From Sphingobium lignivorans (GTDB lineage: Bacteria > Pseudomonadota > Alphaproteobacteria > Sphingomonadales > Sphingomonadaceae): 64,000 nt of DNA. The notes beneath the pieces were generated by a model. That model ran no database searches. It worked only from the letters and a program-made list of their open reading frames with translations, and was not told the origin of the DNA. This document shows, one piece after another, positions 1-64,000 of the stretch (the first letter of the stretch is position 1; each line of letters opens with the position of its first letter). The position numbers were made by a program, and so were the translations under genes. The stretch covers positions 3,880,001 through 3,944,000 of the forward strand of contig NZ_JACHKA010000001.1 in assembly GCF_014203955.1 (NCBI RefSeq), written 5' to 3'.

Positions 1-175
1 TCTCTTACCACCGAGGGAATGGCGTCCTGCTATGTTGGCGACCAAGCGAGGCGAGAACCGAAGGTCCGCACCGCGTCGGTGAAGGGGCATATATGGGCGG
101 CTCTCCGACCCGTCAAACCCTTTTTGCAATTTTATTTCAGATAATGTTCGTTCCTTCCCGCTAGGGCCTCGAGGC

Positions 176-1690
176 ATGACACAGGATCCCACCAGCAGAA
201 CTGCGCAGAACCCAGCGTTTCAGGATGCCGAGGCTACGCATGATGGTTTTGGGGACCGGGTCCGCAGCGCCCTCTTCTGGCGCTCGGGAGGACAGATCGT
301 CACCCAGATCCTGAGCTGGACATCCACGCTGGCGGTGATCCGCATCCTCAATCCCGCCGATTACGGGCTCTTCGCCATGACGCAGGTCATGCTGAACTTC
401 ATGATGTTCCTCAATGGATACGGGCTGATCAGCGCGCTCGTGCAGTCCGAATCGGTCGATACCCGTAAGCTGCGGCAGGCTTTCGGGCTGATGATTCTCA
501 TGAATGGCGGGCTCGCCGCGGCACAGCTGCTCCTCGCCCCGCTCGCCGCCAGCTATTATCGCCAGCCCATGGTCGCGGACCTGCTGCGCGCCCAGGCCCT
601 GATCTACCTCTCCACGCCGTTCATCTCCCTCCCCGAAGTGCTGATGGGCCGGAGCCTGGACTTCAAGCGCCCGGCCTTCGTCAACCTCATCGCCGGACTC
701 ATCGCGGCGGGCGTCGCCATCGGCGGCGCTCTGGCCGGATGGGGCGTGTGGACACTGGTCTGGGCGCCGATCGCGGGTTTCTGGTCCAAGGCGATCGGCT
801 ATCTCATCGCGACTCGCTTCTTCGTGCTGCCGATCTTCGACTTCCGGGGCACCGGGCCGCTGATCCTCTACGCACTCTCCCTGCTGGGTTCGCAGCTCTT
901 CTTCCTGATCCAGAGCCAGGCGGACGTGTTCATTGGCGGGCGCGTACTCGATCCGCACGCCCTTGGCCTTTATGCCGAGGCGCTGTTCCTCACCCAGATC
1001 TTCGTCTCGAAGTTCATCCCGCCGCTCAACGACGTCGCCTTTCCGGCCTTCGCGCGGATGCAGGCCGACCGGCAGCGCGTGGCGCGCTCGTTCCGACAGG
1101 CGATCCGGCTGCTCATGCTGATTGCCTGTCCGCTCTATCTCGGCATGGCCGTGACGGCCGAGCCGCTGGTCGCGACCCTGTTCGGGCATAAATGGCTCGG
1201 CATGGTGCCCTTCGTGCAGGTGCTGGCCCTCGCGATGCCCTTCTATGCGCTGCAGGTCATGTTCCCGCCGGTGTGCAATGCCATGGGCCGCCCGGGACTC
1301 TCCGCCCGAATCGCCATGATCGGGGCGGTCATCATGCCGGTCGCCTTCCTGATCGGCATCCGGTTCGGGGCACTGGGGCTCGCCATGGCCTGGCTCTGCG
1401 CCTTCCCGTTGTTCGCGCTCGTCACCGCGCGGGTGGCCGGGCGGCTGATCGGCCTGTCATTCGCCGAGGTGGGCCGAGCAGTGGCGCCCGGCTTCATCTC
1501 GGCCGCCGCGATGGCCCTCATCGTTCTTGGCACCGACAGCCTGCTGCCCGGAATGGCGGCGCCGATCCGGCTGCTGGTGCTGGTCGCGATCGGCGCGGGC
1601 AGCTTCGTCGCGCTGCTGGCCCTGGTGTCACGCGAGACGATCGACGACCTCGCCGCGCTACTCCTTCGGCGCAGGCCGCCCACAACCTGA
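176..1690 (+). CDS. Polysaccharide/lipopolysaccharide flippase (MOP superfamily)
   Basis: Predicted inner-membrane flippase that moves lipid-linked oligosaccharide across the membrane. The 504-residue protein is almost entirely hydrophobic, with about 12-14 membrane segments and a short polar N-terminus of about 30 residues. The early motif ILNPADYGLFAM is typical of Wzx/PST-type exporters, and the length fits the family. The ATG follows a GAGG ribosome site. It shares family and layout with the flippase at 53717-55225, but no glycosyltransferases adjoin it here, so its substrate is unknown. An AT-rich stretch at about 120-147 is the likely promoter region. Confidence 0.85.
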   Translation: MTQDPTSRTAQNPAFQDAEATHDGFGDRVRSALFWRSGGQIVTQILSWTSTLAVIRILNPADYGLFAMTQVMLNFMMFLNGYGLISALVQSESVDTRKLRQAFGLMILMNGGLAAAQLLLAPLAASYYRQPMVADLLRAQALIYLSTPFISLPEVLMGRSLDFKRPAFVNLIAGLIAAGVAIGGALAGWGVWTLVWAPIAGFWSKAIGYLIATRFFVLPIFDFRGTGPLILYALSLLGSQLFFLIQSQADVFIGGRVLDPHALGLYAEALFLTQIFVSKFIPPLNDVAFPAFARMQADRQRVARSFRQAIRLLMLIACPLYLGMAVTAEPLVATLFGHKWLGMVPFVQVLALAMPFYALQVMFPPVCNAMGRPGLSARIAMIGAVIMPVAFLIGIRFGALGLAMAWLCAFPLFALVTARVAGRLIGLSFAEVGRAVAPGFISAAAMALIVLGTDSLLPGMAAPIRLLVLVAIGAGSFVALLALVSRETIDDLAALLLRRRPPTT

Positions 1691-1704
1691 AGCCATCAGG
1701 CGCG

Positions 1705-1721
1705 CCTCCGAACGCCGGAGG
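1705..1721. terminator. Hairpin between convergent genes
   Basis: CCTCCG and CGGAGG arms (6 bp) enclose a 5-base loop in the 49-bp gap between the convergent flippase and CBS genes. There is no T-run on either side, so a role in termination is inferred from position only. Confidence 0.35.
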
Positions 1722-1739
1722 GTGCGACTGGCCGGCAGC

Positions 1740-2168
1740 TCAGGCGCTCTGGATATAGCTGCGCATGGCCTCGACTTCCGATTCGATCCGGTCGATGCGC
1801 GACTTCACCAGATCGCCGATGCTCACAAAGCCGATCATCCGCCCGTCCCTGACGATGGGCAGATGGCGAATGCGGCGCCGCGTCATCAGGGACAGGGCAG
1901 ACAGGATAGGGGTATCGGCGTCTATGGTGACCGGGGGCGTGGTCATGACCGCCTCCACCGGCTTGTCGAGCAGCGCCGCGCCCTCGCGCGCCAGGCCGTA
2001 AACGACATCCCGCTCCGAGAAGATGCCGAGCACGCGTCCGTCCTCGACAATGGGCACGCAGCCGATTCGCCGTTCCGCCAGAAGCGCGACGACCCGCGCC
2101 ACGCTGTCAGTCCTGTTCACCTGGATGATCGTGTCCGGCGACTCGCCGACAAATGCGCTGACTGTCAT
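1740..2168 (-). CDS. CBS-domain pair protein
   Basis: A 142-residue stand-alone Bateman module with two CBS repeats. The first centres on RIGCVPIVEDGRVLGIFSERD and the second on RIRHLPIVRDGRMIGFVS. Such modules bind adenine nucleotides and act as energy or redox sensors; the partner is unknown here. The reading frame is open to 2213, but the ATG at 2168 is preferred because GGAGAGG lies just upstream on the minus strand. It is convergent with the flippase and divergent from the small membrane protein at 2323. Confidence 0.85.
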   Translation of the reverse strand: MTVSAFVGESPDTIIQVNRTDSVARVVALLAERRIGCVPIVEDGRVLGIFSERDVVYGLAREGAALLDKPVEAVMTTPPVTIDADTPILSALSLMTRRRIRHLPIVRDGRMIGFVSIGDLVKSRIDRIESEVEAMRSYIQSA

Positions 2169-2322
2169 CCTCACCTCTCCGGTTCGCCTGCGGACCGGCC
2201 CGGCCGACATCAACCATGGACCGGTCTGCGGTCGCTTCCATGACCCGGACTATGCGCTTCCCGGCGCGAGGCGTCAAAGGCGCTGTTGATCGCGCCGCCG
2301 CCTGACCTTAAGGGATGCGCCC

Positions 2323-2622
2323 ATGACAAACCGGCCCGGCCTTGATGACCATCGCCAGGCGCAATTCGCCTGGGCACGCTTTCGCAGGATCATGTGGTGG
2401 ATGGCGGCCTTCGGCCTTGCCGTCGGGCTCGTGGTGGCCGGATTGCTCTGGGTCTTCCGCGGGCCGCTTCCCCTGCTCTTCCTGGGCATGACAATAGCCG
2501 GAGTGTGGTCCACCATCATGATGGCTGCCCTGCTCATGGGCCTCATGTTCCTTTCGAGCGGAACCGGCCATGACGATCAGGTGGACGACCGCATCAGCCC
2601 CGAGATCCTCGACGAGGACTGA
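2323..2622 (+). CDS. Small two-helix membrane protein
   Basis: A 99-residue protein with a polar N-terminus of about 22 residues (an amphipathic, Arg/Trp-rich stretch to FRRIMWW). Two hydrophobic segments follow at about 25-45 and 49-77, then an acidic tail ending ILDED. AAGGGA precedes the ATG at a normal distance. I do not recognise a named family. Positive residues before the first helix and the acidic C-terminus suggest both ends are cytoplasmic. It is divergent from the CBS gene. Confidence 0.65.
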   Translation: MTNRPGLDDHRQAQFAWARFRRIMWWMAAFGLAVGLVVAGLLWVFRGPLPLLFLGMTIAGVWSTIMMAALLMGLMFLSSGTGHDDQVDDRISPEILDED

Positions 2623-2639
2623 GGCCGCCGGACACGAAG

Positions 2640-2670
2640 ACGGGCGCCCCAGCGATGCTGGCGCGCCCGT
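2640..2670. terminator. Strong hairpin between convergent genes
   Basis: ACGGGCGC-c-CCAGC pairs with GCTGG-c-GCGCCCGT around a 3-base loop, between the end of the small membrane protein gene and the end of the DUF4167 gene. Neither strand has a T-run after the stem, so it may be a stability element rather than a classical intrinsic terminator. Confidence 0.5.
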
Positions 2671-2692
2671 AAAAAGCATATCGCTTGAATGA

Positions 2693-3343
2693 TTACTCGG
2701 CGGCTTCCGGCTGACGCGGGCGGCGGCCACGGCGGGGCTTGCGCACTTCCTCCTGCGCCTCGGCAGGAGCCTCGGCCTCCGCGTCTTCGCTCACCTCGAC
2801 CCGCGCGATCGACGGGGGCAGACCCGGCAAGCCGATCTCGGCCTCCGCTTCGCCATCGCTTGCATCGTCATTCGCGACGCGGCGCGGCTTGCGCTCCTGG
2901 CTGCGCTCGCGCTGACGCTCCGGGGCACGCTCGCGATCCGGAGCGCGCTCGCGGCGCGGACGCTGCTCCTGCTGCGGAGGCGCGAATTCATCGCTCTCAT
3001 CGCCGCCGGCATCGATCAGCTCGTCGCTCTCGTCGCCATTGTCCTGGTCGGACTCGTCATGACGGCGGAACCGCTGCTGCTGCTCTTCCTGTCGCGCGCG
3101 ATTGTCGGCGAGAACCCGGAAATAATGGTCGGCGAACTGGAAATAATATTCCGCGTTGACCCGGTCCCCCGCCATCTGCGCATCCCGCGCGAGATTGCGG
3201 TACTTCTCGAGAAGCTGCGCCGCATTGCCGCGGGCGCGGCTGTCGATGCGGTTGCCGGAGTCACCATTGCCGCGATTGCCGCCGCCACTCTGGCGCGGAT
3301 TGTTCCGGCCGCGACGACGACCGGCCTGACGATTGTTGATCAA
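2693..3343 (-). CDS. DUF4167 domain protein (TTG start)
   Basis: A 216-residue protein with a conserved N-terminal domain of about 80 residues (INNRQAGRRRGR ... RARGNAAQLLEKYRNLARD ... YYFQFADHYFRVL), followed by a long low-complexity tail rich in Arg, Glu and Gln and ending in an RRGRRPRQ-type basic patch. DUF4167 proteins in alphaproteobacteria commonly begin (M)INNRQAG, which places the start on a TTG at 3343 with AGGGACG upstream. The frame has an ATG at 3436, but that adds 31 non-conserved residues. The basic, disordered character suggests nucleic-acid binding, which is inference. It lies downstream of prmC. Confidence 0.85.
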   Translation of the reverse strand: MINNRQAGRRRGRNNPRQSGGGNRGNGDSGNRIDSRARGNAAQLLEKYRNLARDAQMAGDRVNAEYYFQFADHYFRVLADNRARQEEQQQRFRRHDESDQDNGDESDELIDAGGDESDEFAPPQQEQRPRRERAPDRERAPERQRERSQERKPRRVANDDASDGEAEAEIGLPGLPPSIARVEVSEDAEAEAPAEAQEEVRKPRRGRRPRQPEAAE

Positions 3344-3614
3344 AGGTTCGTCCCTATGTTCTCGACCAAAACTCCGGCGTTTCCGAACGCGTACCGAAGC
3401 GCTGTGCATCACATCGAAGGCGGAGCGGCATTTCAACCACTCGCGCCCCGCGCTTCGGCCAACGGCTCCACTCTAGAACGCCGCCAAAACTGTGGGAGCA
3501 GGCCGCTTGCCCAGACGCCGCGCGTGTGAGCGAGAGCAACCCTGTGACCGCCAGATAGACGGTCTGGCTCACCAAACCAAGAGAAATTCGCATGTAGTCG
3601 TTAAAAAGGAACTT

Positions 3615-4484
3615 TCAACGCTGGCTGGCCCGATCGGCCTTCACGACGAGCGCGCGGGTGTGGCCGGAAAGGTCGCGCACTGGCGCAACGGCGAAGCCGG
3701 CGGCGAGGAACAGGGCGGCCGCACTCTCCGCCTGATCGAAGCCGATCTCGAAGATCGCAACGCCACCGGGCGCGAGCAGCGAACCGAGCTGGTCGGCCAG
3801 CAGGCGATAGGCATCCAGCCCGTCGACCCCGGCGAACAGCGCGCCGGCCGGCTCATGCGCGTGCACTTCCCGGGGCAGGAGGGCATCCTGTGCGATATAG
3901 GGCGGATTGCACAGGATAAGATCGAAGCGGGCCGCAAGCCCTCCCCCCCAGTTGCCGAGCCGAAACTCCGCCCGGTCGGCCATGCCGCAGCGCGCGGCGT
4001 TCTCGCGCGCGACGTCGACGGCGGCAGGCGAGACATCGATGCCCAGCCCCCGCGCCTGCGGCCAGGCGTCCAGCGCCGCAAGCAGCAGCGCGCCCGAGCC
4101 GGTGCCGAGATCGAGAATCTGTTGCGGCGCCTCGGGCCCCTCGAACCGGGCAATCGCCGCCTCGATCAGCGTCTCGCTGTCCGGACGCGGCACCAGCACG
4201 TCGGGCGTCACGCGCAGGGACAAGGTCCAGAAGTCGCGCGTCCCGGTGATGTAGGCAATCGGTTCATGGTCGAGCCGCCGGGCAAGCAGCGCCTCGCCCT
4301 CCGGCGGTGCAACAAGGCGCGGCAAGGCAAGAAGCATCGCTTCGCGGCTCATCGCCAGCGCATGGGCGGCCAGCAGTTCGGCATCGAGACGCGGCGTGTC
4401 GCTCACCGGTGCGAGCCGCGCTGTCGCCATGCGCAGCCAGTCGGCGAGCTTCACCGGCTCGTCCGGCTCGACGGAACCAGCCAT
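3615..4484 (-). CDS. prmC: Peptide chain release factor N5-glutamine methyltransferase
   Basis: Methylates the glutamine of the GGQ motif in release factors using S-adenosylmethionine. The 289-residue protein has the N-terminal helical domain (1-95), a SAM-binding loop DLGTGSG at 125-131, an acidic motif GIDVS at 148-152, and the signature NPPY at 193-196 that contacts the substrate glutamine. It follows prfA by 15 bp, so enzyme and substrate protein are made from one transcript. Confidence 0.97.
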   Translation of the reverse strand: MAGSVEPDEPVKLADWLRMATARLAPVSDTPRLDAELLAAHALAMSREAMLLALPRLVAPPEGEALLARRLDHEPIAYITGTRDFWTLSLRVTPDVLVPRPDSETLIEAAIARFEGPEAPQQILDLGTGSGALLLAALDAWPQARGLGIDVSPAAVDVARENAARCGMADRAEFRLGNWGGGLAARFDLILCNPPYIAQDALLPREVHAHEPAGALFAGVDGLDAYRLLADQLGSLLAPGGVAIFEIGFDQAESAAALFLAAGFAVAPVRDLSGHTRALVVKADRASQR

Positions 4485-4499
4485 GCCGCCCCCCGCCGG

Positions 4500-5579
4500 T
4501 CAGGCTGCCGTGTCGAGCTGGGCGAGCCGCGCGGCTTCGTCCTGCGCGATCAGCGCGCTGATCATCTCGTCCAGTCCCGGCCCTTCGAGGATCTCGGGCA
4601 AGCGATGCAGCGTCAGGTTGATGCGGTGATCGGTGACGCGCCCTTGCGGGAAATTATAGGTGCGGATGCGCTCGGACCGGTCTCCCGATCCGACCATCGC
4701 CTTGCGCGCGCCGGCCTGCTCGCTCTGCGTGCGCTCCCGCTCGGCTTCATAGAGCCGCGCCCGCAGCACCTTCAGCGCCTTCGCCTTGTTCTTGTGCTGC
4801 GATTTCTCGTCCTGCTGCGTCACCACGATGCCGGTGGGCAGATGCGTGATGCGCACGGCCGAATCGGTGGTGTTCACATGCTGGCCGCCAGCGCCCGAAG
4901 ACCGGTAGACATCGATGCGCAGGTCCGTCGCCTCGTTGATCTGCACGTCCACTTCCTCCGCCTCGGGAAGCACCGCGACTGTTGCCGCGCTGGTGTGGAT
5001 GCGCCCGCCACTTTCCGTCACTGGCACGCGCTGCACGCGATGCACGCCGCTCTCGAACTTGAGGCGCGCGAATACGCCTGCGCCGCTGACACTGGCGATC
5101 ACTTCCTTGAAGCCGCCCGCCTCGGAGGCGCTGGCCGAGATGATCTCTACCCGCCAGCCGCGGCTCTCCGCATAACGCTGGTACATGCGTAGCAAGTCGC
5201 CCGCGAACAGCGCAGCCTCATCCCCGCCAGTGCCGGCGCGGATCTCCAGCATGGCCGCGCGCTCGTCCGCCGCATCCCTGGGCAGCAGCGCGATGGCAAG
5301 GGCATGTTCGGCCTCGGGCAGGCGCCCACGGACCGCCTCGATCTCCTCCTGCGCCATCGCCTTCATTTCCGGATCGGCGAGCATCGCCTCCAGCTCGCTC
5401 TGCTCGGTGCGCAGTTGCGCCACTTCGCGCGCCGCCGTCACCACCGGCTCCAGCTCGGCATAATCCTTGGACAGGCGCACGAACTCCGCCGGATCAAGAT
5501 CGGGCCGGGCCATCTGCGCCTGCACTTCCTCCTGCCGCCGGAGGATCGCGGCGATGCGATCGGGGGAGACGGTGGTCAT
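4500..5579 (-). CDS. prfA: Peptide chain release factor 1
   Basis: Recognises UAA and UAG stop codons in the ribosomal A site and triggers peptide release. The 359-residue protein carries the stop-codon tripeptide PVT at 186-188, the PxT form that marks RF1 rather than the SPF of RF2. The catalytic GGQ lies at 231-233 within [17 protein letters not shown]. The N-terminal coiled-coil domain and full family length are present. It is upstream of and close to prmC. Confidence 0.97.
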
Positions 5580-5599
5580 GCCTGCCCCCTGAATGCGTC

Positions 5600-5620
5600 A
5601 TGCTGAACTTGTTTCAGCAT
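5600..5620 (+). repeat. REP-like palindrome, left copy
   Basis: Arms ATGCTGAA and TTCAGCAT (8 bp) with loop CTTGT. It is an inverted partner of the copy at 5959-5979. It sits 20 bp from the prfA start, upstream on the minus strand, so it may also affect the hisS-prfA junction transcript. Confidence 0.85.
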
Positions 5621-5644
5621 CCATGGCGCGGCAGTGATTTCCCC

Positions 5645-5965
5645 ATGCAGCGCCGGAACCCGTGCACCTACATCCTCGCCAGCCAGAAACGCGGGACGCT
5701 GTATGTCGGCGTCACGTCCGAGCTCCCCGCGCGAATCTGGCAACATCGCTCCGGCGAAGTGCCGGGCTTTACCTCGCGCTATCGGGTTTACCGCCTCGTG
5801 CACGCCGAATTCTTCGGAGACATGGAGAGCGCCATCACTCGCGAGAAACAGCTGAAGCGCTGGCATCGGGCGTGGAAGATCAACCTGATCGAGGAGTCCA
5901 ATCCGGACTGGACCGATTTTGCGGTGACCTGGGGGCTGGCGGCGCCGCTGCACCGTGGACCCTGA
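5645..5965 (+). CDS. GIY-YIG nuclease family protein
   Basis: A 106-residue single-domain GIY-YIG protein of the small UPF0213/YhbQ-like type. The two core strands read CTYILAS and TLYVGVTS, followed by LPARIWQHRSGEVPGFTSRY, which contains the catalytic-helix Arg and His, and a later ITREKQLKRWHRAWK with the metal-binding Glu. The frame is open upstream to 5600, but that part is read from the REP-like palindrome, so the ATG at 5645 is preferred. The gene is antisense to the housekeeping operon around it. Its stop codon overlaps the right palindrome, which ties gene and repeats together. Confidence 0.85.
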   Translation: MQRRNPCTYILASQKRGTLYVGVTSELPARIWQHRSGEVPGFTSRYRVYRLVHAEFFGDMESAITREKQLKRWHRAWKINLIEESNPDWTDFAVTWGLAAPLHRGP

Positions 5966-5979
5966 AACAAGTTCAGGGT
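5959..5979 (-). repeat. REP-like palindrome, right copy
   Basis: Arms ACCCTGAA and TTCAGGGT with loop ACAAG, the reverse complement of the left copy's loop. Compared with the left copy, two bases differ in each arm, and the differences are compensatory (TG/CA against CC/GG). This implies that the hairpin itself is conserved. Confidence 0.85.
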
Positions 5980-6009
5980 GACGAGGGAATAGGAGCGAGG
6001 CAATGGCCA

Positions 6010-7317
6010 TCAGTCGCTCACGGATACCCGGCCGCCCAGACCACCCAAGAGAAGGCCGTACGTCGCCGAATGGCCAACGCGCGGATCCTCGATCTCGCTG
6101 GTCTTGCGTTTCGCCTGTTCGCCGGTCTTGAGATCGCGCACGACGATCTCGCCGAGGGCCAGCTCATCGTCACCGACGATGATGGCGGCTTCGGCGCCGG
6201 AGGCATCGGCCCGTTGCAGCCGCTTCTTGAGGTTGCCGCGATAGGCCATGTCACAGGGAATGCCCTTGCGACGCAGCGACGCCATGAGCCCCGTGCAATA
6301 TCGCTCGGCCTGTTCACCCATGGGTGCAAGAACGAAAGCCAGATGACCGCTAGAGGGCGCATCCAGCAGCATCCCCAGCCGCTCGATGCCTGCCGCCCAG
6401 CCGACGGCCGGCGTGCTCGGTCCGCCGAGCGTCTCGATCAGCCCGTCATAGCGTCCGCCGCCGAGCACCGTGCCCTGCGCGCCCAGCCGGTCGGTGACGA
6501 ACTCGAACGCTGTGTGGCGATAATAATCCAGCCCGCGCACCAGCCGGGCATTGCGCGTCCAGGCGACGCCTGCGGCCTTCAGCCCGTCCGTCACTTTCCC
6601 GAAGAAGGCCTGCGCCTCATCGGTCAGATAGGCATCGATGTCCGGCGCGCCGGCCACGATCGCCTGATCGCCCGGATCCTTGCTGTCGAGAATGCGCAGC
6701 GGATTGCGATGCAGCCGGTCCTTGCTCTCCTCGCTGAGCTGATCGCGATGCCCCTCGAAATAGGCGACGAGCGCGCTGCGCCAGGCCTCGCGGCTCTGAT
6801 AGTCGCCCAGCGTGTTGAGCGTGAGCGTCACGCCCTCGACGATGCCCAGTTCCTTGAGAAGCTGATCGGCAAAGACCAGCAGTTCCGCATCTGCCAGCGG
6901 CTCGGACGCGCCGATGATCTCGGCGTCGAGCTGGTGGAACTGGCGATAGCGGCCCTTCTGGGGGCGCTCGTAGCGGAACAGGGGCCCGTGCGTCGCGACC
7001 TTGAGCGGCGCATATTGCTGCCAGCCCTCGGTGACATAAGCGCGCGCGATGCCCGCCGTGAATTCCGGCCGCAGCGTCACCGAATCCCCGCCACGGTCCT
7101 CGAAGGTGTACATCTCCTTGGAGACCACGTCGGTCGTCTCGCCCAGCGAGCGGGAGAAGACCGCCGTCGCCTCGAACACCGGCACCTCGACGCGCCTGAA
7201 GCCGTAAAGCTTGCGGACGCGCTCGAACGTCTCGACGACATGCATGAAGCGGTCGGCGCTTTCGCCGAGCATGTCCTGGGTGCCGCGGATCGGCCGTGGT
7301 GTTGGGATCTTCGCCAT
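6010..7317 (-). CDS. hisS: Histidine--tRNA ligase
   Basis: Charges tRNA-His. The 435-residue class II synthetase shows motif 2 ([16 protein letters not shown]), the histidine-binding loop ([15 protein letters not shown]), motif 3 near GIERLGML, and a C-terminal anticodon-binding domain ([15 protein letters not shown] onward). The ATG at 7317, opening [16 protein letters not shown], is preferred over the more distal one at 7431 because the family begins just before PRGTQD and AGAGGCG precedes it. It lies upstream of prfA, with the GIY-YIG unit in between. Confidence 0.96.
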
Positions 7318-7364
7318 GGGCAGCGCCTCTAGCCGGATTTGGCGAGCACTGGAATAGCGCGCTG

Positions 7365-7382
7365 GTTTGACCGGCATCAAAC
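7365..7382. promoter_or_regulatory. Inverted repeat upstream of dioxygenase gene
   Basis: GTTTGA-CCGGCA-TCAAAC, a perfect 6+6 bp inverted repeat in the 125-bp divergent gap between hisS and the dioxygenase gene. It is operator-like, but the regulator is unknown. Confidence 0.45.
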
Positions 7383-7414
7383 GCATCAGCGCCACATTCA
7401 TGCAGACAGGCTGT

Positions 7415-7430
7415 TGTTGATATCTCAACA
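7415..7430. promoter_or_regulatory. Second inverted repeat just before dioxygenase start
   Basis: TGTTGA-TATC-TCAACA, 6+6 bp, ending two bases before the AGGAGAG ribosome site. Its half-site resembles the repeat at 7365-7382, so the same repressor-like protein might bind both. Confidence 0.45.
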
Positions 7431-7442
7431 TAGGAGAGCGAT

Positions 7443-8915
7443 ATGGCCCATTTCCCCGACACCCCCGGCATGACCGGCGTGCTGCGCCCCCTCCGGATCG
7501 AGGGCGACATTCTGGATCTGGAAGTCGAAGGGGAAATCCCTGCGCAACTGAACGGGACCTTCCACCGGGTGCATCCCGATGCGCAATTCCCGCCCCGGTT
7601 CGAGGATGACCAGTTCTTCAACGGGGACGGCATGGTGAGCCTGTTCCGCTTTCACGACGGCAAGATCGATTTCCGCCAGCGTTATGCGCAGACGGACAAG
7701 TGGAAAATGGAGCGCAAGGCCGGCAAGTCGCTGTTCGGCGCCTATCGCAATCCGCTGACGGACGATGCGAGTGTCCAGGGCATGATCCGGGGCACCGCCA
7801 ACACCAATGTGATGGTCCATGCCGGCAAGCTCTACGCCATGAAGGAGGACAGCCCGTGCCTCATCATGGACCCGCTGACGCTGGAGACCGAAGGTTACAC
7901 CAATTTCGACGGCAAGCTGAAGAACCAGACCTTCTCGGCCCATGCCAAGATCGACCCCGTCACCGGCAACTTCTGCAATTTCGGCTATGCGGCGACAGGC
8001 CTGCTCACCACCGATTGCAGCTATTTCGAGATCGATCCCGCCGGCAACCTGCTGTTCGAGACCGAGTTCCAGGTGCCTTATTACTGCATGATGCACGATT
8101 ATGGCCTCACCGAGCATTATGCGATCTTCCACATCGTGCCGTGCACGTCGAACTGGGACCGGCTGAAGGCGGGTCTGCCGCATTTCGGCTTCGACACGAC
8201 GCTCCCCGTCTGGCTCGGCGTGGTGCCGCGCGGACCGGGCGTCACCAACAAGGACGTGCGCTGGTTCAAGGCGCCAAAGACCATCTTCGCGAGCCATGTG
8301 ATGAACGCCTTCGAGGAAGGGTCGAAGATCCACTTCGACACGCCGCAGGCAGAGAATAATGCCTTCCCCTTCTTCCCGGACATTCACGGCGCCCCGTTCG
8401 ATCCGGTGGCGGCGCGGCCCTATCTGCATCGCTGGACGGTCGATCTCGGATCGAACAGCCAGGATTTCGCCGAAGTACGCCAGCTCACCAACTTGATCGA
8501 CGAATTCCCCCGGCTGGACGAGCGCTATGTCGGCCAGCCCTATCGCCACGGCTGGGGTCTGGTCATGGACCCGGAGATGGAGATGGAATTCGCGCGCGGC
8601 CGGGCGTCCGGCTTCAAGATGAACCGCATCGGCCACTGGGATCACGCGACCGGCAAGGAGGACAGCTGGTGGTGCGGCCCGCAGTCGATCATCCAGGAGC
8701 CCTGCTTCGTGCCCCGCACGGCCGACTCCGCGGAAGGTGACGGCTACATCATCGCGCTCGTCGACAATCTCATCACCAATTACAGCGACCTGGTGGTGCT
8801 GGATGCCCTGAATCTCAAGGGCGGCCCGATCGGCCGCGCGAAACTGCCGATCCGCCTGCGCTCCGGCCTCCATGGTAACTGGGCGGACGCCAGCAAACTG
8901 CCCATCGCCGCCTGA
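7443..8915 (+). CDS. Carotenoid oxygenase family, lignostilbene-type dioxygenase
   Basis: Non-heme iron dioxygenase of the lignostilbene alpha,beta-dioxygenase group, which cleaves the central double bond of 4-hydroxystilbenes to two aldehydes such as vanillin. The 490-residue protein is full length. Phe59, Tyr101 and Lys134 fall exactly where I recall the substrate-binding residues of LsdA and NOV1. Candidate iron ligands are His167 (SAHAKI), His218 (MMHDYG), His285 (ASHVMN) and His477 (GLHGNW). There is no signal peptide, so it is cytoplasmic. The start follows AGGAGAG. Two operator-like inverted repeats precede it. Substrate assignment is family knowledge plus residue match. Confidence 0.88.
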
Positions 8916-8931
8916 GCCGGTGGTGACATCG

Positions 8932-8964
8932 CGTGATGCCCGCCTCACCGGGGCAGGCATCACG
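8932..8964. terminator. Bidirectional hairpin between convergent genes
   Basis: CGTGATGCC and GGCATCACG form a 9-bp stem, with a further partly pairing GC-rich inner segment, in the 63-bp gap between the convergent dioxygenase and flavin oxidoreductase genes. No T-run follows. Confidence 0.55.
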
Positions 8965-8978
8965 CCACGGGGCGACCC

Positions 8979-10085
8979 CTATTCGGCAGCCGCCATGAAG
9001 CGATCGTCGATCGACGCCTGCGCCGTCCAGCTCTTGACCTCGGGCAGCACCTTCTGCGCGAAGAGGAGGATGTTCTTGCGCGCCTCTTCCTGCGGCATGC
9101 CGCCGAAGTGAACATGCGGGAAGAAACCCTGCGGCTCGTAGATCTCCTTCAGCTCCCACATGCGATCGAGAATCATCTGTGGCGTGCCGGTCACCACCGA
9201 CCGGCTGAAATTCTCGACATAAGGCTCGATCTCGTCTGGCTGGAGCGTCATCTTCTCGTAGCTCTCATAGCCCTTCATGGTCGCGAAGGTGCCGGGCTTG
9301 TCGAGACTGTAATTGCGGATCGCGGCGCGCATCGTGTTGGCCAGATAATGACGCCCCTGCACCTCCGCATAGTCGGCGCTTTCGTCGATATAATAATTGC
9401 CGCTCACCATCGGCGGGGGCGGTAGGGTGCCGGGACGCTCCTGCGCCCAGATTTCCGCATACATGTCCGGCGGCGCTTCCTTGCCGCGCTGGGGCAGCAT
9501 CAGCACCATGTTGCCAAAACCGAGCCGGGCGGCGGTGTGCATGGAGGTTCCTGAAAGCGACCCGCAGAACTTGCGTCCCTCGAAGCTCCGGAGGGGCGCT
9601 GGCCGCAGCTCGCGACGCGGCTGGTCGATATGCTTGCCCTTGCCCTCGATGATGCCGGTCTCGATCGCCGGGATCACGAGATCGAGGATCTCCCTGTAGA
9701 GCTCGCGTGACTTGGTCTGGTCGACGCGCAGCCCTTCGAATTCGTGCGGCGCGAGGCCGTTGCCGAAGCCGAGCAGCGCCCGGCCGCGCGAGAGGATGTC
9801 GAGATTGATGATCTTCTCGGCAAGGCGCACCGGATCATGCCAGGGAACAATGATGACCTGCGTGCCCAGCTTCACCCGCTTCGTGCGCCCGGCAATATAA
9901 GTGAGGAGCTGGAGCGGATCGTTGGACATCGAATAATCCGAGAAATGATGCTCGGTGATCCATACCGAATCAAAACCCAGCTCTTCCGCGAGGACGAGAT
10001 TCTCCACCTCCTCCTGAACGAACTGCTGGTCGGGATAGTCCCTGCCGCGCTGGTGCGCGAAGCCACTGGCCAGACCGATATGCAT
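8979..10085 (-). CDS. LLM class flavin-dependent oxidoreductase
   Basis: Bacterial-luciferase-like monooxygenase of 368 residues. The N-terminal strand MHIGLASGFA, the segment LGFDSVWITEHHF at about 36-48 and LGTQVIIVPWHDPVRLAEKI at about 73-92 are the typical flavin-barrel elements, and a late EPQGFFPHVHFGG segment closes the barrel. Such enzymes use reduced FMN supplied by a reductase; no reductase is adjacent. The ATG is preceded by AAGGAGAGG. It is convergent with the lignostilbene-type dioxygenase and divergent from the M61 peptidase across a 252-bp gap in which I see no gene. Confidence 0.85.
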   Translation of the reverse strand: MHIGLASGFAHQRGRDYPDQQFVQEEVENLVLAEELGFDSVWITEHHFSDYSMSNDPLQLLTYIAGRTKRVKLGTQVIIVPWHDPVRLAEKIINLDILSRGRALLGFGNGLAPHEFEGLRVDQTKSRELYREILDLVIPAIETGIIEGKGKHIDQPRRELRPAPLRSFEGRKFCGSLSGTSMHTAARLGFGNMVLMLPQRGKEAPPDMYAEIWAQERPGTLPPPPMVSGNYYIDESADYAEVQGRHYLANTMRAAIRNYSLDKPGTFATMKGYESYEKMTLQPDEIEPYVENFSRSVVTGTPQMILDRMWELKEIYEPQGFFPHVHFGGMPQEEARKNILLFAQKVLPEVKSWTAQASIDDRFMAAAE

Positions 10086-10337
10086 GTCCCAAGCCTCTCC
10101 TTATTCTCCTTCGCGGCCGCCGGCAGCACTCTTGCGGGCTTTTCCGTGCGGACCCGCGAGGATGTATCGCGTCCGGCCACCCCATGCGAGGCCTCCCGGG
10201 CATGCGTGGCGCTGCGCGAAATCGACGGGCCGCGCAGCGATTCGCCGGACGCCGCTCTCTCGCTGCCCGCCGCCGGCACTGGACGAGCGCCGGTTGTGCC
10301 GCCATGCTTGAGGAAATGCCCTCTCCGGAGTGACTTG

Positions 10338-12290
10338 ATGCGCCGCCTTGCCCTTTCCCTGATCCTTCCCCTTGCCATGACCACCTCGCCCGGCCGGGCG
10401 CAGACTGCGCCCGAGACGGCGCGCAGTGCCCCGATGGCCCTGCCGAGCCCGCGCACCGTTCCGCAGGCGCGCGACATCGCGTGGACCGGCGGCACGATGC
10501 GGCTCGACGTGGACGCCAGCGACACGACGCAGCGAATCATCCGCGTGAAGCAGACGATCCCGATCGGCGCCGCCGGCCCGCTGACCTTGCTCTTCCCGCA
10601 ATGGCTGCCGGGCAACCACGCACCGCGCGGGCAGATCGAGAAGCTCGCCGGCCTCACCTTCGAGGCGGACGGAACGGCGATCGACTGGGAGCGCGACCCG
10701 CTGGACGTCTATGCCTTCCATCTGTCGGTGCCCCCGGGCACGAAGGCCGTGACCGCCACGTTCCAGTTCCTCGCGCCCACCGCAGGCAATCAGGGCCGGA
10801 TCGTGCTGACCGACCGGCTGATGAATCTCCAGTGGCAAAGCGTTTCGCTCTACCCGGCGGGCTTCTATACGCGCCGCCTGCCCATCCAGGCGAATGTCAC
10901 GCTGCCGGACGGCTGGACCGCCGCGGGCGCGCTGAAAGGCACGCAGAGCGGCAATGTCGTTTCCTATGAGGAGACCGACTACGACACGCTCATCGACTCG
11001 CCCCTCTTCGCGGGCCAGCATGCACGTCGTGTCGAGCTGGGGCACGCCGTCGCCCTGAACATCTTCGCCGACAACCCGGATGAATTGCAGGCGAGCCCGA
11101 CGCAGCTCGACCTGCATCGCAAACTGGTCGACGAAGCGGTGGCGCTGTTCGGCGCGCGCCACTTCGACCGTTACGAGTTCCTCTTCGCCATCTCCGATTC
11201 GCTCGGCGGCATTGGCCTCGAACACCACCGCTCCAGCGAGAACGGAGTGGGCCGCGGCTATTTCACCAAATGGACTGAGGCCCTGGGCAATCGCGACCTG
11301 CTGGCGCACGAGTTCGTTCATAGCTGGAACGGCAAGTTCCGCCGCCCCGAACTGCTCTGGACGCCCGACTTCGCCACGCCGATGCAGGACAATCTGCTGT
11401 GGCTGTACGAAGGGCAGACGCAGTTCTGGGGCTATGTCCTCTCGGCACGCGCCGGCCTGCTCAGCAAGGCCGAAACACTCGACGCGCTGGCTGCGATCGC
11501 CGCGCGGCTCGACAATGTGAAAGGCCGGCAGTGGCGCCCGCTGGAGGACACCACCCATGATCCCATCATCGCTGCCCGCCGACCCAAGGCATGGCCGAGC
11601 TGGCAGCGATCGGAGGAGTACTACAATGAAGGCCTGCTGATCTGGCTCGAAGCCGACGGCATCATCCGCAGCCAGACCAATGGCACCAGCGGCCTCGACG
11701 ACTTCGCCAGCACCTTCTTCGGCATGAAGGACGGGGACTGGGGCGTGCTGACCTATGGGCGGCAGGATATCGTCACTGCCCTGGAGAGCATCGTCAGCCA
11801 TGACTGGGACGGCTTCCTGCGCGAGCGGGTCGACCGCACCAGCAAGGAAGCGCCCAAGGGCGGCTTCGCCCTCGGCGGCTATCGCCTCGTTTATGGCCCG
11901 ACGCCGAACAGCTCGATCCGTACTGCGGAAACCAAATCCAAATATGTGGACCAGAGCTATGGCCCGGGGCTGATCGCCACGGCGGACGGCAACGTCACGG
12001 CGGTGATCTGGGACAGCCCGGCATTCAAGGCCGGCATGGCCGTCGGCAACCGCATCATCGCGATCAATGGCGAGGAGTTTTCGACGGACCTGCTCCGCTC
12101 CGCGATCGGCGCCACGGCAGAAAAACGCACGCCCCTTTCATTCATTGTGAAGCAGGACCGACAATATCGCACGATCACGCTCGATTATTCGGGCGGTCTC
12201 CGCTATCCGCGCCTGGAAAAAACCGGAGAGGGTAAAACCAGTCTGGACCGGTTACTTGAATCAAGAACCGGCACGGCACCCGTCAGCTAA
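10338..12290 (+). CDS. Exported M61 family metallopeptidase with PDZ domain
   Basis: Glycyl-aminopeptidase-type (M61) protein of 650 residues. A signal peptide is visible (MRRLALSLILPLAM, then a short polar stretch and a likely cut near GRAQ-TA). The central region has GIGLEHHRSS at 291-300 and the zinc motif HEFVH at 324-328, both hallmarks of M61. A PDZ-like domain (YGPGLIATADGNV, VIWDSPAFKAGM, GNRIIAINGEEF) lies at about 535-600. The upstream frame is open, but the ATG at 10338 has GGAG eight bases before it and begins the signal peptide. Likely periplasmic; substrate unknown. Confidence 0.9.
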   Translation: MRRLALSLILPLAMTTSPGRAQTAPETARSAPMALPSPRTVPQARDIAWTGGTMRLDVDASDTTQRIIRVKQTIPIGAAGPLTLLFPQWLPGNHAPRGQIEKLAGLTFEADGTAIDWERDPLDVYAFHLSVPPGTKAVTATFQFLAPTAGNQGRIVLTDRLMNLQWQSVSLYPAGFYTRRLPIQANVTLPDGWTAAGALKGTQSGNVVSYEETDYDTLIDSPLFAGQHARRVELGHAVALNIFADNPDELQASPTQLDLHRKLVDEAVALFGARHFDRYEFLFAISDSLGGIGLEHHRSSENGVGRGYFTKWTEALGNRDLLAHEFVHSWNGKFRRPELLWTPDFATPMQDNLLWLYEGQTQFWGYVLSARAGLLSKAETLDALAAIAARLDNVKGRQWRPLEDTTHDPIIAARRPKAWPSWQRSEEYYNEGLLIWLEADGIIRSQTNGTSGLDDFASTFFGMKDGDWGVLTYGRQDIVTALESIVSHDWDGFLRERVDRTSKEAPKGGFALGGYRLVYGPTPNSSIRTAETKSKYVDQSYGPGLIATADGNVTAVIWDSPAFKAGMAVGNRIIAINGEEFSTDLLRSAIGATAEKRTPLSFIVKQDRQYRTITLDYSGGLRYPRLEKTGEGKTSLDRLLESRTGTAPVS

Positions 12291-12310
12291 CTCTTTTCAG
12301 CGAGTCCTGC

Positions 12311-12862
12311 ATGAACATCGATCTCATTCCCGTCGGCGAAAATCCGCCCGAAAGCCTCAATGTCATCATCGAAGTGCCGACCGGCGGCGAACCGGTGAAA
12401 TATGAGTTCGACAAGGCATCGGGCGCGCTGGTCGTCGACCGCATCCTCCACACGCCGATGCGCTATCCCGCCAATTACGGTTTCGTGCCCCACACGCTTT
12501 CGCCCGATGGCGATCCGCTGGACGCGCTCGTGGTCGCCCGGTCCCCCTTCATTCCCGGCTGCGTGGTGCGCGCGCGCGCGATCGCGGTGCTGAACCTCGA
12601 GGACGAGCATGGCGGCGACGAGAAGCTGCTCTGCGTTCCCGACGACAAGACCTTCCCCTATTATTCGAACGTGACCGAGAAGGAGCATCTGCCGGACATC
12701 GTGTTCAAGCAGATCGAGCACTTCTTCACACACTACAAGGATCTCGAGGCGGAGAAATGGGTCCGCGTCGGCACCTGGGGCGACGCGGCCGACGCGCGCC
12801 GGATCGTGGTCGAGGCGATCGAACGCTACCAGGAAAGCAAGAAGCCCCGCACCGCGGCCTGA
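12311..12862 (+). CDS. ppa: Inorganic diphosphatase (family I)
   Basis: Hydrolyses pyrophosphate to phosphate, pulling biosynthetic reactions forward. The 183-residue cytoplasmic protein has the family signature DGDPLD at 66-71 and the substrate-binding segment RYPANYGFVPHT at 51-62. Length matches soluble type I enzymes. It starts 20 bp after the M61 gene, and the ribosome site is weak. It runs in the same direction as gyrB. Confidence 0.95.
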   Translation: MNIDLIPVGENPPESLNVIIEVPTGGEPVKYEFDKASGALVVDRILHTPMRYPANYGFVPHTLSPDGDPLDALVVARSPFIPGCVVRARAIAVLNLEDEHGGDEKLLCVPDDKTFPYYSNVTEKEHLPDIVFKQIEHFFTHYKDLEAEKWVRVGTWGDAADARRIVVEAIERYQESKKPRTAA

Positions 12863-12926
12863 TCTGCCGGCCGGCGCGCCGCTCTTCCGGGCGCCGGCCC
12901 CGCAGCACGCCCGACCAGGCCGCTGA

Positions 12927-15530
<2,604 letters not shown>

Positions 15531-15562
15531 TGCGAGATCGGTAGCCGGCGGGCCGGTCCTGC

Positions 15563-17221
15563 TCAGTCGATCAGTACGGCGCCCGTGGACATCGGCTGCA
15601 CGTCCCGCTGATAGATGCCGAGATAGCCTTCCGCTTTCTTCGGCCCCTTCGCTTCGGCGGCGCGGGCAGCCAGTGTCGCGGCATCCACCAGCAGGTCGAT
15701 GCTGCGGGTAGCGACGTCGATGCGGATGCGATCGCCATCATGGACAAGGCCGATCGGCCCGCCCACCGCGGCCTCGGGCGCGACTTCGGCCACCGTCAGC
15801 CCCTTGAGGCACAGGCCGGAGAGTTGGCCATCCGTGATGAACGCGGTGTCCCGGGCGATGCCTGCGGCATCGATGGCGAACAGCACGATCGAGCCGCCGC
15901 CGCCCATGGCCGGGCCGCCCTTGAGACCCTGGCCGCGCAGGATGAGCACGTCGCCGGCGTTGATCTCCTTGTTCTCGATGGCATCGAGCGCGAGCGCCGT
16001 GCTGTCGAACACCCGGGCGGGCCCCTCGAAATATTCGGGACGCGCGCCATCGCGAATCCCGAGCTTCACCACCGCGCTCTCGGGCGCAAGCGACCCCTTC
16101 AGGATGGCGATGGACGGGCCTTCCGAAATCGGCCGGTCGAGCGGGCGGATGATCTCCGGCCCGATCACCTCGAAGGCCTCCAGATTTTCCGCCAATGTGC
16201 GGCCGGTGCAGGTCAGCGCGCCGGTATCGATGAGCGGCGCAAGCTGCTTGAGGATCGCTGCTGCGCCGCCAGCATCCTCGAATTCCTCGATGCGCACTTC
16301 CCCGTTGGGCCGGACGGCCGAGAGGACGGGCACCTTGCGGCCGACCTCGTCCCACATGGCAAAGATATCGACATCCACCTGCGCTTCCACCGCCACCGCC
16401 TGCAAATGCTTGATCGCATTGATCGAACCGGAGACGGCCAGAACCGTCGCGACGGCATTGCGAAAGGCGGCGGGTGTGAGGATCTGCCGGGGCGTGAGCC
16501 CTTCATTGACCATCTCGACGATGCGCGCGCCGGAGCGGCGAGCGGCATCCTGCATCTTCTCGCTGTTGGCCCGGACAGGCGCAGAGCCGGGCAGGGAAAG
16601 GCCCAGCGCTTCCACCACGCAATGCATGGTGTTCGCCGTGGCCATGCCCGCGCACACGCCGGGACCGCGCACGGCCTGCCGGATCATTTCCTGCTCGTCA
16701 TGCGGGAAAGGCTTGCCGAAGCGCGTCGCGATGGAGCCTGACCAGAGATCCTCCAGATCGACATGCTCGTTCCCGATCATGCCGGAAGCCTGATAGCCGC
16801 CGATGACGAGGATGGTGGGAATGTTGAGCCGGCCCGCCGCCATCATGTGGCCCGGCGGCGTCTTGTCGCAGCTGGTAAGGCAGACCATGCCATCGAGCAT
16901 GGCCGCCTCGACCTGCGCCTCGATGTCGTTGGTGACGAGATCCCGCGCCGAGAGAATGTAGCTGCCCTGCTTGCCCGCGCCCGTGATGAAATCCGAGGGT
17001 GCCGTCGTGCGCACCTCGAAAGGAACGCCGCCCGCAGCGCGTACGGCCTCCTTCACGATCTTCGCGATGCCATCCAGATGCGCATAGCAGACCGCCAGCT
17101 CGGAGGAGCTGTTCACCACCGCGATCTTGGGCTTGAGCATGTCCTCCTCGGACAGGCCGAGCGCATACCAATGGGAACGGCGCGAAGGCGAATCGGCGGC
17201 AAGACTGCGCAACTGGACCAT
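15563..17221 (-). CDS. IlvD/Edd family dehydratase (dihydroxy-acid or sugar-acid type)
   Basis: Iron-sulfur dehydratase of 552 residues. Three cysteines lie where cluster ligands are expected: C45 (AVCYAHLD), C118 (SCDKTPPGHMMAAGRL) and C190 (GVCAGMATANTM). The C-terminal GQLSGLCLKGLTVAEVAPEAA is also typical. The sequence departs from canonical IlvD in several motifs (SSSELAVC, MATANTM). The gene is also divergently paired with an aldo/keto reductase and not near ilv genes. An aldonate or related sugar-acid dehydratase is therefore as likely as branched-chain amino acid synthesis. Confidence 0.8.
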   Translation of the reverse strand: MVQLRSLAADSPSRRSHWYALGLSEEDMLKPKIAVVNSSSELAVCYAHLDGIAKIVKEAVRAAGGVPFEVRTTAPSDFITGAGKQGSYILSARDLVTNDIEAQVEAAMLDGMVCLTSCDKTPPGHMMAAGRLNIPTILVIGGYQASGMIGNEHVDLEDLWSGSIATRFGKPFPHDEQEMIRQAVRGPGVCAGMATANTMHCVVEALGLSLPGSAPVRANSEKMQDAARRSGARIVEMVNEGLTPRQILTPAAFRNAVATVLAVSGSINAIKHLQAVAVEAQVDVDIFAMWDEVGRKVPVLSAVRPNGEVRIEEFEDAGGAAAILKQLAPLIDTGALTCTGRTLAENLEAFEVIGPEIIRPLDRPISEGPSIAILKGSLAPESAVVKLGIRDGARPEYFEGPARVFDSTALALDAIENKEINAGDVLILRGQGLKGGPAMGGGGSIVLFAIDAAGIARDTAFITDGQLSGLCLKGLTVAEVAPEAAVGGPIGLVHDGDRIRIDVATRSIDLLVDAATLAARAAEAKGPKKAEGYLGIYQRDVQPMSTGAVLID

Positions 17222-17270
17222 CAGACAACTCCTCTCCTTGAAGCTGGACGATCATTAGCATGGTAGTTAT

Positions 17271-17280
17271 TACAATTGTA
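17271..17280. promoter_or_regulatory. Palindromic operator candidate in divergent gap
   Basis: TACAATTGTA is a perfect 10-bp palindrome in an AT-rich patch of the 125-bp gap between the dehydratase and aldo/keto reductase genes. It is flanked by GTTATT (17266-17271) and AATAAC (17284-17289). It could serve both promoters; no regulator gene adjoins. Confidence 0.45.
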
Positions 17281-17346
17281 GCGAATAACGCGGGTCTTGT
17301 TCCCACCTGATCGGCGGGGCAGACGGACGGAAGAGGAGAGCCTGAC

Positions 17347-18351
17347 ATGGACTATCGCTATCTCGGCCGAAGCGCCCTCAAGGTCTCGCCCTTGTGCCTG
17401 GGGACGATGATGTTCGGCGGCGCGACCGACGAACCGACATCGAGCAGGATCATCGACAAGGCCCGGGGACAGGGCGTCAACTTCATCGACACGGCCGACG
17501 GCTATAATGGCGGCGCCTCGGAAGAAGTCGTAGGCCGGGCGATCCGCAGCCATCGGCATCACTGGGTCCTCGCCACCAAGTTCGGCCATGTCTTCGGCAC
17601 GGGACCCAACGAGGGCGGGCAATCGCGCAAGTGGATCGTTCAGGATGTCGAGGCAAGCCTGCGGCGCCTCGGCACGGACTATATCGACCTGCTCTACTTC
17701 CATAAGGCGGATGTGAACGCGCCGTTCGAGGAAGGGCTGCGCGCGATCGAGGATCTCATCGCGGCGGGCAAGCTGCGTTACTACGGCATCTCCAATTTCA
17801 AGGGCTGGCGCATCGCCGAGATCTGCCGCGCGGCGGACGCGCTGAACATGGACCGGCCCGTCGCCAGCCAGCCGCTCTACAACATGGTCGACCGGCTGAG
17901 CGAAGTGGAGCAACTCCCCGCAGCCGGCCACTACGGCGTCGGCGTGGTGCCTTACAGCCCGCTCGCGCGGGGCGTGCTGAGCGGCAAATATGCCAAGGAC
18001 GCGCCGCCGCCCGCCGACTCCCGTGTCGCTCGTGGCGATCCGCGGATCAGGCAGACCGAATGGCGCCCCGAATCTCTCGACATCGCGCAGGCCGTGGCAG
18101 AGCGCGCGGCGGCGAAGGGAATCAGCACGATCAGCTTCGCGATCGCCTGGGTCCTGCGCAATCGCTTCGTCAGTTCCGCCATCGTCGGCCCCCGCACCGA
18201 AGCCCAGTGGGACAGCTATATCGACGCGCTCGCGGCGCAGATCGACGCGGATGACGAAGCCTTCGTCGATGCGCTCGTGCCGCCGGGCCATGCCTCGACA
18301 CCGGGCTATACGGACCCTGCCTATCCGATCGAGGGCCGGCAGCTGCGCTGA
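17347..18351 (+). CDS. Aldo/keto reductase
   Basis: NAD(P)H-dependent carbonyl reductase of 334 residues. The catalytic tetrad is complete: D48 and Y53 in FIDTADGYN, K78 in LATKFGH and H119 in LYFHKAD. The cofactor-binding region SSAIVGPRTEAQWDSY lies near the C-terminus. GAGGAGAG precedes the ATG. Divergence from the IlvD-type dehydratase suggests a shared sugar or sugar-acid route, which is inference from context. Confidence 0.9.
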   Translation: MDYRYLGRSALKVSPLCLGTMMFGGATDEPTSSRIIDKARGQGVNFIDTADGYNGGASEEVVGRAIRSHRHHWVLATKFGHVFGTGPNEGGQSRKWIVQDVEASLRRLGTDYIDLLYFHKADVNAPFEEGLRAIEDLIAAGKLRYYGISNFKGWRIAEICRAADALNMDRPVASQPLYNMVDRLSEVEQLPAAGHYGVGVVPYSPLARGVLSGKYAKDAPPPADSRVARGDPRIRQTEWRPESLDIAQAVAERAAAKGISTISFAIAWVLRNRFVSSAIVGPRTEAQWDSYIDALAAQIDADDEAFVDALVPPGHASTPGYTDPAYPIEGRQLR

Positions 18352-18466
18352 GGATACGAAGCGCGCGGTCAGCCCCTCGCGCGGCAAGCATGTCCATTTT
18401 CATTTCCATCTGCGCAAATTAGCGTCTGCCTCCATCGCGACGCCATGAGGCGCGCGGAGGGAGAGG

Positions 18467-19042
18467 ATGGACATGCTCAAGAGACTTGCGACCGCTGCCG
18501 CCCTGTGTGCGCTATCCATGGCAAGTGCGGGCGCTGCCAACGCGCAGACGCTCGAACAGCGCGTGCAGCGCATGGAGGACGAGTCCGCCATCCGCCGCAT
18601 TCTCGTGCAATATGGCACGTATCTCGATGCCCGGGATTTCGCCGGATATGCAGGGCTCTTCGCGCCGGAGGGCGAGTGGATCGGCGGGCTGGGGCGCGCA
18701 AGGGGTCCAAAAGCGATCCAGGCCATGCTGGAGGAAAGACTGGGCAAGGCCGAGCCGGGCTGGATCAACAAGACCAGCTATCATCTCCTGTCCAACGCGC
18801 TGATCGAGATCGAAGGCGACAAGGCCCATGTCGTCTCCAAATATCTGTTCCTGACCAAGGCGCAGGATGCCGACCGGCCTGCCCCTCTGCTCGCCGGCCG
18901 CTATGAGGACGACCTCGTGCGCCTGAACGGGACGTGGAAGATCATGAAGCGCGTCACGAACGGCATCATTCCCTATCGCGACGGCAATGCGCCGCCCCCG
19001 CCTCCGCCGGCCGGCCTTGAAGACAAGGCCAGAACACGATGA
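18467..19042 (+). CDS. Exported NTF2-like (SnoaL-type) protein, copy 1
   Basis: A 191-residue protein with a signal peptide (MDMLKRLATAAALCALSMASAGAANA) and one NTF2-like alpha+beta cone domain. The opening helix EDESAIRRILVQYGTYLDARDFAGYAGLFAPEGEW is typical of SnoaL_4-type domains, and the closing strand is RLNGTWKIMKRV. A short Pro-rich tail follows. CGGAGGGAGAGG precedes the start. Its stop overlaps the start of copy 2 by ATGA. Members of this fold include cofactor-free lyases, isomerases and dehydratases; the reaction is not known here. Confidence 0.85.
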   Translation: MDMLKRLATAAALCALSMASAGAANAQTLEQRVQRMEDESAIRRILVQYGTYLDARDFAGYAGLFAPEGEWIGGLGRARGPKAIQAMLEERLGKAEPGWINKTSYHLLSNALIEIEGDKAHVVSKYLFLTKAQDADRPAPLLAGRYEDDLVRLNGTWKIMKRVTNGIIPYRDGNAPPPPPPAGLEDKARTR

Positions 19043-19596
19043 TCGTCCGCGTCTCGGCACTGGCGATCCTGCTCGCCACGCTCGGCATGCCGGCGGTCGC
19101 GCTGGCGGGCGATGCCCCCCGCACGGTGGAGGCGCGGTTGCAGCGGATAGAGGACGAACTCGCGATCCGGCGCGTGCTCGTCGACTATTCCGCAACGCAG
19201 GATGCGCGCGACTATGCCGGCTATGCCGCCCTGTTTGCGCGGGAAGGCGAGTGGGTGAACGGCAAGACAGTCCACAAGGGCCGCGAAGCGATCCACAAGA
19301 TGCTGATCGACCTCTATGGCGCCCCGCCACCCGGCTACGTGAACACCGAAAGCTATCACATCTCCTCCAATCCGCAGATCGACATCGAGGGGGACCGGGC
19401 GCGCGCCCGCTCCCGCCACCTGCTCGTCCTGCGCGGGCCGGATGGTGCACCAACGCCAGCACTGGCCGGGATCTATGAAGACGAGTTCATCCGCGAGGAC
19501 GGGGCATGGAAGATCCTGCGCCGCGTCGACACCCCCGTCATGCCGACGCCCGCCGAATGGATGGAATTCATCCGCAAGCGTCGACCGGCACAATGA
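19039..19596 (+). CDS. Exported NTF2-like (SnoaL-type) protein, copy 2
   Basis: A 185-residue paralogue of the preceding gene: signal peptide to about residue 23 (ALAGDA), then IEDELAIRRVLVDYSATQDARDYAGYAALFAREGEW, YHISSNPQIDIEGDRARARS, and YEDEFIREDGAWKILRRVD. The ATG overlaps the previous stop codon, and its own stop overlaps the next start, so the three are translationally coupled and probably work in fixed proportions or as a heteromer. Confidence 0.85.
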   Translation: MIVRVSALAILLATLGMPAVALAGDAPRTVEARLQRIEDELAIRRVLVDYSATQDARDYAGYAALFAREGEWVNGKTVHKGREAIHKMLIDLYGAPPPGYVNTESYHISSNPQIDIEGDRARARSRHLLVLRGPDGAPTPALAGIYEDEFIREDGAWKILRRVDTPVMPTPAEWMEFIRKRRPAQ

Positions 19597-20090
19597 GGGC
19601 GCTGCGCCTTCTTCTCGCCGCGATGCTGCTGATCGGCAGCGCGCTGCCAGCCGCGGCGCAACGCGACGAGACCGCCGATCGCGCTGCCATCCACGCCCTG
19701 CTCGTCGCTTATGGCCGCACGCTCGATGCCCGGGATTTCGAGGGGTTCGGCAAGCTGTTCGGCAAGGCTGGCGTCTATGTCGCCGGGAACGGCCGACAAG
19801 CCACCGGGCCCGAAGCCGCCGGGATGATGCGCAAGATCTTTGCCGCCAATGCGATGGGATTTCGGGAGCCGGCCTTTCACCTCTTCTTCAATGAAGTGGT
19901 GGTGTTTCAGGGGCCTGACCATGCCCGCGCCACATCCATGTCGCTCTACATGGTGCCCGACGACGCGGGCAGGCCCTCGGCCGCTCTCGCCGCGCGCTAC
20001 GAAGACGAACTGGCGCGTGAGGACGGGCAATGGGTTTTCGCGCGACGCGTCGTCCAGGGCCTCCAGACCGGCACGGCAGCGCCGAATTAG
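19593..20090 (+). CDS. Exported NTF2-like (SnoaL-type) protein, copy 3
   Basis: A 165-residue third paralogue with signal peptide MRALRLLLAAMLLIGSALPAAA. The domain runs from AAIHALLVAYGRTLDARDFEGFGKLF through FHLFFNEVVVFQGPDHARA to EDELAREDGQWVFARRV. The ATG at 19593 overlaps the stop of copy 2, which decides the start over an earlier in-frame ATG. It is the most diverged of the three (Phe-rich mid-section), which hints at a different ligand or an accessory role. Confidence 0.82.
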   Translation: MRALRLLLAAMLLIGSALPAAAQRDETADRAAIHALLVAYGRTLDARDFEGFGKLFGKAGVYVAGNGRQATGPEAAGMMRKIFAANAMGFREPAFHLFFNEVVVFQGPDHARATSMSLYMVPDDAGRPSAALAARYEDELAREDGQWVFARRVVQGLQTGTAAPN

Positions 20091-20198
20091 CCCTACCGGA
20101 ATTGCTCGCCCAAGCGGCTGCTCCGCGTGCGGGAGGGCCGGCTTCGTCGCATCCAAGACCCGGTTCCCCGTCCCGAAGCAAAAGTTTCTCACTCACTA

Positions 20199-20226
20199 TT
20201 GTCAACTAAACTGGTTTTGTTATGTT
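20199..20226 (+). promoter_or_regulatory. Sigma-70-type promoter upstream of yezD-like gene
   Basis: TTGTCA (20199-20204), 16-bp spacer, TATGTT (20221-20226) in a conspicuously AT-rich patch after the last NTF2-like gene. It lies about 42 bp before the small gene's start codon. Confidence 0.5.
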
Positions 20227-20267
20227 TGCACCTCCGCATGATCATCGACCGTGCAACAGGAGGAACC

Positions 20268-20447
20268 ATGCCGCACTCCCCACCCGAGGCTGAAGAACGA
20301 CCCGAGCGGACGGACCAGCTTTCCGCCGGAATAGCGCTTGTCCGCCAGGCGCTCGACCGGCTCAAATTCGGTGCCGTCCATCTGACGGTGCACGAAGGCC
20401 GACTGGTCCAGATTGAGGTCACCGAGAAGACCCGGCTGAGCACCTGA
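20268..20447 (+). CDS. YezD-like small protein (DUF2292)
   Basis: A 59-residue protein. After a polar lead, the C-terminal two thirds read ALVRQALDRLKFGAVHLTVH-EGRLVQIEVTEKTRL, the pattern of the YezD/DUF2292 family (helix, then strands ending VQIE..EK.RL). ACAGGAGGAACC directly precedes the ATG, which decides this start. The function is unknown; family members recur next to sulfur-assimilation genes and TonB receptors. Here it has its own promoter and sits 121 bp before a TonB-dependent receptor. Confidence 0.8.
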   Translation: MPHSPPEAEERPERTDQLSAGIALVRQALDRLKFGAVHLTVHEGRLVQIEVTEKTRLST

Positions 20448-20568
20448 GCTTATCGGGCCTGTCCTGGCCCTGCCCGTCCGCATGGGCTCGCCATCATCAA
20501 AATCGCTGAAATCATAGATGCCGACCGGACCACCGGAGGTGTCCCTTCATCAGACAAGGGGAACACCA

Positions 20569-23028
20569 ATGGTCCACCGCTTCCTTCTCACCGCCAGTAC
20601 GCTTGCCACGGCGCTCCTGGCCGGCACCGCTGCCCTGGCGCAGGACTCCACGCCACCTCAGGACGATCCGACGGTACCACAGGCCGAGAGCCGCTCCGGC
20701 GAGATCGTCGTCACCGCGCGGCGGCGCAGCGAGAACGTGCAGGATGTTCCCATCGCCATCTCGGTGCTGGCAGGCGAGGCCCTCGATGCCCAGGGGGCCT
20801 ACAATATCAACCGCCTCACCCAGTTGCAGCCCACCTTGCAGTTCTTCTCCACCAATCCGCGCAACACCTTCATCAACATTCGCGGCATCGGCGCGCCATT
20901 CGGCCTCACGAACGACGGTTTCGAGCAGGGCGTCGGCATCTACATCGACCAGGTCTATTACAACCGCATCGCCGCGGCGACGCTGGACTTTGTCGACGTC
21001 GAGCAGATCGAGGTGCTGCGCGGCCCGCAAGGCACGCTCTACGGAAAGAACACGACCGCCGGCGCCATCAACATCACAACGCGCCCGCCCAGCTTCGATT
21101 TCGAAGGCAAGGCCGAGATCTCCGTAGGCAATCTCGGCTTCAAGCAAGCCAAGGCTTCGGTGTCCGGCCCGTTCAGCGATACGCTGGCGGCGCGCCTCAG
21201 CATCTCGAGCACGGATCGCCGGGGCACGATCTACAATGTGACGACCGACACATGGATCAACTCGCAGGATAATATCGGCATCCGGGGCGCGCTGCTGTGG
21301 AAACCGGGCGCGGACGTGCGCCTCACCCTGTCGGGCGACTGGAATCTTCAGGATCCGATCTGCTGCGGCCAGATCTATGCCCGTGTCGGCACGACACAGC
21401 GCGCGCTCAATCGGCAATATACCGCCCTGACCGCCCTGTTCCCGGGCTATCAGGTGCCGAGCACCAACCCCTTCGACCGCCTGACCGATCTCGACGCCGA
21501 TCTTTCGGCGCGCAACGAGCATGGCGGCCTGTCGGCCCGGTTGGAATGGGATCTCGGACCCGGCACGCTGACGTCGGTCACCGCCTGGCGCTACTGGGAC
21601 TGGGGGCCGAAGAATGACCGCGATTTCACGGGTCTCCCCGTCTATACGAAGGTCAACAACCCGACCAAGCAGAACCAGTACACGCAGGAACTGCGTTATG
21701 CCTACGCGGCGGACAAGCTGGACTTCGTGGTCGGCGCCTTCGCATTTTATCAGGAAATCCGCACCAGCGGCATCCAGGAGACCGGACCCGCGGCGAGTGC
21801 ATGGCTGCTCGCACCGAGCAATGCCCTGTCGCGCAATCCGGCAGTGCTCAACGGCATCGTCGCGGAGAATGACATTCGCCTCGACAATCTCAGCCTCGCG
21901 ACATTCGGCAAGGTCAACTGGAAGGTCACGGACCGCCTGACCATTTCTCCCGGTGTGCGCGTGAATTACGACCGGAAGGATGGCGTCTATGATTCGGTCG
22001 TGACCGGTACCGCGTCCGACGGCACGCGCCAGCTCATCACCAACGATACGACGCATCCTTATTACAACGATCCGTGGACGGCGGCGCAGCGCGGAACGCA
22101 GGCTTCGCAATTCTTCGAGCCGCGCTTCAGCGACTGGAACCTCTCCTACGACCTCAACCTGTCATATGAGCTGGCGCACGACGTGATGGCCTATGCCACC
22201 TATGCGCGATCGTTCAAGACGGGCGGCATCAACCTCAACGGCGTGCCGAGCCGGGGCGATGGCACGCCGGCGCTCGAGGTCGCCCAGATCAAGCCCGAGA
22301 AAGTCGATCATTTCGAGGCGGGCATCAAGACGCAGTTCTGGAACCGTCGCGGCACTTTCAACATCACTGGCTTCTGGACGGAGATCAAGGACTTCCAGGC
22401 CAGCGTCATCAGCAATGTGAGCGGCAGCAATGTGCTGCGCGGCTATCTTGCCAATGCCGAGAAGGTCCGCGTGCGCGGCATCGAGGCGGACTTCTCGGTC
22501 CGCCCGTCCGATCGCCTCAACGCCTATCTGAGCGGGGCCTTCACCGATCACGAGTTCAGGAAGTTCGTCGATGCGCCCTGCCCGCCCGAGCTGGCGGGCG
22601 GCGCGACCGGTACGCCGCCCGGACCGCCCGCAACCCCGGGCGCCAACAGCCCCGCCAATTGCGATGTCTCTGGGCAGTGGCTGCCCGGCATCTCCAAATG
22701 GGCATTCTCCTGGGGCGCCGAATACAACATCCCCGCCACTGTCCTCGGCCGCCAAGGCCAGGCCTATCTTGGCTATGACGCGAGCTATCGCTCCAAATTC
22801 TCGTCCAACGCCTCCCGGTCGATCTACACGGATATCGACGGCTATTCGGTGCACAATTTCCGCCTCGGATTCCGCACGGACGGCTTCGATCTCTTCGGCT
22901 GGGTGCGCAATGCATTCGACGAGGACTACTTTGAATCGCTGGCGGTCACGCCCGGCAACACCGGCCTGATCTCCGCGCAGCTTGCCGACCCGCGCACCTG
23001 GGGCGGCACGATACGCTTCTCGTTCTGA
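20569..23028 (+). CDS. TonB-dependent outer-membrane receptor
   Basis: An 819-residue receptor with signal peptide (MVHRFLLTASTLATALLAGTAALAQ), a TonB-box-like GEIVVTARRR at 44-53, and a plug domain (VPIAISVLAGEAL ... INIRGIG ... VEQIEVLRGPQGTLYGKNTTAGAINI). A 22-strand-type barrel ends in the terminal aromatic FSF. AGGGGA precedes the ATG at 20569. The sphingomonad-type plug does not reveal the ligand. Context offers two readings: import for the LysR/5-oxoprolinase block downstream, or for the NTF2-like block upstream. Confidence 0.92.
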   Translation: MVHRFLLTASTLATALLAGTAALAQDSTPPQDDPTVPQAESRSGEIVVTARRRSENVQDVPIAISVLAGEALDAQGAYNINRLTQLQPTLQFFSTNPRNTFINIRGIGAPFGLTNDGFEQGVGIYIDQVYYNRIAAATLDFVDVEQIEVLRGPQGTLYGKNTTAGAINITTRPPSFDFEGKAEISVGNLGFKQAKASVSGPFSDTLAARLSISSTDRRGTIYNVTTDTWINSQDNIGIRGALLWKPGADVRLTLSGDWNLQDPICCGQIYARVGTTQRALNRQYTALTALFPGYQVPSTNPFDRLTDLDADLSARNEHGGLSARLEWDLGPGTLTSVTAWRYWDWGPKNDRDFTGLPVYTKVNNPTKQNQYTQELRYAYAADKLDFVVGAFAFYQEIRTSGIQETGPAASAWLLAPSNALSRNPAVLNGIVAENDIRLDNLSLATFGKVNWKVTDRLTISPGVRVNYDRKDGVYDSVVTGTASDGTRQLITNDTTHPYYNDPWTAAQRGTQASQFFEPRFSDWNLSYDLNLSYELAHDVMAYATYARSFKTGGINLNGVPSRGDGTPALEVAQIKPEKVDHFEAGIKTQFWNRRGTFNITGFWTEIKDFQASVISNVSGSNVLRGYLANAEKVRVRGIEADFSVRPSDRLNAYLSGAFTDHEFRKFVDAPCPPELAGGATGTPPGPPATPGANSPANCDVSGQWLPGISKWAFSWGAEYNIPATVLGRQGQAYLGYDASYRSKFSSNASRSIYTDIDGYSVHNFRLGFRTDGFDLFGWVRNAFDEDYFESLAVTPGNTGLISAQLADPRTWGGTIRFSF

Positions 23029-23103
23029 CCAGATGAGCTCCGGATCATGCGGCAGCGACGCAGGTCGAAAGGTTGCGCATGCCGCGGAGTCATATTGAAA
23101 ATC

Positions 23104-23136
23104 GGAGCCGCGCCGGGACTGGGCCGGCGCGGCTCC
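23104..23136 (+). terminator. Hairpin after TonB receptor
   Basis: GGAGCCGCGCCGG and its exact complement form a 13-bp stem around the loop GACTGGG, 75 bp after the receptor stop codon. No T-run follows, but the stem is very stable. Confidence 0.6.
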
Positions 23137-23395
23137 GTGCGACCCGTCAGCGCTGGACTCTCATGTGCGTCTTGACGAGAAACCGATCGACGACCGGCAC
23201 CGAGCCAAGGATCGCGGACGGCCCCACCCCCTGGGCCGCCACCCGACCGCCATCCCCCCGGCAGCCAGACTTCGCGTTTGGCTCGACAGCCTCATTCCGC
23301 AGCATCATTTTCGCCTTTCCGGCAGGTTCCGCGCCCCCTCGCTTCACCTGGGAATATAAGGCAGGCCTTTTGTTGACAAAGCAACTCATTAATGA

Positions 23396-23423
23396 CTTAT
23401 TAATCCCATAAGCCATTCCTTAT
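23396..23423. promoter_or_regulatory. LysR-type binding half-sites upstream of lysR
   Basis: CTTAT (23396-23400), N7, ATAAG (23408-23412), N6, CTTAT (23419-23423). The first pair is a T-N11-A-type LysR box and the third half-site extends the array toward the gene. It overlaps the probable -10 element, as expected for an autoregulated LysR gene. Confidence 0.5.
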
Positions 23424-23445
23424 CAGGGAGGGTTGGTAAGCGGCA

Positions 23446-24363
23446 ATGCGACGACAGGCTGGGGACTTCACCCTGCGTCAGCTCGACATCTTCGTGTCCG
23501 TCGCACGATCGGGCAGCTTTGCGCTCGCCGCCGACCAGCTCGGCATTTCCCAACCCGCCGTCAGCGATCATATGAGCACGCTCGAAAGGCATCTGGGCTA
23601 CAAGCTGTTCGACCGGCGGCGCGGGACCACGCCGGTCCTGACCCGCGAGGGCTTCGAGATGCTGCAGCGGGCCGAAACATTGCTCTCCGCCAGCCAGCCC
23701 CTGCGCGGCAAGGCCGCGCCCCGCGACGCCGAGGAAAAGACGACGATCCGCCTCTCCCTCGGCGATCGCTCCCGTGATCTCTTTCTCCGGTCCCTGATGG
23801 CCCGCATTTATACGGAGCTCCCGAACATCGAGGTCCAGATCGTCCCCGCCGTGGCGCCGGGGCAGATCGCCGCGGCGCTGGAGAAACGGGACATCGACCT
23901 GCTTCTGTACACGATCGGCCGCCCGCCGCTGCGCCTGCCAAACATCCATGTGCTGGGCGACGTGCCCATCCTGCTGGTCGGCGCGCCCGAGACGCTCCAT
24001 CTGCTGGAGACGGGGAGGCTGGCCGTGGAGGATCTTCAGTTCATCCTCCCCGATTTCGGCGGCGCGGCCGAACACTGGCTGGAGCGGCAACTCAATGCCG
24101 CCGGCATCCGCCCCCGCCGCGCGGTGCGCTATCTGGATTTTCCGGACGTCATCCAGACCATCGTCGAGGAGGGCCTGGGCGTCTCGATCCTCACGGAAGA
24201 ACAGGTCGCGCCCGCCCTCGCGGAAGGTCGGCTTGTGCGCTTTGGCCCCGAGCTGGAGCCGATGCGGCGGATCATTGCACGGTCGCCGCGTGCGCCACGC
24301 GCGGTCGATGCGCTGGAACAGCTTCTGATTACCGAGATCAGTCGCCAGCTGCGCCACCGCTGA
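23446..24363 (+). CDS. LysR family transcriptional regulator
   Basis: A 305-residue LTTR. The N-terminal winged helix ([40 protein letters not shown]) covers residues 8-67, and the two-lobed effector domain runs from about 95 ([16 protein letters not shown]) to the end. It is transcribed in the same direction as the 5-oxoprolinase that starts 77 bp later, an arrangement that suggests local control of that block. The effector may be 5-oxoproline or its precursor, which is inference. Confidence 0.92.
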
Positions 24364-24440
24364 CATGCGCCGGACGCGCAGCCGGCTCGGGATCGGCAGA
24401 TGTTTCCATCCGCCGGAAAAATACTCTAGGCAGAGCATCC

Positions 24441-28043
<3,603 letters not shown>

Positions 28044-28123
28044 CCCGCTCACGCCGCCATGCGATCAATGGCTGGATGGAACGGCAAAAGCCATGACGGC
28101 CGGAACAGGGGGGCGCTGACATC

Positions 28124-28810
28124 ATGTGGGTATTGCTCGGCATTGCGGTGATCGTCGTGGGCTTCATGCTCCGCTTCAATCCGCTACTCGTCATCATGGT
28201 CTCGGCGCTGGTGACGGGGCTGGCCGCCGGTCTCGATCCGATCGCCATCGTCTCCGCTTTCGGCAAGGCCTTCAACGAGACCCGCTATGTCAGCATCATC
28301 TGGATCGTGCTGCCGGTCATCGGCCTGCTCGAGGCCTATGGGCTGCAGGAGCGGGCCAAGGCGCTGATCGGCGGGCTGAGAGGCGCCACGGTCGGCAAGC
28401 TCCTCACCGGCTATCTGCTGCTGCGACAGGCAACGGCGGCGATCGGCCTCACCTCGGTTGCCGGACATCCCCAGACGGTGCGTCCGCTGGTTGCACCGAT
28501 GGCGCAGGCCGCCGCCGAGGCGCAGGCGGGCGACCTGCCCGAGGAGATGCGCGAGGAAATCAAGGGCTGGTCCGCGGCGACGGACAATGTCGGCCTCTTC
28601 TTCGGCGAGGATATCTTCCTCGCCATCGGGTCGATCCTGCTCATCGTCGGCCTGCTCGACCAATATGGCATTCATGTCCAGCCGCTCCAGCTTTCGCTGT
28701 GGGCAATTCCCACTGCGATCAGTGCCTTCCTCATCCATGGTTTCCGGCTGTGGCGGCTCGACCGGCGCGTCAGTGCCCTTAAGGCCGAAGGGACGGAGAC
28801 CCGGCCATGA
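28124..28810 (+). CDS. DUF969 membrane protein (putative 5-oxoproline transporter subunit)
   Basis: A 228-residue membrane protein with about five hydrophobic segments, starting MWVLLGIAVIVVGFMLRFNPLLVIMVSALVTG-type and including the conserved WIVLPVIGLLEAYGLQERA. DUF969 pairs with DUF979 in many genomes, next to 5-oxoprolinase or pyroglutamyl peptidase genes, and the pair has been proposed as a 5-oxoproline transporter. It starts 80 bp after the 5-oxoprolinase, and its stop overlaps the next start by ATGA. Confidence 0.85.
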   Translation: MWVLLGIAVIVVGFMLRFNPLLVIMVSALVTGLAAGLDPIAIVSAFGKAFNETRYVSIIWIVLPVIGLLEAYGLQERAKALIGGLRGATVGKLLTGYLLLRQATAAIGLTSVAGHPQTVRPLVAPMAQAAAEAQAGDLPEEMREEIKGWSAATDNVGLFFGEDIFLAIGSILLIVGLLDQYGIHVQPLQLSLWAIPTAISAFLIHGFRLWRLDRRVSALKAEGTETRP

Positions 28811-29748
28811 TCACGCTCGGCTGGGTCTATGTGCTCGCGGGCGGGGCCTTCGCGGCTTTCGCCGTGCTCGGCCTCTCCGACAATGCCAATCCGAAGCGGT
28901 TCGGCAATGCCGCCTTCTGGGGCCTGATGGCACTCAGCATGTGGGCTGGCGACTTCCTGGGTGACCTGGGCAACGGGCTGCTCGTGCTCGCGCTGGTTGC
29001 CATTGCCGGGATCGGCGCACTAGGCCGGAGCGGCGGCGGGGACGTGGCCCCCGCCCTGCGCGCGGAGCGCAGCCGCCGCTTCGGCAACGGGCTGTTCCTG
29101 ATCGCCCTGGTCATTCCGGCGAGCGCCCTGCTCGGCACCGTCGCCCTACGCCATTTGCCGACGCTCATCGATGTGAAGCAGGTGACGCTCATCAGCCTCG
29201 CTCTGGGTGTGCTGCTGGCGCTCGCTTATGGCCATGCCCGCCTGCGCGCCGCGCCGATGCTACCGCTGCAGCAGGGCCGGCGGCTGATGGATCAGGTCGG
29301 CTGGGCGGCCATCCTGCCACAGATGCTCGCCAGCCTGGGCGCCGTGTTCGCGCTCGCCGGAGTGGGCGAGGCGGTGGGCGGCATCATCCAGCTTGCCATC
29401 CCCGAGGGCAGCCTGCTCGGCGCCGTGATCGCCTTCGGCCTCGGCATGGCGCTCTTCACCATCGTGATGGGCAATGCCTTCGCTGCCTTTCCGGTGATGA
29501 TCGCCGCGATCGGCATGCCCCTGCTCATCACGCGCTACGGCGGCGACCCCACCATCATATCCGCTATCGGCATGCTCGCCGGCTTCTGCGGCACGCTGAT
29601 GACGCCGATGGCCGCCAACTTCAATCTCGTGCCCGCGGCATTGCTGGAGCTGAAGGACGAATATGGCGTGATCCGTCGCCAGATCGGCACCGCCCTCCCA
29701 TTGCTCGCTGTCAACATCGCGCTCATCTATCTACTGGCTTTCCGATGA
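28807..29748 (+). CDS. DUF979 membrane protein (putative 5-oxoproline transporter subunit)
   Basis: A 313-residue polytopic membrane protein (about 9-10 segments). Conserved-looking pieces are ALFTIVMGNAFAAFPVM and GMLAGFCGTLMTPMAANFN in the C-terminal half. It overlaps DUF969 upstream and DUF2891 downstream by four bases each, so all three are coupled. It is presumed to form one inner-membrane transporter with DUF969. Confidence 0.87.
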   Translation: MITLGWVYVLAGGAFAAFAVLGLSDNANPKRFGNAAFWGLMALSMWAGDFLGDLGNGLLVLALVAIAGIGALGRSGGGDVAPALRAERSRRFGNGLFLIALVIPASALLGTVALRHLPTLIDVKQVTLISLALGVLLALAYGHARLRAAPMLPLQQGRRLMDQVGWAAILPQMLASLGAVFALAGVGEAVGGIIQLAIPEGSLLGAVIAFGLGMALFTIVMGNAFAAFPVMIAAIGMPLLITRYGGDPTIISAIGMLAGFCGTLMTPMAANFNLVPAALLELKDEYGVIRRQIGTALPLLAVNIALIYLLAFR

Positions 29749-30737
29749 CAGATCTCACGCCCGACATCGCGTCCCGCTTCGCGCGGCTCACCCTTGGCCA
29801 TCTGGGCCGGCAATATCCCTACAAGATGGATCTGGTGATGAACGGCCCGGCAGATGCGCGGCCGCCCATCACCCACAATCCCATCTTCCATGGCAGCTTC
29901 GACTGGCATAGCTGCGTGCATGGCTGGTGGCAGGTCATGCGCCTGATGCGGCTCTTCCCGGCCATGCTGGAGGCCGCCGAGATCCGGGCGCGGGCCGACG
30001 CCATGCTGGTGCCGGACAAGGTCGCAGGCGAGATCGCCTGGTTCGAGCGGCCCAATGGCGGCAATGCCTCCCGGCCCTATGGCTGGGCCTGGCTGCTCGC
30101 GCTGCACCATGAGCTGACGCAGCATGACGGACCCTGGGCGGATGCCATCGAGCCACTGGCCCACAATCTCGCCGGCCGTCTCGCCAATCATCTGCCCAAG
30201 CTCACTTATCCCATCCGCGTCGGCACGCATTTCAACTCCAGCTTCGCGCTCACGCTGGCGCATCGCTGGGCGGAAGAGCGCGACCCGTCACTGCGGACGC
30301 TGATCGAGCAGCGCGCACGGGACTGGTTCATGGAAGATCGCGATTGCCAGGCCTGGGAGCCGGGCGGTGACGAATTCCTTTCCTCTGCCCTCTGCGAAGC
30401 ACTGCTGATGAGCCGCGTGCTGCCACGGGAAGAATTCGCACGCTGGTTCGGGGCATTCCTGCCCCGCGCCGCATCGGGGCAGCCCGCGACGCTTTTCACG
30501 CCCGCTCTCGTCTCGGATCGCAGCGACGGGAAGATTGCGCATCTCGACGGCCTCAACCTGTCCCGGGCATGGTGCTGGCGCGCCATCGGCGCCCGGCTCG
30601 CGCCCCATCCGCTGGAGGCTGTCATCGCGCCGGTGCTGCAGGCTCATCTCGATGCCAGCCTGCCGCATGTCGCGGGTGACTATATGGGAGAGCACTGGCT
30701 CGCGACCTATGCCCTGCTGGCGCTCGGCGGCGACTGA
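29745..30737 (+). CDS. DUF2891 protein of unknown function
   Basis: A 330-residue soluble protein without signal peptide. Its many aromatic and His residues sit in helix-rich repeats: FHGSFDWHSCVHGWW near 47-61, YGWAWLLALHHEL near 106-118, GTHFNSSFALTLAHRWA near 160-176, and GEHWLATYALLAL at the end. The pattern suggests an alpha/alpha-barrel enzyme of the glycosidase or epimerase fold, which is inference. ATGA overlap with DUF979 ties it to 5-oxoproline use; it could act on the imported compound or an upstream N-terminal pyroglutamyl conjugate. Confidence 0.8.
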   Translation: MTDLTPDIASRFARLTLGHLGRQYPYKMDLVMNGPADARPPITHNPIFHGSFDWHSCVHGWWQVMRLMRLFPAMLEAAEIRARADAMLVPDKVAGEIAWFERPNGGNASRPYGWAWLLALHHELTQHDGPWADAIEPLAHNLAGRLANHLPKLTYPIRVGTHFNSSFALTLAHRWAEERDPSLRTLIEQRARDWFMEDRDCQAWEPGGDEFLSSALCEALLMSRVLPREEFARWFGAFLPRAASGQPATLFTPALVSDRSDGKIAHLDGLNLSRAWCWRAIGARLAPHPLEAVIAPVLQAHLDASLPHVAGDYMGEHWLATYALLALGGD

Positions 30738-30847
30738 ACGGCCCCAACCTCTCCATCGAGGCTGCATGCCTCCTTAACCATCCTGCTATAGGGTGAGGCG
30801 CCTAAACGCCCGGGGGGGATTCGGGCGGACGGGGAGCATCGAGCAGC

Positions 30848-33154
30848 ATGACGCGCTGGCCGCGACGGGGAACCATTCCGGCACTTATACTGGCCCTTTC
30901 CGCCTGTGGCGGTGGCGGCAGCATCAATTCGACGCCGGCGCCGGCGCCTTCTCCCTTGCCGACGCCTGCCCCGACGACTGCGCCAACACCCGCACCTTCG
31001 CCAACGCCCACACCGGCCGCCAGCTTCGACACCGCGGAGTATCGGCAGTCCAGCGGGCCGTCCCATCATGGCGGGATAACGGCTTATGCCGCAGGTGCCT
31101 CGGGCGCAGGCGTCACGGTGGCAGTCCTGGACAGTGGCCTCTCCGATCCTGCCGGCGAGTTCACCGGTCGCATCAGCGCCGCCTCGCGGGGCTTTGGCAG
31201 CAACACGAGCTATGCGGACGTCGAGGGGCACGGCACCGCGGTCTCGGCCGTCCTCGCCGCCGGACGCAATGACCGGCACATCATGGGCATGGCCTGGGGC
31301 GCGACGCTCATGGCCTTGCGCACGGACGACCAAAGCAATTGCAGCGACAGCGGCTGCACGCACCCTACCAGCGCAATCGCCAGCGCCATCGATCACGCAT
31401 GGCAAAACGGCGCCCGGGTCATCAACATCTCGCTCGGCGGGGGGACGGCCCCCGGCCAGCTGCTGCAGGCAGTGAGCCGCGCCACGGCGGCCGGCACTAT
31501 CATCGTCGTTGCCGCCGGCAACAATCTCGAGGGCGAAGCGCCGCTGGTCTCGCCGGACGCCCTCGCGCAATCCTTCGCTGATCCCGCTTATGCTCGCGGA
31601 CTGGTCATCATCGCTTCGTCCGTGAACGAGAATGACACGGTGAGCGGCTTCTCGGCAGGCGTTTTCGGCTTCGAAACGGTGAGCCTCGCCGCGCTGGGCA
31701 ATCGCGTGCGCACCATCGATCATGAGGGCGTGGACTATCTCTATACCGGCACGTCGCTGGCCGCGCCGCAGATATCGGGTGCCGCGGCGCTGCTGGCACA
31801 GGCCTTCCCCAATCTCTCCGGCAGGCAGATCGTGGATCTGCTGCTCTCGACGGCACGGGACGTCGGCGCGCCCGGCGCGGACGCGCGCTATGGCAGGGGC
31901 ATTCTCGACGTGGCGGCGGCGTTCGCGCCGCAGGGGCAGCTTCGCGTCGCCGGCACTGGCCTCGCCGTCACGCCCGGCGCGAACAGCGCGCTCTCCGCGC
32001 CCATGGGTGACGTGACCGGCGCAGCGCTCGGCACCGTCGCGCTCGATGCTCTGGCGCGCGCCTACCGGGTCGATCTCTCGCCGGGCTTCCTGCGGCGAGG
32101 GTCCATGCACTCACTCGGCGCCGCGCTCGACCAGCATGCGCGCCATGTCACAATGGGGAGCGAGGCGCTGGCCCTCTCGCTGAACGTGGCGCCGGTCATG
32201 GGAAGCCTGTCTTCCGCCGGATCATCGCTTCTGGATGTGGAGCGCGGGCGCCAATCCCGCCTTCTCTCCGGCGTCCTGGAAGCCCGCTTTTCCACCGACA
32301 TGGCCATGACGCTCGGCTTGCGAACCGGCTTCTCCGCGCTTGCAACGCGCGCGCGGGGCGGCGCTGCACCCACGTTCCTCATGGCCGACCATGGCTTCGA
32401 TGCGCAGCGCGGAGATTTGCGGCCGGCAGGCGCCATGATGCTCTCCCGCAGGCTGGGCGAAGGCTTCAGCCTGACAGGCGGCTTTGAGACCGGCCATGTC
32501 GGCGCGCCTGTGCATCGGCCCGGCGTGACCGACCCGGTGGCGACGCGCCCTGCTCCTTATCATGCCGTCAGCATGACGATCGGAATGGAGCGGAGCGCGG
32601 CCGCCCTTTCTGCTGGCCTGACTCTCATGGACGAACCGGCAAGCGCGCTTGGCGCCCGGTTCGATCCGCTACTCGGCGGCCAGTCCGCTCGCACGCTGTT
32701 CGCGAGGCTCGGCGGATCGATGCGAGTCGCGCCGCAACTGACCCTTTCGGCCAACTGGCAACATGGCTGGACGCATGCGGCCGCCGGCGGCCTGCTCACC
32801 CGGGGCGGCCAACTCGCCAGCGAAAGCTGGTCAATCGACCTTGCCCGCCGCAATCTCTTCGCGTCGGACGATTTACTGGGCATCCGCATCGCGCAGCCGC
32901 TGCGCGTCGTTGCCAGCCGTTTCGATCTCGCCCTGCCAGACCAGTGGGACTGGGAAACGCAGGTCGCCACCAGCCGCGTGGTGCCGCTCGACCTCGCGCC
33001 GGGTGGCCGGGAACGCAATCACGAGCTGAGCTATGCGCGATCCGTCGGCCCCGGCTGGCTGGGCGCCAATCTTTTCCTGCGGGAACAAGGCGGCAATATC
33101 GCCGCGATGCCGGACGACCTGGGGCTCGCGCTGCGCTGGTCCGCGCGCTTCTGA
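30848..33154 (+). CDS. Subtilisin-type (S8) serine peptidase autotransporter, lipoprotein
   Basis: A 768-residue protein. It has a lipobox signal LSAC with Cys20 followed by GGGGS, and a Pro/Thr/Ala linker at 30-58 made of repeated PxPxPT units. The S8 domain has the triad D95 (AVLDSG), H128 (EGHGTAVS) and S303 (GTSLAAPQ). From about residue 500 to the end lies a beta-barrel autotransporter-type domain closing in ARF. The architecture resembles NalP-like surface proteases: exported, lipid-anchored, then displayed or released. The -10-like TATAGG at about 30786 is a possible promoter. It is convergent with ssb, 8 bp apart. Confidence 0.88.
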   Translation: MTRWPRRGTIPALILALSACGGGGSINSTPAPAPSPLPTPAPTTAPTPAPSPTPTPAASFDTAEYRQSSGPSHHGGITAYAAGASGAGVTVAVLDSGLSDPAGEFTGRISAASRGFGSNTSYADVEGHGTAVSAVLAAGRNDRHIMGMAWGATLMALRTDDQSNCSDSGCTHPTSAIASAIDHAWQNGARVINISLGGGTAPGQLLQAVSRATAAGTIIVVAAGNNLEGEAPLVSPDALAQSFADPAYARGLVIIASSVNENDTVSGFSAGVFGFETVSLAALGNRVRTIDHEGVDYLYTGTSLAAPQISGAAALLAQAFPNLSGRQIVDLLLSTARDVGAPGADARYGRGILDVAAAFAPQGQLRVAGTGLAVTPGANSALSAPMGDVTGAALGTVALDALARAYRVDLSPGFLRRGSMHSLGAALDQHARHVTMGSEALALSLNVAPVMGSLSSAGSSLLDVERGRQSRLLSGVLEARFSTDMAMTLGLRTGFSALATRARGGAAPTFLMADHGFDAQRGDLRPAGAMMLSRRLGEGFSLTGGFETGHVGAPVHRPGVTDPVATRPAPYHAVSMTIGMERSAAALSAGLTLMDEPASALGARFDPLLGGQSARTLFARLGGSMRVAPQLTLSANWQHGWTHAAAGGLLTRGGQLASESWSIDLARRNLFASDDLLGIRIAQPLRVVASRFDLALPDQWDWETQVATSRVVPLDLAPGGRERNHELSYARSVGPGWLGANLFLREQGGNIAAMPDDLGLALRWSARF

Positions 33155-33162
33155 AAGCGGAC

Positions 33163-33693
33163 TCAGAAGGGAATTTCGTCGTCGTCGAAGCCGTCGTTGA
33201 ATGGGCTCGCGCCAGAGGCCGGGCGGGCCCCGCCGGACGAACGCGCGCCCGCGCCGCCGCCGAAACCGCCGCCCATGTCATCGCCGCCAGCGCCCCAGCC
33301 TTCGTTGCGCCGGCCGCCACCTTCGCCGCTGCCCCCGCCAGGGCCGCCGTCCAGCATGGTCATGACCGCGCCGGGGCCGGACAGGACGATCTCGGTCGTG
33401 TAGCGATCCTGTCCGTTCTGGTCCTGCCACTTGCGGGTCTGCAGCGAGCCTTCGATATAGACCTTCTTGCCCTTGCGCAGATACTTCTCGGCGATGCCGA
33501 TGAGTCCGTCCGACCGGATCACGACATTGTGCCACTCGGTGCGCTCGCGCCGCTCGCCGCTCTGGCGATCGGTCCAGTTGTCCGACGTGGCAATGCGGAT
33601 GTTGCAGATGCGCCCGCCGTTGGAGAAGCTCTTCACTTCCGGATCGGCGCCGAGATTTCCGACGAGAATGACCTTGTTGACGCTGCCTGCCAT
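33163..33693 (-). CDS. ssb: Single-stranded DNA-binding protein
   Basis: Binds single-stranded DNA during replication and repair. The 176-residue protein has the OB fold ([16 protein letters not shown] ... WHNVVI ... [20 protein letters not shown]) over the first 110 residues, a Gly-rich linker, and the acidic partner-binding tip DDDEIPF. Length and tip are canonical. Confidence 0.97.
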
Positions 33694-33854
33694 GAAGCTC
33701 TCCGAAAGCGGGATAGGGAATTGCCCCCGCTTATAGACGCGCCGCGCGGCTCGTCCAGTCCGCCGCTGGGGCCGATCGCCATTCAGCCGATCGCGGGTCC
33801 GCGTCGCGGGCGATCATGAGGCGGAAGGGTCGTTGGACCTGAACCCGGCCCGAC

Positions 33855-35720
33855 CTAGAGGCCAAGCGCCACGGCAGTCCAGTAAGTGGCGCCCGCAGCC
33901 AGCCACGCCAGCGCGAACAGATAGGCGGTCATGAAGAGAGGCCAGCGCCAGCTATTGGTCTCCCGCTTCGTCACGGCGAGAGTCGAGATGCACTGCGGCG
34001 CGAAGACAAACCAGGCCAGGAACGCCAGCGCCGTCGGCAATGACCAGCGCCCCTGCAGCCGCTCGCCGAGGCTTTGCGCGAGTTGCTCCTCGTCGTCGCT
34101 TTCCTCGATAGCGTTGGCCGTGGCGAGGGCGGAGACCGCCACTTCGCGCGCCGCCATCGCGGGAATCAGGGCCAGCGAAATCTCGTGATTGAAGCCGATC
34201 GGCCGCAGCACCGGCTCGATCACGCTCGCGATGCGACCGGCCGCGCTATACTCAACCGGGCTGAGATCGCTCCCCGCCGGCGGCTTGGGGAAGGAGAGCA
34301 GCACCCACAAAGCGATCGTGGTTACGAAGATGATCGTCCCCGCTCGGCGCAGGAAAATCCACGCCCGCTGCCACAGACCGATGATGACGTCCCGCAGCAG
34401 CGGCATCTGATATTTGGGAAGCTCCATCAGGAAGCTGCCGCCCTGCCCCTTCACCACGCCCATGCGCAGCAGCGCAGCGACGATCATCGCGCCGACGATG
34501 CCCGACACATAGAGGATGAACAGCACCAGACCTTGCAGACCGATGCCGCCGGCCACGGCGCGGTCAGGTATGAAGGCGGCGATGATGAGCGTGTAGACCG
34601 GCAGGCGGGCCGAACAGGTCATCAGCGGCGCAATCAGGATCGTGGTCAGCCGGTCCTTGGGATCGCTGATCGTGCGCGTTGCCATGATGCCGGGAATGGC
34701 ACAGGCAAAGCTCGAGAGCAGCGGAATGAAGGCGCGGCCGGAGAGACCCACTTTCGCCATGAGCCCATCCATCAGGAAGGCGGCGCGCGTCATGTAGCCG
34801 GTCGCTTCCAGCAGGATGATGAAGAAGAAGAGGATGAGGATCTGCGGCAGGAAGACGATCACCGACCCGACACCGTTGATCACGCCCTGGACCAGCAGAT
34901 CGCGCAGGAAGCCATCCGGCAGCACGGCTTCCACCATCACCTGCAGGGCAGCGAAACTCTCCTCGATCCAGGCTACCGGTGCTTCCGACCAGCTGAAGAC
35001 GGCCTGGAAGATGATGAACAGCAGCCCCAGCAGGATCAGCGGCCCCGCCACCGGATGCAGCACCAGCTTGTCGATCGCGCCGGTCACGCGCCGCGTGGGC
35101 GTCTCCGAGACAATCGCACGCCGGGCGATCCGCCGCGCCTCGCGGCGCAGTTCGTCCTCATCGCGCGGAGCCTGCTGCGCCTGAACCGGCTGCGGCGTCG
35201 CATGGGCAGGCAGCGCCTTGCCGATCTCATCGGACAGATGATCGAGCCCGCGGCGCCGGACAGCGACGGTGGGAACAACAGGGACGCCCAGATCTTCCGA
35301 CAGACGGGCCGCATCCAGCTCCAGCCCGTCCCGCGTGGCGAGATCGACCATGTTGAGCGCGACGATGCACGGCGTGCCGAGAGCGATCAGCTCCAACGCG
35401 AACCGCAGATGATTGTCGAGATTGGCGGCATCGAGCACGATGACGAGCAGATCGGGCCGCCGCTCGCCCTGCTGGTAGCCGAATATGACGTTGCGCGTCA
35501 CTTCCTCGTCGGGGCTCTTGGCGTCCAGACTGTAGCTGCCCGGCAGATCGACGATGTCCAACCCGCGCCCGTCGGCCAGAACCAGCCGCCCGGCCTTGCG
35601 CTCGACAGTGACGCCCGGATAGTTGCCCACTTTCTGGCGCGCGCCGGTGAGCGCGTTGAACAAGGCGCTCTTGCCGGCATTGGGATTGCCGACCAGCGCA
35701 ATCAGTCCGCTATGATCCAT
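33855..35720 (-). CDS. feoB: Ferrous iron transport protein B
   Basis: GTP-gated Fe(II) importer of the inner membrane, 621 residues. The N-terminal G domain has the P-loop GNPNAGKSALFNALTG at 11-26, DLPGSYSL (G3) and NMVD (G4). The membrane part carries paired gate-type helices with conserved Cys in FACAIPGIMATR and PLMTCSARLPVY. The ATG at 35720 shares one base with the feoA stop (TGATG), which decides the start over the longer open frame. Confidence 0.97.
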   Translation of the reverse strand: MDHSGLIALVGNPNAGKSALFNALTGARQKVGNYPGVTVERKAGRLVLADGRGLDIVDLPGSYSLDAKSPDEEVTRNVIFGYQQGERRPDLLVIVLDAANLDNHLRFALELIALGTPCIVALNMVDLATRDGLELDAARLSEDLGVPVVPTVAVRRRGLDHLSDEIGKALPAHATPQPVQAQQAPRDEDELRREARRIARRAIVSETPTRRVTGAIDKLVLHPVAGPLILLGLLFIIFQAVFSWSEAPVAWIEESFAALQVMVEAVLPDGFLRDLLVQGVINGVGSVIVFLPQILILFFFIILLEATGYMTRAAFLMDGLMAKVGLSGRAFIPLLSSFACAIPGIMATRTISDPKDRLTTILIAPLMTCSARLPVYTLIIAAFIPDRAVAGGIGLQGLVLFILYVSGIVGAMIVAALLRMGVVKGQGGSFLMELPKYQMPLLRDVIIGLWQRAWIFLRRAGTIIFVTTIALWVLLSFPKPPAGSDLSPVEYSAAGRIASVIEPVLRPIGFNHEISLALIPAMAAREVAVSALATANAIEESDDEEQLAQSLGERLQGRWSLPTALAFLAWFVFAPQCISTLAVTKRETNSWRWPLFMTAYLFALAWLAAGATYWTAVALGL

Positions 35721-36001
35721 CAGGCGGCCTCTTCCCCGTCCCCTGACGCGGCAAGTCCGACGGGGCCCGTCCTCACATGGATTGCATCGGCATGGGCCGC
35801 GCGCATCCCCACGATCATGCGTCCTACGCGACAGGCATGGGCGCCACGCCCGGTGAAGCCCGCGCGATGAAGCAGCTCGATGCTGGCGCCCTCGCACAGC
35901 CCCAGCTCCCGCAGGCGCTTGCCATCGAGCTCGGACATCGCTGTCCAGTCAACGCTGTCGACATAAGCGGGCTGATTGGGGGCAAGGGACGTGAGGCGCA
36001 A
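35720..36001 (-). CDS. feoA: Ferrous iron transport protein A (TTG start)
   Basis: A small SH3-like FeoA protein, 93 residues, needed for FeoB function. The sequence (M)RLTSLAPNQPAYVDSVD ... LRELGLCEGASIELLHRAG ... VRTG is typical. A TTG at 36001 is chosen because FeoA proteins begin with this RLTSL strand and because the alternative ATG at 36064 lies upstream of the Fur-like site, so the mRNA might not include it. AGAAGAAAG precedes the TTG. It is coupled to feoB. Confidence 0.88.
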   Translation of the reverse strand: MRLTSLAPNQPAYVDSVDWTAMSELDGKRLRELGLCEGASIELLHRAGFTGRGAHACRVGRMIVGMRAAHADAIHVRTGPVGLAASGDGEEAA

Positions 36002-36023
36002 GACGAGGCTTTCTTCTATTTGA

Positions 36024-36044
36024 TGCGAGTGATTATCAATAACA
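36024..36044 (-). promoter_or_regulatory. Fur box-like site controlling feoAB
   Basis: On the plus strand TGCGA-GTGATTATCAATAACA, centred on the palindrome TGATTATCA (36030-36038), close to the alphaproteobacterial Fur consensus. A GATAAT -10-like hexamer on the minus strand overlaps it. It lies 23 bp upstream of the feoA TTG, so iron-bound Fur would block feoAB transcription. Confidence 0.7.
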
Positions 36045-36112
36045 TGCCCTTGGGGCAAGCCCATCGCGAGTGCGGCCGCACCGCCCCGGCTATCGACCCG
36101 CAGTCGAACCTT

Positions 36113-36796
36113 CTAGAGCCCGCGATATCGCAGCCGGCCAAGGAAACGAGACATGCTGAAGTGCCTGTCCCCGCGCGCGGACAGGCGCGCCTTGGCCTTT
36201 TCGAAGCGCATCACATTCTCGATGCGGCGCGCGAGAAACGCGCGCGTGTCGGCATGATCCTCGCTCTCGTCATTCACGAAGACAAGCGCGGTGGCCGCAT
36301 AGACGGCGGCGAGCGTCGCGCGCTTGGTATAGTGATTGTAATCGACCGCCGTATCGCCTGCCGCGCGCCAAATGACGTCCGCCGCGCGCCAGCCGAGCCG
36401 CGTGGCTGCGGCGATGTTGGTCGGCATGGACAGGATGGCCTGCGCGCGTCGCAGCGCTTCCCGGTGCGGCGCCATAAAGGCGAGGCGCGCTTCCACAAGA
36501 GCCGTAATGCGGCCACGGATGCTCATTGCGGCAATCTCTTCCGCCGGGAGGCGCGCCAGCATTGCGGCGTCCACGGCGGCGAACCAGGCATCGATCATCA
36601 CCATCGCGCCGCCATCGAAGGCCAGCGCCGCGATATCCCGGTCGACGCCGGCATTGTCGGCCGCCATCGCGACCGCAGCCTGTGTCCAGCCATCGAAGGC
36701 CGCGTTTGCAGCGACCAGCGGCGCGAGCCGCAGGCGCAACATGTCGAGCGTTTCTCCGTCCAGAAGGCCGGTGTCGGCGGGCTTGGTCGCGATCAT
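36113..36796 (-). CDS. COQ9 family protein
   Basis: A 227-residue helical protein of the COQ9 group, TetR-like in fold, which binds lipid and assists ubiquinone hydroxylation. Recognisable pieces are ALAFDGGAMVMIDAWFAAVD, IRGRITALVEARL and RLGWRAADVIWRAAGDTAVDYNHYTKR, the last being a conserved COQ9 stretch. It lies 111 bp upstream of feoA on the same strand, but the Fur-type site between them argues for separate transcription of feoAB. Confidence 0.88.
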   Translation of the reverse strand: MIATKPADTGLLDGETLDMLRLRLAPLVAANAAFDGWTQAAVAMAADNAGVDRDIAALAFDGGAMVMIDAWFAAVDAAMLARLPAEEIAAMSIRGRITALVEARLAFMAPHREALRRAQAILSMPTNIAAATRLGWRAADVIWRAAGDTAVDYNHYTKRATLAAVYAATALVFVNDESEDHADTRAFLARRIENVMRFEKAKARLSARGDRHFSMSRFLGRLRYRGL

Positions 36797-36891
36797 CGGC
36801 TCCCCTTAGCCGATCCCGATGGCGCTGTGGAGCATTCCTTGGCGGAAAGGGCGAGAAAAGCTGCGCAAACCGCCCGGCCCGGCAGCGCGCC

Positions 36892-37314
36892 TCAGTCCCG
36901 GAAGCTGCTCGCGATCTCCAGCATGCGGATGGCTGCCTTTGCCGCTTCGCCGCCCTTGTCCTTCTGCGCCGGATCGGCGCGCACCAGCGCCTGCGCTTCG
37001 TTCTCGACGGTCAGGATGCCATTGCCGATGGCGATGCCGTCCATGGCCAGCGCCATGAGCCCGCGCGCGCTCTCGTTGGAGACGATCTCGAAATGATAGG
37101 TCTCGCCCCGGATGACGACGCCGATGGCCACGAAGCCATCATAGCGTCCGCTTTCCGCCGCCATGGCGACCGCGCCGGGCACTTCCAGCGCGCCGGGCAC
37201 GGTGAGCACTTCCGCCCGGTGCCCCGCTTCCTCGATGGCGGCTTTCGCGCCGGCGATCAACAGATCGTTGAGATGCTCGTAGAAGCGCGCTTCGACGATG
37301 AGGAATCGGGCCAT
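36892..37314 (-). CDS. ribH: 6,7-dimethyl-8-ribityllumazine synthase
   Basis: Condenses the pyrimidine and the butanone phosphate to lumazine, the penultimate riboflavin step. The 140-residue protein has [10 protein letters not shown] near 39-48, [18 protein letters not shown] with the catalytic His near 65-82, and [13 protein letters not shown] near 97-109. The ATG at 37314 is preferred over 37374 because the protein family begins at [11 protein letters not shown]. It is the last gene of the rib run, 31 bp after the EamA transporter. Confidence 0.95.
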
Positions 37315-37345
37315 GGCTTGTCCTTTCGGGAACGGAGAGGGAAAA

Positions 37346-38197
37346 TCATGAGAAAGCGGTGCGTGCGATGACACCGAGCGTGCCCGCCGTCACCAGCAGC
37401 CCACCGCAGATGCGCTGCCAGCCGAGCTTCTCCTTCAGCATCACGGAGCCAAGCACAAGCCCGACGATGAGGCTCGTCTCGCGAATCGCCGCCACCGCGC
37501 CGACCGGGGCGAGGCCGAGAGCGAACAATGCCGGCGCGAAGGAAATGACCGCCATGATGCCGGCGACCAGACCTGCCTTGCGGTCCCGGCTCATCAGCAC
37601 CCGCCCTTCACGCCCATAGCGCGCGAACAGCAGCAGCGGGATCGGGAAGGCGCCAAGCAGGAAGAACCAGGCGACGAAGGTCAGCATGTCCGGCGCGATG
37701 CGCACGCCATGGGCGTCGACCAGCGTGTAGGTGGTGGTGAAGAGACCCGTGATCGCGGCGGCGATGAAGCCGGTGCGGGTGATCGCGCCCTTGCCGGCGA
37801 GGAAGAGGATGCCACCGCTCACCAGCGCCACGCCAACCAGCGCGATGCCGTCAAGCCGGTCACCCAGCAGCGCCATGCCCAGCAGGGCCGTGAAAATGGG
37901 CACGAAGCCGCGCGCGATCGGGTAGGCCGCCGTGAAGTCGCTCACCGCATAGGACCAGGACAGCACGACCTGATAAATCGCATGGACCGCCACGGCCGCG
38001 AGCAGCCAGGGCCAGAGCATGGCGGGCGGCAAGCCCATCCACAGGACGAGCGGCAGGGCGATCAGCAGTTCCACCACCCTGATCCACGCCAGCGTCGCCA
38101 GCTTGTTCACGCCCGACTTGAGCAGGGCATGCGCGAAGGCGGAGGTGAAAGCGGAGACGAGCGCGAGCAGCAGCCCCACCGCCGCGGTCGTCGCCAT
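37346..38197 (-). CDS. EamA/DMT-family transporter within the rib operon
   Basis: A 283-residue protein with ten hydrophobic segments in two EamA repeats, the first to about 135 and the second from [15 protein letters not shown] on. It starts 3 bp after ribB ends and runs into ribH. The DMT family contains the RibN riboflavin importers of rhizobia and Vibrio, so riboflavin transport is a reasonable proposal. The family is broad, however, and the sequence alone does not prove a substrate. Confidence 0.82.
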
Positions 38198-38200
38198 GCG

Positions 38201-39490
38201 TCAGACGCCGGAAATGGGGCGCTCCCCGACGACGGACAGGTCATAACCGTCGAGTGCGATGAGATTGTGATGGCTGTTGGTCAGCAGGATCATGTCATGC
38301 ACACCCAGCTCGGCGAGAATCTGCGCGCCGACGCCATAGTCGCGCAGTTCATCCATGCTGCTCAAGCCCTCCGCGCCGGCAGAGCGGGCGCGCATGCTGC
38401 GACTGAACCGGTCCGTATCGGGACGATTGATGACGACGACGACGCCGGCGCCCTCCTCCGCGATGAGCTCCATCGAGCGGGCGAGCAGGCCAGCGCGCGC
38501 GCCCTCCTCGCCGAAGATGTCCGAGAACATGGAGACCTGATGCATGCGCACCAGCGTCGGATTTTCCGGCGAGATGTGCCCCTTGATGAGAGCGACCTGC
38601 TCGGACTGGGTGGCGCGGTTGAAGAAGGCGACGGAACGCCATTCGCCGCCCCAGCGACTGCGGAAGGTGGTTTCCGCCCGGCGCTCGATCATGTGATCGT
38701 TGCGGCGGCGATAAGCGATCAGGTCGCGGATCGTCCCGATCTTGAGGCGATGCTTCTGCGCGAAGGGGATGAGGTCGTCGAGACGCGCCATCGTCCCGTC
38801 ATCCTTCATGATCTCGCAGATCACGCCCGAGGGATTGAGCCCGGCGAGTCGCGCGACATCCACCGCCGCCTCGGTATGGCCGGTGCGCACCAGCACGCCG
38901 CCGTCCCGGGCGATCAGCGGGAAGACATGGCCCGGGGTCACGATATCGGCCGGCCCCTTGGCCGAGTCGATGGCCACGGCCACGGTGCGCGCGCGGTCGG
39001 CCGCGGAAATGCCGGTGGTGACGCCTTCGCGCGCCTCGATGGAGACAGTGAAGGCAGTCTCGTGACGCGTGCCATTGCTCGCGCTCATCAGGTTGAGGCC
39101 AAGCTGCTCCACCCGCTGGCGGGTCAGCGCGAGGCAGATGAGCCCGCGGCCGTGCGTCGCCATGAAGTTGATTGCGTCCGGCGTCGCCATCTGGGCGGGA
39201 ATGACGAGATCGCCCTCATTCTCGCGATCCTCGTCATCGACGAGGATGAACATGCGCCCGTTGCGCGCCTCGTTGATGATTTCCTCGGCGCTGGCGAGGG
39301 CCGTGCCATGCTCGCGCGCGAAGAGATAGGATTCGAGCTTGCCGAGCGTCTCGGCGGTGGGGTTCCAGTCCGCTTCGTCCAGCCGGCGCAGGCTGTTGGC
39401 GTGGAGCCCGGCGGCCCGGGCCAGCCCGGAGCGGGAGAGAATGCCGTCACGCACCAGCTTGCGGACGCTTTCGATCAGTTCGCTGCTCAT
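38201..39490 (-). CDS. ribB: HTH-fused 3,4-dihydroxy-2-butanone-4-phosphate synthase with degenerate RibA domain
   Basis: A 429-residue three-part protein. Residues 12-57 look like an XRE-type helix-turn-helix: [20 protein letters not shown], then [14 protein letters not shown]. Residues about 65-262 are DHBP synthase with [10 protein letters not shown] at 85-94 and TGHTEAAVD at 203-211. Residues 270-429 resemble GTP cyclohydrolase II, but the zinc cysteines of the C-x10-C-x-C motif are absent ([13 protein letters not shown] at 315-327), so this part is probably not catalytic. The N-terminal DNA-binding module and an operator-like palindrome before the gene suggest autoregulation, which is inference. 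It is coupled to the EamA gene. Confidence 0.9.
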
Positions 39491-39500
39491 GTGGCCCCGC

Positions 39501-39520
39501 TATCACATCAGCATGTGATA
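39501..39520. promoter_or_regulatory. Perfect palindrome upstream of ribB
   Basis: TATCACAT-N4-ATGTGATA, a flawless 8+8 bp inverted repeat ending 10 bp before the ribB start codon, in an otherwise GC-rich gap. It would overlap the -10/leader region and is a candidate site for the HTH domain of RibB itself. Confidence 0.6.
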
Positions 39521-39552
39521 TGCAAAGCGGCGATTGCACATTCCCTTCGCGA

Positions 39553-39567
39553 TGCCCGCAACGGGCA
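39553..39567 (-). terminator. Small hairpin between DUF1428 gene and ribB
   Basis: TGCCCG-CAA-CGGGCA, a 6-bp stem with a 3-base loop just after the DUF1428 stop. It has no T-run and might separate that gene's transcript from ribB. Confidence 0.35.
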
Positions 39568-39581
39568 GCCGGCGGGTCTGT

Positions 39582-39938
39582 TCAGGTACGGCCCATCGTG
39601 CATATGGGCTCGAAGCAGCCGATAATAAGGCGCCGCGCATCGAAGGGGATGTCCTCGACGGCGTCCAGGACGCCGTCCGCGTGCATCCGAGCCTCGGCCT
39701 GTTCGAGGCTTTGCTTGTCGGGCCAGACCTGCCAGGCAAACACGATCTTCTCACCCTCCCGCGCCGCGACCGCGCGCCGGAAGTCGGTTTCCTTGCCTTC
39801 GGGCACATAGTCCTCCCAGCATTCGACGATCTCGAGACAGCCATAGCGGCTAAAGATCTGCGCGCTGTTCTCGGCCCATCGGCGATACGCGTCCATCCGG
39901 GCTTCCGGAACGGGAATGACGAGACCCGCGACGTACAT
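39582..39938 (-). CDS. DUF1428 family protein
   Basis: A 118-residue ferredoxin-like (dimeric alpha-beta barrel) protein. Family pieces are MYVAGLVIPVP, YRRWAENSAQIFSRYGCLEIVECWEDYVPEG-type, IVFAWQVWPDKQ and PFDARRLIIGCFEPI. Its function is unknown. It sits between ribE (83 bp) and ribB (91 bp) on the same strand, with gaps wide enough for independent transcription, so a riboflavin role is doubtful. Confidence 0.85.
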   Translation of the reverse strand: MYVAGLVIPVPEARMDAYRRWAENSAQIFSRYGCLEIVECWEDYVPEGKETDFRRAVAAREGEKIVFAWQVWPDKQSLEQAEARMHADGVLDAVEDIPFDARRLIIGCFEPICTMGRT

Positions 39939-40021
39939 GGCTCAGCTCCTTCGCATGAAAGGATGTTCGCCGGCCCGTATATCAGCCACTCATGAGGGGC
40001 GGCAATGATGCCCTCATCGGA

Positions 40022-40627
40022 TCAGGCTGCCGCATGATCCTTCATGCGCGAGAGATAGCGGGCCAGCACGTCGATCTCCAGATTGACCGTCCGGCCGGGC
40101 GCGAGGCGGCCCAGCGTGGTCACGGCGAAAGTGTGCGGGATGAGATTGAGGCCGAAGGTCGTGCCATCCGGGCCGTCCTGCACATCGTTCACGGTGAGCG
40201 ACACGCCATCGACCGCGATCGAGCCCTTGGCCGCGATGTAGGGCGCCAGCTCGGCCGGCACCCCTATCGTGACACGATGCGAGTCACCTTCCGGTGTGAT
40301 GGCCGTCACTTCACCGATGCCGTCGACATGGCCAGTGACGATATGGCCGCCCAATTCGTCGCCGACCTTCAGGGCGCGTTCCAGATTGAGCCTGTGCCCT
40401 TCCGCCCAGGCACCCGGCGCGGTGCGCGACACCGTCTCGCCGGAAAGATCGACCGCGAACCAGTCCGGCCCCTTGTCGACCACGGTCAGGCAGACGCCCG
40501 AACAGGCGATGGATGCGCCGATCGCCACGCCGCTCATGTCGTAATCGCAGCCGATGACGAGTCGCAGGTCGCCCCGTTGCTCGGCGGACCGGATGGTTCC
40601 GATGTCGGTGATGATGCCAGTGAACAT
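40022..40627 (-). CDS. ribE: Riboflavin synthase, alpha chain
   Basis: Dismutates two lumazines to riboflavin. The 201-residue protein starts with the signature MFTGIITDIG and has two lumazine-binding repeats: GVCLTVVD with GETVSRTAPG, and GVSLTVNDV with a C-terminal partner. It starts 9 bp after ribD ends. Confidence 0.96.
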   Translation of the reverse strand: MFTGIITDIGTIRSAEQRGDLRLVIGCDYDMSGVAIGASIACSGVCLTVVDKGPDWFAVDLSGETVSRTAPGAWAEGHRLNLERALKVGDELGGHIVTGHVDGIGEVTAITPEGDSHRVTIGVPAELAPYIAAKGSIAVDGVSLTVNDVQDGPDGTTFGLNLIPHTFAVTTLGRLAPGRTVNLEIDVLARYLSRMKDHAAA

Positions 40628-40636
40628 GCGTCCGCT

Positions 40637-41614
40637 CTATCCGGCCCGCATCCGCTCGTAAACCTCCAGCCGGTCCGGCGCGAGGGTGCGTTCGTCGGTC
40701 AGCCGCCAGCGCTCGTGCGCGTCGGCGAGGTCGATGAGGCCGATGTCCGCCAGACTGGCCATGCCTCGGCCGATCAGGATCGGGGCGCGATAGAGCAGCA
40801 GCCGGTCGACCAGATCCTCGGTGAGAAATGCCGCCGCCGTCTGCGCGCCACCCTCGATGAGCAGGTGATCGCCCGGCAGGCTCGCAATGTCCGAGGGGCG
40901 CTCGACGGCAAGCCAGCCCTCCGGCGCCGCGCCGCTCCGGCTCAGCACGCAGCGGACCGGGGAGCGATCGGCAAGACCGGGGAGCCGGACGTCCAGGCGC
41001 GGCCGGTCATGCGCCAGCGTGCCCCTGCCGATCAGGATCAGCTCGTGCCGCGCCCGCTCGACATGGGCGTGGGCCCGTGCGGCCTCGCCGGTGATCCACT
41101 GGCTGCTGCCATCGGGCAGGGCAATGCAACCGTCGAGCGACGTCGCGAGCTTGAGCGTGACGAACGGGCGCCGGGAGCGCTGGCGGGTCAGGAAGCCGGC
41201 CATGGCGGCGCGCGCCTGGGCCTCCAGCATGCCGACGGTCACCGCGATCCCGGCGGCGCGCAGCCGCGCCACGCCTTCGCCATTGGTGCGCGGGTCCGGA
41301 TCGGTGAGCGCGACGACGACACGCGCCACGCCCGAACCGACCAGCAGACTGGCGCAGCAGGGACCGCGCACCGAATCATGCGCGCAGGGCTCAAGACTCA
41401 CATAAGCGGTGCCGCCGCGCGCCCGGTCGCCGGCCTGCGCCAACGCCATGGCTTCGGCATGAGGACGGCCGCCAGGCTGCGTCCAGCCCCGCCCCGCCAC
41501 GCGACCGGCAGCGTCGAGCACGATACAGCCGACATTGGGATTGGGCGCGGTACGTCCACGACCCCGCGCCGATAGAGCGATGGTCGCCGAGAGCAGAACC
41601 GTGTCGCCAGCCAA
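40637..41614 (-). CDS. ribD: Bifunctional riboflavin deaminase/reductase (TTG start)
   Basis: Deaminates and reduces the pyrimidine intermediate. The 325-residue protein has an N-terminal deaminase zinc site (PHAEAM, then EPCAHDSVRGPCC) and a C-terminal reductase (VTLKLATSLDGCIALPDGSSQWITG ... LIEGGAQTAAAFL). The open frame runs to 41749, but that part overlaps the upstream gene. A TTG at 41614, two bases after that gene's stop, gives (M)AGDTVLLSATIALSARGRG, which matches where RibD proteins begin. Coupled translation is therefore likely. Confidence 0.92.
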   Translation of the reverse strand: MAGDTVLLSATIALSARGRGRTAPNPNVGCIVLDAAGRVAGRGWTQPGGRPHAEAMALAQAGDRARGGTAYVSLEPCAHDSVRGPCCASLLVGSGVARVVVALTDPDPRTNGEGVARLRAAGIAVTVGMLEAQARAAMAGFLTRQRSRRPFVTLKLATSLDGCIALPDGSSQWITGEAARAHAHVERARHELILIGRGTLAHDRPRLDVRLPGLADRSPVRCVLSRSGAAPEGWLAVERPSDIASLPGDHLLIEGGAQTAAAFLTEDLVDRLLLYRAPILIGRGMASLADIGLIDLADAHERWRLTDERTLAPDRLEVYERMRAG

Positions 41615-41616
41615 GG

Positions 41617-42066
41617 TCAGCGCGTCGCCGTGTCCGTCGCGCCAGCCTCGTGCGCCAGCGCTGCTTCCAGCCGCTTGTGAAGCAGCTTGTTCATGGCGGC
41701 GATGGTTTCCTTGCGCTGGGCCCGGTTGCGGATTTCGTCTTCGCGCCACTCGATGCCGAGACTGTCGGCCACGCTCTGGAATTCGCGCTGCTTGCGCTCC
41801 AGCGCCGCCTCATATTTGGCGAGATCCTCGATCTGGCGGCGGATGATGTCGCTGTCCTTCCGGTCGCTCATCCAGCTTTCGACATAGATGATCTCGCGCT
41901 CCTTGGGGGGGATGCGCGAATCGACGAGAAAACCCCACAGGAGGAAGCCGGTCAGCGTGATCGACAGGGCAAGGATGCTCCAGCGATGCGGCCGCTCGCG
42001 CGAGAACATCTCGCGCAGGTCAGCGAACGCGCTGGTCGGGGAAACCGGGCGGGGAAGAATGGCCAT
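41617..42066 (-). CDS. Membrane-anchored coiled-coil protein upstream of ribD
   Basis: A 149-residue protein with a cytoplasmic lead of about 29 residues, one membrane helix at about 30-49 (SILALSITLTGFLLWGFLV), then a charged, probably coiled-coil region (IRRQIEDLAKYEAALERKQR ... IRNRAQRKETIAAMNKLLHKRLEAAL). I do not recognise a named family. Its stop is two bases from the ribD TTG, so it probably heads the ribD-ribE transcript; whether it has any riboflavin role is unknown. Confidence 0.75.
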   Translation of the reverse strand: MAILPRPVSPTSAFADLREMFSRERPHRWSILALSITLTGFLLWGFLVDSRIPPKEREIIYVESWMSDRKDSDIIRRQIEDLAKYEAALERKQREFQSVADSLGIEWREDEIRNRAQRKETIAAMNKLLHKRLEAALAHEAGATDTATR

Positions 42067-42142
42067 GGCATCAACATAGGCGTCTGCCGCCCGGTTGGGA
42101 AGCCGCGGGACCGACGATCGCGCCGCCGGCCCCGCATGTCGC

Positions 42143-42814
42143 TCAGTTCTCGAGCCTGAAATGCACCGTCATGGTCTGGACGGACTGGACCGCGACGCCA
42201 TCGCGCGTGGCGGGCACGAAGCGCCAGAACCGCAGGGCCTGCCGCCGCGTCTCCTCGAAGAAGACCGGATTGGACGCCGAGACCATCTCCACATCCGTTA
42301 CCCGGCCGCGCGGATCGATCGTCACGCGCACGGTCACGCTGCCCTCCAGCCCGTCGCGCCGCAGTGCCGCCGGATAAGCGGGACGGAAGGCGTCGGCAAA
42401 GCGCGGGTCAGGCCGCGCCTTGTGAAGCACCGGTTCGGCCGGCGACTCGATCGGCGCGATCGGCTCCGCCGGCGTGGTGGGCAATCTGAACTCGGAGAGG
42501 GCAATCTGGGGCCCGGTATCGAGCGGCACCAGCGGCTCCACGCGAATCGGGTCCGGCTGGACGGGATGAGCGATCACAGGCTGCACCACATTGCGGGGGC
42601 TCTCGGTCTTCTGGGGCTCCGGCACGGGAGCCGGCAGTGGATCGAGCGGCACATGCCTGATCCGGATCGGCGGGTCGGCCGGAATGACCTGCACAGCGAC
42701 CGGCAGCGCGATCAACAGGGCGAACAGGCCCCCATTGAGCGCAAGCGCGGCGGCCATGGCTGCCGGCGAACGGCGGCTGCCATAAGTGGAACGGGGCACT
42801 GACATGTCTGACAT
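42143..42814 (-). CDS. Energy transducer TonB
   Basis: A 223-residue TonB protein. A single N-terminal membrane anchor (AAMAAALALNGGLFALLIALP-type, about 18-40) is followed by a Pro-rich periplasmic spacer to about 125. The C-terminal TonB domain contains [32 protein letters not shown] and ALRFWRFVPATRDG. It couples proton motive force to TonB-dependent receptors such as the one at 20569. No exbB or exbD adjoins. GGAGAGG precedes the ATG. Confidence 0.92.
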   Translation of the reverse strand: MSDMSVPRSTYGSRRSPAAMAAALALNGGLFALLIALPVAVQVIPADPPIRIRHVPLDPLPAPVPEPQKTESPRNVVQPVIAHPVQPDPIRVEPLVPLDTGPQIALSEFRLPTTPAEPIAPIESPAEPVLHKARPDPRFADAFRPAYPAALRRDGLEGSVTVRVTIDPRGRVTDVEMVSASNPVFFEETRRQALRFWRFVPATRDGVAVQSVQTMTVHFRLEN

Positions 42815-42837
42815 GGCACCTCTCCTGCACTTTCTGT

Positions 42838-42857
42838 AATGTTATAATGTTACCATT
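42838..42857 (-). promoter_or_regulatory. Zur-like imperfect palindrome upstream of tonB-type gene
   Basis: AATGTTATAA-TGTTACCATT, half-sites matching at about 7 of 10 positions, 24 bp upstream of the TonB start in an AT-rich patch. The AATGTTATA half-site resembles proteobacterial Zur boxes. It also contains two direct copies of TAATGTTA. Confidence 0.35.
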
Positions 42858-43573
42858 TTGCGAGGGCAGATGCCAGTCCGAAACGAGCGTGGAGGGCCAG
42901 GAGGATGGGAGCGATGAAAATGCTATGGGGCCAGTTCCGGCCCCGTCCATGGAAACCGCCGGACAGGCTGATTCGCGAAGCGCCGGCGAGACTCAAGCCG
43001 CTGAGAGAGGAGGGAGAGCGACGGACGGCGCAAGCGCTCCATGACGGCCCGGCGATGCCGGTCCAACAAGGCACGGTGCCCTGAAAGTTGACAAAGATGA
43101 CGACACGTCCGGGTCATCTTCCCCTTCCATGAACTTTCGATGTGGCGGACAGCGGAGCCCGTCTCGGCAAGCCTGTGCGGCCGGCCGGATGATGGAACGC
43201 CAATCATGAGAAAGAACCGTGCCTTCCTGCGCCTGTTTCAAGAGCAAGCGTTCGGCGGGCCTGCCATGGCAGACGGCGTGTAGGACAGGGGAAAAGCGAA
43301 TCCGATCAGGCGATGGAGGGCAAGCACGCCCCGCGCACACTCGCCCGAGACGACCAGCGTCCTTCGGCGTCGCTGGCGCCCCCGGCTCCCGCAGGCAGGG
43401 CGGAACCTGCGGCAGCAAGGCTGTCGCGCCCGGCCCGACCACTTTCGAACAAGGAGCCTCAGGAGCTCCGGCCAATGAGTGCATTCGCTCGCGTCGCCCG
43501 GAAGAGCAGCGCCGCAAACCGCGTCATGGCGCGCGGCCTGGGGGTTCGAATATCCTCGGGCGGATGCGCCGGA
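42858..43573. other. Gene-free 716-bp interval with nested inverted repeats
   Basis: The gap between the TonB gene and the gltX stop. Open frames on both strands overlap one another, lack family resemblance and have no ribosome sites that I trust. The clearest structure is the nested repeat at 43083-43138. A short frame with ATG at 43207 (25 codons, MRKNRAFLRLF...) cannot be judged. I found no tRNA, SRP RNA or tmRNA by eye. Confidence 0.5.
43083..43138. repeat. Nested inverted repeats
   Basis: Outer arms GAAAGTT (43083-43089) and AACTTTC (43132-43138); inner arms AAGATGAC (43094-43101) and GTCATCTT (43113-43120), all perfect. The layout allows one long stem-loop in RNA or two stacked protein sites in DNA. 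Confidence 0.6.
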
Positions 43574-44926
43574 TCAGTCGGCCGCGACTTGCGCCGCCGC
43601 TGCCCGCAAGCGATCGAGCGCGCGCGCCTTGCCGATGATCGGCAGCAGCGCCGCCATGTCCGGCCCATGATCCATGCCGGTGAGCGCGAGTCGCAGCGGC
43701 AGGAACAGCGCCTTGCCCTTGCGGCCGGTCGCCTCCTTGAGCGCGCCCGTGAGCGCGCGCCAGGGATCGTCGCTGAAGTCCGCCTGCGCCAGCATGTCCG
43801 CAGCCTGAGCGAGAAAAGCGCGATCCTCTTCGCCCAGAGCGGCGACGGCGATGTCGCCTTCGAGCACCGGCAGCCAGTCCGCCGCCTGCGCGAGCGTCTC
43901 CAGATTGGGGCGAATCACTGGCCAGACCGCCGGCGTGACGGCTGCGGGCAGACGGTCTGCCACCGCCTCATAAGGAAGCAGGTGGACGATCCGCGTGTTC
44001 AGCCCGGACAATTCCTCTTCCGAGAAGCGCGCGGGCGCCCGGCCGAAGCGCGCGAAATCGAAATGTTCGATCAGCGGCGCCATGTCGGCAACCGGTTCCA
44101 CCGGATCGCTCGTGCCCAGTCGCGCCAGCAAGGCATTGATCGCCATCGGCTCGATGCCGGCATCGCGAAAATCGCTCACGCCGATCGCGCCCAGCCGCTT
44201 GGAGAGCTTGCCTTCGGCTCCGGTCAGCAGCGCCATGTGCGCGAACTGGGGCGTTTCGCCGCCAAGCGCCGCGAACATCTGGATCTGCGTCGCGGTGTTG
44301 GAGACATGGTCCTCGCCGCGCAGCACATGGGAAATGCCCATGTCGATGTCATCGATCACCGACGGCAGCATATAGAGCCAGCTGCCATCGGCGCGGCGGA
44401 TGACGGGATCGGAGAGCAGCTGCGGGTCGAAATGCTGGGGGCCCCGGACCAGATCGGTCCATTCGATGGCCGCCTCATGGTCCAGCCGGAAGCGCCAGTG
44501 CGGCCTCTCGCCCGCCGCTTCCCGCGCGGCGATCTCCTCCGGCGTCAGCGCCAGCGCCGCACGATCGTAAACCGGGGGAAGGCCCCGCCCGAGGAGGATC
44601 TTGCGACGGATCTCCAGCTCCTGCGCGGTCTCGAAGCAGGGATAGACCCGGCCGGCCGCGCGCAGCGCCTGGAATTTTTCCTCATAAAGAGCGAAGCGCG
44701 CGGACTGGCGCACCTCGCCATCCATATCGAGGCCGAGCCAGGCGAGATCGGCGCGGATGCTTTCGACGAAGCGCTCCTCGCTGCGCGCCGTGTCGGTATC
44801 GTCGATCCGCAGCAGGCACTTGCCGCCCATCTTGCGGGCCCACAGCCAGTTGTGCAGCGCCGCGCGGATATTGCCGACATGCAGCTTGCCGGTCGGCGAC
44901 GGCGCGAAGCGGGTAATGACGGTCAT
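43574..44926 (-). CDS. gltX: Glutamate--tRNA ligase
   Basis: Class I aminoacyl-tRNA synthetase of 450 residues. The HIGH-type motif is PSPTGKLHVGNI at 9-20 and the KMSKS-type motif is KLSKR at 240-244; LLRIDDTDTARS near 38-49 is also diagnostic. Alphaproteobacteria often hold two GltX copies, and which one this is cannot be told. The ATG at 44926 is preferred because synthetases begin just before TRFAPSPTG. It starts 4 bp after nadE ends. Confidence 0.95.
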   Translation of the reverse strand: MTVITRFAPSPTGKLHVGNIRAALHNWLWARKMGGKCLLRIDDTDTARSEERFVESIRADLAWLGLDMDGEVRQSARFALYEEKFQALRAAGRVYPCFETAQELEIRRKILLGRGLPPVYDRAALALTPEEIAAREAAGERPHWRFRLDHEAAIEWTDLVRGPQHFDPQLLSDPVIRRADGSWLYMLPSVIDDIDMGISHVLRGEDHVSNTATQIQMFAALGGETPQFAHMALLTGAEGKLSKRLGAIGVSDFRDAGIEPMAINALLARLGTSDPVEPVADMAPLIEHFDFARFGRAPARFSEEELSGLNTRIVHLLPYEAVADRLPAAVTPAVWPVIRPNLETLAQAADWLPVLEGDIAVAALGEEDRAFLAQAADMLAQADFSDDPWRALTGALKEATGRKGKALFLPLRLALTGMDHGPDMAALLPIIGKARALDRLRAAAAQVAAD

Positions 44927-44930
44927 GCTC

Positions 44931-46601
44931 TCAGTGCCCCGTCCGGAACGCATTGGTGATCGGGTAGCGCCGGTCGCGGCCGAAGTTCCGCCCGCCCAGC
45001 TTGACGCCCGGGGGAGACTGGCGGCGCTTGTACTCCGCGACATAAAGCAGGCGCTCGATCCGGGTGACCGTCTCGCGCTCGAACCCCATGGCGACGAGCT
45101 GGTCGACCGATTTCTCCTGCTCGACCAGACCATAGAGGATCGGATCGAGAACCTCATAAGGCGGCAGGCTGTCCGAATCCTTCTGGTCCTCGCGCAGCTC
45201 GGCGGTCGGCGGCTTGGTGATGACCCGCTCGGGCATCACCGGCCCATCCGGCCCCAGCGCGAGGCCCGGCCTTGCCGCGTTGCGCCAGCGCGAGAGATCG
45301 AACACCGTGGTCTTGTAGGCGTCCTTGAGCACCGAATAGCCGCCCGCCATGTCCCCATAAATGGTGGCATAGCCCACGCTCATCTCGCTCTTGTTGCCCG
45401 TGGTCAGCAGCATGTGGCCGAACTTGTTCGAGAGCGCCATCAGCGTGACGCCGCGAATGCGCGACTGGATATTCTCCTCGGTGAGATCGGCGGCGCGCCC
45501 TTCGAAGACCTGCGCCAGCATGTCGTCGAAGGCTTCCACGGCCGGCGCGATTGGGACGGTATCCAGCCGGCAGCCGAGCAACCGCGCACATTCGGCGGCA
45601 TCATCGAGACTGTCCTGGCTGGTGAAGCGCGAGGGCATCATGACGCACCACACGCGCTCGGCGCCCAGCGCATCCACGGCGACGGCTGCGCTCAGCGCGC
45701 TGTCGATGCCGCCCGAGAGACCAAGCACCACGCCGGGGAAGCGGTTGCGGTTCACATAATCGCGCAAGCCCACGACCATGGCATGATAGATGTCGGCCGG
45801 ATGCTCGTCGAGCGCATGGACCTCGCCGGGCTTGCAGAACCATTTGCCGTCCGTTTCATCGCGCACCCAGTCGGTGACGACGAGCGCTTCCTCCCAGTCG
45901 GGTAGCATGTGCGCGATGTCGCCGTCCGCATTGAGGACGAAGGAGGCGCCATCGAACACCAGCTCGTCCTGCCCGCCGACGCGATTGAGATAGAGGATCG
46001 GCAGGCCGGTTTCCTCGACTCGCCGGGCACAGACGCCCTTGATACGGAAATCATCCTTGGCGACCTCATAGGGACTGCCGTTGACGGTGATGAGGATTTC
46101 GGCCCCTTTCTCCGCCAGATGACCGGTCACGAAGGGGAACCAGATATCCTCGCAGACCGGCAGACCGAGCCTGACGCCGCGAAACATGACGGGGTCGGGC
46201 AGCGGACCGGGCGCGAAGAGCCGCTTCTCGTCGAACGTGCCATAGTTGGGCAGCTCGCGCTTCTGCCGGATGGCGACGATCTCGCCCCCGTCCAGCAGCG
46301 CCACGCAATTGAACAGCAACCCCTGGTTGGCAATCACCGTGCCGACGAGCATGGCAGGTCCACCGTCCGCCGTCGCCTCGGCCAGCCGGCGCAGCTCGAT
46401 TTCCGCGCGCGCGGCAAGCGCGGGCTTGAGGACCAGATCCTCCGGCGGATAGCCGATGAGCTGAAGCTCGGGATAGACGACCAGATCAGCCTGCTGTTCC
46501 CGGGCTTTTTGACGGCAGGCGAGCATCGCGTCGGCATTGCCGGCGAGATCGCCCATCGTCTGGTTGAGCTGGGCCATGGCAATACGGAGACGATCGGTCA
46601 T
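44931..46601 (-). CDS. nadE: NAD+ synthase (glutamine-hydrolysing)
   Basis: Final step of NAD synthesis. The 556-residue two-domain enzyme has a nitrilase-type glutaminase with triad E45 (YPELQ), K114 (KRELPNYG) and C150 (PVCEDIW). This is followed by the synthetase domain with SGGIDSALS from 296 and [22 protein letters not shown] further on. Ammonia from glutamine would be channelled between domains. It is in tandem with gltX. Confidence 0.96.
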
Positions 46602-46736
46602 GGCGCGGCTCTAGACCATTTTGAGTGCAGGGCAAATCGCCAGGAACCTGTCGTCAAAGCGTCACAAGCCGCTTTTCACGGCCCCTCTGCGCCGCTAGAG
46701 GAGCCGCGACCTCCATTCCCGACACAAGGCACCGCC

Positions 46737-47672
46737 ATGAAGATCATCTCCGGCAACGGCAATCTGCCGCTCGCTCAGGCTATCGCGGACTATGTCGAGC
46801 TGCCGCTGACCAATGCGAGCGTGCGGCGCTTCGCCGACGAGGAGATCTTCGTCGAGATTCACGAGAATGTGCGCGGCGAGGATGTCTTCGTCATCCAGTC
46901 GACCAGCTATCCCGCCAACGACAATCTCATGGAACTGCTCATCATGATCGACGCGCTCAAGCGCGCGTCGGCCAAGCGGATCACGGCGGTCGTCCCCTAT
47001 TTCGGCTATGCGCGGCAGGACCGGAAGCCCGGGCCACGCACGCCGATCTCCGCCAAGCTGGTGGCCAATCTCATCACCACGGCGGGCGCCAACCGCGTGC
47101 TCTCGGTCGATCTCCATGCCGGACAGATCCAGGGTTTCTTCGACATTCCCACAGACAATCTGTTCGGTGCGCCGGTCATGTCCGCCGATATCCAGGCGCG
47201 GTTCCCGAACGACAATCTCATGGTCGTCTCGCCCGACGTGGGCGGTGTGGTCCGGGCCCGGGCGCTGGCCAAGCGGCTGGACAACGCACCGCTCGCCATC
47301 GTCGACAAGCGTCGCGAGCGCGCGGGCGAATCGGAAGTCATGAACATCATCGGCGATGTGAAGGGGCGCTTCTGCATCCTGATCGACGATATCGTCGATT
47401 CCGCCGGCACGCTGTGCAATGCCGCCGGGGCACTCAAGGCGGCCGGCGCGACCGATGTCGTCGCTTATGTGACGCATGGCGTCCTGTCCGGCGGCGCGGT
47501 GGCGCGGGTCGAGGGATCGCAGCTGCATGAGCTGGTCATCACCGATTCGATCCAGGCGACCGACGCGGTCCGCTCTTCCTCGCGCATCCGCCAGCTTCCC
47601 ATTGCACCGCTGCTCGGTGAAGCGATCCGCCGGATCGCGGACGAGAGTTCGGTCAGCTCGCTGTTCGACTGA
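46737..47672 (+). CDS. prs: Ribose-phosphate pyrophosphokinase
   Basis: Makes PRPP from ribose-5-phosphate and ATP. The 311-residue protein has the N-terminal [17 protein letters not shown], the ATP-site segment [25 protein letters not shown], and the PRPP loop [18 protein letters not shown] near 215-232. It is divergent from nadE across a 135-bp gap. The start is fixed by family alignment; the long upstream open frame is antisense to nadE. Confidence 0.97.
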
Positions 47673-47694
47673 GGTTCGCTGCTGCCTTGTTCTC

Positions 47695-47865
47695 TCAGAG
47701 CCCGGCGTCGATCCGGCGCAGCCGCAAGGTGGCGCCGATGAAGCCCAGAGAGCAGATCAGCAAGGCCCAGCGCGCCGCCTCGGGCGCCGAACGCAGCAAC
47801 ATGGCAGCCGCCAGCGCTCCGCACACGACGGCGATCCTCCCCGCGACCATTCCATAGCCGGACAT
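47695..47865 (-). CDS. Small two-helix membrane protein
   Basis: A 56-residue protein with hydrophobic segments at about 7-22 (VAGRIAVVCGALAAAMLL) and 32-47 (WALLICSLGFIGATL), separated by RSAPEAAR, and a basic tail LRLRRIDAGL. A good GGAGG lies seven bases before the ATG at 47865. The frame is open much further upstream, but without a ribosome site or conservation that I recognise. Family unknown. It is convergent with prs. Confidence 0.6.
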   Translation of the reverse strand: MSGYGMVAGRIAVVCGALAAAMLLRSAPEAARWALLICSLGFIGATLRLRRIDAGL

Positions 47866-48129
47866 CGACTTGCCTCCGCCTCTCTCAGCGCCTGCCTTCC
47901 ATGCGCCGGTCCTTATGAAAGGCCGCGCTGAATGGCCAATGACAATCGCCGTCATCAGCGGCCGGTGCTGTGCGATTTCGGGGCGGGACAGACGGTTTTC
48001 GGGACGAGTGTGTCGGCCAATCCACAGAGCAGCGCGAGCGAGCGCCTCGCAGGGCGATGAAAGCGCGGCGCCCTGCCCCCGCCACGCCGAAGGCTGGCCT
48101 TGCGCGCAAGGCGCTGCCATGAGGGCAGG

Positions 48130-49322
48130 ATGAGTCTGGCCGCCTTGCCTGCCCGGGCCGATGCGCCCTTCGTCCTGCTGGACGATGCCAGCCCGCAAGG
48201 GTCCGGCTTCGCCACGCTCTTTCGCGATCCGCTGAAGGTCGTGACAGCGCAGCGCCTAGAGGATGTGCTCCCCGCGCTTTTGGACATCGAGGCCGCGACC
48301 CGCGCAGGGCTGCATGCGGCGGGTTATCTTTCCTATGCGGCCGGCCATGCCTTCGAACCGCGCCTCGCAGGCCATGCGCCGCGCGAGGGGGACAGCGGGC
48401 CGCTGCTCTGGTTCGGCCTGTTCGACGCGCTGCAACAGGTGCCGCGTGACGCCGTGCCGGACCTGCTGCCTTCCCCGAATGAAACGACGATCGGGCCGGT
48501 GGAGCCGCTCGTCTCGCGCGCCGACTATGGCGAAGCGATCGCCCGGGTGCTGGACTATATCCGCGCGGGCGACATCTATCAGGCGAACCTCACTTTCCTG
48601 GCCGCCGTGTCGATCGACGGCGATCCGCTCGCTGCCTATGCGGCCATCCGACCCCATGCCGCGGCGGGCTATGGCGCGATCATCCGGCATGACGGGCGGC
48701 ACGTGCTTTCCTTCTCGCCGGAGAGCTTCTTCGCGCTCGAGAAGGGACGGATCGAAACGCGGCCCATGAAAGGCACGGCCCGGCGGCTGGCGGACCCGGC
48801 CGAGGATGCCGCCGCGATCGCCCATCTCGCCAGCGACCCCAAGCAGCGGGCCGAGAATCTCATGATCGTCGACCTGCTGCGCAACGACCTTTCCCGCGTC
48901 ACCACCGCAGGCAGCGTGCGCGTACCCGCCCTGTTTCGCGTCGAAACCTATCCGACCATCCATCAGATGATCTCCGTGGTGGAAGGGCAACTGCGCGAGG
49001 ATGTCAGCCCGGTCGATGCGCTGCGGGCCCTGTTCCCCTGCGGCTCCATCACCGGCGCGCCCAAGCTGCGCGCCATGGAAGTGATCCGGGAAGTGGAACG
49101 CTTCGGGCGCGGACTCTACACCGGCAGCATTGGCCATGTCGCTCCGGACGGCAGCGCCCGCTTCAATGTCGCGATCCGCACCATTTCTCTGGAACCGGGC
49201 ACAAACCGGGGCATATTGGGGCTCGGCTCGGGCGTGGTTGCGGACAGCGCGCCGGATGCCGAATGGCAGGAGTGCCTTGACAAGGCGCGCTTCGTGACGG
49301 CGCGGCCGGGAGAGGAGCAGGC

Positions 49323-49326
<4 letters not shown>
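48130..49326 (+). CDS. pabB: Aminodeoxychorismate synthase component I
   Basis: Chorismate-utilising enzyme of folate synthesis that makes 4-amino-4-deoxychorismate. The 398-residue protein has the catalytic core YIRAGDIYQANLTF, SFSPESFFALEKGRIETRPMKGTARR, ENLMIVDLLRNDLSRV and CGSITGAPKLRAMEVI. The ATG at 48130 follows GGCAGG. It overlaps the next gene by GTGA. No glutamine amidotransferase (pabA) is adjacent, so PabA must come from elsewhere. Confidence 0.93.
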
Positions 49327-51235
<1,909 letters not shown>

Positions 51236-51344
51236 ACCGTCGCCCGGCCGCCCTCAAACCGTTACCGGCTCGTTAACCAGGGCCCGGTGAGCGCCGTTAA
51301 CCATTTTCAGCGATTCTCTTCCTCACCAGAAGAGGTCGCAGAAG

Positions 51345-51752
51345 ATGGGATCGACGCAAACGGATGAAGCCGCGCCCAGTGCAGGGCGCCGGACAAGATG
51401 GCTCAACGGGTTGCACGCGTCGATCCTGTCTCTCCTGACCATGGCCCTGCCGGCGCATGCCGCGCCTGCGGACACCCGCATCGCGGATCGTTCGGCGCAA
51501 TTCAGGCTCGCGCCTGAAGGATATGTCGAGGGTCCGGAACTGGCGCAGGCGGCAGCACAGGCCAGCATTCTCCCGATGGACGTCCCCGCGCCGCGAGGCC
51601 GCGCGCCTCAGCCTGCAGCCGACAATGGCGTGGGTGCGCTATCCGGCCTGCTCGCGCTCGGCCCCGAACTGCGGCTCCTCCTCAATGACCGGATCAGCAC
51701 CGCGATCGCCGAGCGGGTGATGCTGGGTCTGCGCTTCGCCCGGCATTTCTGA
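51345..51752 (+). CDS. Hypothetical exported protein
   Basis: A 135-residue protein with a long basic lead (1-21), a hydrophobic segment LHASILSLLTMALPAHAAPA (about 23-42) that looks like a late signal peptide cut after AHA, and a mature part of about 95 residues. The mature part has an Ala/Pro-rich middle and an amphipathic C-terminus (LLALGPELRLLLNDRISTAIAERVMLG-type). AGAAGAGG precedes the ATG. I recognise no family. The preceding gap has two GTTAACC motifs. Confidence 0.55.
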   Translation: MGSTQTDEAAPSAGRRTRWLNGLHASILSLLTMALPAHAAPADTRIADRSAQFRLAPEGYVEGPELAQAAAQASILPMDVPAPRGRAPQPAADNGVGALSGLLALGPELRLLLNDRISTAIAERVMLGLRFARHF

Positions 51753-51898
51753 ACGCCCCCGAAAAGAGAGGCCCCGGCCTCAGCGGGGCGCCATCTCACC
51801 GTGCCCGAATGCCGCCCGCCAGGCGATGTGCCTTGAAACGGGGCCCTGCCGCTCCCAGTTCCATCATGGAAACGACATCCGATGTCGGGGAGAAAGCC

Positions 51899-52588
51899 AT
51901 GCGTTCCCTGCTCGCCGCGATCCTGCTTGCCGGGCAGGGCCTTGCCCTTGCCGCCTTCTCCGCTTCCGCACCGGCGGCAGCCGCGGAGCGCCCGCGCCTT
52001 GCCCCGGTCCCCGCGCTCGACGAACCGGAAACCGGAAGGAACGCCACGGCCTATTTCGCCGGTGGGTGCTTCTGGGGGGTCGAGGGCGTCTTCTCCCATG
52101 TGAAGGGCGTGAAGCGCGTCCTGTCCGGCTATGGCGGCGGGCCGCCGGAGATGCGCGTGACCTATGACCGCGTGGGGACGGGGCGCACCGGCTATGCCGA
52201 GGCCGTGCGCGTCATCTATGATCCCGCCGAAGTGAGCTACGGCACGCTGCTGCGCATCTTCTTCTCGGTGATCGCCGATCCCACGACGCTTGACCGGCAA
52301 GGTCCGGACCATGGCACGCAATATCGATCGGCCCTGTTTCCGCAAAGCGAGGCGCAGGCCAGAACGGCGCAGGCCTATATCGCCCAGCTGGACGAATCAG
52401 GCCTGTGGGACGCGCCGGTCGTCACGCGCACCGAAGCCGTGCGGCGCTTCCAGCCGGCCGAGACCTATCATCAGGATTTCATGCGCAAGAATCCCGACCA
52501 CCCCTATATCCGGCGCTGGGACGCGCCCAAGCTGGCAGCATTCAAGGCCTTGTTGCCGGCTCTCTACAAGCCGGCGGCCTCACCCTGA
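51899..52588 (+). CDS. msrA: Exported peptide methionine sulfoxide reductase A
   Basis: Reduces methionine-S-sulfoxide. The 229-residue protein begins with a signal peptide (MRSLLAAILLAGQGLALAAFSASAPAAAA), so it is a periplasmic form. The catalytic motif GGCFWG has C57, and the domain continues through GYGGG, GRTGYAEAVRVIYDPA, GPDHGTQYRSALF and AETYHQDF. The ATG at 51899 has GGGGAG before it and begins the signal peptide. The last 25 bases overlap the convergent glycosyltransferase gene. Confidence 0.93.
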   Translation: MRSLLAAILLAGQGLALAAFSASAPAAAAERPRLAPVPALDEPETGRNATAYFAGGCFWGVEGVFSHVKGVKRVLSGYGGGPPEMRVTYDRVGTGRTGYAEAVRVIYDPAEVSYGTLLRIFFSVIADPTTLDRQGPDHGTQYRSALFPQSEAQARTAQAYIAQLDESGLWDAPVVTRTEAVRRFQPAETYHQDFMRKNPDHPYIRRWDAPKLAAFKALLPALYKPAASP

Positions 52589-53667
52589 GCGGAGGACGTG
52601 AAGGCAGGCAGGCGCTTGTGGCGTCCGATCTCGACGACGCGCGGCCATATCATGTCCAAGGCCGCGCCCCAGCCGATGGTGTCACGGTGCGCCAGATTGG
52701 CGGCGCGCACCTCCGCAGATGATTTCGTCATCTGCCGGCGCATCGCCTCGATCAATGAGTCGGCATTCCCGGCCTCGTAGAGTTCGTTCTGCGGCTGCGG
52801 CACGATCTCCCGGTTGGCGCCGAGGTCCGCCGCGAGGATGCCGGTGCCGAAGGTGAGGGCCAGGGGGACAAGCCCCGAATTGAGGTGATGGCCGAGCCGG
52901 GGAATGATGATCGTATCGGCCGCTTCCAATATGCCGACCAGCGTCGAGTCGTCGACCTGCCCGCCCAGCCGGCTGATCCTGCGATCGCGCAACCAGAGGC
53001 GGTGAGCAACCTTGCCGGCAGTCCGTCGCACGGGGTCCAGACCGCTCCACGACGGGCCTGACGCGAGCAGCAGCCGCGCCGAGGGATCACGCAGGCGAGA
53101 CCAGGCGGCACGAACGAGGTTCATCTCCGCAGGCAGGCGCATCGCGCCGCAGACCGCGAAGACATGCTCGTCCGGCTTCACGCCGAATTGCGCGCGGGCA
53201 GCCTCCCGGCCGCGCATCAGCGGGAGCAGGTGATCGTAGGTGTTGAGCGGCTGGACGATCTGCCGGGCCTGCGGGATGGCCGGATACTGCTCTGCATATC
53301 GCTCGCGCGAATAGCCCGAGAAATGGCAAAGCAGATCGACCCGCTCATAGAAGGCATTGAAATAGATCGACTCCGGGCCATCCAGCCGTTCCGCGCGGTG
53401 CGGCACCAGATTGTGGACCGTCGCCACGATCACCGCGCGCTGCTTCCACCAGTCGAGCAGCTCCAGCACCTTGTCCGTGCGCGCCTTGTCGCGCGCGCTC
53501 CAGCCGGCCAGTTCCTCGGGCCAGTGAACGTGAACAACATCGAACCGGCCGAAGGCGGGATCGAGATTGGGTACGCCCGCGGTCACGTCGAGGCCGCGCG
53601 CGTGGTAAGCATGGGTGAGCGCCGGACTGAAGGTCTGGTCGTTCGAGGCCATGAGCACGCGAGTCAT
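52564..53667 (-). CDS. Glycosyltransferase (GT-B fold, GT4-like)
   Basis: A 367-residue protein with an N-terminal Rossmann-like half (VLMASNDQTFSPALTHAYHARGLDV, then FDVVHVHWPEEL) and a C-terminal nucleotide-sugar-binding half ending in LVPLALTFGTGILAADLGANREIV, equivalent to the EX7E-region loop of GT4 enzymes. The usual first Glu of EX7E is not obvious, so the exact family is uncertain. GGAGGG precedes the ATG at 53667. It lies 49 bp downstream of the flippase gene on the same strand. Confidence 0.8.
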   Translation of the reverse strand: MTRVLMASNDQTFSPALTHAYHARGLDVTAGVPNLDPAFGRFDVVHVHWPEELAGWSARDKARTDKVLELLDWWKQRAVIVATVHNLVPHRAERLDGPESIYFNAFYERVDLLCHFSGYSRERYAEQYPAIPQARQIVQPLNTYDHLLPLMRGREAARAQFGVKPDEHVFAVCGAMRLPAEMNLVRAAWSRLRDPSARLLLASGPSWSGLDPVRRTAGKVAHRLWLRDRRISRLGGQVDDSTLVGILEAADTIIIPRLGHHLNSGLVPLALTFGTGILAADLGANREIVPQPQNELYEAGNADSLIEAMRRQMTKSSAEVRAANLAHRDTIGWGAALDMIWPRVVEIGRHKRLPAFTSSAQGEAAGL

Positions 53668-53716
53668 GGGCGGTCCCTCCATGGGGAAGCCGGACCGGCA
53701 GCGGCGACGACCCGCA

Positions 53717-55225
53717 TCATCGCGACCTCAGCGGCTGGGGTCGGCGCAGCCGCGCAAGCGCCTGGCCCAGAAGGTCCCGCACTTCCTTCTCGGGCCCTTG
53801 CGGATAGCCCTGCAGACGCCAGAAGAGCCAGTGCGACCCGAGATAGAGAATGGCGCCCGTCGCGGCGAGTATGATGACCTCGGATATCAGGTACAGCGGA
53901 CCGGGATGGGCAGCCGTGAAGGCCAGGCGTCGACAGGCCGTCACGCCGACGATCATGACGGCAATGGCACCCAGCGTGCGCAGATTGCTGCCGAACTGGG
54001 TCCTGAGGCCCAGCCCCGACAGCCGGCGGACCAGTTCCATGTTCATGATGGTGGAAACCGTCCCGCTGACCATGCGCGCCACGACAAGGCCCGGCAGGCC
54101 GCCGAAGAACAGGCCGGTCAGGATGATGGGCAGCCGCACGAAGAAGACCCAGAGGTCGCGGTGAAACAGGTTCTTTGTCGCCCCGAGCGACATCGCGAGC
54201 GGCTGCACGACGGAACCGAAGGTCTGGAAGGCGAAGATCGAGGAAAGCGCCTGGATGATGGGCACCGCCGGCAGCCATTTGTCACCCATCGCGACTCTCA
54301 CCAGCGGTTCGGCCACCAGCGCGAAACCCACGCCGACGGGCAGCGCCATCGCGGTGATGAGGCCTTGCGCGCGCTGATAGGCCGCCCGCAGGCGTGCCGG
54401 ATCATCGGATATGCGGCTGAACGCAGGGAACAGCGTGAGCCGAAGAGGATTGGTCGCTTCCCGGGTCGGCATCTGCGCGAGATTGTCGCCCACCGAATAA
54501 TATCCCAGCTCGGACCGCCCCAGCAGCTTGCCGATCAACAGTTGATCGAAACGCCAGTTGATCGTGTTGACGGTCTGGCCAAGCGTCAGCCAGAACGAGA
54601 AGGACCATAGTTCCCGCGCATGACGCAAGCCGAAGCGCGGCAGGAACGGCATGATCATGTAGGATATCGCCAGCCCGACCAGCTGCCCGGCCATTCCCCC
54701 GAGAATCAGGGCCCAGTAGTTGCGATAATAGACCGCGACACCGATCGAGACGATGACCGTCGCCAGCCGCATGCCCACGTTGAGCAGAAAATCCTGCCAG
54801 AAGATCAGTTGTCGCTGCAGCATGACCCGGCGCGGATTGCTCAGGCCACCGAGGAAGACCCCGAACGCGATCGCATAGATCACCCATTCCAGCCGCGCAT
54901 CCTCGTAAAGCAGGGCAAGGGGATGAGCAGCCAGGGCGAGCATGGCGGCAATGACAAGGCCCCGGAGGAAACCCAGCGTCCAGGCGGTATTCAGATGGTC
55001 GTCATCAGGCGCGCGATGATGAACGAGCGCCTGCGCCAGGGACATTTCCGTGACGGCCATGATGATCGCCTGGATCGTGGTACCGATCGCCACGAGGCCG
55101 AAATCATCGGGTGTCAGCAACCGGGCAAGGACGATCGTGCTCGCCCAGCCGAGCGCATTGACGATCGCGCGGGCACCGGAAAGCCACAGGCTGCCCTTGA
55201 TGATCTGCCCGGCAACGCTCGACAC
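53717..55225 (-). CDS. Polysaccharide flippase (MOP superfamily), GTG start
   Basis: A 502-residue membrane protein with about 14 hydrophobic segments. LARLLTPDDFGLVAIGTTIQ near 34-53 corresponds to the family motif also seen in the flippase at 176-1690. Further family features are the NPLRLTLFPAFSRI segment and a soluble tail from about 475. It starts on GTG at 55225 with AAGGGAA before it. Glycosyltransferases and a sulfotransferase around it suggest a local polysaccharide pathway. Confidence 0.88.
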   Translation of the reverse strand: MSSVAGQIIKGSLWLSGARAIVNALGWASTIVLARLLTPDDFGLVAIGTTIQAIIMAVTEMSLAQALVHHRAPDDDHLNTAWTLGFLRGLVIAAMLALAAHPLALLYEDARLEWVIYAIAFGVFLGGLSNPRRVMLQRQLIFWQDFLLNVGMRLATVIVSIGVAVYYRNYWALILGGMAGQLVGLAISYMIMPFLPRFGLRHARELWSFSFWLTLGQTVNTINWRFDQLLIGKLLGRSELGYYSVGDNLAQMPTREATNPLRLTLFPAFSRISDDPARLRAAYQRAQGLITAMALPVGVGFALVAEPLVRVAMGDKWLPAVPIIQALSSIFAFQTFGSVVQPLAMSLGATKNLFHRDLWVFFVRLPIILTGLFFGGLPGLVVARMVSGTVSTIMNMELVRRLSGLGLRTQFGSNLRTLGAIAVMIVGVTACRRLAFTAAHPGPLYLISEVIILAATGAILYLGSHWLFWRLQGYPQGPEKEVRDLLGQALARLRRPQPLRSR

Positions 55226-55421
55226 GATTCAATTCCCTTTTACCTGTTGCCATGCATCAGAGCGTGAACGCCGTTTGCCTGCCGCATTGCGAAAAGAAAG
55301 TCGATGTGGAATGCAAGTCGTCGTCGCGTTGACGGATTCCCGCCTAAGGGCCTCATCGTGAAGTTTTTGTATCTTTCCGCGAGATATCGTTCCCTGCGCG
55401 CGGCAATTTGAAGGATTGTTG

Positions 55422-56354
55422 ATGAAACGGGTGATCGTCTCGGGAATGCCGCGAAGCGGCACAAGCTGGACCGCCAAGGCCCTCTCCTTCGCACCGGGCT
55501 TCACTTACTATCGCGAACCGGACAACTCGGATCATGTGCCCGGCGCACCGGGCCCGGACTATTGGAACCTCTATCTGAAGGCGGGGGACGACCACCCTCT
55601 CTACCAGGCGCACATGGACCGTGCGCTGAGCGGGCAGGTGGCGACGAGCTTCACGATGAAGGAGGATCAGGGACCGCTGATCGAGCGGCTGCCCCCGCGC
55701 CTGCGCGGCCTCGGGGATCGCTGGCCCGCGCTCTACATGCGCAAGCCCCACGTCCTGGTGAAGCTGATTCGCGCCAATCTCACCCTCGACTGGCTGGCCG
55801 CACGCTATCCCGAAGCCCGGATCGTGAGCCTCGTGCGTCATCCGGTCGGCCAGTTCGCCAGCTATCAGAAACTCGGCTGGGACGTGGACCCCACGAGCCT
55901 GCTGAACGACGATCGACTTGTTTCCGAGCATCTCGCGCCCTTCACCGATCTCATCCGCTCGGCCGGCACTTTCTGGGAACGGGCGGGCGCGCTATGGGGC
56001 GCCACCATGCGCGTTTCCTACCGACAGGCGGCGCAAGGGGCGGGTTATCATGTCGTTCCCTTCGAATGGCTTTGCGCGGATGGCCCGGCGCGGCTCGAGG
56101 CGCTGTCGGATCGGCTCGGCATGGCGTGGACGCCGGCGGCCAGCCAGTTCGCGGAGCCGGAACGCGGCGCCGAAGAAGGCTCAGCCTATTCGCTCCGGCG
56201 CGACTCCCGCTCCCAGATCGATAAATGGCGCAAGTTCGTTGCACCAGAGGACATCGAAGCGTGCCGGGCCTTTGCCGAACCTTTCGGCGTTCCGGTGTAT
56301 GACGGCTTCGATCCATGGAAGGCCGAGCCGATATGGAGCGGAACGCCCCGCTGA
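55422..56354 (+). CDS. Sulfotransferase family protein
   Basis: A 310-residue PAPS-dependent sulfotransferase-like enzyme. The 5'-phosphosulfate loop is GMPRSGTSWTAKAL at 8-21, and the 3'-phosphate site is RIVSLVRHPVGQFASYQKLG near 139-158. The C-terminal RRDSRSQIDKWRKFVAPEDIEACRAFAEPFGVPVY is common in carbohydrate sulfotransferases. AAGGA precedes the ATG; two in-frame TTG codons lie just before it. Divergent from the flippase gene, it probably decorates a sugar polymer made by its neighbours. Confidence 0.85.
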   Translation: MKRVIVSGMPRSGTSWTAKALSFAPGFTYYREPDNSDHVPGAPGPDYWNLYLKAGDDHPLYQAHMDRALSGQVATSFTMKEDQGPLIERLPPRLRGLGDRWPALYMRKPHVLVKLIRANLTLDWLAARYPEARIVSLVRHPVGQFASYQKLGWDVDPTSLLNDDRLVSEHLAPFTDLIRSAGTFWERAGALWGATMRVSYRQAAQGAGYHVVPFEWLCADGPARLEALSDRLGMAWTPAASQFAEPERGAEEGSAYSLRRDSRSQIDKWRKFVAPEDIEACRAFAEPFGVPVYDGFDPWKAEPIWSGTPR

Positions 56355-56417
56355 GAAGACAGACAATCATGGCGACACCGGACAGTGGGACAGAGCCGGT
56401 GTCGCGGAGGGAGAAAC

Positions 56418-57344
56418 ATGGCCATTTCGCCGTTCGTCACGGTCATCATCTGCACGCGCAACCGCGCGGAATCGCTGGCGCGCACGCTGGATTCGCTCGT
56501 CACTGCGGCGGCGCGCATGAGCGAGTCCTGGGAACTTCTCGTGGTGGACAATGGCAGCACCGATGCGACGCCCGAGGTCATCGAGCGCTTCGCCGGCCGC
56601 TTGCCGATCAGGCGCGTGTGGCAACCGGTCGCCGGCCTGTCCAACGCGCGCAATGCCGGCGTGGCGGAATCGAAAGGGGATTATGTTCTCTGGACCGACG
56701 ACGATGTCCTTGTCGATGAGAACTGGCTCGCCGCCTGGTCCCGCGCCTTCCGCGAACGCCCCGGCGACGCGGTGTTCGGCGGGCGTACGGAGCCGGTGTT
56801 TGAAGAGCCGCGCGAGCCCTGGTTCACGGAGAACCGCAAGGTGCTGCGGGGATTGCTGGCTATCCGGGACCGCCCCGAATGGACGGAGGTCACGCCCTCC
56901 CGTCTTCCCTGGGGGCTCAATTATGCCGTGCGCGGCGCCGAGCAACGCGCGCAGCCTTATGATCCCGAACTGGGAGTCGCGCCCGGCCGCCGCCGCGGCG
57001 GCGAGGAAGTGGCAGTCATCAAGGCCATTCTGGCGCAGGGCGGCACGGGAAGCTGGGTCTGGGACGCGACCGTGCTTCACATCATTCCGGCCGAGCGCCA
57101 GACCGAAAGCTATATCCGCACCTTCTACGAGGCCGTGGGGTTCGACAATCCCATTCGCGGCGTGCGCACGGGGCTCCCTGCTCGCGCGCGCGCCGTGCTC
57201 TCGACGCTCCGGGTGCTGGCCGAATCGGGCCTGGCCTATCGGCGCACCCGCAAGCATGACCGGCGCGAAGCCGTGCAATGGCTGGTGCTCAATGCACGCG
57301 CATCGGGCAGCCTGCGCCGTCACCTCGGCTATCGTTCGATCTAG
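56418..57344 (+). CDS. Glycosyltransferase family 2
   Basis: A 308-residue GT-A enzyme: FVTVIICTRNRAESLARTLDSL at the N-terminus, LLVVDNGSTDATPEVI, and the metal-binding DDD in VLWTDDDVLVDENWL near 98-110. The acceptor half includes GLNYAVRGAEQRAQPYDPELG and a late EEVAVIKAIL. GGAGGGAGA precedes the ATG. It is followed two bases after its stop by a second GT2 gene. Confidence 0.9.
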   Translation: MAISPFVTVIICTRNRAESLARTLDSLVTAAARMSESWELLVVDNGSTDATPEVIERFAGRLPIRRVWQPVAGLSNARNAGVAESKGDYVLWTDDDVLVDENWLAAWSRAFRERPGDAVFGGRTEPVFEEPREPWFTENRKVLRGLLAIRDRPEWTEVTPSRLPWGLNYAVRGAEQRAQPYDPELGVAPGRRRGGEEVAVIKAILAQGGTGSWVWDATVLHIIPAERQTESYIRTFYEAVGFDNPIRGVRTGLPARARAVLSTLRVLAESGLAYRRTRKHDRREAVQWLVLNARASGSLRRHLGYRSI

Positions 57345-57346
57345 CG

Positions 57347-58300
57347 ATGGATGCCACCGCACAGAGCCCGCAGCCGGGCAAGCCCGCCGTCTCGGTGGTC
57401 CTGCCGCTGTACAACAAGCGGGCCACGATCGAGCGGGCGGTGCGATCCGTGCTTGGCCAGAGCGTCGCGGACATCGAGGTCATTGTCGTCGATGACGGCA
57501 GCACGGACGCATCGATGGACGTGGTCCGCGCGATCGACGACAGTCGCATCCGGTGCCTCACCCAGCGCAATCAGGGTCCGGGCGTCGCCAGGAACACCGG
57601 CGCGGCGGCCGCGCGGGCGCCGCTGATCGCCTTCCTCGACAGCGATGACGAATGGCGCAGAGATTTCCTCGCCAGCGCCCTCGCCGCGCTGGCGACTTCT
57701 CCGCAGGCCGGCGCTTATGTCTGCGGCTATGACAGCGGCGCTTTCCGCGCCCAGCGCCCCAACAAGGTCGCGGCGCTCGTCGACCGGGCCACGACGCGCG
57801 GTCTCGACCCGCAGGCAAGTGGCGAGGCCATCAAGCAGATGGTGGATGCGCTGCATTCCAGCTGCGTCGTCATCCGCAAGACGCTTTTCGACCGGATCGG
57901 CGGCTATTTCGCCCGCTATCGCTGCCTGTATGGCGAGGATTCATGGCTCTGGCTGCAAGTGCTCTTCGCCGGGCCGATCCACTGGGATCCTGCCGAGCAT
58001 GTGCTTTTCCATGTCGAGGATTCCGCGCTCGGCTTCGCGCATCGCGGCGGCCGGAAACGGCCTCGCCCGATCTCCTCGCACCCCGATCTTCTGCTCGATG
58101 GCTGCCCGCCCGATCTGCGGGACGCGATGAGTCGCGCCATCGCGCGCTTCGTGGCCCTCGATCTGCCCCTGCTCAATGCCGCCCATGCCTATATCGCGGC
58201 CTATCGGCTGCGCAGGCTGCACGGCATGCCGGCGATCCGTGGGCTGGTGGCGGACCTTGGCGGCCGGGTCCGCAACAAGATCGGCTTCGGGACGCGGTGA
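57347..58300 (+). CDS. Glycosyltransferase family 2
   Basis: A 317-residue GT-A enzyme: AVSVVLPLYNKRATIERAVRSVLGQS, VIVVDDGSTDASM, NQGPGVARNTGAAAAR and the DxD-type motif LIAFLDSDDEWR near 98-109. The acceptor half contains CLYGEDSWLWLQVLFAGPIHW. The ATG lies two bases after the stop of the preceding GT2 gene, so the two are coupled. It is convergent with cobT. Confidence 0.9.
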   Translation: MDATAQSPQPGKPAVSVVLPLYNKRATIERAVRSVLGQSVADIEVIVVDDGSTDASMDVVRAIDDSRIRCLTQRNQGPGVARNTGAAAARAPLIAFLDSDDEWRRDFLASALAALATSPQAGAYVCGYDSGAFRAQRPNKVAALVDRATTRGLDPQASGEAIKQMVDALHSSCVVIRKTLFDRIGGYFARYRCLYGEDSWLWLQVLFAGPIHWDPAEHVLFHVEDSALGFAHRGGRKRPRPISSHPDLLLDGCPPDLRDAMSRAIARFVALDLPLLNAAHAYIAAYRLRRLHGMPAIRGLVADLGGRVRNKIGFGTR

Positions 58301-58333
58301 ACTGCCAGGACGACCTGTCCCGGGTCCCTGCGT

Positions 58334-60160
58334 TCAATCCTTGTCGAACAGGGCCGCGAGCTGCTCCACCATCGCGCCGCCAAGCTGCTCGGCATCCATG
58401 ATCGTGACGGCGCGCTTGTAATAGCGCGTCACGTCATGGCCGATGCCGATGGCGATCAGCTCGACCGGCGACCGGCTCTCGATCCACGCGATCACTTGCC
58501 GCAGATGCCGCTCCAGATAGGTGCCGTTGTTGACCGAAAGCGTCGAATCGTCGACCGGCGCGCCATCGGAGATGACCATCAGGATGCGCCGCTCCTCGGG
58601 CCGGGCAAGCAGCCGTCCATGGGCCCAGAGCAGCGCCTCGCCGTCGATATTCTCCTTGAGCAGCCCTTCGCGCATCATCAGACCCAGATTGGCCTTGGCG
58701 CGGCGCCAGGGTTCATCCGCCTGCTTATAGATGATGTGCCGCAGGTCATTCAGCCGGCCGGGCTTGGGTGGCCGCCCGGCGGCAAGCCACTGCTCGCGGC
58801 TCTGCCCGCCTTTCCAGGCCCGCGTGGTGAAGCCGAGGATCTCGGTCTTCACGCCGCAGCGCTCCAGCGTGCGAGCCATGATGTCCGCGCTGATCGCCGC
58901 GATGCCGATGGGGCGGCCGCGCATGGAACCGGAATTGTCGATGAGCAGCGTGACCACGGTATCCCGGAAATCGGTATCGCGCTCCATTTTGTAGGACAGC
59001 GAATGGGCGGGATTAACGACCACGCGAGCGAGGCGCGCGGCATCGAGCAGCCCTTCCTCCTGATCGAAATCCCAGCTGCGGTTCTGCTGGGCCAGCAGCC
59101 GCCGCTGCAGCCTGTGCGCCAGCTTGGAGACGGCGCCCTGAAACGGAGCGAGCTGCTGGTCGAGGAAGCCGCGCAGGCGCACCAGTTCATCGACATCGCA
59201 CAAGTCGCGCGCGCCCACGGTTTCATCGAACTTGGTGGTGTAGGCCGTGTAATTGAAGTCGGGCGGCAGGTCCGAGAAGGGACGGTTCGGCCGCACCGGC
59301 ATGACGCCCTCGTCGTCCTGCGCGTCGCCATCGCCCTCGTCGTCCGAATCCGAATCGTCATCCTGACGATCCTCGGTCATTTCCTCGCCCGATTCGCCCT
59401 TGTCTTCGCCGCGCGTCTCGGCGCGGGACTGGTCGTCATCCTCGGGCTGCTCGTCCTGATCCTGCTCGTCCTGCTGCTCCTGCTCGCCTTCCTCGCTTTC
59501 CTCATCCTCATCGGGCGATTCGGGCGGGACCTCGGCGCGCACGAGCTCGAGATGCTCGAGCATGGACATCACCTTGTCCTGGAACGCGGCCTGATCGTCG
59601 AGGCAGAGCGCCAGTCCCTCGAAATCCGTCGCGGCCTTCTCGTCGATCCACTCGCGCAGATATTCGATGCCCTTGAGCGCTTCGGGGGGCGGTGCCTGCC
59701 CGGTCAGCCGCTCGCGCAGCAAGAGGGCGACGGCGCCCTGAATGGGCACTTCGCTCGCCGACTGGGCCCGCGTGATGGGATCGGCATGCGTGCGCATGTC
59801 GAGCGCGGCCGCGAGATTCGCCCGCATGCCGGGATAGTTCCGGGAACCCAGAGCCTCGTAGCGGACCATCTCGACCGCATCATAGACTGCCCGCGCCGCC
59901 GGCTGGGCAGGCGCGCGACTGGCATGGAGCCGCGCATCATGATGACGAAGCTTCAGCGCGAAGCTGTCCGCGAAACCACGGGCGAGCGCCACCTGCTCGG
60001 GCGGCAGGCCGCGCGTGGGCGTGGGCACCTTGATCTGCTTTCCGACCAGATGAGGGGCATCGGCCGTGAAGCCGAGCTCGACTTCCGGGTCGTGCGCGAT
60101 GGAGCGGGAAGCGCCGGCAAGGACATCCTTGAAGCGATCAAGCAGGGAACGGTCGGCCAT
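58334..60160 (-). CDS. cobT: CobT-type vWA protein (cobaltochelatase subunit CobT)
   Basis: A 608-residue protein. The N-terminal domain ([22 protein letters not shown] onward) is typical of CobT. A strongly acidic linker lies at about 205-290 (runs of D, E and Q), and the C-terminal vWA domain has the MIDAS-type DNSGSMRG and [12 protein letters not shown]. In B12 synthesis CobT and the AAA+ protein CobS drive cobalt insertion by CobN. No cobN or other cob gene is visible in this window. The start at 60160 matches the family N-terminus. It is separated from cobS by two plus-strand PEP-CTERM genes. Confidence 0.92.
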
Positions 60161-60404
60161 GCGGATGGGGCTGAGCCAGGCTTGCCCGGCTGTCAAGCCT
60201 CTCGCCGCCGCGCGGACCGCCTGCAAGGTCGCTCGTTCGCCTCGTTAACTTCTTCGCTCGCCGCTGTCTCGCCGCGAGACAGCGGGAAAAGACCAGGGAA
60301 TTTCGTGGTTAAGCGCGTTTATGATCGGCCCCGCCTCCCCTAACTCCGCATCGGGGACATCGCCGCAAGCACCCGTTCGCGGTTTGCAAAGGAAGCCACA
60401 GCCC

Positions 60405-60977
60405 ATGATCCGCGTCGTCAGCCTTATCGCCATCGCCATGGCCACCGCATCGCTGCCAGCGCAAGGCGCGCAGGCGACCGTCACGATCAACGGGCGGATC
60501 AGCCAGGTGGTCGGCGCGCTTCACAGCAGCGCCCATCTCTCGCCCGACGGCTTCGCCTTCTCCGTCCGGAACGGCGCCACCACGCAGCAGCTGTTCACCG
60601 GCATCGAAGGTGTCCGCGCGTTCAACCAGATCGGCCAGCTGAACAGCTGGGCCAACGGTTTTGGCAGCTCTTCCTACGGCTCGGGCTACAGCTTCACCCA
60701 TTCCGTGCTCGGCAGCTACTTTAACCAGGGCCAACAGGGCGGCGGCTATCGCTTCACGCACAGCGTGCTCAACAGCTATTTCGGATCGCCCTCGCCGGAG
60801 CCGGCCCTGACCGCCCAGCTGAGTTTCGCCGAACCGCTGTCCGAGCCCCTCCCCACCGAGGTCGCGCCGATTGCCGGCACCGTCCCCGAGCCCGCCACAT
60901 GGGCCATGCTCATTGCGGGCTTCGCGGGGATCGGCGCCCTGATGCGCCGCCGGTCGCACGTCGCCAGCCTGGCCTGA
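60405..60977 (+). CDS. PEP-CTERM sorting-domain protein with internal repeat
   Basis: A 190-residue exported protein: signal peptide to about residue 25 (ASLPAQGAQA), then a Gly/Ser-rich body holding two copies of a 13-residue unit, GYSFTHSVLGSYF (94-106) and GYRFTHSVLNSYF (114-126). A C-terminal sorting signal VPEPATWAMLIAGFAGIGALMRRR-type completes it. Such proteins are cut and anchored by an exosortase; none is in the window. AAGGAAG precedes the ATG. Confidence 0.85.
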   Translation: MIRVVSLIAIAMATASLPAQGAQATVTINGRISQVVGALHSSAHLSPDGFAFSVRNGATTQQLFTGIEGVRAFNQIGQLNSWANGFGSSSYGSGYSFTHSVLGSYFNQGQQGGGYRFTHSVLNSYFGSPSPEPALTAQLSFAEPLSEPLPTEVAPIAGTVPEPATWAMLIAGFAGIGALMRRRSHVASLA

Positions 60978-61026
60978 TCCGTCAGGCCGGCCCGCCGCGC
61001 GGACCCCCTATCACCGGGCGGCCTGA
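60971..61026 (+). terminator. Two mutually exclusive hairpins at the PEP-CTERM stop
   Basis: GGCCTGA (60971-60977, containing the stop codon) can pair with TCAGGCC (60982-60988). The latter can pair instead with GGCCTGA at 61020-61026, in a longer stem extended by CCCG/CGGG. Neither stem has a T-run. The arrangement resembles an attenuator or a translation-sensitive 3' hairpin. Confidence 0.4.
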
Positions 61027-61477
61027 TCCCCGTGGAGACGCGGACGCCGTTGTGCCGCGCACAATCAGGTCATGGCAAAGCGTGCACAGCTTATCGACGC
61101 TTTCGGCGCTTCGTGCCGGTAAAGCCGCCCAACAAATGCATGAAATTCAATCGGAAAGATTCGGCATCCGCTTGTCGCCGAGTGCCTGAAGAGCCCATGA
61201 ATCCGGGCTTTCCTGGCCTTTCCGGAGCCACGACGGGCCGAAGCATCCGCGCCCGCAACGGACTGATCTGGCGATCCGGACCGGCTCCGGCCGGATTTGT
61301 CACGGGCCGTTAACTATGGCAAAGTTCTCCTGCTGCATCGCAATGAGAGCGATGACTGGTCGCTGATTCCGACGGCATTTTGCCGAGTGGAGCGGAAGAT
61401 GAAGGCGCTGCAGCGACATCGAGCGTAACCGCGGCTCGGCCTCGCGAGAGGTCCGCCGCAAACAAGTGGGAGAACGC
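61027..61477. other. Gene-free interval before second PEP-CTERM gene
   Basis: About 450 bp without a credible gene. Short open frames here have no family resemblance. Some AT-rich spots (61310-61330, with GTTAAC) may serve as promoter for the gene at 61478. I see no convincing -24/-12 sigma-54 element. Confidence 0.5.
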
Positions 61478-61834
61478 ATGTTCAAGACTGCGCTCATGAT
61501 GACGGCCGCCTCTGCCGTGTTGCTGGCGACTGCGCCGGCAGCGGCAACGGTGACGCTATCCGGGACCCCGGTGGCATCCTCCTCCCCGTTCGGGGAGAAG
61601 AGCGATTCCACGTTCAGCTGGGTCAACATCAAGCCCGGCGTATGGGCTTTTGAACCCGGAAAGCCGACCGTGTTCGAGGCAAGGGGCGGACCGGCTCCGA
61701 TCACCGATTTCGATGAGGTCACGGCGCTGCCCGAGCCGATGAGCTGGGGTATGATGCTGATCGGTCTCACCGCCGTCGGCTGGACCTTGCGCACGCGCAA
61801 GCGTTCGGAGCAGAGGATCGTCTCCTTCGTTTGA
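61478..61834 (+). CDS. Short PEP-CTERM-type exported protein
   Basis: A 118-residue protein with signal peptide MFKTALMMTAASAVLLATAPAAA and a mature part of about 70 residues (VTLSGTPVASSSPFGEKSD ... NIKPGVWAFEPGKPTVFEA). The C-terminal tripartite sorting signal is LPEPMSWGMMLIGLTAVGW followed by RTRKRS. GTGGGAGAA precedes the ATG. It is followed by a strong terminator. Confidence 0.82.
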   Translation: MFKTALMMTAASAVLLATAPAAATVTLSGTPVASSSPFGEKSDSTFSWVNIKPGVWAFEPGKPTVFEARGGPAPITDFDEVTALPEPMSWGMMLIGLTAVGWTLRTRKRSEQRIVSFV

Positions 61835-61854
61835 GACGCCCCGTCAAATGATCG

Positions 61855-61891
61855 AAAGGGCGGCCCTATGCGGGGCCGCCCTTTCTTTTTT
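61855..61891 (+). terminator. Intrinsic terminator
   Basis: AAAGGGCGGCCC and GGGCCGCCCTTT form a perfect 12-bp stem around TATGCG, followed by CTTTTTT. A classical rho-independent terminator 21 bp after the PEP-CTERM stop. Confidence 0.92.
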
Positions 61892-61956
61892 CCGATGATT
61901 TTGACGGGACCAACCGGCGCCTCATGGACCGGCGCGCGAACCCGTCACGCGATCCT

Positions 61957-62964
61957 TCAGTCAGCCTTGGCCGCCACGCTTTCCGGCAGATCCTTGCCGA
62001 AGACGCGCTGATAATATTCGGCCACGAGTGCACGCTCGGCCTCGTCGCACTTGTTGAGGAACGACAGCCGGAACGCGAAACCCACATCCTTGAAGATCAG
62101 GGCGTTCTGCGCCCAGCTGATGACCGTGCGCGGGCTCATCACGGTCGAGATGTCGCCATTGACGAAGCCCTGCCGGGTAAGCTCGGCGACCCGGATCATG
62201 TTCTGGACTTCCTTGCGGCCGCCCTCGTGATCATATTCGCCGGACTTGGCGAGGACGATCTGCGCCTCGGTTTCGGCGGGCAGGTAATTCAGTGTGACCA
62301 CCAGGTTCCAGCGGTCCATCTGGCCCTGATTGATCTGCTGCGTCCCGTGATAGAGGCCGGTCGTGTCGCCCAGGCCCACCGTGTTGGCGGTGGCGAACAG
62401 GCGGAACCAGGGGCTGGGGCGAATCACCCGGTTCTGGTCGAGCAGCGTCATCTTGCCGTCCGCTTCCAGCACGCGCTGGATGACGAACATGACATCGGGG
62501 CGACCGGCGTCATATTCGTCGAACACCAGCGCGACGGGGCGCTGCAGGGCCCAGGGCAGCAGCCCTTCCTTGAACTCGGTGACCTGCTGGCCATCCTTCA
62601 GCACGATGGCATCGCGCCCGACGAGATCGATGCGGCTGATATGCGCGTCGAGATTGATGCGGATGCAGGGCCAGTTGAGCCGCGCCGCCACCTGCTCGAT
62701 ATGCGTGGATTTACCGGTGCCGTGATAGCCCTGCACCATCACGCGGCGATTGAAGGCGAAGCCGGCGAGAATGGCGAGAGTCGTGTCCGGGTCGAACACA
62801 TAAGCGGGATCGACATCCGGCACCCGCTCGTCCGCTTCGGAGAAAGCCGGGATGGCCATGTCCACATCGATACCGAAGACCTGGCGCGCGTCCACCGTGC
62901 GGTCGGGAGCATCGAGCAGTACTTCGCTGCGCATGTCGGTATTGGTGTTCGGAATATCGGTCAT
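61957..62964 (-). CDS. cobS: CobS-type AAA+ ATPase (cobaltochelatase subunit CobS)
   Basis: A 335-residue MoxR-class AAA+ ATPase: the conserved lead [24 protein letters not shown]-type, Walker [14 protein letters not shown] near 78-90, Walker [13 protein letters not shown], and sensor-region [12 protein letters not shown]. It is the motor partner of CobT. The two genes are commonly adjacent; here 1.8 kb with two antisense PEP-CTERM genes separates them. It starts 83 bp after the Hsp70-family gene ends. Confidence 0.94.
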
Positions 62965-63047
62965 ATCGTCTTTTCCACAGAGTCGAGACTGCCCCTAACC
63001 GATCGGGGAAGCATGTGTCGAGGGACAGGGGCCGTTCACGGCGCCGA

Positions 63048-64000
63048 TCATGCCTCCCATGCGGCGGGATCGTCTTCCTGTCCGATGAGCGCAAGCCCGT
63101 GCGCGATCGACGTCAGCTCGCCCCCGCTGGCGATGCGGCCGGCGCCGAAGCGCGCGTCGAAAAGGCGACGGATCGCCGGGATCAGGGACGATCCCCCGGT
63201 CAGGAAGACCTGGTCGATGTCCGCCTCGGTCACGCCTGCCGCCGCGAGCGCCTGATCGACGGTCGCGTCGATCCGCGCGATGTCCGCCGCGATCCAGCGC
63301 TCGAAATCGGCGCGCTTTATGTCGGCCTCGATGAGGAGGTCCTCCGCCTCGAACCGGAACGAGGCATGCTCCGCCTGCGACAGCGTCCGCTTGAGCGCGC
63401 CGACCGCATCGTAGAGCCGATAGCCCAGTTCCTGCTCGATCAGCATGATCATGCGCCCGATCGCCGCCGGATCGCTCGCGCTGCGCCGGAGACGGTCGAG
63501 CTCGCCCAGCGTCCGCCGGTTGCGCATCAGCGCGAGCCGCGACCAGTCCGCGAAGTCCGCGAAATAGTTGCGCGGGATCTCCAGTAGCTTGTCGAACGAG
63601 CGATAGGTGCCGCCCTTGCCCAGCATGGGCAGGACAAGATGGTCGACGATGCGATAGTCGAACGTGTCGCCCGCGATGCCGATGCCGGCCGAGCCCAGCG
63701 GCTCGCAGCGACGATTCGCGCCTGGCGCAGCGATGCGGACCACGGAGAAATCGCTGGTGCCGCCGCCGAAATCCGCGACGAGAATGGTCGCCGGGCGGGT
63801 GAGCCGGCTTGCATAGCTGAACGCGGCGCCCAGCGGCTCGTACACATAATGGATCCGGGTGCCGAAGGCTCGGAACATGGCGTCGTAACGCTGGCGGGCC
63901 AGTGCCTCGTCCGGCCGCGCGCCGGCATAGCGCACCGGCCGCCCGACAATGATCCGCTCGGGCCGTGCGTCAAGACGGCCGCCGGCATGCGCCACCAGCC
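63048..64000 (-). CDS. Hsp70 family protein (YegD-like), 5' end outside window
   Basis: Partial gene; the frame is still open at the window end, so at least the N-terminal ATPase lobe is missing. The visible part (about 316 residues) has the Hsp70 phosphate-2 and adenosine motifs: ILVADFGGGTSDFSVV and VFLTGGSSLIPAIRRLF. YegD-like features are IIVGRPVRYAG and YEPLGAAFSYA. There is no substrate-binding domain after the ATPase part, as in YegD-type proteins. It is upstream of cobS on the same strand. Confidence 0.88.
   Translation of the reverse strand, partial: LVAHAGGRLDARPERIIVGRPVRYAGARPDEALARQRYDAMFRAFGTRIHYVYEPLGAAFSYASRLTRPATILVADFGGGTSDFSVVRIAAPGANRRCEPLGSAGIGIAGDTFDYRIVDHLVLPMLGKGGTYRSFDKLLEIPRNYFADFADWSRLALMRNRRTLGELDRLRRSASDPAAIGRMIMLIEQELGYRLYDAVGALKRTLSQAEHASFRFEAEDLLIEADIKRADFERWIAADIARIDATVDQALAAAGVTEADIDQVFLTGGSSLIPAIRRLFDARFGAGRIASGGELTSIAHGLALIGQEDDPAAWEA

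Follow-up and report, generated by a model that had tools for sequence, protein, structure and literature searches.

The window examined here is a 64,000-nucleotide stretch of Sphingobium lignivorans DNA (C1:3880001-3944000 of a single-contig 4.21 Mb genome). It raises the question of what three related exported proteins, encoded by three overlapping genes in a row (A, B and C), do together, and on which compound they act. A sequence-only reading of the locus described the genes as translationally coupled paralogues and proposed that they form a mixed periplasmic assembly or catalyse successive reactions, with a possible tie to lignin-dimer breakdown. Our analysis confirmed the observation and partly supports the interpretation. 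The genes concerned, both inside the window and elsewhere in the same genome, are collected in Table 1.

Table 1. Features of the row, its surroundings and the F-type proteins of the same genome (positions are those of the window unless a locus is named)
Feature	Position	Strand	Remarks
Lignostilbene dioxygenase LSD2	7443-8915	+	counterpart of SYK-6 LSD2 (SLG_36640)
IlvD/Edd-family dehydratase	15563-17221	-	below the curated ilvD cut-off
Aldo/keto reductase	17347-18351	+	upstream of A
A, exported SnoaL_4 protein, 191 aa	18467-19042	+	Asp54 at 18626-18628, His106 at 18782-18784
B, exported SnoaL_4 protein, 185 aa	19039-19596	+	Asp55 at 19201-19203, His107 at 19357-19359
C, exported SnoaL_4 protein, 165 aa	19593-20090	+	Asp45 at 19725-19727, His96 at 19878-19880
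Small DUF2292 protein, 54 residues	20283-20447	+	between row and receptor
TonB-dependent receptor	20569-23028	+	Pfam match; frame open from 20518
LysR-type regulator	23446-24363	+	profile match
F-type proteins, L009	L009:10213-12258, L009:13819-15819		
F-type proteins, L014	L014:10199-12319, L014:16359-18428		
F-type proteins, L017	L017:11468-13501, L017:13491-15401, L017:16236-18380		
F-type protein, L019	L019:11709-13688		

Three coupled genes and their Asp/His pair

Each of the three proteins contains one SnoaL_4 domain (PF13577), with scores of 92.4 bits for A, 95.2 for B and 79.7 for C against a cut-off of 24. In each, the domain is preceded by a hydrophobic N-terminus and an A-x-A-like site (here and below, export signals were called with our own hydropathy script and no signal-peptide predictor). 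Both junctions, A/B and B/C, are 4-base ATGA overlaps. The longest open frame of C begins at 19506, and the start inside the ATGA overlap directly precedes the signal-peptide-like stretch. A and B are 47% identical over their domains and 40% over their full length, and C is 31–33% identical to either. The description of three exported NTF2-like paralogues joined by ATGA therefore stands in all its parts: domains, signal-like N-termini and both overlaps.

ATGA coupling alone proves little, because 4-base overlaps are common in this genome: our rough gene caller found them in 35 of 213 same-strand neighbours in the stretches that were fetched. Inside rows of this kind, they occur at 13 of 16 junctions (six row loci plus the X-B pair of genome G290; Fisher p about 1e-7), a count that is biased since the gene caller applied to relatives favours ATGA starts.

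Membership in the SnoaL_4/NTF2-like group was found by profile for all three proteins, and the fold was modelled for B only. The AlphaFold model of B (pLDDT 89.9, pTM 0.81) has a cone-shaped alpha+beta fold that matches LinA (Z 17.6), LdpA complexes (Z 15.9–16.4) and scytalone dehydratase (1idp, Z 15.2). The suggestion that the trio belongs to the fold of lignin-dimer lyases is thus upheld at the level of the LdpA superfamily. The top fold matches are proteins of unknown function (2rfr first, Z 18.7), and designed vitamin-D3 and apixaban binders are also among the matches; a shared fold shows no function.

Conserved residues come closer to the question of activity. The Asp of a 'DARD' motif and the His of a 'SYH/AFH' motif each fall in a single column of the MAFFT alignment, and both residues are found in A, B and C; pockets devoid of polar catalytic residues, which the sequence-only reading had named as evidence against itself, are therefore improbable. 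Across the W-type proteins (any slot of the row), Asp is present in 19/19 and His in 18/19, the exception being Sx_4 of Sphingobium xanthum. This count omits L050, L051, L055_a, L055_b, L056_s, L057 and L058 and the domains of the L052, L056 and L065 fusions; among these omitted rows, L050, L055_a, L055_b and fL065.2 have no His, and the others keep both residues. The alignment does not extend to G397, G290, G066, L068 and L103-L105. Asp55 and Trp157 of B do not vary across an alignment of 48 rows, at least 90% of which retain His107.

Two known enzymes can be compared at this pair. LinA has an Asp/His dyad (H73/D25) and is a homotrimer (PMC3507683); the modelled fold of B resembles that of LinA, and the trio's Asp and His columns may be the counterpart of this dyad. 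For LdpA, MAFFT places the His of the genome's own LdpA in the same column as His106, His107 and His96 of the trio, and that residue sits in the motif carrying His97 of NaLdpA, which is replaced by Gln in structure 8abu (the number 97 is taken from the structure title and letters). In a pairwise phmmer alignment, however, NaLdpA position 97 falls two residues off His107 of B. The trio's His may well correspond to NaLdpA His97, but the two alignments disagree on it.

The binders among the fold matches suggest another role: A, B and C would bind or carry a hydrophobic compound after its import and would not be enzymes. NTF2 pockets can serve as binders, as those designs show, and Sx_4 has lost its His. 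Against this counts the Asp/His pair in 18 of the 19 W-type proteins, and we regard a carrier role as quite improbable.

The row and its neighbours in other genomes

Six row loci were compared: the window, Sphingobium sp. SYK-6, S. xanthum NL9, the MAGs G034 (L054) and G407 (L064/L098), and G397 (L097). Two of these share one species, as SYK-6 (G206, NC_015976.1) carries the same species label as the window's genome; it is also the closest named relative found, with a B protein 96% identical to that of the window. In the domain tree (85 rows, 147 columns, quick search; built after excluding L055_a, L058 and most of the single proteins from the window's own genome), the row proteins form four clades, with SH-aLRT support of 96 for A, 81 for X, 97 for B and 96 for C. 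Core orthologues are 61–80% identical (B is 69–79% identical to five orthologues), and different types are 26–57% identical. The first slot of the row is occupied by A or X, and S. xanthum carries both.

The number of copies varies: three in the window, in G034 and in G407, two in G397 (X + C, type B missing), seven in S. xanthum, and in SYK-6 A, B and a frameshifted C. The S. xanthum row also holds a fourth type, Sx_4, and two extra C-like copies. The last two of its seven copies (L049:12443-13329) have no signal peptide, and there is an in-frame stop shortly upstream of the first of them. A strict tandem triplication, as first proposed, does not describe rows of two, three or seven copies. 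What a search of other genomes did bear out is the recurrence of the row types with a TonB-dependent receptor at all six loci.

That receptor lies downstream of the row in 6/6 loci by Pfam (the L054 copy is cut by the contig end), and the three receptors compared are 57–68% identical to the window's. A LysR gene is near the row in 5/6 loci, with the sixth contig ending before that spot. The aldo/keto reductase is also found in 5/6 (absent from 20 kb of G397) and the IlvD/Edd dehydratase in 4/6 (none lies within 19 kb of S. xanthum sequence, and L054 is a short contig). A DUF2292 protein occupies the same spot in L054 and L097.

Beyond these loci, arrangements are looser. A 19-kb stretch of G290 carries C, A and an X-B pair, accompanied by a receptor, two PQQ alcohol dehydrogenases and a further SnoaL series. 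A Steroidobacteraceae MAG has a C-like gene, a PQQ dehydrogenase, B and three S-type genes. Single copies with unrelated neighbours, the other pattern named in advance as evidence against the set, do occur: G063, G136 and G356 have lone W-type genes among unrelated neighbours, and in a Gammaproteobacteria MAG a B gene is the sole SnoaL match on 14 kb. They do not characterise the set overall. Neither this pattern nor a lack of polar residues holds for the whole set, because the row recurs with its receptor, each of the three proteins has the Asp/His pair, and a fusion of A and B exists.

Of the 396 Sphingomonadales genomes searched, 10 have a match to B at E <= 1e-30 (W-type, any slot) and 6 a match to C at E <= 1e-25. 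Single-chain proteins of a second kind, the F-type, were found at E <= 1e-40 in 8. All 8 F-type genomes are among the 10 W-type genomes (hypergeometric p 3e-15, which ignores kinship); the W-type and F-type counts include the window's own genome and SYK-6. A plasmid search with B gave 13 records, every one below 60% identity.

A further family was seen beside SnoaL genes. These proteins have an N-terminal 'CD..CL' motif ('CDRACL') and are encoded at L010:4803-7603, L101:16201-18000, L102:820-2660 and L060:12309-13190; they are 29–61% identical to the first row, and most have a signal-like start by their letters. The protein of L060 and the first of L102 have no Pfam match, and L010:5807-7603 has just weak beta-propeller matches in its second half. 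PQQ alcohol dehydrogenases adjoin them too in L010 and L101.

Within the species, the three genes may differ in how closely they are kept. A single additional G within a G run frameshifts C in SYK-6 (L059:10555-10881), and the SYK-6 DNA past the frameshift still matches the window's C, so C may be dispensable in SYK-6 or the SYK-6 record may contain an error. Between the two strains, A shows 5 synonymous and 0 non-synonymous changes (dN/dS 0). The ratio reaches 0.34 in B and 0.30 in C, compared with 0.03 in the receptor and 0.06 in the LysR gene; all these values are rough because changes are few. On these figures, B and C may be less constrained than A and the receptor.

Some neighbours could also suit a substrate unrelated to lignin. 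The dehydratase belongs to a sugar-acid/dihydroxy-acid family, and the best solved relatives of the aldo/keto reductase include a DON 3-epimerase chain and DepB. Relatives of the trio occur with PQQ alcohol dehydrogenases in G290 and the Steroidobacteraceae MAG. The substrate might accordingly be something else (e.g., sugar-like or terpenoid), with the lignin background of the organism a coincidence. Sugar-like chemistry would suit the reductase and dehydratase too; the co-occurrence of the row with dioxygenase-rich genomes (see below) counts against it, and we judge it somewhat unlikely.

Dioxygenases, LdpA and the proposed lignin link

The sequence-only reading had connected the trio to the lignostilbene-type dioxygenase of the window, some 10 kb away, which a lyase of this fold could feed. 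The dioxygenase was identified from the eight of SYK-6 (G206), which in chromosome order match eight published SLG tags, SLG_36640 being LSD2; the names LSD1-8 in the window's genome follow chromosome order and published SLG numbers, not a gene table. The window's LSD2 is 70% identical to LSD1 of the same genome. In a 33-row dioxygenase tree, its only partners are a gene of G397 and a gene of G407, neither of which is near the row: both lie far away, on other contigs. S. xanthum, which carries the row, has no LSD2 orthologue among its five dioxygenases. We therefore dropped the 10-kb link as evidence. In G407, an LSD1-like dioxygenase adjoins the row's receptor.

At the level of whole genomes, the association is present. 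Among 42 hand-picked genomes, lignostilbene dioxygenases (PF03055) occur in 11/11 with W-type genes (3–10 each) vs 13/31 without (at most 4 each; Fisher p 8e-4, which ignores kinship), with a split gene of G001 counted once. The association between genomes thus holds in this sample and the gene-level link to LSD2 fails, making the lignin link of the trio circumstantial.

A second line of evidence concerns LdpA itself. The LdpA/PcfL gamma-formaldehyde lyases (SLG_12650, Saro_2805, Saro_0796) share with the trio the SnoaL_4 domain, the fold, the Asp/His columns (MAFFT) and the bacterial group. The genome has its own LdpA at C1:1291136, which matches SpLdpA over its full length (E 3e-170); another dioxygenase lies about 6 kb away. 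Unlike the trio, this LdpA is a single longer protein without a signal peptide, and it belongs to another superclade: in the 147-column quick search, the superclade that holds the trio (48 rows, support 100) does not include it.

These observations bear on whether the row encodes a lignin-dimer lyase that makes stilbenes for lignostilbene dioxygenases. The LdpA fold, the His97 column kept by MAFFT, the dioxygenases in all 11 chosen W-type genomes and the LSD1-like gene beside the G407 receptor are what such a lyase would lead one to expect. However, LSD2 orthologues are unlinked to the row or missing, LdpA is already encoded by a separate gene without a signal peptide, and the LdpA-LSD route, in the part of the 2026 review drawn on here (PMC12997858), includes neither an aldo/keto reductase nor an IlvD/Edd enzyme. 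A stilbene-forming lyase is an unlikely reading of the row.

We give about even chances to a broader proposal, in which A, B and C are exported Asp/His SnoaL enzymes acting on a compound imported by the receptor. It builds on direct observations: the domains, the export-signal-like N-termini, the Asp/His columns, the overlaps, the recurring types and the neighbouring receptor. The three would be different but related enzymes of the cofactor-free SnoaL/NTF2 kind, co-translated from one message and exported, probably to act in the periplasm on a compound brought in by the TonB-dependent receptor. In the cone-shaped pocket, the Asp/His pair could abstract a proton and drive out a leaving group (dehydration, elimination or retro-aldol type chemistry). 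The substrate would most likely be aromatic, and the product would then move to the cytoplasm. Keeping several types might divide the task among them, whether within mixed trimers or through enzymes that handle different isomers of the substrate in parallel.

Several results count against the exported-enzyme proposal. LSD2 is not a conserved neighbour, and the trio lies outside the LdpA clade, in a quick tree of 147 columns. His is missing in Sx_4, L050, L055_a, L055_b and fL065.2, and the phmmer alignment is two residues off at position 97. Finally, two extra S. xanthum copies have no signal, C is frameshifted in SYK-6, and the dN/dS values of B and C are raised relative to that of A.

Possible mixed assembly or parallel enzymes

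Natural fusions bear on whether the three proteins work in one complex. G066 encodes an exported fusion of A and B, L065 encodes an A-B-like fusion without a signal, and L052 and L056 encode three-domain SnoaL fusions without a signal peptide. Aldo/keto reductases about 40% identical to the window's adjoin such fused three-domain forms. The fusions at L052:6213-15594 and L056:3482-8018 adjoin, besides this reductase, an FMO-like (Baeyer-Villiger-like) monooxygenase, and the neighbours of the L052 fusion also include a CMD-family gene, an SDR and a TonB-dependent receptor.

These fusions argue for a mixed assembly of A, B and C, and we consider it a plausible candidate. The opposing evidence is that the model of the L052 fusion (alignment of 10 rows, pTM 0.53, pLDDT 69.8) was too weak to show packing, that copy number varies and that Asp and His are kept in all three window proteins.

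In another reading, A, B and C each form their own oligomer and serve as parallel isoenzymes for different stereoisomers or substrates. Copy numbers of 2, 3 and 7 suit this arrangement, as does the fact that a type can be missing (G397 has X + C only). Since types A, X, B and C all retain the Asp/His pair, no one of them looks purely structural. Parallel isoenzymes are common among the lignin-dimer enzymes of the genus; stereoselective sets on record include LigD/LigL, LdpB/LdpC and PhcF/PhcG (PMC12997858). The A-B fusions (G066, L065) and the three-domain fusions suggest contact between types and speak against separate oligomers. Parallel isoenzymes are a serious possibility, if a somewhat doubtful one.

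The F-type proteins provide a comparison within the same genome, which has 49 SnoaL_4 matches above the cut-off. Eight of its proteins (F1-F8) are single chains with three SnoaL_4 domains, and split ones exist besides. A signal-like N-terminus was found in 7/8 as called, with that of F5 just upstream in frame, and some of the genes adjoin TonB-dependent receptors. F-type proteins and the trio thus share three SnoaL_4 domains or units, export-signal-like N-termini and, in part, receptor neighbours, but they fall in different superclades. Within the F-type, domains 1, 2 and 3 form separate clades (SH-aLRT 90, 100 and 99), which makes this triplication old. Domain 1 has lost both Asp and His in 9/9, unlike the trio; domain 2 keeps Asp in 9/9 and His in 4/9, and domain 3 keeps both in 10/10 (the split F10 and F9 are included in these counts). 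The pattern resembles a split between structural and catalytic domains. Because the F-type and trio superclades differ, a design with three units appears to have evolved on at least two occasions.

A precedent for a mixed enzyme from overlapping related genes is BaeAB, whose two subunits are cytoplasmic glutathione transferases. This heterodimeric beta-etherase acts on a lignin dimer, is encoded by overlapping related sphingomonad genes and has been shown to form a mixed complex (PMC6369299), whereas a mixed assembly of the trio is a hypothesis. LinA differs in another way, being a trimer of one protein, where here a single row encodes three exported paralogues.

In the boldest reading, the row would encode a mixed three-subunit periplasmic lyase: a LinA-like trimer in which A (or X), B and C each contribute a different active site. 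Its three-unit design would have been reached more than once, as coupled genes (the W and S sets) and as single chains (the F-type and the L052/L056 fusions). It would belong to a periplasmic route for aromatic oligomers that includes receptors and PQQ alcohol dehydrogenases, a route of which our literature searches gave no description. We regard this reading as unlikely.

In the open-licence literature, we found no description of exported coupled SnoaL sets and no mention of SLG_3672-3676, whereas SLG_3664 is mentioned in two papers. The row hints at an undescribed enzyme set between the cell's membranes. SYK-6 is a model for lignin-dimer catabolism. A 2026 review counts 62 NTF2-superfamily homologues in SYK-6 and gives their substrate specificity as unknown (PMC12997858). 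In a genome of that species, part of the set is now sorted into groups that are exported, linked to receptors and marked by a conserved Asp/His pair, and this sorting gives a testable case that some lignin-dimer-type chemistry is periplasmic. A mixed assembly, if confirmed, would give SnoaL enzymes a new type of quaternary structure.
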